Origin: a virus
IMG/VR virus record: IMGVR_UViG_3300050132_000154
Location: 1 to 34,059 of that record
Reading direction: 5' to 3' (one strand)
Length of the DNA: 34,059 nucleotides
The notes under the pieces are model-generated. The model worked only from the letters and a program-made list of their open reading frames with translations, was not told where the DNA came from and searched no databases. Position numbers and translations under genes: made by a program. Shown here piece by piece: positions 1-34,059 of the stretch. The stretch's first letter is position 1; the number at the start of each line of letters is the position of its first letter.

Positions 1-43
1 TCAATTGAAATACCAGTGTGTCGAGAGTGAGTGCTGTTTTCAT
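1..43 (-). CDS. 5' end of an unidentified gene, cut by the window edge
   Basis: The ATG (43-41) shares one base with the TAA stop of the preceding Lys-rich gene (TAATG coupling). Only the first 14 codons, MKTALTLDTLVFQL, are inside the window. Its place after head-tail connector genes suggests a tail gene, but too little is visible to assign a function. Confidence 0.5.
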   Translation of the reverse strand, partial: MKTALTLDTLVFQL

Positions 44-168
44 TATTTACCTTTTTTCTTTGCTAAGTAAGCGACCAGACCTGCATTGAGTTTGCCTTTT
101 TGTTTAGGTGTAACTCCTGCTTTCTTTTGTGCTACTTTCTTTACTGGTGCTTTTACTGTTTTTGCCAT
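43..168 (-). CDS. Small Lys/Ala-rich basic protein (41 aa)
   Basis: The frame starts MAKTVKAPVKKVAQ and ends YLAKKKGK; about a third of the residues are Lys. The composition suggests nucleic-acid binding or a flexible basic linker, but no family is recognised. It lies between the gp10-like connector gene and the truncated gene at the edge. Its stop TAA overlaps the next ATG, so translation is probably coupled. Inference: a minor virion or tail-associated protein. Confidence 0.6.
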   Translation of the reverse strand: MAKTVKAPVKKVAQKKAGVTPKQKGKLNAGLVAYLAKKKGK

Positions 169-180
169 TTTATTGTTAGG

Positions 181-663
181 TTAAATTGTTTCTGTTACTT
201 TTTTTAACATAATTGGTAATTCTCTATCCATAAGATATTGTGCAGAAGTGAGTACATCGTAGTTTTTGCTTTCAAGTGCTGCCGAATATTGCATCCCTGC
301 AACAACAACCAAGCAATAACCATTAGGTATTCCGCTTGATACTTCTTTAGCTAAACCAAAACCCATTTCAGTACCTTTATCCGCTGTCATTGTATATCCT
401 TCTGGTGGAGTAAAACCGTAATAATCAATCATTCCGCCATTTTTCGCAATAATAAAACCAATGGATGAACGTTCATTACCAGTTCTGTTTTTGTATTCTC
501 CCATCAAATCAGATACCCATATTCCTTCGGTAGCTTTCAATGCCTGATTAACACATCTGACACCAATATCGTATAACGCACGCACAATGGCTTTTTCAAG
601 TAAAGGTCTTTTCTCTTTAATTGATAATGCTATCTGATTTGCGTTTTTAAATACTAAGCCCAT
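181..663 (-). CDS. Probable head-tail joining / tail-completion protein (HK97 gp10-like position)
   Basis: The product is 160 aa, starts MGLVFKNANQIA and has an N-terminal amphipathic helix with many Lys/Glu. The middle is glycine-rich (GFTPPEGYTM, then GTEMGFGLAKE) and is followed by a predicted beta strand (YCLVVVAGMQYSAALE). The segment GMxYSxxLE resembles the 'Y...vE.GT' region of HK97 gp10-like proteins, which close the head-tail junction. Its start overlaps the end of the preceding gene by 10 bases. The assignment leans on gene order (capsid, adaptor, stopper, this gene) as much as on sequence. Confidence 0.5.
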   Translation of the reverse strand: MGLVFKNANQIALSIKEKRPLLEKAIVRALYDIGVRCVNQALKATEGIWVSDLMGEYKNRTGNERSSIGFIIAKNGGMIDYYGFTPPEGYTMTADKGTEMGFGLAKEVSSGIPNGYCLVVVAGMQYSAALESKNYDVLTSAQYLMDRELPIMLKKVTETI

Positions 664-977
664 ATCTTCATATTTTGTTGTTCTTTTACGAATAATCGAA
701 CAGTACCATGAAAACGAACAGTGCCATTAGTTTCTCTGACTTCAATAACAGAGTTGTTTTCGATATATTGACCAAGTGGCATAAGGATAAACGTTGCATA
801 AGAGAACATAACACCATCGTGAAGAGTAACGGTTTTGCCTGTATTGTTTTGATTTCTGCATTTGATAGTATTTACCCATACAAAAGGGGGATCGTTTGTA
901 AGCCAGTTCCCTTCGCTGTCTTGGTAGGCGTCAAAGGTGTGGAGAACCCAAAGATCGTATGGATATTGTTTTACCAT
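654..977 (-). CDS. Probable head closure (stopper) protein
   Basis: The product is 107 aa, starts MVKQYPYDLWV and is predicted mostly beta, with strands around NGTVRFHGTVRLFV. A small beta-barrel of about 100 aa right after the adaptor gene is what SPP1 gp16/HK97 stopper-type proteins look like. These bind the connector and seal the filled head before tail attachment. It overlaps both neighbours by a few bases, consistent with a tightly coupled morphogenesis operon. Sequence similarity to a named family was not established. Confidence 0.45.
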   Translation of the reverse strand: MVKQYPYDLWVLHTFDAYQDSEGNWLTNDPPFVWVNTIKCRNQNNTGKTVTLHDGVMFSYATFILMPLGQYIENNSVIEVRETNGTVRFHGTVRLFVKEQQNMKIWA

Positions 978-1273
978 CTGTTTGAAATGTTTTTAACAGT
1001 CAAACCGAGTAAGTCAGGCATATTTAATTCCCTTGAAACAGAGGCATACCAAATCTTTAAGCCTTCGGTATTGATCTTTTTAGAAAACCCGCTTTCAGAT
1101 ACTTCATAGATAGGAATAATGACAGACATTTGATTGTACATTGCAGTTTTAGCTTTTACAATATCTACCGTATCAGTTGCAACCAATCCTTCGTTTAGAA
1201 TGATTAATGAAACATCATCGATCGATATGTCGAATTTTGCTAAAGTCTTTGTGATATAGTCCGTGTATGTCAT
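971..1273 (-). CDS. Probable head-tail connector (adaptor) protein
   Basis: The product is 100 aa and begins MTYTDYITKTLAKFDIS. It is predicted mostly alpha-helical, with an acidic N-terminal half and the motif GLVATDTVDIVKAKTAMY. Proteins of this size and helical content directly after the major capsid gene are usually gp6/gp15-like adaptors that dock on the portal ring. Its stop overlaps the next start. A stem-loop (1288-1305) separates it from the capsid gene and may tune expression of the connector genes relative to capsid. Confidence 0.5.
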   Translation of the reverse strand: MTYTDYITKTLAKFDISIDDVSLIILNEGLVATDTVDIVKAKTAMYNQMSVIIPIYEVSESGFSKKINTEGLKIWYASVSRELNMPDLLGLTVKNISNRW

Positions 1274-1287
1274 AATAGTAAAATTAT

Positions 1288-1305
1288 GGGGGATTTTACA
1301 CCCCC
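1288..1305 (-). other. Stem-loop between capsid and adaptor genes
   Basis: On the minus strand GGGGG and CCCCC pair around the 8-base loop TGTAAAAT, directly after the capsid stop. No continuous T-run follows (ATAATTTTAC), so it is either a weak terminator or a 3' stabiliser of the abundant capsid mRNA. Confidence 0.6.
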
Positions 1306-1311
1306 TTTAAT

Positions 1312-2403
1312 TTATGAAGTTGCTGAGACGTTCATCAAAAAGATGTTGTCGATAGAATCCAATGAAGGGAATGCGTTCAATTCAACGCCGGTATATTCGC
1401 CCCAAGGATCTGATTGTCTCCATTTAGAAACAAGTGCCTTGTTGTAAACACCATAATTGATACCCTGAACTGGCTCCATCTGCTCCATTGCAAGTGCATT
1501 TTTGATAGTTCCAAGTTTCCCATCAGGAATAAATGAAATATTGGTATCTGCGAAAGGTTTGATTGAGGTTATTACACCGTCCTTTTCAATACCAATCATT
1601 TCATTAACTACTTCAATGTTAGGAAGCAAGTTGGCTGACAGATATTCGTTTATCTTATCCAAAGTTGCTACCTGTGCACCTTTTTGAAGTGAATTGAAAC
1701 TGATAAGCGATGCGATAACTTCGGCACTCTTTGAGAAATAAATGAAGTTAGCATAAGACATCAGAATCTTTGAGAACTTACGTCCTGCTGCATTTGCGGC
1801 TTGAACAACTGCTGTAATGTCAGTGATAGGCTTTGAAGTTGTTGGGGAAGTCCAAACAACAGAGCAAAAGCTCTTATTTCCGGCTGGCATCAAAAGATCA
1901 ACAGTGACAGGCTCAACAAGTCCATCAGGGTTGTTAGTAGTTGTCAGTGTACATGCGCCTGTTGAGATCATTTCCAATGTGAAAATATCCAAACGTTTGT
2001 GAACGGAAGTACCGGCCTTTTTAGCATCGTCAAAAAGTAACTGTAAAATCTGTTCTCTTTTTGCTGTTCCGTCGGCAAAAGGTAAAGCCTGAAAAGTCAA
2101 AAAGTCACGGTAATCACTTTCCTTCATCAAAAATTTCTCTTTGATTGCAGGAATATTCCCAGTTAGCGTTTTGATAGCTGCACGGCTTCTCAATGGCGAA
2201 GGTGAACTTCTTTCCACTACTGATGCGGCTGCTTCGATACGTGAGGCACCAATGACTGACATATAACTCAAAGTCGATTGAGTAGGTGCCATATCAAAGT
2301 ACTTCGGATACCAAACCGGGGCGAATTTATCAAGGTTTAAGTCGATGATAGACTGTAATTGCTGTGCATACACACCAAATACTGATTGCATTTTTTCTGC
2401 CAT
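1312..2403 (-). CDS. Major capsid protein (gpE-like candidate)
   Basis: At 363 aa, starting MAEKMQSVFGVYAQQL, this is the largest protein in the head block after portal and large terminase. It follows the scaffold and decoration genes, as expected for a major capsid protein. The early segment ASVVERSSPSPLRSR followed by LTGNIPAIKEKFLM resembles the region of lambda gpE-type capsids where the 'K..E..YR' motif lies (KESDYRDFL here). The frame then has alternating alpha and beta segments and a C-terminal strand (NIFLMNVSATS), fitting an HK97-fold subunit that builds the icosahedral shell. No protease domain is fused. Confidence comes from gene order plus family-like motifs; a structural search was not possible. 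Confidence 0.75.
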   Translation of the reverse strand: MAEKMQSVFGVYAQQLQSIIDLNLDKFAPVWYPKYFDMAPTQSTLSYMSVIGASRIEAAASVVERSSPSPLRSRAAIKTLTGNIPAIKEKFLMKESDYRDFLTFQALPFADGTAKREQILQLLFDDAKKAGTSVHKRLDIFTLEMISTGACTLTTTNNPDGLVEPVTVDLLMPAGNKSFCSVVWTSPTTSKPITDITAVVQAANAAGRKFSKILMSYANFIYFSKSAEVIASLISFNSLQKGAQVATLDKINEYLSANLLPNIEVVNEMIGIEKDGVITSIKPFADTNISFIPDGKLGTIKNALAMEQMEPVQGINYGVYNKALVSKWRQSDPWGEYTGVELNAFPSLDSIDNIFLMNVSATS

Positions 2404-2414
2404 GTCTTATTTTT

Positions 2415-2978
2415 TTAGTATGATTGTGAGAAAATAATATGTGTCAGAAGTGCTTGCACGGTTGCAGGGACAGGTGGAATTCTACGGGCATAAACAGTTC
2501 CACGTAAAACAACGCCTACTTCAACGTTTCCGTTTGCGTTCAATTCAGCATCGGCATAGGTTAATCCGTTTGCTTTGTTGTAAGAATCCTCATCAACAAA
2601 AAGAGCGTCACCTACTGCGGCTGTGCCTAAAGTTGTTCCGGTTGTTACTAAGTCAAATGCAGCATTGGTAATATCAATAGCAGTGATAGCATAAGCTGTT
2701 CCGCCTGCTTTCTTGATACTCATTCCTACTGCGAGATTTGACCCTTTGTTTACTTTATAGGCAGCCCCTGAGCTGACTATTTCGTAAACTACTGCCAGTT
2801 TTGCTATCGTTGCAAGCCTTGTGGCTTCGTCGATATAAACAGGCGTTCCGGCAGGTACGACATATCCGGGAGTATTCACAACGGAATCATCCAGGATAAA
2901 ACCGCCCGTTGCTAACTGATCTACTTTGATCCAGTTAACAATGCCAGTATTCACTGTACTTCTTGAAACTTCAATCAT
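2415..2978 (-). CDS. Probable head decoration / head fibre protein
   Basis: The product is 187 aa, rich in Val, Thr, Ala and Gly with few charged residues, and starts MIEVSRSTVNTGIV. Repeated beta-strand patterns (GGFILDD, GYVVPAGTPVYID, GVVLRGTVYARRIPP) resemble lambda gpD or head-fibre-type proteins that bind the outside of the capsid. The PAGTPVYID turn is typical of such proteins. It lies between scaffold and major capsid, the usual slot for decoration proteins. Could also be a capsid-stabilising protein of another fold. Confidence 0.6.
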   Translation of the reverse strand: MIEVSRSTVNTGIVNWIKVDQLATGGFILDDSVVNTPGYVVPAGTPVYIDEATRLATIAKLAVVYEIVSSGAAYKVNKGSNLAVGMSIKKAGGTAYAITAIDITNAAFDLVTTGTTLGTAAVGDALFVDEDSYNKANGLTYADAELNANGNVEVGVVLRGTVYARRIPPVPATVQALLTHIIFSQSY

Positions 2979-2988
2979 TGTTTTTAAA

Positions 2989-3657
2989 TTAAGATTTAAC
3001 TTCTTTGTTCTTTTCCGACCATGCTTTTATTTCTGCTATAGTCTGTTGTGCTGGTACTGGAGTGCCGCCCGTAAAAGGTTTTTGCATTCCGGCTAAGTTG
3101 TTGTTTGCATCGGTTTGAATTATTCCAGCAAGGTCTGTTTTTGTCTCTTCCAGATAAGATGTAAACTCCTCATCGGTTGTAAAATTCATTCTGCCAAAAT
3201 CCTTTAAAACTTTTGCTTTAATACTTGCAGGGACATCTTTAACCGCTTCACTTAGAATAGAACTACGAGTTGTTGTAGCTTTTTCAAGTTCAAACGAGTT
3301 TACTTTTTCCATCAGTGGTTTCAATGCATCTGCGATAAGTTTTGCAATGTCTGGTTGACCCTCTACTTTTGGAGGTTCAACTTTGACTTCAATTGGTTTG
3401 CCATTTTCATCCAGATTGTGTTCTTTTCGCCAGTTATCGAGAGCTGTTTTTTGTGCTGTTGCTGCTCTACGATCCCCTTCTGCTTGAAGTTGACCTGCTG
3501 AAAATTTCAATACATTTAAGACCCCATCATTAAGTGTTGTCTCGATAAGTGTTTCGTCTGTAATGGTTTTAGCATACTCCTTAGAAACTCCTTGTAAAAA
3601 TGCTTCCTGCAACCCGACTAATTTCATTTTGAGGAAAGCGAGAATTTTTTGTTCCAT
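2989..3657 (-). CDS. Probable capsid scaffolding protein
   Basis: The product is 222 aa, highly charged and helical, with a Pro/Lys/Glu-rich linker near residues 85-105 (EVKVEPPKVEGQPD) and a C-terminal Lys-rich tail ending WSEKNKEVKS. Scaffolding proteins are helical, charged, lack Cys, bind the inner capsid surface through a basic C-terminus, and are encoded upstream of the major capsid gene, all of which is seen here. It starts the head operon behind a strong promoter (3682-3713). No catalytic Ser/His protease motif was seen, so scaffold function rather than protease is inferred. Confidence 0.65.
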   Translation of the reverse strand: MEQKILAFLKMKLVGLQEAFLQGVSKEYAKTITDETLIETTLNDGVLNVLKFSAGQLQAEGDRRAATAQKTALDNWRKEHNLDENGKPIEVKVEPPKVEGQPDIAKLIADALKPLMEKVNSFELEKATTTRSSILSEAVKDVPASIKAKVLKDFGRMNFTTDEEFTSYLEETKTDLAGIIQTDANNNLAGMQKPFTGGTPVPAQQTIAEIKAWSEKNKEVKS

Positions 3658-3681
3658 TTGTTCGGTTTGTTAAAATTTAAA

Positions 3682-3713
3682 CAAATGTATAACTAAATTT
3701 GTTAAGAAAGCAA
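3682..3713 (-). promoter_or_regulatory. Bacteroidetes-type promoter for the scaffold/capsid operon
   Basis: On the minus strand TTGC (3713-3710) is followed after exactly 20 bases by TACATTTG (3689-3682), matching the TTTG/TTGC and TAnnTTTG boxes. It lies 25 bases upstream of the scaffold start and just beyond a terminator, so it likely drives scaffold through the tail genes. Confidence 0.8.
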
Positions 3714-3768
3714 GTATTTTGTTAAATTCTAAACATTTTGTTTAAAAATTTATTTAATAAACACAAAA

Positions 3769-3796
3769 AAGCCCCAAACAATTAAGTTTGAGGCTT
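3769..3796 (-). terminator. Intrinsic terminator after the HExxH gene
   Basis: On the minus strand AAGCC...GGCTT with inner AAAC/GTTT forms a hairpin followed by TTTTTTG. It ends the cargo operon (8133 to 3816) before the capsid promoter. Confidence 0.75.
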
Positions 3797-3815
3797 AGAT
3801 TAGGTCAGGTGTTAA

Positions 3816-4196
3816 TTATTCTTTATTTAATTTTACTTTTTCACAGCATTCAGCAATCCACCCAACAAGGTAAGCTTCGGCTTCGATTCCTTTTGTTTCC
3901 TCTCCCATTAAATCCCAGAAAAACTGTGAAGCGTGAACAGATTCATGCGACATTGTTCTGACAGAACATGCTTTTTTAGTTTTAAAAAGTATCATAACGC
4001 CAATATCTTTATTTTGTTTATTATAACAAGTAAAAGCCATTGCATTAAATCGTTCGCAGTCCTCAAAAGAAATATCACCACCTGTTTTATCATTGGCATA
4101 ATTTTCAACCGCTGCATTTAGATTATCGGTAATTGCAATCCAAATTTTATAAGGGTAAATCACGGGGTCAAATTCGTGTATCTGTATTTTATTCAT
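3816..4196 (-). CDS. Putative zincin-like metallopeptidase (HExxH)
   Basis: The product is 126 aa, starting MNKIQIHEFDPVIYPYK. The motif HESVH at about residues 84-88 matches HExxH, where two His bind zinc and Glu is the catalytic base. A downstream Glu-rich helix (GIEAEAYLVGW) could give the third ligand, as in gluzincins. The protein is much shorter than secreted proteases and has no signal peptide, so it would act in the cytoplasm or be a degenerate member. It is the last gene of the cargo operon, overlaps the preceding 48-aa gene by one base (TAATG) and is followed by a terminator. Peptidase activity is inferred from the motif only. Confidence 0.6.
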   Translation of the reverse strand: MNKIQIHEFDPVIYPYKIWIAITDNLNAAVENYANDKTGGDISFEDCERFNAMAFTCYNKQNKDIGVMILFKTKKACSVRTMSHESVHASQFFWDLMGEETKGIEAEAYLVGWIAECCEKVKLNKE

Positions 4197-4342
4197 TATT
4201 TCAGTTCTCCGTGTTTAGCTCTTACATAAGTGCCTAATCTTTGAGAATCCCAAACGATACGACCCCTATATTTGTATTTATCGGAATTAAACGCATTTGG
4301 TGATTTGCGAACGTTGAAGTAAGTTGCAAAGTAATTTTTCAT
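4196..4342 (-). CDS. Small basic Tyr-rich protein (48 aa)
   Basis: The frame starts MKNYFATYFNVRKS and ends VRAKHGELK, rich in Tyr, Lys and Arg. Its TAA overlaps the ATG of the HExxH gene, which supports real, coupled translation. No family is recognised; a nucleic-acid-binding or host-takeover peptide is possible but unproven. Confidence 0.55.
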   Translation of the reverse strand: MKNYFATYFNVRKSPNAFNSDKYKYRGRIVWDSQRLGTYVRAKHGELK

Positions 4343-4365
4343 AATTTATAGTTTTAAGGTTTAAT

Positions 4366-5028
4366 TTATTTTGTCATCCAAATTAACATGTCATCGGAAT
4401 ATCTCAAAGATTTACATTTATATCCTGCATCGGCTCCGACTTTACAAATAGCATCAACTGTAAAGAAAACGTTGTGTTCTGAAATATAATGAAACCAGTT
4501 TTCATCATTTGCGGCTTCAATACATGGCATGTAGATTACAATGTCGTTTGATTGAGTTTTAATCCAATCTTTGACTTGTTTAAAATTGTTCATGTGTTCG
4601 AGAAAGTGAACAAAAGTAATACATTCCATTTCTGTTGAAAACGGTTTTTTAAGAACTGTTTCGCCATACACTACATAAACAGAATCAGGAATATTATAAA
4701 CCATTCTGAAAAACGGATCTAATTCATAGTAAATCGGTGCATTCATATCGATAACACTAATATTCTTAGCCTGTAAAATTGCAGCTTCAAACTTTGGATT
4801 ACCGCCTCCAATAGCACAAACTACTTGATACCTTCCAATTAGTTCAGGCATTTCTTTTTGAACAACTGGCAGCATATTCCGATAATGAACTAAATCGTTT
4901 TTAAGGATATTCGTTACCCTTTCAATGTTTGATTCATCGGTAGGATATTGAACGTTTACACCTTTGATTTTGGTTTTACGTTCAAAAACGCCGGGTTGTG
5001 TTTCGGTTAAAAAGTTTGCTTTATACAT
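4366..5028 (-). CDS. Class I SAM-methyltransferase-like protein
   Basis: The product is 220 aa. The segment YQVVCAIGGGNPKFEAAIL near residues 68-86 looks like motif I of Rossmann methyltransferases. It is followed by a strand ending in an acidic residue (NISVIDMNAP), and by ITFVHFLEHMNNF near residue 140, resembling the 'xHxLEH' motif IV/post-IV of class I enzymes. The usual GxGxG is altered to GGGNP, so binding of SAM is uncertain. It lies in a cargo block with a GT9-like glycosyltransferase. A role in modifying sugars, lipids or virion glycans together with that enzyme is an inference. Confidence 0.55.
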   Translation of the reverse strand: MYKANFLTETQPGVFERKTKIKGVNVQYPTDESNIERVTNILKNDLVHYRNMLPVVQKEMPELIGRYQVVCAIGGGNPKFEAAILQAKNISVIDMNAPIYYELDPFFRMVYNIPDSVYVVYGETVLKKPFSTEMECITFVHFLEHMNNFKQVKDWIKTQSNDIVIYMPCIEAANDENWFHYISEHNVFFTVDAICKVGADAGYKCKSLRYSDDMLIWMTK

Positions 5029-5255
5029 TATAGTTTACTTAGTTCTTTTTTAACTTCTCTCCAAAATATTACTTCTGCAAAGTCTTCATCAAAAAATGCA
5101 TCAAGTACAGTAAGAATTTCATCTACCGTAATTAATGAAATTTCAACAGCGTGAGACGTGGTAAGCCCTTTATATGTAGCATGCTTCCCTTCGGTTATAA
5201 TTGGACAATTAGCGTATTTCGTCCACAATTCTTTTGCTTTTTCTTTTGGTTCCAT
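5028..5255 (-). CDS. Small acidic protein, paralogue 1 of a three-member family
   Basis: The start MEPKEKAKEL at 5255 is preferred over an upstream ATG because the two paralogues begin the same way. The C-terminus carries VDEILTVLDAFFDEDF and then EVIFWREVKKEL, nearly identical to the product of 7127-7333 and partly matched by that of 14813-14977. Its TAA overlaps the next ATG. The function is unknown; similar small proteins recur in Bacteroidota phages. The three copies suggest duplication within this genome. Confidence 0.7.
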   Translation of the reverse strand: MEPKEKAKELWTKYANCPIITEGKHATYKGLTTSHAVEISLITVDEILTVLDAFFDEDFAEVIFWREVKKELSKL

Positions 5256-5265
5256 AATTTTAGTT

Positions 5266-5532
5266 TTAAAAATCCCATTCAATTTTATAATAACAAGTAA
5301 ACCACGCTAATTTATTGAATCTGTTCACTCGTAAAAGAGTAAACGTATTTGAGACTGTGAATTTATCCACTTCCAAAGCTGTAATGTTTGATAGGTTAAT
5401 ATCATCCATTTCGATTGATTTAAAGCCATTTTCCGAGGCTTCTTTGATCTTTTGATAGATTGTATTGAGTTCAGTTTGTTTTGTTAACTCAATCGTTCCA
5501 AGTGCGCTTAATCTTATTTCTTCTGTTGTCAT
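5266..5532 (-). CDS. Hypothetical protein (88 aa)
   Basis: It starts MTTEEIRLSALGTIEL. The N-terminal half is helical; the C-terminal half has strands (FTVSNTFTLLRVNRF) and an aromatic end (WFTCYYKIEWDF). No family is recognised. Its ATG overlaps the TGA of the preceding 44-aa gene (ATGA), so the pair is translationally coupled. Confidence 0.6.
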   Translation of the reverse strand: MTTEEIRLSALGTIELTKQTELNTIYQKIKEASENGFKSIEMDDINLSNITALEVDKFTVSNTFTLLRVNRFNKLAWFTCYYKIEWDF

Positions 5533-5663
5533 GTTGTTTTGGTTTTAAAAATGTTAATAATCCACTGAATTAATTTATTTGGCGGTACTTCTTTTAGAAT
5601 TGTTTGACCTCTGCCAATATTGACCTCTTTGTACGTTTTACCGTTTCGTTTTATGGTTTTCAT
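5529..5663 (-). CDS. Small basic hypothetical protein (44 aa)
   Basis: It starts MKTIKRNGKTYKEVNIG and contains PPNKLIQWIINIF. Its ending codons form ATGA with the next gene's start. Lys-rich and of unknown function. The coupling to its neighbour is the main argument that it is real. Confidence 0.5.
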   Translation of the reverse strand: MKTIKRNGKTYKEVNIGRGQTILKEVPPNKLIQWIINIFKTKTT

Positions 5664-5665
5664 GG

Positions 5666-5866
5666 TTAGTCATCAAATAAATCACATTGAAATCTTATTG
5701 TGTTTTCAGATACGTTTATCCACTTTCTTGTTACTATTAATTCTTCCATTCCATCATCCACAATATCCCCAACATCAATAATTGAGGCATAGTCGTTTTC
5801 AATATCAATAATTTTTTCATATCCTTCTGTATCAAGAAAATAGAGATCACATTTTAAATTTATCAT
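5666..5866 (-). CDS. Small acidic hypothetical protein (66 aa)
   Basis: It starts MINLKCDLYFLDTEGYE and ends FQCDLFDD, strongly acidic with alternating strands. It sits between the glycosyltransferase and a string of small genes in the same direction. Acidic phage peptides of this size often bind host proteins, but nothing specific supports that here. Confidence 0.55.
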   Translation of the reverse strand: MINLKCDLYFLDTEGYEKIIDIENDYASIIDVGDIVDDGMEELIVTRKWINVSENTIRFQCDLFDD

Positions 5867-5877
5867 TTTGTTTAGTT

Positions 5878-6975
5878 TTATAAATTATTAAATAATTGGT
5901 TCTGAAAATTAACTCCACTTTGACAAGCCGCATATTTGTCGCCCTCTTTAGCAAATTGGCAAACTTCGCCTTGTTTTGTTTCATGTATGAAGCAAGGTTG
6001 ATAAGGACAATCTGAAACGGTATTGAATGATTTTACATACTTGTACCCGCTTGTTCGTGATTGTGTCGTAAAGGCTCCATAGACCCCGATAGCAGGTTTT
6101 TCTACTGACTCTCTGAAATGGATTGCAGCCGAATCAGTTCCAACGACTAAATCAGCATCGTAAATGTTTAAAAAGTATTCAGAAAGTGAACATTTAGGGA
6201 TTATGGTTAAATGTCCTCTTATTGGATCGTTAATAGAAAGATAATCAGTAAATATCTTATCTTCATCAGTTAAATCTATTTCATGGACATATATTCTATG
6301 ATTTGGATATTTTTTGATAATCGGAATATAAAAGTCTTCAAACTTTGAACTACGCATTTGGCAACTTGATTTATGACAAATCAAAATGCTTGGTACAAAT
6401 ACATATATATAAGAATGGTATAATTGCTCTATTCTTTCAGTCTTTAGCTGTGGTCTTTTATCGTACCCTTCACTAACTCCAATCCGTTCAAACATAGCAT
6501 CAAACCAGTTCATTCGTCCACCGTCAACAGCGGCATAATCAAGGTTAATTCGTGCATAGTCTTTGTACTTAGTCAGTTTGGTATCAATTCCGTAATTAGC
6601 ACAGATCACATCGTTATAAGCCTTTAACTTTGGAGGGTGTTTAAACCAATCAAATATAGGCCAATATGAAGGATTGCAATATACTGTAATGTCATAGTCT
6701 TTCAGATATTCAAAGATTGCCGACATTGCAATAATATCGCCTATTCCACCGTCAACTGACAACCATAGATGTTTAGCTTCTTTGAAGTTTTTGAAGTCTT
6801 TAAAGAAGTCATTTACATCGTAATAGGCTATGTTTTTATTGTTCCATGTTTCCCTTAGTTTCTTATCTGAAGGTAACGGTGGAATAAAAACACTTTTTGC
6901 AGGATAAACGTGTACCGGGTTCTTCGTCCTGACCTCTTTTGTATTATACGCTACTACTATTGGGGTTCTTGACAT
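5878..6975 (-). CDS. Glycosyltransferase family 9-like (heptosyltransferase-type) protein
   Basis: The product is 365 aa, starting MSRTPIVVAYNTKEV. Residues 75-85 read VDGGIGDIIAM, matching the GxGD loop after the first strand of GT9 enzymes. The segment VVGTDSAAIHFRESVEKPAIGVYGA near residues 275-300 (shown here in part) matches the donor-binding signature 'T.DSA..H.A.A...P.v.lyG'. GT9 enzymes are GT-B proteins that transfer heptose or related sugars from nucleotide donors. Phage members may alter host surface polysaccharide to block superinfection, or glycosylate virion components. The C-terminal segment holds several Cys (CPYQPC, then CQFAKEGDKYAAC). It overlaps the upstream small membrane gene by 19 bases. 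Confidence 0.75.
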   Translation of the reverse strand: MSRTPIVVAYNTKEVRTKNPVHVYPAKSVFIPPLPSDKKLRETWNNKNIAYYDVNDFFKDFKNFKEAKHLWLSVDGGIGDIIAMSAIFEYLKDYDITVYCNPSYWPIFDWFKHPPKLKAYNDVICANYGIDTKLTKYKDYARINLDYAAVDGGRMNWFDAMFERIGVSEGYDKRPQLKTERIEQLYHSYIYVFVPSILICHKSSCQMRSSKFEDFYIPIIKKYPNHRIYVHEIDLTDEDKIFTDYLSINDPIRGHLTIIPKCSLSEYFLNIYDADLVVGTDSAAIHFRESVEKPAIGVYGAFTTQSRTSGYKYVKSFNTVSDCPYQPCFIHETKQGEVCQFAKEGDKYAACQSGVNFQNQLFNNL

Positions 6976-7130
6976 GTAAAATTCAGTATTACGGAGTTTG
7001 GAATGTTTAAGAATAGTTCTGTTTGTGTCATTTTTGGATTCTTAAATGCCTGAATTAAACAGGTTATGGATATCCAAAGTGCAATTATACAAATACACAG
7101 ACGAATGGCTATTATTTGGGTTCGGCTCAT
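6957..7130 (-). CDS. Small single-span membrane protein (57 aa)
   Basis: The start at 7130 (MSRTQIIAIRL) is chosen because its ATG overlaps the previous gene's TGA (ATGA). A hydrophobic helix, RLCICIIALWISITCLI, spans residues 10-26 and the remainder would be exposed. It is unrecognised; it may be an inner-membrane accessory to the adjacent glycosyltransferase. Confidence 0.55.
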   Translation of the reverse strand: MSRTQIIAIRLCICIIALWISITCLIQAFKNPKMTQTELFLNIPNSVILNFTCQEPQ

Positions 7131-7333
7131 AGGTTTTCTATTTCCTGTTTTACTTCCTTCCAAAAAATTACCTCTGGAAAATCATCATCAAAAAATGCAT
7201 CCAAAATTGTAAGTATCTCATCAACTTCTATCATACAGCAGCTGTAGCACGCACCCTCTTTTGCTATAAATTGATCATCGCAATAGGGTAAAAAGTGATC
7301 GTGTAATTCCTTTGCTTTTTCTTTCGGTGTCAT
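7127..7333 (-). CDS. Small acidic protein, paralogue 2 of a three-member family
   Basis: The 68-aa product starts MTPKEKAKELHDHF and carries a Cys-containing middle (CYSCCMIE). Its C-terminus, VDEILTILDAFFDDDF then EVIFWKEVKQEIENL, closely matches the paralogue at 5028-5255. No known catalytic motif is present. It is coupled to the next gene by ATGA. The helical acidic tail suggests a protein-protein interaction module. Confidence 0.7.
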   Translation of the reverse strand: MTPKEKAKELHDHFLPYCDDQFIAKEGACYSCCMIEVDEILTILDAFFDDDFPEVIFWKEVKQEIENL

Positions 7334-7334
7334 T

Positions 7335-7517
7335 TTACCCCCTTAAAAGTTTCTCACGGTTAGTAATAATCTTCTCAATCGTAGCAACAACTTCATCGTG
7401 TCGTTTGCCTGACCTTCTAAAAGCCATTGCAGCGTTATTTGGAGTGATTCCAAGTAATTGGCCTACTGTCTTCCAGTCGCCGGATTGCATTTTCTGTTTG
7501 ATGTCTTGTTCGCTCAT
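7335..7517 (-). CDS. Small HTH-like DNA-binding protein (60 aa)
   Basis: It starts MSEQDIKQKMQSGDWKTV. Residues 17-38 (VGQLLGITPNNAAMAFRR in part) fit a helix-turn-helix, with LLGIT as the turn entry and a basic recognition helix. The C-terminal helix IEKIITNREKLL could mediate dimerisation. It overlaps the upstream 61-aa gene by 4 bases (ATGA). A transcriptional regulator role is inferred. Confidence 0.6.
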   Translation of the reverse strand: MSEQDIKQKMQSGDWKTVGQLLGITPNNAAMAFRRSGKRHDEVVATIEKIITNREKLLRG

Positions 7518-7699
7518 TTTCTTAGTTTATAAAGTGATTTCATTTTATCTGACAATTTATCGTAAAAAGGTTGATCTATTACGATACCAATTGAACCCAA
7601 AAGAAGTATAATATCATTTGAATCTTTGATATTATCAAAATTTGGCTCAAACGTGTCTGGTATTTTAAGAAAATTTGGAACTTGAATTCTGTTACTCAT
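7514..7699 (-). CDS. Hypothetical protein (61 aa)
   Basis: It starts MSNRIQVPNFLKIPDTF and ends SDKMKSLYKLRK, with a central hydrophobic helix (DIILLLGSIGIVI). No family is recognised. Coupled through ATGA to the HTH-like gene that follows. Confidence 0.5.
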   Translation of the reverse strand: MSNRIQVPNFLKIPDTFEPNFDNIKDSNDIILLLGSIGIVIDQPFYDKLSDKMKSLYKLRK

Positions 7700-7710
7700 A
7701 TTGTTTTATT

Positions 7711-7970
7711 TTAATTTTCGTTTCTAATGTGCATTTCACAACCAGAATGTTCATCCCAGTCTGAATGTGCTATTGGTGTCTCGCCGTCAATTGATACCAT
7801 GCAAATCCATCCCATTGTGAATTACCACACCTGCATCCTTCTGGTTGTGGTAATTCCTTCGGATATGGAGTACAACAATGATAAAAGTCTTCAAAATGAA
7901 ACTTACAATTACAGCAACAATCACCATTGCCGAGTATTGATTCTTTACAGTCTTTGCTCATATCTTTCAT
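7711..7970 (-). pseudogene. Frameshifted Cys-rich (zinc-binding-like) protein
   Basis: The open frame from 7970 carries clustered Cys (GDCCCNCKFHFEDFYHCC, then GCRCGN) and stops early at 7770. After the codons for NSQWD, near 7795-7805, the overlapping frame continues as WICMVSIDGETPIAHSDWD and then EHSGCEMHIRNEN to a TAA at 7711. The SDxDEHSxCEMH ending fits small Cys-rich phage proteins, so the intact gene probably spans both frames. The junction near CAATGGGATGG looks like the loss of one base. It may be a true pseudogene, a sequencing error or a frameshift site; sequence alone cannot decide. Confidence 0.6.
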
Positions 7971-8133
7971 AGTGTTTTTTTGAATAAAACCCTTTTAATA
8001 TTTCCTTTGCACTATTTACCTGTTTTGAAAAATCAACAGTGTGCCTCTTTGAATAACCTATTTCGGCATTATTGATAAATACTTTTGCTATCTTACCCTT
8101 TAATTCTGGTATTGATCTTATTTTAGTTGCCAT
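7945..8133 (-). CDS. Small basic hypothetical protein (62 aa)
   Basis: It starts MATKIRSIPELKGKIAKV and ends KKHYERYEQRL, with pI clearly basic. It is the first gene of the cargo operon, behind an A-rich leader (AAACCAAAACACAAA) and a -7 box at 8158-8165. It overlaps the Cys-rich frame by 26 bases. Function unknown. Confidence 0.6.
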   Translation of the reverse strand: MATKIRSIPELKGKIAKVFINNAEIGYSKRHTVDFSKQVNSAKEILKGFYSKKHYERYEQRL

Positions 8134-8157
8134 TTTGTGTTTTGGTTTAAGTGTTCA

Positions 8158-8165
8158 CAAAGATA
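8158..8165 (-). promoter_or_regulatory. -7 box upstream of the cargo operon
   Basis: On the minus strand TATCTTTG matches TAnnTTTG 25 bases before the start codon at 8133. No TTG box is seen at the expected distance, so strength is uncertain. Confidence 0.5.
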
Positions 8166-8212
8166 CACATAATTGTGTAATAATTTACATTTATTTAAAA
8201 AATAAATAAAAA

Positions 8213-8241
8213 AAAGAGAATAACTCTAAGCTACTCTCTTT
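8213..8241 (-). terminator. Terminator of the tRNA-tmRNA unit
   Basis: On the minus strand AAAGAGAGTA pairs with TATTCTCTTT (10 bp, one G-U) around GCTTAGAGT and runs into a long T-rich tract (TTTTTTTT then TTATTT). It defines the 3' end of the noncoding transcript. One arm overlaps the helix that closes the tag reading frame (8228-8235), so the two folds exclude each other. Confidence 0.75.
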
Positions 8242-8249
8242 AATCGAAG

Positions 8250-8294
8250 TTAAGCTGCTGCTTTTACCTCTGGATTTAATTGATAAACGTTGCC
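8250..8294 (-). other. tmRNA tag reading frame
   Basis: Codons from the GGC resume codon read GNVYQLNPEVKAAA followed by TAA. Upstream TAACC-GGC resembles the TAGTC-GCA/GGC context before the resume codon of known tmRNAs. The small nonpolar AAA end fits a ClpXP-type degradation signal. A helix AAGCTACT (8313-8306) / AGTAGCTT (8235-8228) closes the region. The exact resume codon is inferred. Confidence 0.7.
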
Positions 8295-8357
8295 GGTTAG
8301 GCGATAGTAGCTTCTTTATGTTTCCCTTTCCAATGCAATCGAAAGCCTTACAGCCCC

Positions 8358-8425
8358 TAGTATTAATATTGTGAGCAAGCGATCATTAATCATTCTTGCT
8401 CTATCCACAGCCAATATGGACTAAG
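8358..8425 (-). other. Intervening segment of the permuted tmRNA
   Basis: These 68 bases lie between the 3' acceptor half and G1 of the 5' half, and would be excised. They fold on themselves: GAGCAAG/CTTGCTC (7 bp) inside ATATTG/CAATAT (6 bp). No start codon or protein frame is evident. Confidence 0.65.
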
Positions 8426-8502
8426 TGGAGCTGCTCCCATCGAAGGGAGGTCTTACACTAAAACCAGAAATCTCACTACCATTATTTTAAAGAACTTATT
8501 TG

Positions 8503-8576
8503 TTGCGTGAGACAGGATTCGAACCTGCGATCTCCAGCTTATGAGACTGGCGTGTTTACCACTGCACTACCCCGCA
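8503..8576 (-). tRNA. tRNA with CAU anticodon (elongator Met or Ile2)
   Basis: The minus-strand cloverleaf has acceptor TGCGGGG, T8-A9, D-arm GTG...CAC, anticodon arm CCAGT-CTCATAA-GCTGG, 5-nt variable loop and T-arm GCAGG-TTCGAAT-CCTGT. The acceptor 3' side has an extra base (CTCACGCA), best fitted with a bulged A, then discriminator A; CCA is not encoded. The anticodon stem lacks the three G-C pairs of initiator tRNA. It is 22 bases upstream of the tmRNA and shares its promoter. Confidence 0.85.
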
Positions 8577-8587
8577 ATTTGATGTCA

Positions 8588-8595
8588 CAAATATA
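8588..8595 (-). promoter_or_regulatory. -7 box of the tRNA-tmRNA promoter
   Basis: On the minus strand TATATTTG ends 11 bases before the tRNA 5' end, so initiation would fall only a few bases upstream of the mature tRNA. The -33 region is weak. This gives a noncoding transcript from about 8580 to 8213. Confidence 0.65.
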
Positions 8596-8629
8596 GTGTA
8601 TTTTAATGAACTATTTACATTTTATTAAA

Positions 8630-9601
8630 TTATTTTTTATAATATTTTGGATTATACTTCAAAAAATACGGTAAATGTTTGGCTCTGTCGATCTTATCTT
8701 TGTTGTCTCGCACCCAGTCAGTAAATCCAATCGGTAAAGACTTAACATCGTTTTTGCTAGGGACATTAATGTCCTGACCAGATAGTAACAGTTCTTGTGT
8801 TTGGTTAAATTCGTCGGGAGTTAGTAAAACACTTGTAGAGAGACAGAAGCACCGAGGATGCCACCCAATGAACATAAAGTCTTTAGGGTAAAAACCTACC
8901 ATGTGATCACATATATCCTGGATGCTATGGTCAGGTGACAAACTTACTTCAATACCACGAACAAAATCTAAATTCTGTCTACGTTCATAATCAGATACCC
9001 TATAAGCATTGTTAACCTGTTCAGATATGATTCTTTGCGTATTTTTATAACTCGACCGATAGATAACTTGCCCGGGATTTACCAGTTTACCATATTTCTT
9101 GTTTATCTCAGCTTCTTTAGCTTTTTTAAACAATGTGTCTGGCTTATTTAGATACGATTTAACAGACTTATCGATCTCATTGGTAGAAAGACCTGTTTTA
9201 AGCCCGATAGCTACTGATAGCTCTATCTCCTGCTTAAATTGGCGTATTGTTCGGGTTAAACTGTCTGTAATATCTTTACTGGATTGAAATGATTTTAACG
9301 CTGCATCGTTTTGATCGTAATACTTTGGATTTCCTGATTTACCAACGACAGAATTAACCAGTTTATCATTGGATTTATTCGATTCTAACCACGCAAAGCC
9401 AATACCTGTCACAATAACCAGTTTTAAGTCATCATACATCCTTTGCAATATCGAATTGACTTTTTTATTGATCGTTGGATAACGTGAATAAATGAAATTA
9501 TCGTCTTTTACGTTATTTGTCAGACGTGTTATCTCATCAATATACTTTTGGTATATCTTTTGGTTATCTGATAGGTATTTTAATGAGTAGTCGGTTGGCA
9601 T
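8630..9601 (-). CDS. Phage head morphogenesis protein (SPP1 gp7 / Mu F-like)
   Basis: The product is 323 aa. The N-terminal two thirds are helical and charged. Near residues 200-260 come NAYRVSDYERRQNLDFVRG, a segment with DHSIQDICDHMVGFY, and then WHPRCFCLSTSVLL. The Cys/His pattern C...M.GFY...WHPRCxC is diagnostic of the gp7/MuF minor head family, whose members enter the prohead with the portal and affect DNA packaging or ejection. It is downstream of the portal and the methylase. It is longer than the conserved domain alone, with no toxin domain visible at the C-terminus. Confidence 0.8.
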   Translation of the reverse strand: MPTDYSLKYLSDNQKIYQKYIDEITRLTNNVKDDNFIYSRYPTINKKVNSILQRMYDDLKLVIVTGIGFAWLESNKSNDKLVNSVVGKSGNPKYYDQNDAALKSFQSSKDITDSLTRTIRQFKQEIELSVAIGLKTGLSTNEIDKSVKSYLNKPDTLFKKAKEAEINKKYGKLVNPGQVIYRSSYKNTQRIISEQVNNAYRVSDYERRQNLDFVRGIEVSLSPDHSIQDICDHMVGFYPKDFMFIGWHPRCFCLSTSVLLTPDEFNQTQELLLSGQDINVPSKNDVKSLPIGFTDWVRDNKDKIDRAKHLPYFLKYNPKYYKK

Positions 9602-9603
9602 GA

Positions 9604-10377
9604 TTAAAATAATTTTAATGTTAATTCGTAGTTTGTTATTAATATTTCAGTCCTACGATTTTTTATATTATTCCTTTCTCCTATCGTGATAACATTTAGC
9701 CCTCTTTCTTTTGCTTGATTTAATATAAAATCATTATCAAATTCACTCATAGCGAACATACACTTACTGTTTTGTAGGATATCAAATAAATCTGTGCTAT
9801 CCTGATATGTGAATGAACTTGAATAATTATCATTTGTATTTAAATAGGGAGGATCTGCATATATTAGTGTTTTTGCCTCGTCATTCCTTCCATCGTCTTG
9901 AAATGAAATATTTTTAATAAACTTTCTAAAATCTGAGTTTGCAAATTGAACACCAAATAAACGTTTTTGGGTAAGTTCTAAATTACTGGAAAAGTTTTCA
10001 GGATATTCGTTTTTTATTCCCGTAAATCTCATTTTGTGACCGGCTCCCAAATATGTGAAATTGCTTAAAAAAATAAATCTTAATGCTTTTTGTATTGGTT
10101 CAGTCTCTTCGTTTTTTTTCCAATATTCCAATAAGTCTGAATGTATAGGCATTATTTGAAATGCTTCATTTAATTCTTGTTTATTGTTTATTACAACCTG
10201 AAACAAATTAAACACATCACTATCAACATCATTAACGATATTATAATTAGCCTTTGGTTTGTTAAAAAACATACCGCCAGCACCAAAAAAAGGCTCTATG
10301 TAAATTCTATGCGGTGGAAAATATTCCTGAATATCTTTTGCAATTTTGTTTTTGTTTCCTAATCTTCTTAATATCAT
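9604..10377 (-). CDS. DNA adenine-N6 methyltransferase (Dam / D12 class)
   Basis: The product is 257 aa, close to the usual 260-280. Residue 4 onward, RRLGNKNKIAKDI, matches the N-terminal 'GgKxxl' SAM-binding region. EPFFGAGGMFFN near residues 32-43 is motif I, and YADPPYL near residue 172 is the catalytic DPPY motif. It methylates adenine in a short DNA site. No restriction partner is adjacent, so protection of phage DNA from host restriction or control of packaging/replication is likely. It has its own promoter (10394-10424) although it sits inside the head operon. The target site cannot be read from sequence. Confidence 0.9.
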   Translation of the reverse strand: MILRRLGNKNKIAKDIQEYFPPHRIYIEPFFGAGGMFFNKPKANYNIVNDVDSDVFNLFQVVINNKQELNEAFQIMPIHSDLLEYWKKNEETEPIQKALRFIFLSNFTYLGAGHKMRFTGIKNEYPENFSSNLELTQKRLFGVQFANSDFRKFIKNISFQDDGRNDEAKTLIYADPPYLNTNDNYSSSFTYQDSTDLFDILQNSKCMFAMSEFDNDFILNQAKERGLNVITIGERNNIKNRRTEILITNYELTLKLF

Positions 10378-10393
10378 TTTGTTTTAGTTTCCG

Positions 10394-10424
10394 CAAAGAT
10401 AGTTAACATTTAAACACAAAGCAA
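10394..10424 (-). promoter_or_regulatory. Promoter of the adenine methylase
   Basis: On the minus strand TTGC, 19 bases, TATCTTTG ends 17 bases before the start codon. Both boxes match the Bacteroidetes consensus. Confidence 0.8.
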
Positions 10425-10433
10425 GAACAATCT

Positions 10434-10721
10434 TTATTTATTTTGAATTATTTTTATTTCTGGTTTCATTCCTAAATTAGGACAATATCCACCATAAGAA
10501 GGATTGCTTAAGTCCGAAAACTCTATGTTTGTTCCAAGACTACTAAAATGACCTTGAAAATTTGATTTATCTTCATTGACTTCCGCTTCTGGGAATTGTG
10601 GCGGCAAACCTGTTATTTCGTCAATAATCATTTTACCGTTACAAACTTCGCATTTCAATATTTGACCGAAATTATTCATTAAAGTTCCGGTTCCGTTACA
10701 AATTGGACATTTTTGATACAT
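10434..10721 (-). CDS. Small zinc-ribbon protein (DnaJ central-domain-like)
   Basis: The start at 10721 (MYQKCPICNGTGTLMNN) is preferred because an A-rich leader precedes it; longer frames overlap the previous gene. Two motifs, CPICNGTG and CEVCNG, resemble the CxxCxGxG repeats that bind zinc in DnaJ. The rest is acidic and low-complexity. It probably binds protein or RNA through one zinc site. It lies between the portal-proximal gene and the methylase; its role is unknown. Confidence 0.6.
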   Translation of the reverse strand: MYQKCPICNGTGTLMNNFGQILKCEVCNGKMIIDEITGLPPQFPEAEVNEDKSNFQGHFSSLGTNIEFSDLSNPSYGGYCPNLGMKPEIKIIQNK

Positions 10722-10884
10722 GGTTTTTGGTTTTAAATTGTTCTTTGGTTTCTGAAAACTGTTTTTGAATATTAGCAATTATCTTATCGCTTATTTCATC
10801 GGCTATTCTGTTTCTTTCTTTTTCCAATGCAATAAGCTCATTGTATTCTGTAAATGATACGATTTTACCCTTATAGACTATCAT
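10696..10884 (-). CDS. Small coiled-coil protein (62 aa)
   Basis: The likely start at 10884 reads MIVYKGKIVSFTEYNEL, one base after the portal stop codon. The middle, LIALEKERNRIADEISDKII, is a charged amphipathic helix. It overlaps the zinc-ribbon gene by 26 bases. No family recognised. Its position right after the portal may point to a virion or assembly role. Confidence 0.55.
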   Translation of the reverse strand: MIVYKGKIVSFTEYNELIALEKERNRIADEISDKIIANIQKQFSETKEQFKTKNHVSKMSNL

Positions 10885-10885
10885 T

Positions 10886-12322
10886 TTATGGTAGTGTTGG
10901 ATTAAATACATTCACAGCAGCAGCGGCTTGTGTCTCTTTCTCGATCTGAATATAATCAGCAGCAGGATCATTGCTTAAACCTGCTAACTTAACAGATTGC
11001 AAATGTGATACAACAGGCATATTACCATTGGCAGAAACAAGCATTTGAACAGTTGCAGATTCGTCATTAATTATGAATGGTGTTATTTCACTATCAATTT
11101 CTAAATCGTTTATGGTACTTTTCCATGCCGTATTCATAGTTCCAAGGAATGCACAAATAACACTCAACTCCCTTTGAATAGCCTTTATAAACTCAGTCGA
11201 TTCATCACCTACTTTCAAATGTGGATCAATAAGCATCCATTTACGCGCTTCACCGGATACCTGACCCATGCCTTTGATGTTCTCAAATGAAAGGTCTGGT
11301 AATTGTAAACCTGCCCAGTAACTCTTTGCCAGTGTCTCAAATTGGAATTTAACAGCTTCGGCTGACTGATTCCATGTTACATATTCAGCCCCTCCATTTG
11401 CATCCGGCGTGGTAAACACTTTATTAGCCTCCCCCTTTGTTGGTGCTCCATCAAGTTCGCCGTGTATGATAAGTACCGGGGCTGCATGATAAGCTATTAT
11501 TTCACCATTGTTAGACAATAGCTTCTCCATCTCATGAACATTCCCGCTTACCCTGTTACCTTTATTGTCAGCATCCTCCCAGATAGGTTTTAACCTGTAT
11601 TGATAGACAATAGGGATCTTACCAATGGCATTAACCACTTCGCTTTCAATCCCCCATAATCCTGTGTCCTGCGATAACACGTATTTTCTTATCTTGTCAG
11701 CAGTCCAGCAGTCAAAACGGGTCTCCTGTAAAGTTCCATTAAAATAAATGTAATATTGTCTCGAAAATGCAATAAGGTCACGGGTATCGCTAAACAACGG
11801 ATATAATTCATCGCCATAAGCCGGGGAGAATACAGCAGAACCAAGTTTGAACTTACTTTTAAACCCATACTTTTGATTATCCGCTTCGTATGTGTACCAA
11901 AGTGTTGCTATCTCGCATTGTGATTCTACAAACTTACAGCGTTCTTTATTAAGTGCATTCCAGTGATTGAACTTTAACACCTTTTGAACCGCTTCAAACT
12001 GTTTTTTGCTTGTGTCATCCTCAACTTCTAAAACATTGTTAACCGGTATAGCAAACATGAATTGTGCCATACGTGAAGCCGCTAACTTTTGCAGACTTAA
12101 CGCTATTCGTGTACGTGGCTCGTATCTGATTAACTCTTCATTCTCGTTGTATATTGGCTTATCCGGGAAATGTATTGTATCCGTGATAATCTGATGCAAT
12201 GAAGGCTCGTAACTTTTCTCTAAGTCCTGCCATGAAGGTATGGCTATTGTCTTATATTTCAGGTCTTTTATAATGTCTTCAATCAGTCTGTCAGGTGCAA
12301 ATATTTCCTCAAGGTTTTTCAT
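10886..12322 (-). CDS. Portal protein
   Basis: The start at 12322 (MKNLEEIFAPDRLIEDI) is chosen over an in-frame ATG at 12391, which lies upstream of the -7 box and overlaps a terminator. The protein is 478 aa. It has an early helical part (RIALSLQKLAASRMAQFMFA), a central beta-rich crown/stem (IGKIPIVYQYRLKPIWED), the segment GQVSGEARKWMLIDPHLKV, and an acidic C-terminus, resembling SPP1 gp6-type portals. Portals form the dodecameric ring through which terminase packs DNA and to which the adaptor binds. Size and the order small terminase, large terminase, portal support this. Confidence 0.8.
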   Translation of the reverse strand: MKNLEEIFAPDRLIEDIIKDLKYKTIAIPSWQDLEKSYEPSLHQIITDTIHFPDKPIYNENEELIRYEPRTRIALSLQKLAASRMAQFMFAIPVNNVLEVEDDTSKKQFEAVQKVLKFNHWNALNKERCKFVESQCEIATLWYTYEADNQKYGFKSKFKLGSAVFSPAYGDELYPLFSDTRDLIAFSRQYYIYFNGTLQETRFDCWTADKIRKYVLSQDTGLWGIESEVVNAIGKIPIVYQYRLKPIWEDADNKGNRVSGNVHEMEKLLSNNGEIIAYHAAPVLIIHGELDGAPTKGEANKVFTTPDANGGAEYVTWNQSAEAVKFQFETLAKSYWAGLQLPDLSFENIKGMGQVSGEARKWMLIDPHLKVGDESTEFIKAIQRELSVICAFLGTMNTAWKSTINDLEIDSEITPFIINDESATVQMLVSANGNMPVVSHLQSVKLAGLSNDPAADYIQIEKETQAAAAVNVFNPTLP

Positions 12323-12338
12323 GTTGTTAATTTTTGTA

Positions 12339-12346
12339 CAAATATA
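12339..12346 (-). promoter_or_regulatory. -7 box upstream of portal
   Basis: TATATTTG on the minus strand, 17 bases before the portal start and after the terminator at 12381-12406. A TTG lies about 22 bases upstream, slightly longer than ideal. Confidence 0.55.
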
Positions 12347-12380
12347 TACAATTTTACACAAAAAATGACAATGCAATAAA

Positions 12381-12406
12381 AAAGCCCTCAAAATAATGAG
12401 AGCTTT
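12381..12406 (-). terminator. Intrinsic terminator before portal
   Basis: On the minus strand AAAGCTCTC pairs with GAGGGCTTT (one G-U), followed by TTTATTG. It sits 13 bases after the stop of the 142-aa gene, isolating that gene from the portal unit. Confidence 0.75.
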
Positions 12407-12418
12407 TAGTATTGTTTT

Positions 12419-12847
12419 TTAATCTTCGTCTTCGTCCTGAAAATCTTTAATATCTGGGTTGCTTTTCCAGCGGTCGATTTTACCATTTTCATCAATTTGC
12501 ATGATGATATAATCACCGTACGATTCATGATACAAATCTAATATTTCAGGAACGTAATCCTGTTTAATTGATAAAATAGTATTCCCGTTTTCGTCTTTCA
12601 AAAAATAGTTACCATCATCACAAATTTTGTAATGAATATCAGCCTTTACTCCTTTAGCCCAGTTTGTAATTATCCCGGTCTCAATGTCAATAAGTGGGCA
12701 CCAGCGTTCATCTTCCTTGCATGGGATTAGTGAACCATCTTCATCTTCTACTCCATTAACGGTTGCATCTTCCCAGTACCGTACACCTGCATCAACTTGC
12801 AATGTTTTAATTTCTACTTCTGTTTTGATTTTAATTGTAGCTTTCAT
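12419..12847 (-). CDS. Acidic hypothetical protein (142 aa)
   Basis: It starts MKATIKIKTEVEIKTLQV. It has an N-terminal beta hairpin, then RYWEDATVNGVEDEDG, CKEDERWCPLIDIETG and CDDGNYFLKDENGN, ending in a run of Asp/Glu (FQDEDED). The WCPxIDxExGxIxNW pattern recurs in small proteins of Bacteroidota phages, but I know no function. It is a single-gene unit with a good promoter and a terminator. Confidence 0.65.
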   Translation of the reverse strand: MKATIKIKTEVEIKTLQVDAGVRYWEDATVNGVEDEDGSLIPCKEDERWCPLIDIETGIITNWAKGVKADIHYKICDDGNYFLKDENGNTILSIKQDYVPEILDLYHESYGDYIIMQIDENGKIDRWKSNPDIKDFQDEDED

Positions 12848-12874
12848 AGTTTTGGTTTTAATTGGTTAATCCGA

Positions 12875-12906
12875 CAAAGATAGTTTATTTTTCTACACAA
12901 AACAAA
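12875..12906 (-). promoter_or_regulatory. Promoter of the 142-aa acidic protein gene
   Basis: Minus strand: TTTG (12906-12903), 20 bases, TATCTTTG (12882-12875). An A-rich leader with AAAACCAAAAC precedes the start codon. Confidence 0.75.
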
Positions 12907-12907
12907 T

Positions 12908-13297
12908 TTATTTTAAGTCCAATGTTAACACTGTTAATTTATCCTCTCTTTTAATTAAAAATCCAATGTCTTTAAGCCCCCACTTATATATTTCCCTCCT
13001 TCTTTTATCCGTCCATCCTAGTGCTAATCTCGTTTTTTTATGTTTATCAGAATTAAGAATAAAATCTTTAATACATTCTTTTGCCCATAAAAGAGACTTT
13101 AGTCCGTCTTTACCTGTCTGTGTATTATATTGAAACCCTTTCTTTCTTTTGCCCATCCAAAAAACAATCCACCATACATCAGTATCACTATATTTATTCA
13201 AATAAAAAGTAAGGTCTAATATTTGACCGCTTTCATTTTTGGTTTTATAAATAACAGTTTCATCATTTCTGTTAATTGTCTTTGATATTGAATACAT
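12908..13297 (-). CDS. Basic hypothetical protein (129 aa)
   Basis: It starts MYSISKTINRNDETV. Strands (DLTFYLNKYSD, VWWIVFWMG) are followed by a Lys/Arg-rich half (KKTRLALGWTDKRRREIYK) and the end LTVLTLDLK. It could be a small nucleic-acid-binding protein. It sits between large terminase and portal behind its own promoter, with no clear terminator. Not assigned to any family. Confidence 0.6.
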   Translation of the reverse strand: MYSISKTINRNDETVIYKTKNESGQILDLTFYLNKYSDTDVWWIVFWMGKRKKGFQYNTQTGKDGLKSLLWAKECIKDFILNSDKHKKTRLALGWTDKRRREIYKWGLKDIGFLIKREDKLTVLTLDLK

Positions 13298-13317
13298 TAT
13301 GTTTTGTTTTTAGTTCA

Positions 13318-13348
13318 CAAAAGTACACAATTAAAACACGGAATGCAA
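13318..13348 (-). promoter_or_regulatory. Promoter of the 129-aa protein gene
   Basis: Minus strand: TTGC, 19 bases, TACTTTTG, 21 bases before the start codon. It lies just after the large terminase stop. Confidence 0.75.
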
Positions 13349-13356
13349 ATTTATTT

Positions 13357-14547
13357 TTATCTGAATCCGCTCATGATATGATTCATGTTAACCTTTTTGC
13401 GATTCTTGCCAAGTACCTCATTAAGAACGACATAACGGACTGCATCAATAATGTGGTTATTAATGTCAACCGGAATGTTTAACCATTTACCGTCCTTGTC
13501 TTGTTGGTAAACGTAATTACTAAACTCTTTGATGGCATTAAACGAACGTCTTGTTATCTTTATGTTATATTCGTTCATCTTATCAATTCCGGCATTAACA
13601 GACCCGGCTGGCTTTGAGACTGCATGAATGTTTAATCCTGCATTATGTATTTCATCTATCATTCTAGGATCGGCACATTCAGAAATGATCTTTAACTCTT
13701 TTGCATTAGATTTAAGCATGTGAATGATTTCACCTGTCAACATCTTTGTACGATAACAAAACTCATCAATGTAGATATCCTGTTCATATATAGCAACCTC
13801 TGCCATTGCTGTAGGATCATTACTATAACCATAATCCACACAACCACGCCTCCACTTAATCCATTCCGGGATCTTATCAACGATCTCAAAACGTTCAAAG
13901 ATACGCCCTTCAATCACTGCCCGGAGTCCTAATCCGTAAACAGTCCAAAGTGACTTATTTTTATCCTTTAGCTTTTCAATATCATCAATGATCTTTTGCT
14001 CAAGAAATGGATTGTCTTTATAGGTGCTAATAAAATGCAACGTATCACAGTCGTTATTTACGCCCTCTATCCAGTGATCTTCACTAAATGAAGGGTTATA
14101 GTCAATGATAGAAAATAAGCTGGTACGCATCACTAATTGCTGCCATTCAAGCTCATTTAGTTCATTGGCTTCATTAACGAATAGTATTTGGCGTTTACGA
14201 CCTCTGATCTTTTGCTCGTTATCGGTACTAAAAAACTCAATCCAGGAACCATTGCTAAAACGATATATTAACTCAGTCTTATTAAATTGCTTATCATCCC
14301 AAATATCGAGCTTCATCATGATCTCTTTGAAGTCAATCAAAATACTACCTTTCAGGGCTGGCAGTGTTTTACGAACAATAGATAAACGGGTTTCTTTATG
14401 CTGTAAACAGTGTAATACTAAGTAAATCAGTATATTATAACTTTTGGCACTTCTTGAACTTCCTTGGCACGATATAACAGTCTTACCCTCTTTTATGCCA
14501 TTGGTCACGCTGTTAAAAACCTTTTCGGCTACTTGTAATTTGCTCAT
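13357..14547 (-). CDS. terL: Terminase large subunit
   Basis: The product is 396 aa. CQGSSRSAKSYNILIYL at residues 24-40 contains the Walker A variant GSSRSAKS. ILFVNEANELNELEW near 140-154 is the Walker B and catalytic Glu region. YNPSFSEDHWIEG follows, and the C-terminal nuclease domain holds CVDYGYSNDPTA, SECADPRMIDEI and INNHIIDAVRYVV, whose Asp residues would bind two metals. This is the Terminase_3-type ATPase-nuclease that pumps DNA through the portal and cuts concatemers. The length is normal. Small terminase lies upstream with a 54-aa gene and a 265-base gap between. Confidence 0.92.
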   Translation of the reverse strand: MSKLQVAEKVFNSVTNGIKEGKTVISCQGSSRSAKSYNILIYLVLHCLQHKETRLSIVRKTLPALKGSILIDFKEIMMKLDIWDDKQFNKTELIYRFSNGSWIEFFSTDNEQKIRGRKRQILFVNEANELNELEWQQLVMRTSLFSIIDYNPSFSEDHWIEGVNNDCDTLHFISTYKDNPFLEQKIIDDIEKLKDKNKSLWTVYGLGLRAVIEGRIFERFEIVDKIPEWIKWRRGCVDYGYSNDPTAMAEVAIYEQDIYIDEFCYRTKMLTGEIIHMLKSNAKELKIISECADPRMIDEIHNAGLNIHAVSKPAGSVNAGIDKMNEYNIKITRRSFNAIKEFSNYVYQQDKDGKWLNIPVDINNHIIDAVRYVVLNEVLGKNRKKVNMNHIMSGFR

Positions 14548-14561
14548 TGTGTAATTTTGAA

Positions 14562-14569
14562 CAAATATA
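14562..14569 (-). promoter_or_regulatory. -7 box upstream of large terminase
   Basis: TATATTTG on the minus strand, 14 bases before the start codon. No convincing -33 box is visible. The 265-base gap upstream shows no gene. Confidence 0.5.
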
Positions 14570-14772
14570 CTACATAATTATAAATTATGATCTATTTACT
14601 ATTGTGTACATTTATTAACTGTTTTATCATTTATTCTTTATTTATGTATATCGTTGTTAATCAATTCAATACTAATATAAACAAAAATAGCCAGATTTAA
14701 ACATTTTACCGTTTTAATCTAACTATCTGATTATTAGTTAACAATATGTCCCTTAGAATCGACTGTGTTAAA

Positions 14773-14806
14773 TTAGTGTGAATAAGTGTACATCTAATTT
14801 AGTGTA
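14773..14806. repeat. Three imperfect TTAGTGTA repeats (possible operator)
   Basis: TTAGTGTG (14773), TAAGTGTA (14783) and TTAGTGTA (14799) lie in the gap between the large terminase start and the 54-aa gene. An inverted TACACTAA occurs at 15754-15761 near the divergent promoters. Spacing of about one and one and a half helical turns suggests a protein-binding site. Confidence 0.35.
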
Positions 14807-14812
14807 CAAAGG

Positions 14813-14977
14813 TCATTCAATTTCATTACGAACATCCAACCAGTAATTATAACACGTTTGGTTATTTTCGCTCTCACTATTATTTAATGCTCCAGTGTTT
14901 AAAATTTCATCAACAACAAAAACGGCCATTTTGCCGAATTTATGAATTAATTCTTGTGCTTTGTTTTTTGGTTCCAT
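14813..14977 (-). CDS. Small protein, paralogue 3 of a three-member family (54 aa)
   Basis: It starts MEPKNKAQELIHKFG, contains VVDEILNTGA and ends WLDVRNEIE. It matches the N-terminal EPKxKAxEL and the VDEIL and 'W..EV..E' parts of the products of 5028-5255 and 7127-7333, but lacks the LDAFFDxDF segment, so it is a shortened copy. It lies 10 bases after the small terminase stop. Confidence 0.6.
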   Translation of the reverse strand: MEPKNKAQELIHKFGKMAVFVVDEILNTGALNNSESENNQTCYNYWLDVRNEIE

Positions 14978-14987
14978 AACTTTATGT

Positions 14988-15521
14988 TTATTCTAATTTA
15001 TCGACCTGATCCGATTTATTTATTATCTCAATCTGAATAGAAGCGTTTAAATCTTTGCCGTTGGTGGTAAAGTCGTTTTTATCTGTTAATCCCAAATCAC
15101 GTGCAATTATGTTTGCATTGAAGTAACCAACAGCCGCACCCTTGAACTTTTGTTCATATACAGTTTCCTCTATACGTGTAATGACTCCCACAAAATCTTT
15201 ATGATCTGAGTTTTTAAATTCATTCCACCAATTACGAGAGCAATCAAAATAAAGGCAAAGTCCTGTTAATGTGTAAGGTATCTTTGTAGGTAAATAAACA
15301 AGAGGAGAAAGCATGTTTTTTGTATCAACTCCCTCTTCTATGTTTAATTCTTTAATGTTTATGTTACCTTTTTTTTGTTCGACAATGTGTTCAGGATGTT
15401 CATCACACCAGTTGAAATATTCACAAGCTGTATCCCATAAGAGCTCAGGGCTTGTAAAAAGTTTATCCCGACCGTGTTTTGATCTAAGTTTCCAGAACTG
15501 GTTTTCTTTAGGTGCAGCCAT
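14988..15521 (-). CDS. terS: Terminase small subunit
   Basis: The product is 177 aa. It opens with PKENQFWKLRSKHGRDK and then SPELLWDTACEYFNWC, the pattern of Bacteroidota phage small terminases (gp3-like DNA-packaging proteins). A helical middle (YTLTGLCLYFDCSRNWWNEF) fits an HTH, and the segment VYEQKFKGAAVGYFNANIIARDLGL is the conserved 'y.qk...a..g.fn..ii...LGL' ending (quoted here in part). It binds the pac/cos site and stimulates the large subunit. It opens the packaging operon behind a promoter about 100 bases upstream; the AT-rich leader is unusually long. Confidence 0.85.
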   Translation of the reverse strand: MAAPKENQFWKLRSKHGRDKLFTSPELLWDTACEYFNWCDEHPEHIVEQKKGNINIKELNIEEGVDTKNMLSPLVYLPTKIPYTLTGLCLYFDCSRNWWNEFKNSDHKDFVGVITRIEETVYEQKFKGAAVGYFNANIIARDLGLTDKNDFTTNGKDLNASIQIEIINKSDQVDKLE

Positions 15522-15617
15522 ATATTTAAAGTTTTAAATATTTAATATTAAAGCGTGAATTTTAAAAAAAAAGAAAAGTAAATTTTAAAAAAAATTTTAT
15601 TATTTGAAGTTAGTGAA

Positions 15618-15649
15618 CAAATGTATAAAAAACAAGCGGTAAATTGCAA
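15618..15649 (-). promoter_or_regulatory. Leftward promoter of the terminase operon
   Basis: Minus strand: TTGC (15649-15646), 20 bases, TACATTTG (15625-15618). It uses the same boxes and spacing as the capsid promoter at 3682-3713, suggesting joint late control. It is divergent from the rightward promoter at 15808-15838. Confidence 0.8.
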
Positions 15650-15807
15650 ACTTTTTTTAATAAAAAATGAAAGTATTTTTTAAACAATTGATTTTGAGCA
15701 TTTTTTAAATTGCATTTTACAATTATTTTATATTTGTTAAATATTGAACTTTCTACACTAATTTAATGATATTGTTTAGAATTAATCTACACAAGTAAAA
15801 ATAAATA

Positions 15808-15838
15808 TTTGTTTTTAATGTTTTTTTGTTTATCTTTG
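15808..15838 (+). promoter_or_regulatory. Rightward promoter of the HNH-AP2 leader
   Basis: TTTG (15808-15811), 19 bases, TATCTTTG (15831-15838). Initiation would fall just before the structured leader at 15853-15926. The 15522-15941 gap holds only this, the divergent promoter and AT-rich sequence. Confidence 0.8.
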
Positions 15839-15852
15839 TTTTAATGAATCGA

Positions 15853-15926
15853 CTTGCAGCGATGAAAATATTATTATTTACAAACCTTATCCGAGTACCG
15901 TCTGCAAGCGGGAAAGGGTGAGGTTT
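15853..15926 (+). ncRNA. Pseudoknot-order leader RNA, copy 1 (before HNH-AP2)
   Basis: S1 CTTGCAG (15853-15859) pairs with CTGCAAG (15902-15908). S2 AAACCTTATCC (15882-15892) pairs with GGGTGAGGTTT (15916-15926, two G-U). The order S1-S2-S1'-S2' makes a pseudoknot or mutually exclusive folds. TTTTTT follows S2', so S2 could be a terminator. A short frame starts ATGAAAATA at 15862 right after S1 and stops with TGA inside S2'. The layout repeats at 26171-26276 with different helix sequences. Confidence 0.65.
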
Positions 15927-15941
15927 TTTAATTTAAACAAA

Positions 15942-16427
15942 ATGAAAGAAATTAAATTAGGCAAAAGCGGTTGTGTTGCTATTATCGACGATGAAGATTA
16001 TGAATTAGTTATGTGTTTTAAGTGGCATTGTAAACATGACAAAAATACAAAATATGCTTATAGAAAAGAATCAAAATCAAAAAATATAAAAAAAATATAC
16101 CTTCATTCGTTTGTTATGGATTCAAATACTGAATTAGATCATAAAGATAGAAACGGATTAAACTGCCAAAAATCAAATTTAAGAACCTGCACCCATCAAG
16201 AAAATAGCAGAAACAGATCATCTTTTAAAAACAGTTCGAGCAAATATAAAGGAGTATCTTACTATAAAATCAGAAATAAATATGTTGCAAATATATGGGT
16301 AGATAATAAATCAATATTTTTAGGGATATATAAATGTGAACTTGATGCAGCCTTAGCTTATGATTTAGCCGCTTATAAATACTTTGGTGATTTTGCTTTT
16401 TTTAATTTTTACCCAAATAGCCACTAA
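15942..16427 (+). CDS. HNH homing-type endonuclease with AP2 DNA-binding domain
   Basis: The ATG at 15942 is preferred to a GTG at 15918, which lies inside helix S2'. The protein is 161 aa. It starts MKEIKLGKSGCVAIIDDEDY, followed by FKWHCKHDK. The HNH core near residues 65-95 includes LDHKDRNGLNCQKSNLRTC, and SSKYKGVSYYKIRNKYVAN plus FLGIYKCELDAALAYDLA near 105-145 is the AP2 domain, three strands and a helix that bind DNA. Such free-standing endonucleases cut one strand or both at a specific site and spread by repair. It opens the rightward segment behind promoter and leader RNA. No intron is evident around it. Confidence 0.88.
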   Translation: MKEIKLGKSGCVAIIDDEDYELVMCFKWHCKHDKNTKYAYRKESKSKNIKKIYLHSFVMDSNTELDHKDRNGLNCQKSNLRTCTHQENSRNRSSFKNSSSKYKGVSYYKIRNKYVANIWVDNKSIFLGIYKCELDAALAYDLAAYKYFGDFAFFNFYPNSH

Positions 16428-16532
16428 TTTATCCCAAATTATTTAACAGAATGTTAAAATCTAAACATTTGATAAAAATAATTTGTAACTATCTAATAAT
16501 CAACAATAAAAAATGTAATTATTTTTAATTTA

Positions 16533-16565
16533 TTTTTGTGTAAATGTATTAACACGCTATTTTAG
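16533..16565 (+). promoter_or_regulatory. Promoter-like element opening the small-gene cluster
   Basis: TTTTTG, 19 bases, TATTTTAG. The -7 box is TATTTT-type, like the intergenic TATTTTGAG elements downstream, not the TAnnTTTG of other promoters. It lies 56 bases before the 43-aa gene. Confidence 0.5.
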
Positions 16566-16621
16566 TTGTATTTTTATATCACAAACAAGGACAAACAATA
16601 ACACTTTAAACCAAACACAAA

Positions 16622-16753
16622 ATGAAAAACTTCATCCAAAACAACCCAAACACAACAACCGGAATCATTGCAGCTTTAGTAATTGCAGCCGGGATCACAT
16701 TATTTCTTTGCAGCCTTTCAGCTAATCAACTTTCATTACTTCTTAATTATTAA
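16622..16753 (+). CDS. Small single-span membrane peptide (43 aa)
   Basis: It starts MKNFIQNNPNTTTG; residues 15-34 (IIAALVIAAGITLFLCSLSA) form one hydrophobic helix, leaving a polar N-terminus. The leader AAACCAAACACAAA before the ATG is typical for this host. Function unknown; membrane-located early peptides of phages often change host envelope or block superinfection. Confidence 0.6.
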   Translation: MKNFIQNNPNTTTGIIAALVIAAGITLFLCSLSANQLSLLLNY

Positions 16754-16772
16754 TCTTTAAAAAATCAAAATC

Positions 16773-16979
16773 ATGAAAAAGTTAACTTTTGATATTATGT
16801 TCAATTCAAATACAAGTTCAGATTCTTTAGGTTATAAAATGACTAAAAAAGAAGCTAAGGAATATATAAAAATGTGGAACGGATCAAACCATCTATATTT
16901 TGAAGATTACAAAGGTGGATCTGTTTGCGCTTACTGTAATGAGACAGAAGAAATGTTTTTTGAAACAACAGTAAAATAA
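16773..16979 (+). CDS. Small hypothetical protein (68 aa)
   Basis: It starts MKKLTFDIMFNSNTSSDSLG and contains KKEAKEYIKMWNGSNHLYF and a CAYC motif (VCAYCNETEE). The alternating strand-helix-strand pattern suggests a small alpha/beta fold. No family recognised. It is 19 bases after the membrane peptide gene. Confidence 0.6.
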   Translation: MKKLTFDIMFNSNTSSDSLGYKMTKKEAKEYIKMWNGSNHLYFEDYKGGSVCAYCNETEEMFFETTVK

Positions 16980-17000
16980 ATTTTGTTAAACTATTAAGAC

Positions 17001-17072
17001 ATGACAAAGTTAGCAACAGCCGGAACAAAGGAAGGTATTGAAAGAATGATAAATAATAAAGCAAAAAGTTAA
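17001..17072 (+). CDS. Very small basic peptide (23 aa)
   Basis: It starts MTKLATAGTKEGIERM and ends NNKAKS. It is short enough to be chance, but lies between two genes with a plausible spacer. Two hairpins (17080-17114) follow its stop. Confidence 0.35.
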   Translation: MTKLATAGTKEGIERMINNKAKS

Positions 17073-17079
17073 CTGAAGA

Positions 17080-17114
17080 GTCTTTGAAAATTAAGACGAA
17101 ACCCCGAAAGGGGT
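17080..17114 (+). other. Two tandem hairpins upstream of the 134-aa gene
   Basis: GTCTT/AAGAC (17080-17097) and ACCCC-GAAA-GGGGT (17101-17114), the latter with a GNRA tetraloop. No T-run follows, so an mRNA leader structure is more likely than a terminator. Confidence 0.5.
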
Positions 17115-17137
17115 ATTAACCAAACAAACCAAAACCA

Positions 17138-17542
17138 ATGGCAACTATTAGCGAATTAAAACAGATTAAAGAAAAAAGAACAAACGATTTATTAGCTGAA
17201 TGTTCTGTATTCTTTGCATTCAGTACAGAGCAATTTCATGAAAATAAAACTCAGTTACAAGAGGGTGAAAAATATGTTCGTATTGGTGCCGGTGGTTATA
17301 TGCCAAAATCTAAAGTCCAGGTATTTGATGAAGGAATTAAGATTATCAATAAATGGTATAAAGACGAGGTAAGTTTATCAAAATTAAATGAGTCCGATAT
17401 TTTGTATGAATTAAATAACTATGAATGCTTTTATACTGGAGATGTTTCCGATGCTTATAATGAATTGAAAGATCGTTATACTTTGAAACAGGTAAAACTG
17501 GTTTACAATAAATATGTAAATGAAATGTCAGAACAATACTAA
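17138..17542 (+). CDS. Conserved-looking phage protein (134 aa)
   Basis: It starts MATISELKQIKEKRTNDLL. The segment CSVFFAFSTEQFHENK followed by GEKYVRIGAGGYMPKSKV looks like a conserved core seen in Bacteroidota phages and plasmids; I cannot name a function. The C-terminal half is helical, rich in Tyr/Lys (LKDRYTLKQVKLVYNKYV). Its stop abuts a TATTTTGAG element. Confidence 0.65.
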   Translation: MATISELKQIKEKRTNDLLAECSVFFAFSTEQFHENKTQLQEGEKYVRIGAGGYMPKSKVQVFDEGIKIINKWYKDEVSLSKLNESDILYELNNYECFYTGDVSDAYNELKDRYTLKQVKLVYNKYVNEMSEQY

Positions 17543-17604
17543 TATTTTGAGACTTAAAAACGTATAAAAATAAATCTAAATATCTGAGCTAACGGATTAC
17601 GGGC
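17543..17604 (+). repeat. Intergenic TATTTTGAG element, copy A (with a degenerate second copy)
   Basis: TATTTTGAG (17543-17551), 8 bases, ACGTATAAAA. A weaker copy follows: TATCTGAG near 17580, then ACGGGCAAAA before the next start codon. It overlaps the end of the preceding stop codon by no bases, directly joining it. Confidence 0.5.
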
Positions 17605-17610
17605 AAAAAC

Positions 17611-17940
17611 ATGAACTCATCAAAATCATATTGCGTAAAAACAAAGTTTGTCAGTCTCGAAGTTGAAACGACAACAAAGGAGAATGCAATAGCAATATTT
17701 AAAGAAATCTATAAACACTGTATCAACTCCGGGGATGAAATTACAGTAAGCGAACCCGAAACACTCGCATACGTTACAAAAGAACAATATGATTACTGCA
17801 TTAATAATATTCTTTGTATCTTTTCTGATGATCTTTCACTTGCTTCTCACTGGATTATGACAGGCTACAAACACAAATTTCAGGTCAATACAAAATACAT
17901 TGATCTGATTGAGGAAAACATTATTGCAAACAAAAACTAA
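17611..17940 (+). CDS. Hypothetical protein (109 aa)
   Basis: It starts MNSSKSYCVKTKFVSLEVE. There is an N-terminal strand pair, then helices (KENAIAIFKEIYKHCINSG, LASHWIMTGYKHKFQV). It has four Cys and no known motif. It is preceded by the repeat element and followed 19 bases later by the MORN-like gene, probably on the same mRNA. Confidence 0.6.
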   Translation: MNSSKSYCVKTKFVSLEVETTTKENAIAIFKEIYKHCINSGDEITVSEPETLAYVTKEQYDYCINNILCIFSDDLSLASHWIMTGYKHKFQVNTKYIDLIEENIIANKN

Positions 17941-17959
17941 TATTTAAAAAACAAATATC

Positions 17960-18232
17960 ATGATACTTGAAACCAGAGAAATAAAACAATATCACAATAA
18001 TGGACAATTGATGTATGAATCAACCTTAAATGTAGTTGCTCCGATGTTTGCACCGTTGTATAAAAATACAATTCATAATGAAAAGGGAGAAATATTAATT
18101 CGCACCGGAATAACAAAACGATTTTGGAACAACGGACAAATTAACTGGCAGTTGAAATATAATGATGATGGATCTTTATTAAATGATAATTTCCCACAAT
18201 TCAGAAAAGACGGCAGCGTTATAACCTATTAA
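17960..18232 (+). CDS. MORN_2 / YwqK-like repeat protein (90 aa)
   Basis: Two repeats are visible: IKQYHNNGQLMYES and TKRFWNNGQINWQLKYNDDG, matching the 'yy.nGqi..e..y..G' pattern of MORN_2 repeats. A partial third ends the protein (FRKDGSVITY). These hairpin repeats are usually protein- or lipid-interaction surfaces and occur in YwqK-like immunity/antitoxin proteins. Here no toxin partner is adjacent, so an inhibitory or anti-host role is only a guess. Confidence 0.65.
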   Translation: MILETREIKQYHNNGQLMYESTLNVVAPMFAPLYKNTIHNEKGEILIRTGITKRFWNNGQINWQLKYNDDGSLLNDNFPQFRKDGSVITY

Positions 18233-18234
18233 CA

Positions 18235-18290
18235 CTTTTTTACACACGTAAACACCTCTATATTTTGAGGCTCGTTTACGCCAAAAGGAA
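18235..18290 (+). repeat. Intergenic TATTTTGAG element, copy B
   Basis: TATTTTGAG (18261-18269) with a T-run 19-20 bases upstream and ACGCCAAAAG downstream. CGTAAAC (18247-18253) and GTTTACG (18274-18280) form a 7-bp inverted repeat around it, with CCTC/GAGG inside. Confidence 0.6.
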
Positions 18291-18316
18291 TTAACCAAAA
18301 CTTAAAAACAAATATT

Positions 18317-18586
18317 ATGAAAATTCAACCTTTTAAAATTAAAGTTAATCCAGAACAAAGCGCAAAAGTTCAGGAAATATTATTTAAAAATGGTTATGAA
18401 TGGCTAGATGGAACACAGGAAACACAACTCCTGTACTGCAATCAGATAGCGTTCGATTTATCGGATGGTGATTTAGCGCCAACAATCGGACAGGTGTTTG
18501 AATTTGAAAAGTACCCTGCCGAATTTGAAAAGTACCCTGCCGACGAATTAACCTATTCCGAATTTATAAAACTTTACGACAAATGA
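18317..18586 (+). CDS. Hypothetical protein with an internal duplication (89 aa)
   Basis: It starts MKIQPFKIKVNPEQSAKV. The segment VQEILFKNGYEWLDG resembles small phage proteins in which a helix precedes a 'nGy.W..g' strand. A 21-base tandem repeat (18500-18541) duplicates EFEKYPA in frame. The end reads ELTYSEFIKLYDK. Function unknown; it is coupled by ATGA to the next gene. Confidence 0.65.
   Translation: MKIQPFKIKVNPEQSAKVQEILFKNGYEWLDGTQETQLLYCNQIAFDLSDGDLAPTIGQVFEFEKYPAEFEKYPADELTYSEFIKLYDK
18500..18541 (+). repeat. Perfect 21-bp tandem duplication
   Basis: GAATTTGAAAAGTACCCTGC plus C occurs twice in a row, adding seven codons without shifting frame. Two identical copies point to a recent duplication. 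Confidence 0.9.
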
Positions 18587-18795
18587 AAAAGACATTCGAT
18601 TTACAGCTTATTGCAGCTCAAACAATAATGCACAACGATAACAAACTTTCAACAATGCTCTACAACTGGGCAAATAGTAGAGCTATTGATTTACCAGCAA
18701 ATGGTCACATCTTATCACGGCCTGAATATTACAGGGCTATACTATCCGATATTCTTAACGACAAATTTGATTTACTGAAACCTTTAATCAACTAA
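18583..18795 (+). CDS. Hypothetical helical protein (70 aa)
   Basis: It starts MKKTFDLQLIAAQTIMHND and is predicted all-helical (LSTMLYNWANSRAID, YYRAILSDILNDKFDLLK). Its start overlaps the previous stop (ATGA). No family recognised. Confidence 0.6.
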   Translation: MKKTFDLQLIAAQTIMHNDNKLSTMLYNWANSRAIDLPANGHILSRPEYYRAILSDILNDKFDLLKPLIN

Positions 18796-18798
18796 ACA

Positions 18799-18851
18799 TT
18801 TTTTCACACCTGCGCAAACGTCCCTATTTTGAGACTTCAAAACGCCGGAAA
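18799..18851 (+). repeat. Intergenic TATTTTGAG element, copy C
   Basis: A T6 run, 20 bases, TATTTTGAG (18825-18833), 8 bases, ACGCCGGAAA (18842-18851). Order and distances match copies B and D, between two genes of the same strand. Confidence 0.6.
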
Positions 18852-18877
18852 AATATTAACCTTTTAAAACACCAGAC

Positions 18878-19072
18878 ATGAAATTACATGATTTAGTCAC
18901 CCAGACCGAACAACGTTTAATCACACACGAAAAACGTTTAAACTATTGGAATATGCTAATTGAGGACGAAACAGAAACCTCACCAATATTGGACAATATC
19001 CAAGACGAAACGCTTACAATTTCACTATTGAAAGATATGTTAACCGAATTAAACAAAGTAACTGAACTTTAA
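18878..19072 (+). CDS. Small helical protein (64 aa)
   Basis: It starts MKLHDLVTQTEQRLITHEK and is a long charged helix, with leucine-rich ends (LTISLLKDMLTELNKVTEL). It may form a coiled coil. Unknown function. It follows element copy C by 26 bases. Confidence 0.55.
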   Translation: MKLHDLVTQTEQRLITHEKRLNYWNMLIEDETETSPILDNIQDETLTISLLKDMLTELNKVTEL

Positions 19073-19084
19073 AACATTACGAAA

Positions 19085-19543
19085 ATGAAAACAGAAATAA
19101 ACATTGAAGATTATCTTTCAAATGAAGAAATGAAAGAAATAGCAATTGAGGAATTTAGATCAATTGTTAGGGCAAAAATTGAGGGAATCAAACCCGATAA
19201 AAGAATACAGGACTATGAGCGAATAATCAGTAACTCCGTTTACTATTATTTGGAAACAGAAATTGACAAACTATTAGGAACTGATACACAAGAATTAATA
19301 AAGCAAGGTGTAAAAAAAGTTTTAACATCTAAGGATTTTTCTTTCTCTATATTCAGGGAGAAAGACGCGTGGAGAAGCGAACCAAGTCAGGCGCAAAAGT
19401 TTTTCAACGAGGCAGTAATTGATAATAAGCCAATCATACAAGAAAAAGTAAGACAGGCTATTGATGATTACGATTTTACAGATATTCACGAAAACATCAA
19501 AGAATATATTCTTGAAGTTATTGAAATAAAACTAAAATCTTAG
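19085..19543 (+). CDS. Hypothetical helical protein (152 aa)
   Basis: It starts MKTEINIEDYLSNEEMKE and is highly charged, helical throughout, ending IKEYILEVIEIKLKS. The centre SFSIFREKDAWRSEPSQAQK is the least helical part. It resembles uncharacterised phage proteins in general features only; no active-site motif seen. Confidence 0.6.
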   Translation: MKTEINIEDYLSNEEMKEIAIEEFRSIVRAKIEGIKPDKRIQDYERIISNSVYYYLETEIDKLLGTDTQELIKQGVKKVLTSKDFSFSIFREKDAWRSEPSQAQKFFNEAVIDNKPIIQEKVRQAIDDYDFTDIHENIKEYILEVIEIKLKS

Positions 19544-19545
19544 CC

Positions 19546-19719
19546 ATGACCCGACACCCAAAAGAACCGCAACTGATTAACTGGAGCCTAGTCTCTGAAC
19601 GATTGACAGGATCTAAAAACAACATCAAACACGTAGCACTCCCGAAACGATTTATCCCGGCATTTAAAGAACTGAACGATTATGTTAAAAGCTGGATTAA
19701 CAAAAACAAAGAAGTTTAA
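19546..19719 (+). CDS. Small basic protein (57 aa)
   Basis: It starts MTRHPKEPQLINWSLVSERL two bases after the previous stop and ends VKSWINKNKEV. The part LTGSKNNIKHVALPKRF is basic and could contact nucleic acid. The tight spacing supports a real gene; function unknown. Confidence 0.5.
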   Translation: MTRHPKEPQLINWSLVSERLTGSKNNIKHVALPKRFIPAFKELNDYVKSWINKNKEV

Positions 19720-19740
19720 ATAATTTAAAATCAAAACATT

Positions 19741-20370
19741 ATGTTAAAAATTCAAATTAAATCAATTTACGGATCAATTCTTTTTGAACACAGTTCAGAA
19801 AACAACACAATTAAAGAAACGGTTGAAAAGGCTATTAATGAAAGTGCAGACCTGAGTGGTGTAGACCTGAGCGGTGCAAACCTGAGCGGTGCCGACCTCA
19901 GAAGTGCCAACCTCAGAAGTGCCAACCTCGAAAGTGCCAACCTCGAAAGTGCCAACCTCTACGGTGCCGACCTCAGAAGTGCAGACCTGATACGTGCCAA
20001 CCTCTACGGTGCCAACCTCAGAAGTGCCGACCTCAGAAGTGCCAACCTCGAAAGTGCCAACCTCTACGGTGCCAACCTCAGAAGTGCCAACCTCAGAAGT
20101 GCCAACCTCAGAAGTGCCAACCTCAGAAGTGCCAACCTCAGAAGTGCCTTAAATAAAGAATTAGCATATTTACCAACATACTGCAAATGGTCGCATTGTA
20201 TAATTGGAGACAAAATAAAAATCGGGTGCAAAGAAAAATCAATTGAGGACTGGGACGCTTTTTTTGCTTCAGATGAAACTTATTCAACCGAACGAGGAAC
20301 AGAGGATTTTAAACAAATCCAAGCGGTGTACGAAAGCTATAAAGCATATATGAACTTTTTAAATAAATAA
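19741..20370 (+). CDS. Pentapeptide-repeat protein (209 aa)
   Basis: Residues ~33-137 are about 21 pentapeptides of the form A(D/N)Lxx (SGADLRSANLRSANLESANL and so on), building a right-handed quadrilateral beta-helix. The N-terminal 32 residues are non-repeat, and a C-terminal domain of about 70 aa (YLPTYCKWSHC to the end) contains three Cys and Trp. Some members, such as Qnr and MfpA, mimic DNA and protect gyrase; others have unknown roles. In a phage, protection or inhibition of host gyrase is possible but unproven. The 15-base repeat units are nearly identical, so copy number can change by recombination. Confidence 0.9.
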   Translation: MLKIQIKSIYGSILFEHSSENNTIKETVEKAINESADLSGVDLSGANLSGADLRSANLRSANLESANLESANLYGADLRSADLIRANLYGANLRSADLRSANLESANLYGANLRSANLRSANLRSANLRSANLRSALNKELAYLPTYCKWSHCIIGDKIKIGCKEKSIEDWDAFFASDETYSTERGTEDFKQIQAVYESYKAYMNFLNK

Positions 20371-20388
20371 ATTTATACATACACACAT

Positions 20389-20488
20389 TTTTTCCGGCGC
20401 ATTAACACTCTCTTATTTTGAGGTTGCTATACGCCGGAAAATTTATGTATAAAAGTGCCTATATTTTGAGACCGTTTTACGCCGGAAA
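20389..20488 (+). repeat. Two tandem TATTTTGAG elements (copies D and E) with no gene downstream
   Basis: Copy D: T-run, CCGGCG (20394-20399), TATTTTGAG (20414-20422), CGCCGG (20432-20437), a 6-bp inverted repeat around the box. Copy E: TATTTTGAG (20462-20470), ACGCCGGAAA (20479-20488). They end 4 bases before the stop of the convergent radical-SAM-like gene, so a rightward gene after them may have been lost. Confidence 0.6.
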
Positions 20489-20491
20489 AAA

Positions 20492-21151
20492 TTACCTTAA
20501 TAGTCTTTTTAAATTTGATTTGTTGTGGATTACGGTAAACTTTTCTAGTTCTGAAATAAGTTGTAATACTTTTTCTTTTGATGGTTCCGGTAATCCATTA
20601 CGTCCAGAGTCAGCACCAATATTTACCTGCTCAGGGCTGAAACGACTAATTAGTTCTATCATTTCTTCAACATTAAAATCTATGATAGGCTCAATTGTTA
20701 CATAAGTTTCAAAGCCACAATCAGAAAGCATTTTCATATACTTTGCCCTTTCATACGGTTTAGGACTATTGTTCATAATCTCAGGATAAAAAATATCACT
20801 TTCAATTGTTGTGCAGATTACTGATTTTGGTAATCTAAAATCCAATATTCGTTTCGGGTTTTTAGTTTGGAATAGATATTTATTATCAAATTTATTGCAA
20901 TAATTCAATGTAGCTGCAATCCAATCATCTTGTACATTGTCCGCAAACATATCACAACTCGACCCGACAAAAATAAAGTTCCCGTTCCCTAAATCGGTTT
21001 TCATTTCTTTTTGATCGAAGTGAATAGGTTTTAATTTTCCCCATCGTTTCATATAACAGTAGCTACAATCATGGAAACATTCGCCTTTAATTGTGTTAAA
21101 TGTGTGAGTTACAAACTCGTACATATTGCCAGTACTTTTGTTTAGTCCCAT
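20492..21151 (-). CDS. Radical-SAM-like protein of the phage Gp37/Gp68 (DUF5131) type
   Basis: The product is 219 aa. GECFHDCSYCYMKRWGK near residues 22-38 has C-x3-C-x2-C, the three Cys that bind the 4Fe-4S cluster of radical SAM enzymes. The part FIFVGSSCDMFADNVQDDW follows and matches this family's 'vgs..D.f...v' segment, as does YVTIEPIIDFNVEEM near 145. Radical SAM enzymes make a 5'-deoxyadenosyl radical; substrate for this phage family is unknown. It is shorter than full enzymes of about 250-300 aa. It is the last gene of the leftward early/replication strand, converging on the rightward cluster. Confidence 0.75.
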   Translation of the reverse strand: MGLNKSTGNMYEFVTHTFNTIKGECFHDCSYCYMKRWGKLKPIHFDQKEMKTDLGNGNFIFVGSSCDMFADNVQDDWIAATLNYCNKFDNKYLFQTKNPKRILDFRLPKSVICTTIESDIFYPEIMNNSPKPYERAKYMKMLSDCGFETYVTIEPIIDFNVEEMIELISRFSPEQVNIGADSGRNGLPEPSKEKVLQLISELEKFTVIHNKSNLKRLLR

Positions 21152-21172
21152 TTTAATTAGTTTTATTTGTTT

Positions 21173-21361
21173 TCATAACATTTTCTCCTGTTTTCTTTCT
21201 TCATTTTCCACTTCAAAGAAACAACACGTATCATGTGCCATAATATCCAAGCCTGTTAAACCACACTCACCGCATGACATTATGCCATACCAATTTACGC
21301 AGTTTGAACAACATTTTGCATCTTTGCCGGGGTTCATTTCAATAAATATTTGTGTTATCAT
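21173..21361 (-). CDS. Cys-rich small protein (62 aa)
   Basis: It starts MITQIFIEMNPGKDAKCCSN and carries CCSNCVNWYG, CGECG and CCFFE, enough Cys for one or two zinc sites. Similar small Cys-rich proteins are common in Bacteroidota phages without known role. ATGA-coupled to the upstream gene. Confidence 0.6.
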   Translation of the reverse strand: MITQIFIEMNPGKDAKCCSNCVNWYGIMSCGECGLTGLDIMAHDTCCFFEVENEERKQEKML

Positions 21362-21522
21362 GGTTTATTTGGTTTTTCTGAATATTCCCAATCCAACCAA
21401 CTCATAAAATTAAGCCAATGGAAAAATATCATGTAGTTTTTAAAACAATAAATAGGCTTCCAATACCAATGACCACGCCAATATATTTTAAATGTTATTC
21501 TAAGTCCTGCTTTCTTTCTCAT
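21358..21522 (-). CDS. Small aromatic-rich protein (54 aa)
   Basis: It starts MRKKAGLRITFKIYWRG and has an aromatic stretch (HWYWKPIYCFKNYMIFFHW) that may contact membrane or protein. Both ends overlap neighbours by ATGA, which argues for a translated gene. Function unknown. Confidence 0.55.
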   Translation of the reverse strand: MRKKAGLRITFKIYWRGHWYWKPIYCFKNYMIFFHWLNFMSWLDWEYSEKPNKP

Positions 21523-21659
21523 ATGTTTTCTAAATAATTTTGATATGATTCATGACTCCCAATGTGAACGATTTCAAAGCTAAACCTTTTATCGTTTCGG
21601 TTCCTTCTTTGAAACTTCTTTTTAATCCTGCGAAACCTGTTCTTATCCAATTGTTTCAT
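21519..21659 (-). CDS. Small Arg/Lys-rich protein (46 aa)
   Basis: It starts MKQLDKNRFRRIKKKFQRR, strongly basic in the first half, and ends SYQNYLENI. A nucleic-acid-binding peptide is plausible. ATGA overlap with the next gene. Confidence 0.5.
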   Translation of the reverse strand: MKQLDKNRFRRIKKKFQRRNRNDKRFSFEIVHIGSHESYQNYLENI

Positions 21660-21660
21660 T

Positions 21661-21828
21661 TTATTGTTTTTTAACCTTAATAAAATAACTGTTCATTTCT
21701 TTCAAACATAAATCATTCGTTTTTTCTGCGCATTTATGAACTTCGACAATACAACAATTTGCGCATGTTCCTCCAGTCACAAGTTGCAATAATTGATCTT
21801 CAAATTCAAATGTTATTTTCTCTTTCAT
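21661..21828 (-). CDS. Small Cys-containing protein (55 aa)
   Basis: It starts MKEKITFEFEDQLLQLV; the centre GGTCANCCIVEVHKCAEK and then C in DLCLK could form a zinc site. No named family. It lies between the DnaA-like gene and the basic peptide. Confidence 0.5.
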   Translation of the reverse strand: MKEKITFEFEDQLLQLVTGGTCANCCIVEVHKCAEKTNDLCLKEMNSYFIKVKKQ

Positions 21829-21851
21829 GTTTTATTAATTTAAGTATGTTT

Positions 21852-22283
21852 TTAGCGCACCAATATGCTAATTGGAGTATCTATACACTTTTTAACTAAA
21901 GTCTCATTACACACGTTTAAAAGTGCCTTATTTGCCATATCCCGACCATCTCTTATCTCACGCAAATAATAATTCGTATGATAAGCCATAACCCGGAATA
22001 CTCCGTTGGTCATAATTTCATCATTGTATCGTTTAATCCCATGAAGCACGGTTACTCGTCCCTTTTCAATCTCTAATCCGATTTCCGTCGGGTGCATTCC
22101 GCCTTCATAGCAGTGATGAATGAATATCCATCGAAGTAATGAAAACGTTTGGAATTTCTCTACTGCGGCATATTGAAAGAACTTGTATCCTGTGGCTTTT
22201 TCGATAGCTTGTTTGATGTCTTTTAGTAGCAGGAACTTATCAATTATTTCAGTTCCTGCGGTTTGGTTTGTTGGGAGGGTCAT
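21852..22283 (-). CDS. DnaA domain IV-like DNA-binding protein
   Basis: The start at 22283 (MTLPTNQTAGTE) is chosen because it overlaps the upstream TGA (ATGA). Within the 143 aa, LRWIFIHHCYEGGMHPTEI and then KGRVTVLHGIKRYND match the HTH of DnaA domain IV, whose signature is 'sLpeIG..fg.rdHtTVlha..ki'. That domain binds DnaA boxes. The ATPase domain is absent, so this cannot be a full initiator; it may direct replication proteins to a phage origin, or act as a regulator. It lies in the same strand as the primase-helicase. Confidence 0.7.
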   Translation of the reverse strand: MTLPTNQTAGTEIIDKFLLLKDIKQAIEKATGYKFFQYAAVEKFQTFSLLRWIFIHHCYEGGMHPTEIGLEIEKGRVTVLHGIKRYNDEIMTNGVFRVMAYHTNYYLREIRDGRDMANKALLNVCNETLVKKCIDTPISILVR

Positions 22284-22678
22284 AGGGTTATGTTTAAATC
22301 TTGATTTGTTAATGATTTCCAAAGGTTTTGCAATAAATGGACTGTTTTTATATGTTTGGCAATAACAGTATATCCAGTATTTCCGTTATCCATCCACGCA
22401 AAACCAATACTTGAAGGGTTGAGTTTAGATACCGATATTGATAACGGATGCAGAAATAAACGACTTTTGATTTCAGGGATACCGTTTTCATTAAGGGTAA
22501 ATCCGTTTTTCAAAAGTATTTCTTCTGTTAATGGAACACCCGTTAAATCCTTCCAACCGACCACGCCGGGACCGAACTCAATTGTATTTAATCCCGGCTC
22601 GTAATCTGAAATTAAGGCTATTTGAAACGGTCTGTTTTCAAATAATACCCAGTTGTTTAATCTTAGTTCGTTTTTCAT
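22280..22678 (-). CDS. Hypothetical protein of a phage-common type (132 aa)
   Basis: It starts MKNELRLNNWVLFENRPFQ and contains GVPLTEEILLKNGFTLNE near residue 48. The 'lr.gNwv', 'LT.e.L.knGF' pattern is frequent in small uncharacterised Bacteroidota phage proteins. Beta-rich, no catalytic motif. ATGA-coupled on both sides. Confidence 0.65.
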   Translation of the reverse strand: MKNELRLNNWVLFENRPFQIALISDYEPGLNTIEFGPGVVGWKDLTGVPLTEEILLKNGFTLNENGIPEIKSRLFLHPLSISVSKLNPSSIGFAWMDNGNTGYTVIAKHIKTVHLLQNLWKSLTNQDLNITL

Positions 22679-23001
22679 TTGTGGCGTTCTATGTAAAAGA
22701 TTTCATTATTTAAGTCGCATTGTTCCATTTGTAATTTCACTTTTTCATCAATAAGCTGAATAGTGTTTTCCTGTTTTTTAGCTAAGGCAAAAAGGCGCTT
22801 TTCTTCTATTGCCCATTCTTTAATTTGCTCTAAAAATTCAAGTCTTGCTTTATCTACCATTCCGTTAAATGCCTTTTGAGCTTTCATTCTTAACTCGCAA
22901 ATATCAGATAATGGATTAGCGTTTAAAATGGCGTCAATTTCTGTGAGGCGTTCAGAAACCTCTTTAAATGATTGCCGGGTTATGCGTTCTTTGGTTGTCA
23001 T
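22675..23001 (-). CDS. Coiled-coil protein (108 aa)
   Basis: The start at 23001 (MTTKERITRQSFKEV) shares a base with the upstream TAA; an in-frame ATG at 23013 is also possible. Long amphipathic helices rich in Lys/Glu (MVDKARLEFLEQIKEWAI, KVKLQMEQCDLNNEI) predict a coiled coil. No family recognised. Confidence 0.6.
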   Translation of the reverse strand: MTTKERITRQSFKEVSERLTEIDAILNANPLSDICELRMKAQKAFNGMVDKARLEFLEQIKEWAIEEKRLFALAKKQENTIQLIDEKVKLQMEQCDLNNEIFYIERHK

Positions 23002-23165
23002 TAGTTGCTCCATCTTTTAATTTGTTGTTTAAGAAACTTGATTCTTTTCAGATTCTGTTTGATGTATGATGTACATGTGAAATAAACGTCTGCATCAGTC
23101 GTACCGTGTGGCGTATCTGATAATTTGTCGAGCATGATACTGTTTTTCACATACTCGCTAATCAT
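23001..23165 (-). CDS. Small basic protein (54 aa)
   Basis: It starts MISEYVKNSIMLDKLSD, contains TPHGTTDADVYFTC and ends with a basic helix KRIKFLKQQIKRWSN. Its TAA overlaps the next ATG. Unknown function; it directly follows the primase-helicase gene. Confidence 0.5.
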   Translation of the reverse strand: MISEYVKNSIMLDKLSDTPHGTTDADVYFTCTSYIKQNLKRIKFLKQQIKRWSN

Positions 23166-23203
23166 TTTGTTTTGCTGTTTTAATTGCTTTCTCGTTTTTC
23201 ATT

Positions 23204-25009
23204 TTAAAAAGGTGTTTCGGTTACTTTATCGGTTAATTCGTCTGGTACTAAATATTGCGATTGTGATTCAAAATTTCGATTCGGTTCAATCTGTTGTAAT
23301 ACGGTTTTGACTGGTTCTGGAATAGTAGTCGGGTGTAAATAGTTTTCATTATGCCATTCGTGAATAGATGAACCAGAACTTTCATACCTTCCGTTGTTGT
23401 AATTATAAGTCAAATTTACAGCACCGCAGCCGCCCAAATGTTTAAACTTAACTTTCATAATCACAAATTGAGTTGTATTGTTGGCATAGTCCCGGTAAAC
23501 ACACATTCCAAAATCACATTTGTTATAAAAGTTTGCAGATCCATTAATATCATAAAGTGTCGGCATTGCATAGCTTCCATTATCTTTCTTTTCCATTTTC
23601 CGGGGGTGGGCAACAAGTATTATTAAGATATTATGTTTCTTACAGAAAGAAGTAAGTTTGTCGAGTAGTTTACTGATATATTCTGTTTCACTGTCTCCCT
23701 TGTCCCTCATGTGGTCAATTTTATTATAGGGGTCAATCACAAGAATTTTTATTCCCCGTTTTTTAACAAGGTATTTTGCTTTTGCCAAAATATTATCAAT
23801 GCTTATATCGTCTTCAGGATAAACAAAAAAGAAGTTTTCCTGAATATAATCAAACGATTCTTCAAACTCTTCATCGTTCATTTTTCCTTGCTTAAACTCC
23901 TTTCCAATTAATTTGCTTGCAAGTTTAGCATAGAAATTTTCTACCGGATAATTTTCAGGACTAAAATAAGCGGCCTTCCATCCATGTAAAACGTTTAACC
24001 TCATTACTATATAGTCGACCATTTCAGATTTTCCGTGACTTGGAACGCCTGTTACAACCGCAAGTCTTGAGGTTTCCCATGAAATATATTCATCAATTTC
24101 AGGAACCCCAATAGTTTTACCTTTCTGTAATCCATTAACATAAAGACTATAAATTGCATCATAATGATTATTAAGGTTAACAATACCAGAAACAGGTATC
24201 TCAAATGCTGTTTTTAGGGTATTTGCCAGTTCTAATGCTCCGTTTTTTGATAGATATTCATTTGCATCTTTACAGTCTCCAAATAGAACTATAACACATT
24301 TTTCTTGTCCGAAACGCCTTAATAGTTCGTTCCTTAATTCAATCCCTTTTAAATCGTTATCAGTTGCAAGGTAAATCTTTTCAACTGATTCAAATAAATC
24401 AATGTAATTATCTAAGTATTCTAAATTGCTTCCACCTGCACCGTTTGGAACAGAAATACAGTTATCTATTCCAGCTTCTACAAAACTTAAACAATCCATT
24501 TCTCCTTCAACAATTACAATTTCTTTGGCGTTTTTGAGTGCATTAATATTATAAAATATTAGTTCTGCGTCTTTAAATAATTTAAAATTTTTAGGGTGTG
24601 ATCTGTATTTAATATTGACAAGTTTTTCATCAAAATAAAATGGGTAACAAATTGCAGATACTTTTGAGTCCACCTGTGGCATATATTCGTTATCGGAATA
24701 TATTTTCATTTTTATCAGCGTCTTTTGGCTTATCATTCGTGATTCAAACCACTTTAAAGCTAAATCAGATAATGATGTATTATTTTTATGTTCTGGAACC
24801 TTATATTCCTTGTTTTCTTTTTTTGGTTTCCATTCCGTAAAAATAGATTTGCATTTAAAGCACGTTCCTACCTTTTTAGCATAATTAAAAGAAAAAGGTT
24901 TTTTTGTTTTTTTGTCACCAGAACATTCAGGACATGGTAAACAATTTTCGCCTTCTTTTTTAAATTCAATATCATAAGTTATCCCGGTAACACTGCTAAC
25001 TATTTTCAT
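23204..25009 (-). CDS. Primase-helicase (TOPRIM + DnaB-like, T7 gp4 / Twinkle type)
   Basis: The product is 601 aa. The N-terminal zinc motif has CPECSGD (residues 25-31) and CFKCKS (about 51-56). A TOPRIM domain follows, with IVIVEGEMDCLSFVEAG near 160 holding the metal-binding Glu, and YLATDNDLKGIELRNEL near 215. The RecA-like helicase domain has Walker A TGVPSHGKSEMVDY near 327 and Walker B KILVIDPYNKIDH near 430, then IILVAHPRKMEK. It primes and unwinds DNA at the phage fork. No phage polymerase is seen, so host Pol III would extend. The start is coupled by ATGA to the DUF4373-like gene. Confidence 0.9.
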   Translation of the reverse strand: MKIVSSVTGITYDIEFKKEGENCLPCPECSGDKKTKKPFSFNYAKKVGTCFKCKSIFTEWKPKKENKEYKVPEHKNNTSLSDLALKWFESRMISQKTLIKMKIYSDNEYMPQVDSKVSAICYPFYFDEKLVNIKYRSHPKNFKLFKDAELIFYNINALKNAKEIVIVEGEMDCLSFVEAGIDNCISVPNGAGGSNLEYLDNYIDLFESVEKIYLATDNDLKGIELRNELLRRFGQEKCVIVLFGDCKDANEYLSKNGALELANTLKTAFEIPVSGIVNLNNHYDAIYSLYVNGLQKGKTIGVPEIDEYISWETSRLAVVTGVPSHGKSEMVDYIVMRLNVLHGWKAAYFSPENYPVENFYAKLASKLIGKEFKQGKMNDEEFEESFDYIQENFFFVYPEDDISIDNILAKAKYLVKKRGIKILVIDPYNKIDHMRDKGDSETEYISKLLDKLTSFCKKHNILIILVAHPRKMEKKDNGSYAMPTLYDINGSANFYNKCDFGMCVYRDYANNTTQFVIMKVKFKHLGGCGAVNLTYNYNNGRYESSGSSIHEWHNENYLHPTTIPEPVKTVLQQIEPNRNFESQSQYLVPDELTDKVTETPF

Positions 25010-25665
25010 CGTGGAAATTCTAATTTTGTTGAAGTACTTTTTATTTCATTTTCTGGTTTAAACCAAACCATTTGAGCTTTCTGTTTCCAGTTGATTATTT
25101 GTTTTCCATTTGAATCTTTCCATCCTGCAACTGAATATGATTTATAAAAACGATCAGAATTATTATATCCGTTTTCAATAAAGTAAATTTTAACTTCATC
25201 CAAAGAAGGAGGAATGAAACTCTTTTCTTCTTTCTTTATATTTACTTTTATTTCTTTTCCTTTCCTTTCCTTTCCTTTGCTTGCGTTTGCTAGATTTTGC
25301 TTAGCAATTGCTCCAGCTCTTCCTGCAACTGCCCGTTTTTCAGATAATTCAGATCTCTTTTCAAAGTTGCTATTTACTCTATTTGAATAGAAAAAATCAC
25401 CATCAGAAACAAACAATTCACACACCATTATACAATACTTAATAATTGCTTCAATTTGCTCAGCACTTGTTAACATTTGCTTAGCAATTGCTATAAATAT
25501 ATATTGTTTGAGTGGTAATTTATGTTTTTCGTCTGAGTGTAACATTTCTGTTATTCTCCAAAAAACACCATATCCAAGGCCACCATATTCAGCAAGCAAT
25601 GCTTGAATTTTGGGATCTCCAGTTGGGTCGTAATCGTGCGAAAAATAATAGGCTTCTTTTGACAT
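25006..25665 (-). CDS. DUF4373 / Lin1244-like replication-associated protein
   Basis: The product is 219 aa. The N-terminus YYFSHDYDPTGDPKIQALL, with LAEYGGLGYGVFWRITEML, matches the winged-helix N-terminal domain of Lin1244/Lin1753-like proteins. A Lys-rich linker with tandem GGAAA repeats follows, then VAGWKDSNGKQIINWKQKA near residue 180, a 'y...GWk...g..i.dWk' tail shared with DnaD-like replication proteins and helicase loaders. It precedes the primase-helicase in the same mRNA, so origin binding or helicase loading is the likely role. Two bases separate it from the HNH gene. Confidence 0.75.
   Translation of the reverse strand: MSKEAYYFSHDYDPTGDPKIQALLAEYGGLGYGVFWRITEMLHSDEKHKLPLKQYIFIAIAKQMLTSAEQIEAIIKYCIMVCELFVSDGDFFYSNRVNSNFEKRSELSEKRAVAGRAGAIAKQNLANASKGKERKGKEIKVNIKKEEKSFIPPSLDEVKIYFIENGYNNSDRFYKSYSVAGWKDSNGKQIINWKQKAQMVWFKPENEIKSTSTKLEFPR
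25256..25275 (-). repeat. Four tandem GGAAA units inside the DUF4373-like gene
   Basis: Plus-strand TTTCC repeats four times without interruption in the linker region (coding GKERKGKE). Gain or loss of one 5-base unit would shift the frame, so this tract could act as a slippage switch. Confidence 0.7.
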
Positions 25666-25666
25666 A

Positions 25667-26155
25667 TTAAAATGGTAACGTTAGAATAAAATCAAATACA
25701 TTATACTTATAATTATTGTCCACATATATCTCCCTATCTACGTTTTCTATAAACGATTTTAGATCACGTAATACTTCTAATACCTCATAAAAACTTGCTC
25801 CATCTCTTATTTTTACCGTCCAAGCACCTTTATGGTTTCCTATTTCAGATATAGCAATGTTTGATCTGTTATTTATTTTTAAAAACTCATAAGGAGACAA
25901 ACATCCTCTATCTTCAATAACTAATACAGAAATATGCCTTTGTTTGTGACAATCCTCACATAGAGTAACAAGCATATTTTCTTCATCGTATTCCCATGGC
26001 ATTCTCCCTGCTATGTAAATATCATGATGAACGCTTAGTGTTTTTTTACTGTCCCCACAATCTCTACATTTAAAATCATCGTGATGCATTATTTCAAGTC
26101 GTTTCTTTTGCCACAGAGGATCTTTTAATAAATCTGAATAATTAGATTTTGTCAT
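25667..26155 (-). CDS. HNH endonuclease (162 aa)
   Basis: The first half holds the nuclease: LLKDPLWQKKRLEIMHHDDF, then CRDCG near residue 33, LSVHHDIYIAGRMPWEYDE near 44, and NMLVTLCEDCHKQRH near 65-80. The paired CxxC motifs bind structural zinc, and the His-His and C-terminal His form the HNH active site. The remaining 80 aa have no recognised domain. It is free-standing, placed in the replication operon just upstream of the DUF4373-like gene, and its leader carries the second overlapping-helix element. Likely a homing-type nuclease; a function in the phage cycle is not excluded. Confidence 0.85.
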   Translation of the reverse strand: MTKSNYSDLLKDPLWQKKRLEIMHHDDFKCRDCGDSKKTLSVHHDIYIAGRMPWEYDEENMLVTLCEDCHKQRHISVLVIEDRGCLSPYEFLKINNRSNIAISEIGNHKGAWTVKIRDGASFYEVLEVLRDLKSFIENVDREIYVDNNYKYNVFDFILTLPF

Positions 26156-26170
26156 AATATTATAAAATTA

Positions 26171-26276
26171 AAGTCCCATAAAAGAAAAACCCGTACGCTT
26201 TCAACCTCTCACAGTTGCGTACGGGAAAATCTAATATAGGACTTAATGTTATTAATCGTTTTCATTGTGAGAGGTT
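26171..26276 (-). ncRNA. Pseudoknot-order leader RNA, copy 2 (before HNH)
   Basis: In minus-strand order: S1 AACCTCTCACA (26276-26266), AAGTCC, S2 CCCGTACGC (26225-26217), S1' TGTGAGAGGTT (26213-26203), S2' GCGTACGGG (26198-26190), TTTTTC, GGACTT. S1/S1' is a perfect 11-bp pair, S2/S2' a perfect 9-bp pair followed by a T-run, and AAGTCC/GGACTT would close the S2 hairpin from outside. A frame MKTINNIKSYIRFSRTQL starts at 26265 directly after S1 and stops inside S1'. Same layout as 15853-15926. Confidence 0.7.
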
Positions 26277-26285
26277 ATTAAGTAA

Positions 26286-26316
26286 CAAAGATAAATTAAA
26301 TATTTTTAATATGCAA
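26286..26316 (-). promoter_or_regulatory. Promoter of the HNH leader RNA
   Basis: Minus strand: TTGC (26316-26313), 19 bases, TATCTTTG (26293-26286). Initiation would be just before S1 of the leader. The -7 box is identical to that of the HNH-AP2 leader promoter. Confidence 0.8.
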
Positions 26317-26332
26317 GCCTTATTTTATTTAT

Positions 26333-26500
26333 TTAAAAATAAAAACATTCACTTGGTGTATCCGGCATAATCATTCTGATATACATGTGATTGCAATAGA
26401 TATGATGTTCCATTTTCAGTGGTTCACAGTGTTTACATTTATGGTGATCGACTAAAACGACTGGCTTAACTTGTTTTGTTTCGACTTTCTGTTTTGCCAT
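26333..26500 (-). CDS. Small His/Cys-rich protein (55 aa)
   Basis: It starts MAKQKVETKQVKPVVLVD and contains HHKCKHCEPLKMEHHIYC followed by H, a likely zinc-binding set. Its ATG overlaps the TAA of the upstream gene. Unrecognised; short zinc proteins in this phage form a recurring theme. Confidence 0.6.
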   Translation of the reverse strand: MAKQKVETKQVKPVVLVDHHKCKHCEPLKMEHHIYCNHMYIRMIMPDTPSECFYF

Positions 26501-26712
26501 TACGCCAGTTTCTTATGGCAAAGATGTATGCTAATATCGTTCTTTGAAATGTCAGGAAAGTTGGCTTTAATTTCAGGATAATGACTATTTAATACTTGGC
26601 TTCGATAATCCTCTAAAGCCCCTGAAAACTTCTCTTTTGGTTCAAATTGTTCGAGTTCGTCTGATTCTCTGTTAAGAATCGTAACTTGTTTAATTTCGTA
26701 AGTACCGGTCAT
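26500..26712 (-). CDS. Hypothetical protein (70 aa)
   Basis: It starts MTGTYEIKQVTILNRESDE; a beta N-terminus is followed by helix (ALEDYRSQVLNSHYPEI) and a strand near the end (DISIHLCHKKLA). No family recognised. It starts 5 bases after the upstream stop. Confidence 0.55.
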   Translation of the reverse strand: MTGTYEIKQVTILNRESDELEQFEPKEKFSGALEDYRSQVLNSHYPEIKANFPDISKNDISIHLCHKKLA

Positions 26713-26716
26713 TGTT

Positions 26717-27019
26717 TTACCTGTTATATATTGTTAAACCATCATCTTTTATTTCGCCTTTTAATTGAATGCGATCAATTTCAGCAGCAATCAATGCACC
26801 TGCAATTTTAAGTCTTTCGATTGCATTTGGCTTATTAATAATTTTATTTCTAAAATCTTCATGCCAGTAAAAAGGCCATTCAAATTGTTCTGGGTTAATT
26901 GCAAATAATGCAGCTTTAATTAATTCATTGTGTAAATAATCTGTATCATTTTTGAGTGACCAACCATGTTTGTTAATTTGCTCTTCTCTTTCTTGTGTGA
27001 TTAATTCGATACCGGTCAT
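26717..27019 (-). CDS. Phage-common protein with an 'ERxEQIxKHGWS' motif (100 aa)
   Basis: It starts MTGIELITQEREEQINKHGW, then NDTDYLHNELIKAALFAI, and ends with the helix ERLKIAGALIAAEIDRI. The order 'i..ER..Qi.khgwt..hD......L..aA..y......P..W......K' is a pattern I associate with many phage proteins, but I know no established function. The all-helical layout recalls MazG-like folds, though the ExxE metal motifs are not clear. Confidence 0.6.
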   Translation of the reverse strand: MTGIELITQEREEQINKHGWSLKNDTDYLHNELIKAALFAINPEQFEWPFYWHEDFRNKIINKPNAIERLKIAGALIAAEIDRIQLKGEIKDDGLTIYNR

Positions 27020-27111
27020 TGTTGTTTAAATTATAAAGGTTAATAATAAAGCCCAGAATATGATGCAACCTAAAAAGATTGCCAATAAGATACGTTTTGC
27101 TTTCCTGTTAT

Positions 27112-27297
27112 TTAATCATTTGAAGTGATTCCACTTGTATCAAATTTATTTAATTGAAATATCTTTTCAGATAGTTCTGTCTTAAGTTTTGCTAGTTGTT
27201 CTTTTATTAGTTTTATTTCATGTTCTTTGTTTCTTATTTCAGATCTTAGATTGTGATATGCTGAATCAAATTTAATATTAGTCGTTGTATCTGTCAT
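27112..27297 (-). CDS. Coiled-coil peptide (61 aa)
   Basis: It starts MTDTTTNIKFDSAYHNL; the central part EIRNKEHEIKLIKEQLAKL is a clear heptad-like helix. The A-rich leader is typical. Function unknown. The gap 27020-27111 contains a hydrophobic frame without a standard start codon. Confidence 0.55.
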   Translation of the reverse strand: MTDTTTNIKFDSAYHNLRSEIRNKEHEIKLIKEQLAKLKTELSEKIFQLNKFDTSGITSND

Positions 27298-27335
27298 AGT
27301 TTTGATTTTTGAAAATGGTTGCTAAATTAATTCAA

Positions 27336-27545
27336 TTATTCAGTTATTTTGTTCTTTATAGGATTTTTAACGCTTTTGTTATTTTTGTTAAGAAATTCTC
27401 TTTTGGGATTTCTTATTCCTAGCCTCCAAAAATATTCCTTTACTTCCCCTAAGTTTAAAAATGCACTGCACTTCAATGCATCAGGAACGGGTTTTATTCC
27501 ACAAATGATAAAATTACAGCACGATTCGCAGGTTAGATTATTCAT
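27336..27545 (-). CDS. Cys-rich N-terminus small protein (69 aa)
   Basis: It starts MNNLTCESCCNFIICGIKP, with a further C in LKCSAF, followed by a basic tail (KNNKSVKNPIKNKITE). Probably one zinc site. It overlaps the 113-aa gene by 8 bases. No family recognised. Confidence 0.55.
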   Translation of the reverse strand: MNNLTCESCCNFIICGIKPVPDALKCSAFLNLGEVKEYFWRLGIRNPKREFLNKNNKSVKNPIKNKITE

Positions 27546-27879
27546 TATTAAATAAAATAGAATGAATGCTTTTTAATTCATGTAAAGATAGTTTTCGCTT
27601 ATTCCATCTGAAAAAATCATCAATATTTGATTTTAATTTTCTACTAAGTCGCATTTCTTCAATTTCATTTGAGGTCAAATAAAGTTGAATATTCCATAGT
27701 GAAAAATCTTTTTCTTCGTACAAAAGATTTTCAATATTGAATTTTTCTTTTAATCCATCGACATAAAAATATTTTGTTCCAATGGATAAAATTTTATATT
27801 CCTTGGTTCCAGTATATCTACCACGAACACCCATACAGGCAAATAACGACATTCCAATTTTTAAATCTCCTTTTTTCAT
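27538..27879 (-). CDS. Hypothetical protein (113 aa)
   Basis: It starts MKKGDLKIGMSLFACMGVRG. The N-terminal half is beta (RYTGTKEYKILSIGTKYFYVD, quoted to show the barrel-like pattern in part), and the C-terminal half helical and basic. It resembles a small KOW/SH3-like fold but is not assigned. It lies directly after the resolvase gene. Confidence 0.5.
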   Translation of the reverse strand: MKKGDLKIGMSLFACMGVRGRYTGTKEYKILSIGTKYFYVDGLKEKFNIENLLYEEKDFSLWNIQLYLTSNEIEEMRLSRKLKSNIDDFFRWNKRKLSLHELKSIHSILFNNE

Positions 27880-27889
27880 ATTGCTTTAT

Positions 27890-28351
27890 TTAGTGCCAGA
27901 TCAATTTTAAAGCATCCACACAGTCTTGTTTTGATTCACTGGGTATATGCTTCATATCAACGTGTGTTATGTTCTTACAGGTAGTTAAATTCCATTTAGC
28001 GGTGGTCGGACGTACAAGTCTGTATTCAATATTTAGATATTGGCACATTTGTTCAATCAATATTCCGGTTTGGTGATTTAATCCTGTTTTATTTCCGATT
28101 AATCCAGACACTGCATTTGATTGATTTTTGTTAACATGCCAGTTTGATTTATTAAGCCAGCCTGCCTCAATAATTACCAACATTCCTGTTTCATAATGAA
28201 ACGCCTTGCTTTTGTAAAATTCTAAAAAAGAAAGCAATTCAAAAAAACTCAATGTCTTTGCTTCATATTTACCATGAAGTTTTTCATATAAAGCTACGCC
28301 TGATTTTTTACAGTCAGGATCACAGCCAATTAATATGTCGTATTTTTCCAT
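27890..28351 (-). CDS. RuvC-like Holliday junction resolvase / endonuclease
   Basis: The product is 153 aa, the usual RuvC size. ILIGCDPDCKKSGVALYEK at residues 6-24 gives the first catalytic Asp (GxDP). LVIIEAGWLNKSN near 66 supplies the Glu after the second core strand. IEYRLVRPTTAKWNL near 114 matches the 'v.P...K' region, and SKQDCVDALKLIWH ends with the D..DA motif. RNase H-fold enzymes of this type resolve branched DNA before packaging or during recombination. It is on the same strand as the exonuclease and annealing genes. Confidence 0.8.
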   Translation of the reverse strand: MEKYDILIGCDPDCKKSGVALYEKLHGKYEAKTLSFFELLSFLEFYKSKAFHYETGMLVIIEAGWLNKSNWHVNKNQSNAVSGLIGNKTGLNHQTGILIEQMCQYLNIEYRLVRPTTAKWNLTTCKNITHVDMKHIPSESKQDCVDALKLIWH

Positions 28352-28527
28352 TATTGATTTTTTAGTATTATTATTGAAGTTTCGTGTTCTGTTATTAAAG
28401 CCGAAAGTCTTAATATTTCTTGCTTTTTAAGTTCTGTTCTTTCGCCTTTTAAATTCATTTGCAATTGAGTATTGAGACTTTCGATTTTTACTGTCAATGT
28501 CAGTATTGCGTGTTTAAAGTTTCCCAT
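28351..28527 (-). CDS. Small helical protein (58 aa)
   Basis: It starts MGNFKHAILTLTVKIES; long helices (RTELKKQEILRLSALITEH) suggest a coiled coil. TAATG-type overlaps join it to genes on both sides (the winged-helix-like gene and the resolvase). Confidence 0.55.
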   Translation of the reverse strand: MGNFKHAILTLTVKIESLNTQLQMNLKGERTELKKQEILRLSALITEHETSIIILKNQ

Positions 28528-28775
28528 TAATTTACATTTGTAACTTTGTGATAAATGCCCTCATTATTTACGGTATAATTAACCTTGCCTTTTTTAGCCA
28601 ACGCCCTTAGTTTTCTGCTTACGGTCCCATCATACGGACAAAAAGGTTTCATTAATTTGTGAACGTGATCCGTTAAATGATTAAGATAAAATACTTCAGG
28701 GGCAAAAGAAAACGCTATAAATGTAGCTTCTTCAGTTGAATATAATCCCCTCTTTTTAAATTGGTTTTCTTTCAT
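28527..28775 (-). CDS. Winged-helix-like small protein (82 aa)
   Basis: It starts MKENQFKKRGLYSTEEATF. The end CPYDGTVSRKLRALAKKGK followed by VNYTVNNEGIYHK fits a recognition helix (DGTVSRKLRAL) and a beta wing, as in small transcription factors. A DNA-binding function is inferred from this pattern only. Confidence 0.6.
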   Translation of the reverse strand: MKENQFKKRGLYSTEEATFIAFSFAPEVFYLNHLTDHVHKLMKPFCPYDGTVSRKLRALAKKGKVNYTVNNEGIYHKVTNVN

Positions 28776-28777
28776 GG

Positions 28778-28999
28778 TTAAAATATTGATTTAGAGTGAG
28801 TACGTAAGAATCGTTGTTTTGCTTCTTCTTTGCTTTTACCGTGCCGAATGTAGATTGACGTTACCGGGGTAATTTGAACTTTTACCATTTTGGTTACGTC
28901 TGGACTTTGAAACTTTGATTTCTTGTCGTTTTGGATCGACTCTATGTCACTAAGTACGACCTTTCGTAAATCGGTCTGAGAATGTAAATTGTTATTCAT
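28778..28999 (-). CDS. Hypothetical basic protein (73 aa)
   Basis: The start at 28999 (MNNNLHSQTDLRKVVLSD) is preferred because an A-rich leader (AAAACCAAAACAAAC) comes directly before it; upstream ATGs lie inside an inverted repeat. The C-terminal part (SIYIRHGKSKEEAKQRFLR) is basic. Possible nucleic-acid binding; no family known. Confidence 0.6.
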   Translation of the reverse strand: MNNNLHSQTDLRKVVLSDIESIQNDKKSKFQSPDVTKMVKVQITPVTSIYIRHGKSKEEAKQRFLRTHSKSIF

Positions 29000-29022
29000 T
29001 GGTTTGTTTGTTTTGGTTTTAG

Positions 29023-29065
29023 CTGCCATCCCAGAAACGATCACGGGTTTCAACCATTATGGCAG
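29023..29065 (-). promoter_or_regulatory. Two-tier inverted repeat in the leader of the 73-aa gene
   Basis: CTGCCAT/ATGGCAG (7 bp) encloses GAAAC/GTTTC (5 bp). A 12-codon frame MVETRDRFWDGS lies within it and ends just before the A-rich leader. It may be an operator or an mRNA structure. Confidence 0.5.
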
Positions 29066-29194
29066 TCAGTAAATAATCAGAATGTTAATAATTAATTGAA
29101 AATTTTGTAAAACTTTTTTAAAATTTAAACATTCGTACTCGTGTGTTATCTATGGAGGTGATTTGTTATTTCTCATTTATACTTGCTTTTGGCG

Positions 29195-29848
29195 TTAATT
29201 ATTTCTGTTTATAATTTGTTTAATTAAGTCGTTCATATACGTTTCTGCTAACATTGCACGAATTTTCATTTGTTCAATCACTTCATCATCACGTTCAATT
29301 CTTAAAATTGACAAACAAGTTCTTTCAGTTGCACGTGGATCGTAGCTTACAAAATCGCACCATTTACGACCAGTTACCCAAAGTTGACACATAATTTGAT
29401 AATAATAATCATCGTTATGTTCGAGTAAATCCGCATCATTTTTTAGTAATAGATTTTGAATATGATTTGTAGTATTGTAAGGGCATTTTGTTTCAATCAA
29501 TCCATCTTCACCAATTAATCCGTCTGGACTTGCGCCTGTATTGTTTGTGCCTTCAATAAAACCACAATCAACAATCTGTAATCCTGTAAATTCTGAATAA
29601 ACCCTTTTAGCTTCAGGTTCGTACATATTACCCCAGTCACATGCTTTGTTTGGAGCGTTACGATATTCAAAGATTAGCCCATTGGTAACGACTTCAGATA
29701 TTTTATCAAAGATATATGTTTTAGCAGTTTCGCCAAATATCTCGTCTTTTTTGCGACCTGATTTCATTAACTTTGAAAATTGGGAAGCTGTGAACTTCCC
29801 AATTCTTTGTTGAAACCATTCTTCTGTTTGCTGAAGGTTATTTTCCAC
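29195..29848 (-). CDS. YqaJ-type recombination exonuclease (lambda exo-like)
   Basis: The product is 217 aa. TEEWFQQRIGKFTASQFSKL at residues 8-27 is the N-terminal signature, followed by a Glu in MYEPEAKRVYSEFTG near 77, GASPDGLIGEDGLIETKCPY near 104-123, and YYYQIMCQLWVTGRKWCDF near 145. The Asp of PDG and the ExK of IETK are PD-(D/E)xK nuclease residues. Such enzymes resect 5' ends to yield 3' tails for an annealing partner, which the preceding gene probably encodes. The two frames overlap by 11 bases. Confidence 0.88.
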   Translation of the reverse strand: MENNLQQTEEWFQQRIGKFTASQFSKLMKSGRKKDEIFGETAKTYIFDKISEVVTNGLIFEYRNAPNKACDWGNMYEPEAKRVYSEFTGLQIVDCGFIEGTNNTGASPDGLIGEDGLIETKCPYNTTNHIQNLLLKNDADLLEHNDDYYYQIMCQLWVTGRKWCDFVSYDPRATERTCLSILRIERDDEVIEQMKIRAMLAETYMNDLIKQIINRNN

Positions 29849-30731
29849 CGTTAACGTCTTTATTAAAAAGTTCCTCTTTCAGTTTTTCAGCTTCTTCGCT
29901 TGTCAGTGCACCTGATAATTCGGCTTGTGTAATTTCGGTTTGTGTTTTGTAAACTGCTTTCTTTTTCGGTTCGGATTTTACAATGATATGGAATGTTTCT
30001 TCAACCGTTGTGTCACCGTCTTTGATACCCTGGATTAAGCCTTTTAAATCTGCAATTTGTTCAGCTTTAATCTGATTGATTGATCGTAAACCGATAGCAG
30101 TTAAAACTTGTTCCTCTGTTACATTGTAAGTAGTTTTCATGTAATCCATTGCAATTGTACGGGCTTTTATTAATTTATCTTCGTTTGACAAATCCCCGGT
30201 AATAACTCTCAGGGCTGCATCAGCACAAATATCTGTTAAACCCTTTGGAACTACTGAAAAAACAGCGTTTCTGAAAGCAATAGCATTGGCTGCATTACCG
30301 GTTACGGTTATCATATCGTCATCAAAACGTTTACCGTCTCTTTTAACAATTGACCTACGAACCTCAACCTTGCATGCGTAATTAGTTTCCAAATCGAACA
30401 CTACACTTTCCGAAATGATTTGTTTGTCTGTGATTTGTTTTACCCTTGCATCTACACGGATATTACCATACTGTTGTACGATTATTCTTGCAAGGTGAAC
30501 ACTTGGCCCCGATAATGATTTACCCCCTCTTGGAAGCGTATATCTGCACGATTCAGCTATTTTGGCATCCATTGTAACAATAGCTAAACAGTTTTCTTTT
30601 ACCCTTGCTAAGTTTCTTGGATATTTCTTTGCCGTTGCAATTTGAATGTCATATTCGGCTCTTTGTCCTGCTTCAATCGTTTCAATGTCGTACGATTGTG
30701 GAATGATTGTTACTTCTTCGTTGTTTTCCAT
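29838..30731 (-). CDS. Probable single-strand annealing protein, partner of the exonuclease
   Basis: The product is 297 aa. Near residue 65 come CRYTLPRGGKSLSGPSVHLA and then RIIVQQYGNIRVDARV. AANAIAFRNAVFSVVPKGL near 150 follows, and a helical, charged C-terminus. The size, acidic tail and overlap with a YqaJ exonuclease gene are what one expects of a RecT/Erf/Sak-like annealing protein. I cannot match it to a named superfamily from memory, so the role rests on context and length. It would anneal 3' tails during recombination-dependent replication. Confidence 0.65.
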   Translation of the reverse strand: MENNEEVTIIPQSYDIETIEAGQRAEYDIQIATAKKYPRNLARVKENCLAIVTMDAKIAESCRYTLPRGGKSLSGPSVHLARIIVQQYGNIRVDARVKQITDKQIISESVVFDLETNYACKVEVRRSIVKRDGKRFDDDMITVTGNAANAIAFRNAVFSVVPKGLTDICADAALRVITGDLSNEDKLIKARTIAMDYMKTTYNVTEEQVLTAIGLRSINQIKAEQIADLKGLIQGIKDGDTTVEETFHIIVKSEPKKKAVYKTQTEITQAELSGALTSEEAEKLKEELFNKDVNGGK

Positions 30732-30740
30732 TGTTTTGGT

Positions 30741-30917
30741 TTATTTATAAGGATTTTTAACAGCTTCACAGAGTTCTTTAATGGTTTGAAATGAATCAAA
30801 AATAGATTCAGGTTCCATTTGATCAACGATTTCTTCTTCAGGTTCGATATAATCATAGTCTGTTAAGTTTTCGCTTTGATTATTCTCAAATTCTTGTATT
30901 TGCAGGTAATTGCTCAT
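30741..30917 (-). CDS. Small acidic protein (58 aa)
   Basis: It starts MSNYLQIQEFENNQSENL and contains DYDYIEPEEEIVDQMEPES, very acidic. First gene of the recombination unit, behind a strong promoter. Acidic peptides here may mimic DNA or bind a host enzyme; no evidence beyond composition. Confidence 0.6.
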   Translation of the reverse strand: MSNYLQIQEFENNQSENLTDYDYIEPEEEIVDQMEPESIFDSFQTIKELCEAVKNPYK

Positions 30918-30941
30918 TGTGTTTTGGTTTTAATTATAAGA

Positions 30942-30972
30942 CAAATTTACAATTGTAAATGATTGAATGCAA
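30942..30972 (-). promoter_or_regulatory. Promoter of the recombination/replication operon
   Basis: Minus strand: TTGC, 19 bases, TAAATTTG (30949-30942), 25 bases before the start of the acidic protein gene. Likely drives annealing protein, exonuclease and following genes. Confidence 0.8.
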
Positions 30973-30994
30973 GATTTATTGTGTTTGAATTTAA

Positions 30995-31258
30995 CTATTT
31001 TAGTTTAGATTTTAACACTTTGTTGCTTTTAAATTGTTCTGGTGTAGCTTTTAATCTGTCTAAATATTCCATCAATGCAGGATAAAAACAGATTGGCCCT
31101 AACAGAAATATGTAAGCAAGTAACAGTACGATTAATTTGTACCATTTTATCATTTTAAACGCTCTCAGTTCAACTGGATTGTTTAGATCAATGATTACAC
31201 CCACCAATCCAAGAAAGGCGTAAATAGAATAGATAATTTCGATTTGTTGAAGTGTCAT
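30995..31258 (-). CDS. Two-span membrane protein (87 aa)
   Basis: The start at 31258 (MTLQQIEIIYSIYAFLGL) is preferred over 31282. Two hydrophobic helices: IYSIYAFLGLVGVII and WYKLIVLLLAYIFLLGPIC. A basic tail (SNKVLKSKLK) would face the cytoplasm. It may be an accessory holin or superinfection factor, since the lysis cassette is next along the strand. Confidence 0.6.
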   Translation of the reverse strand: MTLQQIEIIYSIYAFLGLVGVIIDLNNPVELRAFKMIKWYKLIVLLLAYIFLLGPICFYPALMEYLDRLKATPEQFKSNKVLKSKLK

Positions 31259-31262
31259 TGTT

Positions 31263-31355
31263 TTAAATTTTAAAGATTGCACAAATGATTAATAAAATGA
31301 TCGGAATAATGATTACCGATACTTGCTGATAATATTCTACTCGTTGGCGTGTCAT
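31263..31355 (-). CDS. Short membrane peptide (30 aa)
   Basis: MTRQRVEYYQQ followed by one hydrophobic helix (VSVIIIPIILLIICAIF). It lies 4 bases upstream of the two-span membrane protein, behind a promoter. Short but consistent with a membrane-active phage peptide. Confidence 0.5.
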   Translation of the reverse strand: MTRQRVEYYQQVSVIIIPIILLIICAIFKI

Positions 31356-31379
31356 AATGTTTGTTGTTTAAATTGTTCA

Positions 31380-31409
31380 CAAATCTACACATTATAATTC
31401 AAATAGCAA
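31380..31409 (-). promoter_or_regulatory. Promoter of the small membrane proteins
   Basis: Minus strand: TTGC, 18 bases, TAGATTTG (31387-31380). Located after the lysis-cassette terminator. Confidence 0.7.
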
Positions 31410-31483
31410 GACTTATTTTTACTAAAATTCAATAATAGTGAAATTTTAACTAAATAATCGCTAATTGTTAAATAAATAACAAA

Positions 31484-31514
31484 AGCCGTTACCAGATGGG
31501 CTGAATAACGGCTT
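31484..31514 (-). terminator. Terminator of the lysis cassette
   Basis: AAGCCGTTA/TAACGGCTT, a perfect 9-bp stem with a 13-base loop, followed on the minus strand by TTTGTTATTT. It lies 33 bases after the stop of the spanin-like gene. Confidence 0.85.
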
Positions 31515-31547
31515 CTAAAACCAAAACACTTGCAAATATAATCAAAT

Positions 31548-32138
31548 TTAGAACTTTATCTTAAAATAAGTTGAAAATATTGCAATTTTATTAAATGGAT
31601 CTGCTTGAAGCTGAAAAATGTTATCCTTTTTAGTTTTAAGAATGATACCCAGCGGTAAATAAAGTTTTGTAGGCTTAATAAATTCCGTTCCACACCCTCC
31701 GCCAAAATACACCTGTCTTCGTGCAGGATTTGTAATCGTAGTTACATTATTTACTATCGAGGGTAACCGATTCAAATAAAATAGCTTTCCGCCCCCTTTT
31801 AAGGCGTTCTGGGTTACCGTATCGACTAACTGTATCTTTGCTGTGCTATCATCAAGAAGTACTCTCCTGTATATCTTAAAAGCCAAATAATCATTAACGG
31901 CCTTTATCGTATCAATTCGAGTAAGTATTTTGATCTTTACGCTTCCGGTATCGTGATAAACCGTATCAGGTAATTTAGCGGCTAACCATTTTGTTATTGG
32001 TGTGTGCCAAAGAGTGTCGTGTGTTGTTTCTGTCTTAATCGTTATTTTTGGCCCTGAGCATTGTTTTGTCAATGTCATTCCAAAGATAAAACCGATTGCA
32101 ATTAAAAGAATAATCTTAATGTAATTCATAGGGTACAT
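31548..32138 (-). CDS. Spanin-like membrane-anchored protein
   Basis: The product is 196 aa, with an N-terminal membrane helix (YIKIILLIAIGFIFGMTL) and a Cys soon after (KQCSGP). The rest would be periplasmic: TETTHDTLWHTPITKWL, with repeated D-T-V/D-T motifs, and a C-terminal domain with YFGGGCGTEF and hydrophobic strands. An anchored protein last in a holin-endolysin cassette fits an inner-membrane spanin that disrupts the outer membrane. The beta-rich end differs from coiled-coil i-spanins, so a unimolecular or novel type is possible. An alternative start lies at 32129. Confidence 0.55.
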   Translation of the reverse strand: MYPMNYIKIILLIAIGFIFGMTLTKQCSGPKITIKTETTHDTLWHTPITKWLAAKLPDTVYHDTGSVKIKILTRIDTIKAVNDYLAFKIYRRVLLDDSTAKIQLVDTVTQNALKGGGKLFYLNRLPSIVNNVTTITNPARRQVYFGGGCGTEFIKPTKLYLPLGIILKTKKDNIFQLQADPFNKIAIFSTYFKIKF

Positions 32139-32139
32139 A

Positions 32140-32577
32140 TTAAGTTTGTCCGTTTATTTTGTAAGACCTTAGCGATTGCCTTCTGTTTCCTGATTTTGTC
32201 CGTGAAACATGTACCCAGTCAGGGTTATTGTCACTACCAAACTCCCAAATACATTGATCATAGATAAGATGTTCTGTAATATAATGGAACATTTGTTTAT
32301 TGAAACCATTACAATCTAAATCGACTGCCTCCCCTGTGACGTGCTGACTATTTGAAGCACCGCCAATAAAAGCGTTTAATTGCCGGCTTCTAAAGAATGA
32401 ATTAATCTTTATAGGCAAACCGATAAACTTTCTTAACGGTTCAAATACATTTTCAGCTAAATACTTCATGTTTGTAATTTGAGCTAATCCGGGGATGTTT
32501 ACAATTCCTTTTTGAACTGCCGTATCGCTATGGATTGCTTCATCATAAGTAATGTGTTCACTTATATTCATTTTCAT
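32140..32577 (-). CDS. Peptidase M15-type endolysin
   Basis: The product is 145 aa. NSFFRSRQLNAFIGGASNSQ near residues 59-78 is followed by SQHVTGEAVDLDC, the SxHxxGxAxD zinc motif, and DWVHVSR near 123, whose His is the third ligand. M15_3 enzymes cut D-Ala/L-Ala or D,D bonds in peptidoglycan. No signal peptide, so it needs a holin to reach the wall. It begins 3 bases before the end of the upstream membrane protein gene, inside a typical holin-endolysin-spanin order. Confidence 0.9.
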   Translation of the reverse strand: MKMNISEHITYDEAIHSDTAVQKGIVNIPGLAQITNMKYLAENVFEPLRKFIGLPIKINSFFRSRQLNAFIGGASNSQHVTGEAVDLDCNGFNKQMFHYITEHLIYDQCIWEFGSDNNPDWVHVSRTKSGNRRQSLRSYKINGQT

Positions 32578-32843
32578 TGTCGTTTATTGATTAAATGATC
32601 ATATATTTTATCCATTTTGTCGTTCATTGCTTTTACATCATCCTTTAGTGAACCATCAATCTTGTCACAACGTGCGCCCAAAGCATCAGTAGTTTTGTCA
32701 ATGTATTTGTAAACCTCATCAATGTCATCCTTATTTACCGACTTCTTTACCCTACTCCCAACAATGAAAATAAATGATGTTACTGTGATTAAGAATATGA
32801 TAGCATTAGCTAGCGTTCCGGGAGTTATTAAAATATCGGTCAT
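32574..32843 (-). CDS. Membrane-anchored coiled-coil protein (89 aa), possible holin/antiholin
   Basis: One N-terminal hydrophobic helix (LANAIIFLITVTSFIFIVG) and then a charged helical domain (VYKYIDKTTDALGARCDKI, MNDKMDKIYDHLINK). Such proteins are often found in phage lysis cassettes and may be regulators. It overlaps the four-span membrane gene by 38 bases. Confidence 0.6.
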   Translation of the reverse strand: MTDILITPGTLANAIIFLITVTSFIFIVGSRVKKSVNKDDIDEVYKYIDKTTDALGARCDKIDGSLKDDVKAMNDKMDKIYDHLINKRQ

Positions 32844-33186
32844 AGGTAAAATATGATAAAGTAGTGAACACTGAGAAAATTAGGGAGTATTTAAGTGAGA
32901 TGTCGGTAAAACTTGGAACTAAATTAAAGAGTAGAATCAACCCCGAAAATCCATAAAAAGAGCTACAGAATAGTACAAGCAACTTTAGCCATTTGTTTTG
33001 AAGGAATGTAAAGATTATTCCTGTTAATATCGCTATTCCTAAACCTGTTGATATGTCATAGAGAGCGTGATACATGATATTGTAGGTAGTTAAGTTATAG
33101 ACTACGATAGCGTAAGACACAAGCATTGCTAATATTGTAATTATTCCTACAATGCCTTTCAGTTCCAATTTTTTTCGTTCACTCAT
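32806..33186 (-). CDS. Four-span membrane protein (holin candidate)
   Basis: The product is 126 aa with four hydrophobic segments: GIVGIITILAMLVSYAIVV, IGLAI-type near residue 50 (GLGIAILTGIIFTFL), WLKLLVLFCSSFYGFSGLIL, and YSLIFSVFTTLSYF. Short charged ends (SERKKLEL; YFNNSRNAS). It fits an inner-membrane holin or its accessory. The gene order points to lysis, but topology alone cannot prove it. Confidence 0.6.
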   Translation of the reverse strand: MSERKKLELKGIVGIITILAMLVSYAIVVYNLTTYNIMYHALYDISTGLGIAILTGIIFTFLQNKWLKLLVLFCSSFYGFSGLILLFNLVPSFTDISLKYSLIFSVFTTLSYFTYDRYFNNSRNAS

Positions 33187-33242
33187 GGTACTACTTGTTT
33201 AATCCGTAAAACCCGAAAAGGTAATACGGTTTTAAGGTTTAT

Positions 33243-33476
33243 TTAACATTTATCTTGTGGTCTGTGATTTTCCTGCCCGCTTTGAACAAGTTTGATCGTA
33301 CCTAAAACCGCAGTAATCGTAGAGAAAGCCCCTGCTATTTCAAGTATCGGAGCTAATTTTGTGAATAGTGCGATTGTGCTGATAATAATTAGCCATGCCA
33401 TACCAAAAACATATATTAAGCGGGTTGAGCTTAAAACACCGGGGCTTTCTTCAAAAAAACTTCTTAGTGATTTCAT
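33243..33476 (-). CDS. Two-span holin-like protein (77 aa)
   Basis: It starts MKSLRSFFEESPGVLSSTR, with hydrophobic helices FGMAWLIIISTIALFT and APILEIAGAFSTITAVLG, then KLVQSGQENHRPQ. Short two-span proteins with an 'e..g..Ss.Rl' beginning recur as holins in Bacteroidota phages. It is the first gene of the lysis cassette behind a good promoter. Confidence 0.65.
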   Translation of the reverse strand: MKSLRSFFEESPGVLSSTRLIYVFGMAWLIIISTIALFTKLAPILEIAGAFSTITAVLGTIKLVQSGQENHRPQDKC

Positions 33477-33502
33477 AATATTGTAATTTGTTTAATTCTG
33501 AA

Positions 33503-33534
33503 CAAATATAACACTTTTAAATAAAAAAAGTCAA
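33503..33534 (-). promoter_or_regulatory. Promoter of the lysis cassette
   Basis: Minus strand: TTG (33534-33532), 21 bases, TATATTTG (33510-33503), 27 bases before the holin-like gene. Confidence 0.7.
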
Positions 33535-33540
33535 GTTTAT

Positions 33541-33940
33541 TATTTTATTGGCATATCAAATCTTTATCCCCTGCAGGTATTACGGAAACCACTAATGGTT
33601 TGTCAGACACTCTGAATAATGCACCCCCAACTTTCTTAAGTTCCGATTAGCTCTGGCTTTTTACGGATTTTATGCAAGACCCATAATTAAACTTTTCTCT
33701 GCAGTTCTATGTTATCAGATTACGGATAGAGCATAGTGTTTTTGCGCCTAATTATGTTTTCGTGTCCATGTTTATTTGTCTCAATATAATCAGACGGGGA
33801 TAATACGAAGGTTTAAAACCCCATCACTTGACTTTAAAGCGAAACCCCCTCAAAAACAGGTAAGGGGCTGCTCTCTCAGGGGTTTTGGGTCTTTTTATTA
33901 CCCTACTTTAATATTTTATTTTAATCACCCCTTACAAATG
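33541..33940 (-). ncRNA. Candidate structured noncoding RNA (~400 nt), unidentified
   Basis: No plausible protein frame covers this stretch, and it is less AT-rich than other gaps. Minus-strand helices: GTAAGGGG (33935-33928) / CCCCTTAC (33867-33860), 8 bp, enclosing GGGT/ACCC (33903-33887); AAAACCCC (33886-33879) / GGGGTTTT (33822-33815), 8 bp, crossing the first; AAACCA-TTAG-TGGTTT near 33588-33603; CTATG/CATAG. A promoter-like pair of boxes lies just upstream. Strand is inferred from that promoter. Not tRNA, tmRNA or any riboswitch I recognise. Confidence 0.45.
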
Positions 33941-33946
33941 ACTCTG

Positions 33947-33978
33947 TAAAAGTAGTACAATTACAGGGGAAATACAAA
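33947..33978 (-). promoter_or_regulatory. Promoter-like sequence before the noncoding stretch
   Basis: Minus strand: TTTG, 20 bases, TACTTTTA, one mismatch to TAnnTTTG. It lies directly after the stop of the truncated edge gene. Confidence 0.5.
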
Positions 33979-33979
33979 T

Positions 33980-34059
33980 TTATTTTTTAATTTTTGGTTG
34001 TGGTAATGGTTTATTGCAGATTTCATCCCAAAATGCCTTACCCAATTTAGATTTACTTG
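33980..34059 (-). CDS. 3' end of an unidentified gene, cut by the window edge
   Basis: The last 25 codons read SKSKLGKAFWDEICNKPL and then PQPKIKK before TAA. The fragment is hydrophilic and basic at its end, consistent with a real gene entering from the right, but too short to identify. Confidence 0.5.
   Translation of the reverse strand, partial: SKSKLGKAFWDEICNKPLPQPKIKK

Follow-up and report, generated by a model that had tools for sequence, protein, structure and literature searches.

A circularly permuted tmRNA gene from a Bacteroidota phage and its relatives in other phages of the phylum

Anatomy and setting of the locus

The window analyzed here, a virus contig of 34,059 bases, carries a circularly permuted tmRNA gene on its minus strand, at 8480-8213. 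Along that strand the order is P2 strand, GAC, T-arm, CAGCTCC-A, spacer, GGGGCTG, TTTCGA, P2 return strand, TAACC, tag and terminator. An initial annotation had proposed just this arrangement, with the 3' half upstream of the 5' half, and each part it named was found in its assigned place. Coordinates below run 5' to 3' on the minus strand, unless they belong to other genes.

In the 3' half, the 5' strand of P2, TTTTAGTGTAA (UUUUAGUGUAA; 8463-8453), is followed by GAC (8452-8450) and by the T-arm (8449-8434), whose stem CTCCC/GGGAG (8449-8445/8438-8434) encloses a loop of six nucleotides, TTCGAT (8444-8439). The acceptor 3' strand CAGCTCC (8433-8427) and the discriminator A (8426) complete this half, after which CCA is not encoded. 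The spacer comprises 68 nt (8425-8358; 17-248 nt in relatives) and folds on itself, as the annotation had claimed, with a computed energy of -18.2 kcal/mol. The 5' piece starts with the acceptor 5' strand GGGGCTG (8357-8351), which pairs with 8433-8427 at 7/7 positions, and continues through the conserved D-loop motif TTTCGA (8344-8339; TTT[CT]GA in relatives) to the P2 return strand, TTGCATTGGAA (UUGCAUUGGAA; 8338-8328), which can form 11 consecutive pairs with 8463-8453. TAACC (8299-8295) directly precedes the site at which translation would resume, GGC at 8294. The codons from there begin GGCAA, giving a motif, TAACNGGCAA, that is common to the relatives and to a one-piece Bacteroidota tmRNA (L192). 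The tag frame (8294-8253) reads GGC AAC GTT TAT CAA TTA AAT CCA GAG GTA AAA GCA GCA GCT TAA, encoding GNVYQLNPEVKAAA with its stop at 8252-8250, and a computed intrinsic terminator, a 13-bp stem and then a T-run, occupies 8241-8213. A tag frame and terminator after the 5' half had likewise been predicted.

All 23 pairs in the window are standard (seven in P1, 11 in P2 and five in the T-stem), in agreement with the stem lengths first proposed, and the 7-bp acceptor has the G3-U70 pair and A73 of alanine identity. P2 contains one G-C pair only, and the 11-pair helix does not appear in the predicted minimum-energy fold of the window; P2 here rests on comparative evidence. Folding prefers a hairpin within 8480-8450, GGUUUUA-GUG-UAAGACC, which uses the same strand as P2 and competes with it. 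Outside P2, GGUAGU.GA.UUUCU is predicted to be able to pair with AGAAGCUACU. The T-loop has six nucleotides rather than the usual seven of TTCRANN. The same loop length occurs in two other permuted tmRNAs (L334 and L171), and hence it is a variant rather than grounds for exclusion; L334 retains an intact acceptor and T-stem.

Directly upstream, and presumably on the same transcript, is a tRNA-Met gene (CAT; 8577-8504) called by both ARAGORN and Rfam. A match to the consensus of the Bacteroidota-type -7 promoter motif, TATATTTG (8595-8588), precedes the tRNA and the tmRNA. TAnnTTTG, the promoter motif of Bacteroidota, is enriched in the window (80 occurrences versus 55.6 +/- 7.2 expected). The tRNA-Met shows ~80-83% identity to tRNA-Met of phages that infect Vibrio and Roseobacter, and may be phage-spread rather than host-derived. 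At about 8497-8484 the window has AAGTTCTTTAAAAT. Two related viral contigs (L248 and L296) both have ATACGTTCTTTGATTTCGTT upstream of the tmRNA 3' half, a sequence that resembles the boxA-like GTTCTTTGA in the rRNA leaders of Bacteroidota.

The genes around the element encode a terminase, an SPP1-type portal, a head morphogenesis protein and a major capsid protein. Searching viral contigs with the portal or head protein by itself gave no match, and alignments of relatives were needed. Both proteins match phages of Riemerella, Porphyromonas, Bacteroides and Cellulophaga; for the portal, the best prophage match is one of Dyadobacter bucti (55%), and each of the 16 prophage loci from the portal search belongs to Bacteroidota. 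By these protein matches, the virus is a phage of Bacteroidota. The nearest portal relatives (53-56%) do not carry this RNA, so the gene is accessory in this virus; the searches turned up no close relative that shares the tmRNA. Elsewhere in the window, 19741-20370 encodes a protein of 209 aa in which pentapeptide-like repeats (SANLR/SADL) form long runs, and 15918-16427, between the terminase small subunit and the early genes, encodes an HNH and AP2 protein that is probably a homing endonuclease.

Detection and the search for relatives

As the initial annotation had suggested, we ran permuted-tmRNA models and ARAGORN on the locus. The models did match, below threshold. RF04321 (tmRNA_permuted) gave 29.4 bits against a gathering cut-off of 47 (E=5.0e-6 for the 34-kb record). 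None of RF01849, RF01850 and RF01851 matched over cut-off; the best, RF01851 (cyano_tmRNA), gave 24.7 bits against 70 (E=9.5e-7, same record). ARAGORN, which reports permuted genes elsewhere, called only the upstream tRNA-Met. A scan for a 5/5 T-arm, a 7/7 acceptor and TTCGA matched once in the window and in 0 of 1000 dinucleotide-shuffled windows. Divergent permuted tmRNAs can thus escape both ARAGORN and the Rfam cut-off.

Relatives were gathered in three ways, by sequence pattern, by genome survey and by similarity. Because the spacer varies from 17 to 248 nt, we used pattern searches instead of a clade-specific covariance model. When 395 Bacteroidota genomes were surveyed with RF04321, one match exceeded the cut-off (L194), and ten sub-threshold matches proved on inspection to be one-piece tmRNAs. 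This bears out the earlier statement that Bacteroidota genomes carry the one-piece form, since the single exception lies in a prophage, among phage polymerase, helicase, RIIA-like and integrase genes. The L194 gene is permuted, has the tag GKVIQMNNAPVRLAA and adjoins a tRNA-Met, as the window element does; its host genome also has a one-piece tmRNA with the tag GEDNYALAA.

No match came from a strict DNA pattern modelled on the window tmRNA. A looser one led to two beta-type phage genes and L171, all permuted and all outside this clade; the L171 gene (800-1043) scores 91.5 bits with RF04321, combines a T-loop of six nucleotides (TTCGAT) with a tag that ends in APEVRLAA, and is missed by ARAGORN. 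The motif TAAC-N-GGCAA-N-GTT found L248 and L296. In 38 of the 40 viral stretches hit by the final 5'-half pattern, a T-arm (5/5) and an acceptor (7/7) lie upstream; the other two (L313 and L317) lack these and were set aside, as was a match in G127, judged by eye not to be tmRNA. Removal of duplicates left 30 distinct members, with the window and L194 counted.

DNA similarity, confined to the acceptor/T-arm region (34-61 nt), led to seven further genes annotated as ssrA: six in crAss-like phages (Crassvirales, Suoliviridae: cr50_1, cr10_1, cr60_1, cr114_1, cr125_1 and cr130_1) and one in Chryseobacterium phage MA9V-3. ARAGORN types all seven as permuted, and RF04321 gives them 40-65 bits. The family therefore includes 36 distinct members besides the window, 29 from the survey and motif searches and seven annotated genes. 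Most relatives tested score 50-73 bits with RF04321, and the other Bacteroidota-phage members overall 40-73. Ten other named Bacteroidota phages gave no RF04321 match at E<=0.01. The best protein matches of three of the metagenomic contigs are to Bacteroidota phages. The expectation that homologues exist was thus borne out in other Bacteroidota phages, though not in the nearest portal relatives.

In cr114_1, a complete tRNA-His gene (L345:1543-1615) sits inside the spacer between the tmRNA halves; a tRNA-Ala within a spacer has been mentioned (PMC11915505). The contig of member L332 also encodes two adjacent proteins (L346:71-1824) that look, by eye, JAB/MPN peptidase-like and E1/ThiF-like.

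Covariation, tags and the short 5' arm

The acceptor, T-arm and G3-U70 are common to the members, and most also have TAACNGGCAA and a short 5' arm. We assessed covariation in an alignment of 24 members; in this and the further tests below, related sequences count several times. T-stem pairing holds in 98% of cells, and all five pairs change on both sides; P1 is 100% paired. Pair 5 of P1 occurs as C-G, G-C, U-A and A-U across members that include the seven named phages. The whole-structure covariation score was 0.355, compared to 0.093 for shuffled sequences and a maximum of 0.142 when partners were slid. P2 is 67% paired in alignment A4, because two register types are mixed there; with each sequence in its own register, matched strands form a mean of 6.9 bp versus 4.2 for mismatched strands, a difference reached in 0 of 5000 permutations. 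Compensatory changes, which the annotation had named as a check for P1 and P2, are therefore seen in P1, P2 and the T-stem. G3-U70, the pair that marks alanine identity, occurs in 37/37 members.

A tag unlike that of the host, predicted for the window, turned out to be a family trait. Family tags begin GK or GN, and 30 of the 31 distinct tags end in Ala, with wide variation in the last three residues (the frame of L333 extends past the end of the stretch examined). Besides GNVYQLNPEVKAAA in the window, examples are GKVIQMNNAPVRLAA, GKTINFSNAPLRAVA, GKTIEMKMAA and GNNFEMKAAA; crAss-like tags are of the ...DYT..A type, GNFYVTDYTRIAA, and that of MA9V-3 is GNVIDINKYVAKLEVAA. Phage tags end in AAA, VAA, AVA, MAA, TAA and the like, whereas in hosts the tag ends are NYALAA, YAMAA and similar sequences.

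The distance from GGGGNTG to TAAC is 44-53 nt in the 30 pattern-found members, compared to 82-86 nt in the one-piece Bacteroidota genes measured and 75 nt in a beta-type phage gene (L170). With 30-58 nt permitted after TTTNGA, the pattern admits arms of up to about 75 nt and excludes the one-piece length. From the short 5' arm we infer that the first pseudoknot was lost in the family. Constancy of TAACNGGCAA is partly built in, as the motif belonged to the search pattern for most members; free of that bias, it is carried by L194, whose discovery did not depend on the motif, and by three crAss-like genes that similarity led to.

Function, origin and relation to known tmRNAs

Taken together, the anatomy, model matches and relatives support the original proposal of a phage-encoded, circularly permuted tmRNA in a Bacteroidota phage. 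We put the probability at roughly three in four that the element is a working two-piece tmRNA of a Bacteroidota-phage clade, one that would add a phage-specific tag and use the host's SmpB, AlaRS and EF-Tu. By analogy with established tmRNA biology, the RNA would be transcribed together with the upstream tRNA-Met from the putative TAnnTTTG promoter. Cleavage by RNase P and processing at the 3' end would remove the 68-nt spacer, CCA would be added, and P1 and P2 would hold the two pieces together. Once charged with alanine by host AlaRS, it would be delivered by host SmpB and EF-Tu to ribosomes stalled on broken mRNA, where translation would resume at GGC, append a phage-specific tag ending in Ala, and terminate at UAA. 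During infection this would supply extra rescue capacity, and unfinished proteins would receive a tag without the host NYALAA end. Host SmpB would be used because no SmpB was found over cut-off in the 31 phage records, many of which are fragments; a 17.6-bit match in the L332 record was rejected as partial and below cut-off.

One alternative is that the window copy is drifting away from a permuted tmRNA that worked in an ancestor. Its RF04321 score of 29.4 bits is the lowest among members scored, its T-loop is shortened and its P2 is weak. However, the 7/7 P1, the 5/5 T-stem, the 11 pairs of P2, the resume motif and a full, Ala-ending tag frame are all intact, and L334 combines the same loop with an undamaged acceptor and T-stem. 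We consider such decay unlikely. Still less probable is a role as inhibitor or decoy, in which the tRNA-like part would bind host SmpB and shut down host trans-translation. Such a shutdown has been reported for a tag-less tmRNA-like RNA of mycobacteriophage DS6A, a precedent cited in PMC4131195 and PMC11915505, and the lack of SmpB over cut-off in the phage records implies that the RNA must share the host protein. Yet a pure decoy needs no tag, and an open frame with terminal Ala persists in 30/31 distinct tags despite their divergence. The DS6A RNA also has a tmRNA-type tRNA-like domain; it differs in having no tag frame, which the window possesses.

Capture of a host tmRNA fragment by imprecise prophage excision is a very remote prospect: tmRNA genes are common integration sites (PMC11915505), but the permuted order already contradicts this origin given the one-piece genes of surveyed Bacteroidota hosts, the tag and 5' arm length are unlike those of hosts, and the element has its own terminator within a structural-gene region. 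Equally negligible is a chance arrangement of tRNA-like motifs, which would suit a score under the Rfam cut-off but is contradicted by the family itself, with similar tags, resume motif and spacing in independent phages, and by the absence of matches in 1000 shuffled windows.

The element shares several features with the two-piece tmRNAs of Alphaproteobacteria, Betaproteobacteria and Cyanobacteria (RF01849, RF01850 and RF01851; merged as RF04321): permuted order, G3-U70, T-arm, TTTCGA, P2, spacer and tag frame. These known types have the resume context UAAAUGCAAACGA, whereas the phage clade has TAACNGGCAA, an acceptor-to-resume distance of 44-53 nt (against 75 nt in the beta-type L170) and tags starting GK or GN. 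Marine-phage two-piece tmRNAs, such as that of methylophage Melnitz, are also phage-borne and permuted; the Melnitz type is alphaproteobacterial in origin, and marine-phage tmRNAs have been assigned to the three known lineages (PMC9004378). The crAss-like and MA9V-3 ssrA genes share the permutation, the stems and a Bacteroidota-phage setting with the window, and those of cr60, cr114 and cr125 share the resume motif TAACTGGCAA. One-piece Bacteroidota tmRNA (RF00023) shares GGTTTTGACAGC and TAACTGGCAA (L192) and, in part of the phylum, G-starting tags; it differs in being unpermuted, in its arm of 82-86 nt and in tag ends like NYALAA or YAMAA. Because GGTTTTGACAGC and TAACTGGCAA match the one-piece Bacteroidales tmRNA L192, and not UAAAUGCAAACGA, sequence comparison suggests that the clade arose when a Bacteroidota-type gene was permuted, or that it converged on the host machinery.

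Two-piece tmRNAs in phages are already known. In one survey, 53 of 133 unique phage tmRNAs were two-piece, mostly aquatic (PMC9004378), and a tmRNA database counts 79 sequences from bacteriophages and recognizes three main permuted clades (PMC11915505). Our literature search found no description of a permuted clade in Bacteroidota phages or crAss-like phages; the tmRNA database (PMC11915505) may list individual members. As a group, the Bacteroidota-phage clade looks undescribed. We give about even odds to the broader reading that these compact phage tmRNAs, apparently without the first pseudoknot, are a fourth, independently arisen permuted lineage. On this reading they would descend from the one-piece tmRNA of Bacteroidota, would have spread among unrelated phages of the phylum, crAss-like ones among them, and would replace the host tag in infection.

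Three bacterial lineages, together with their phages, are known to have two-piece tmRNA. A diverse clade in Bacteroidota phages would show that the permutation can also persist in viruses of hosts that, where surveyed, have the one-piece form, and that it does so with altered tags and a 5' arm of reduced length. As phage and host tag ends differ, the fate of tagged proteins under ClpXP may differ too, and the question of why phages re-tag becomes testable, with the abundant gut phages among the Crassvirales members as a test ground.
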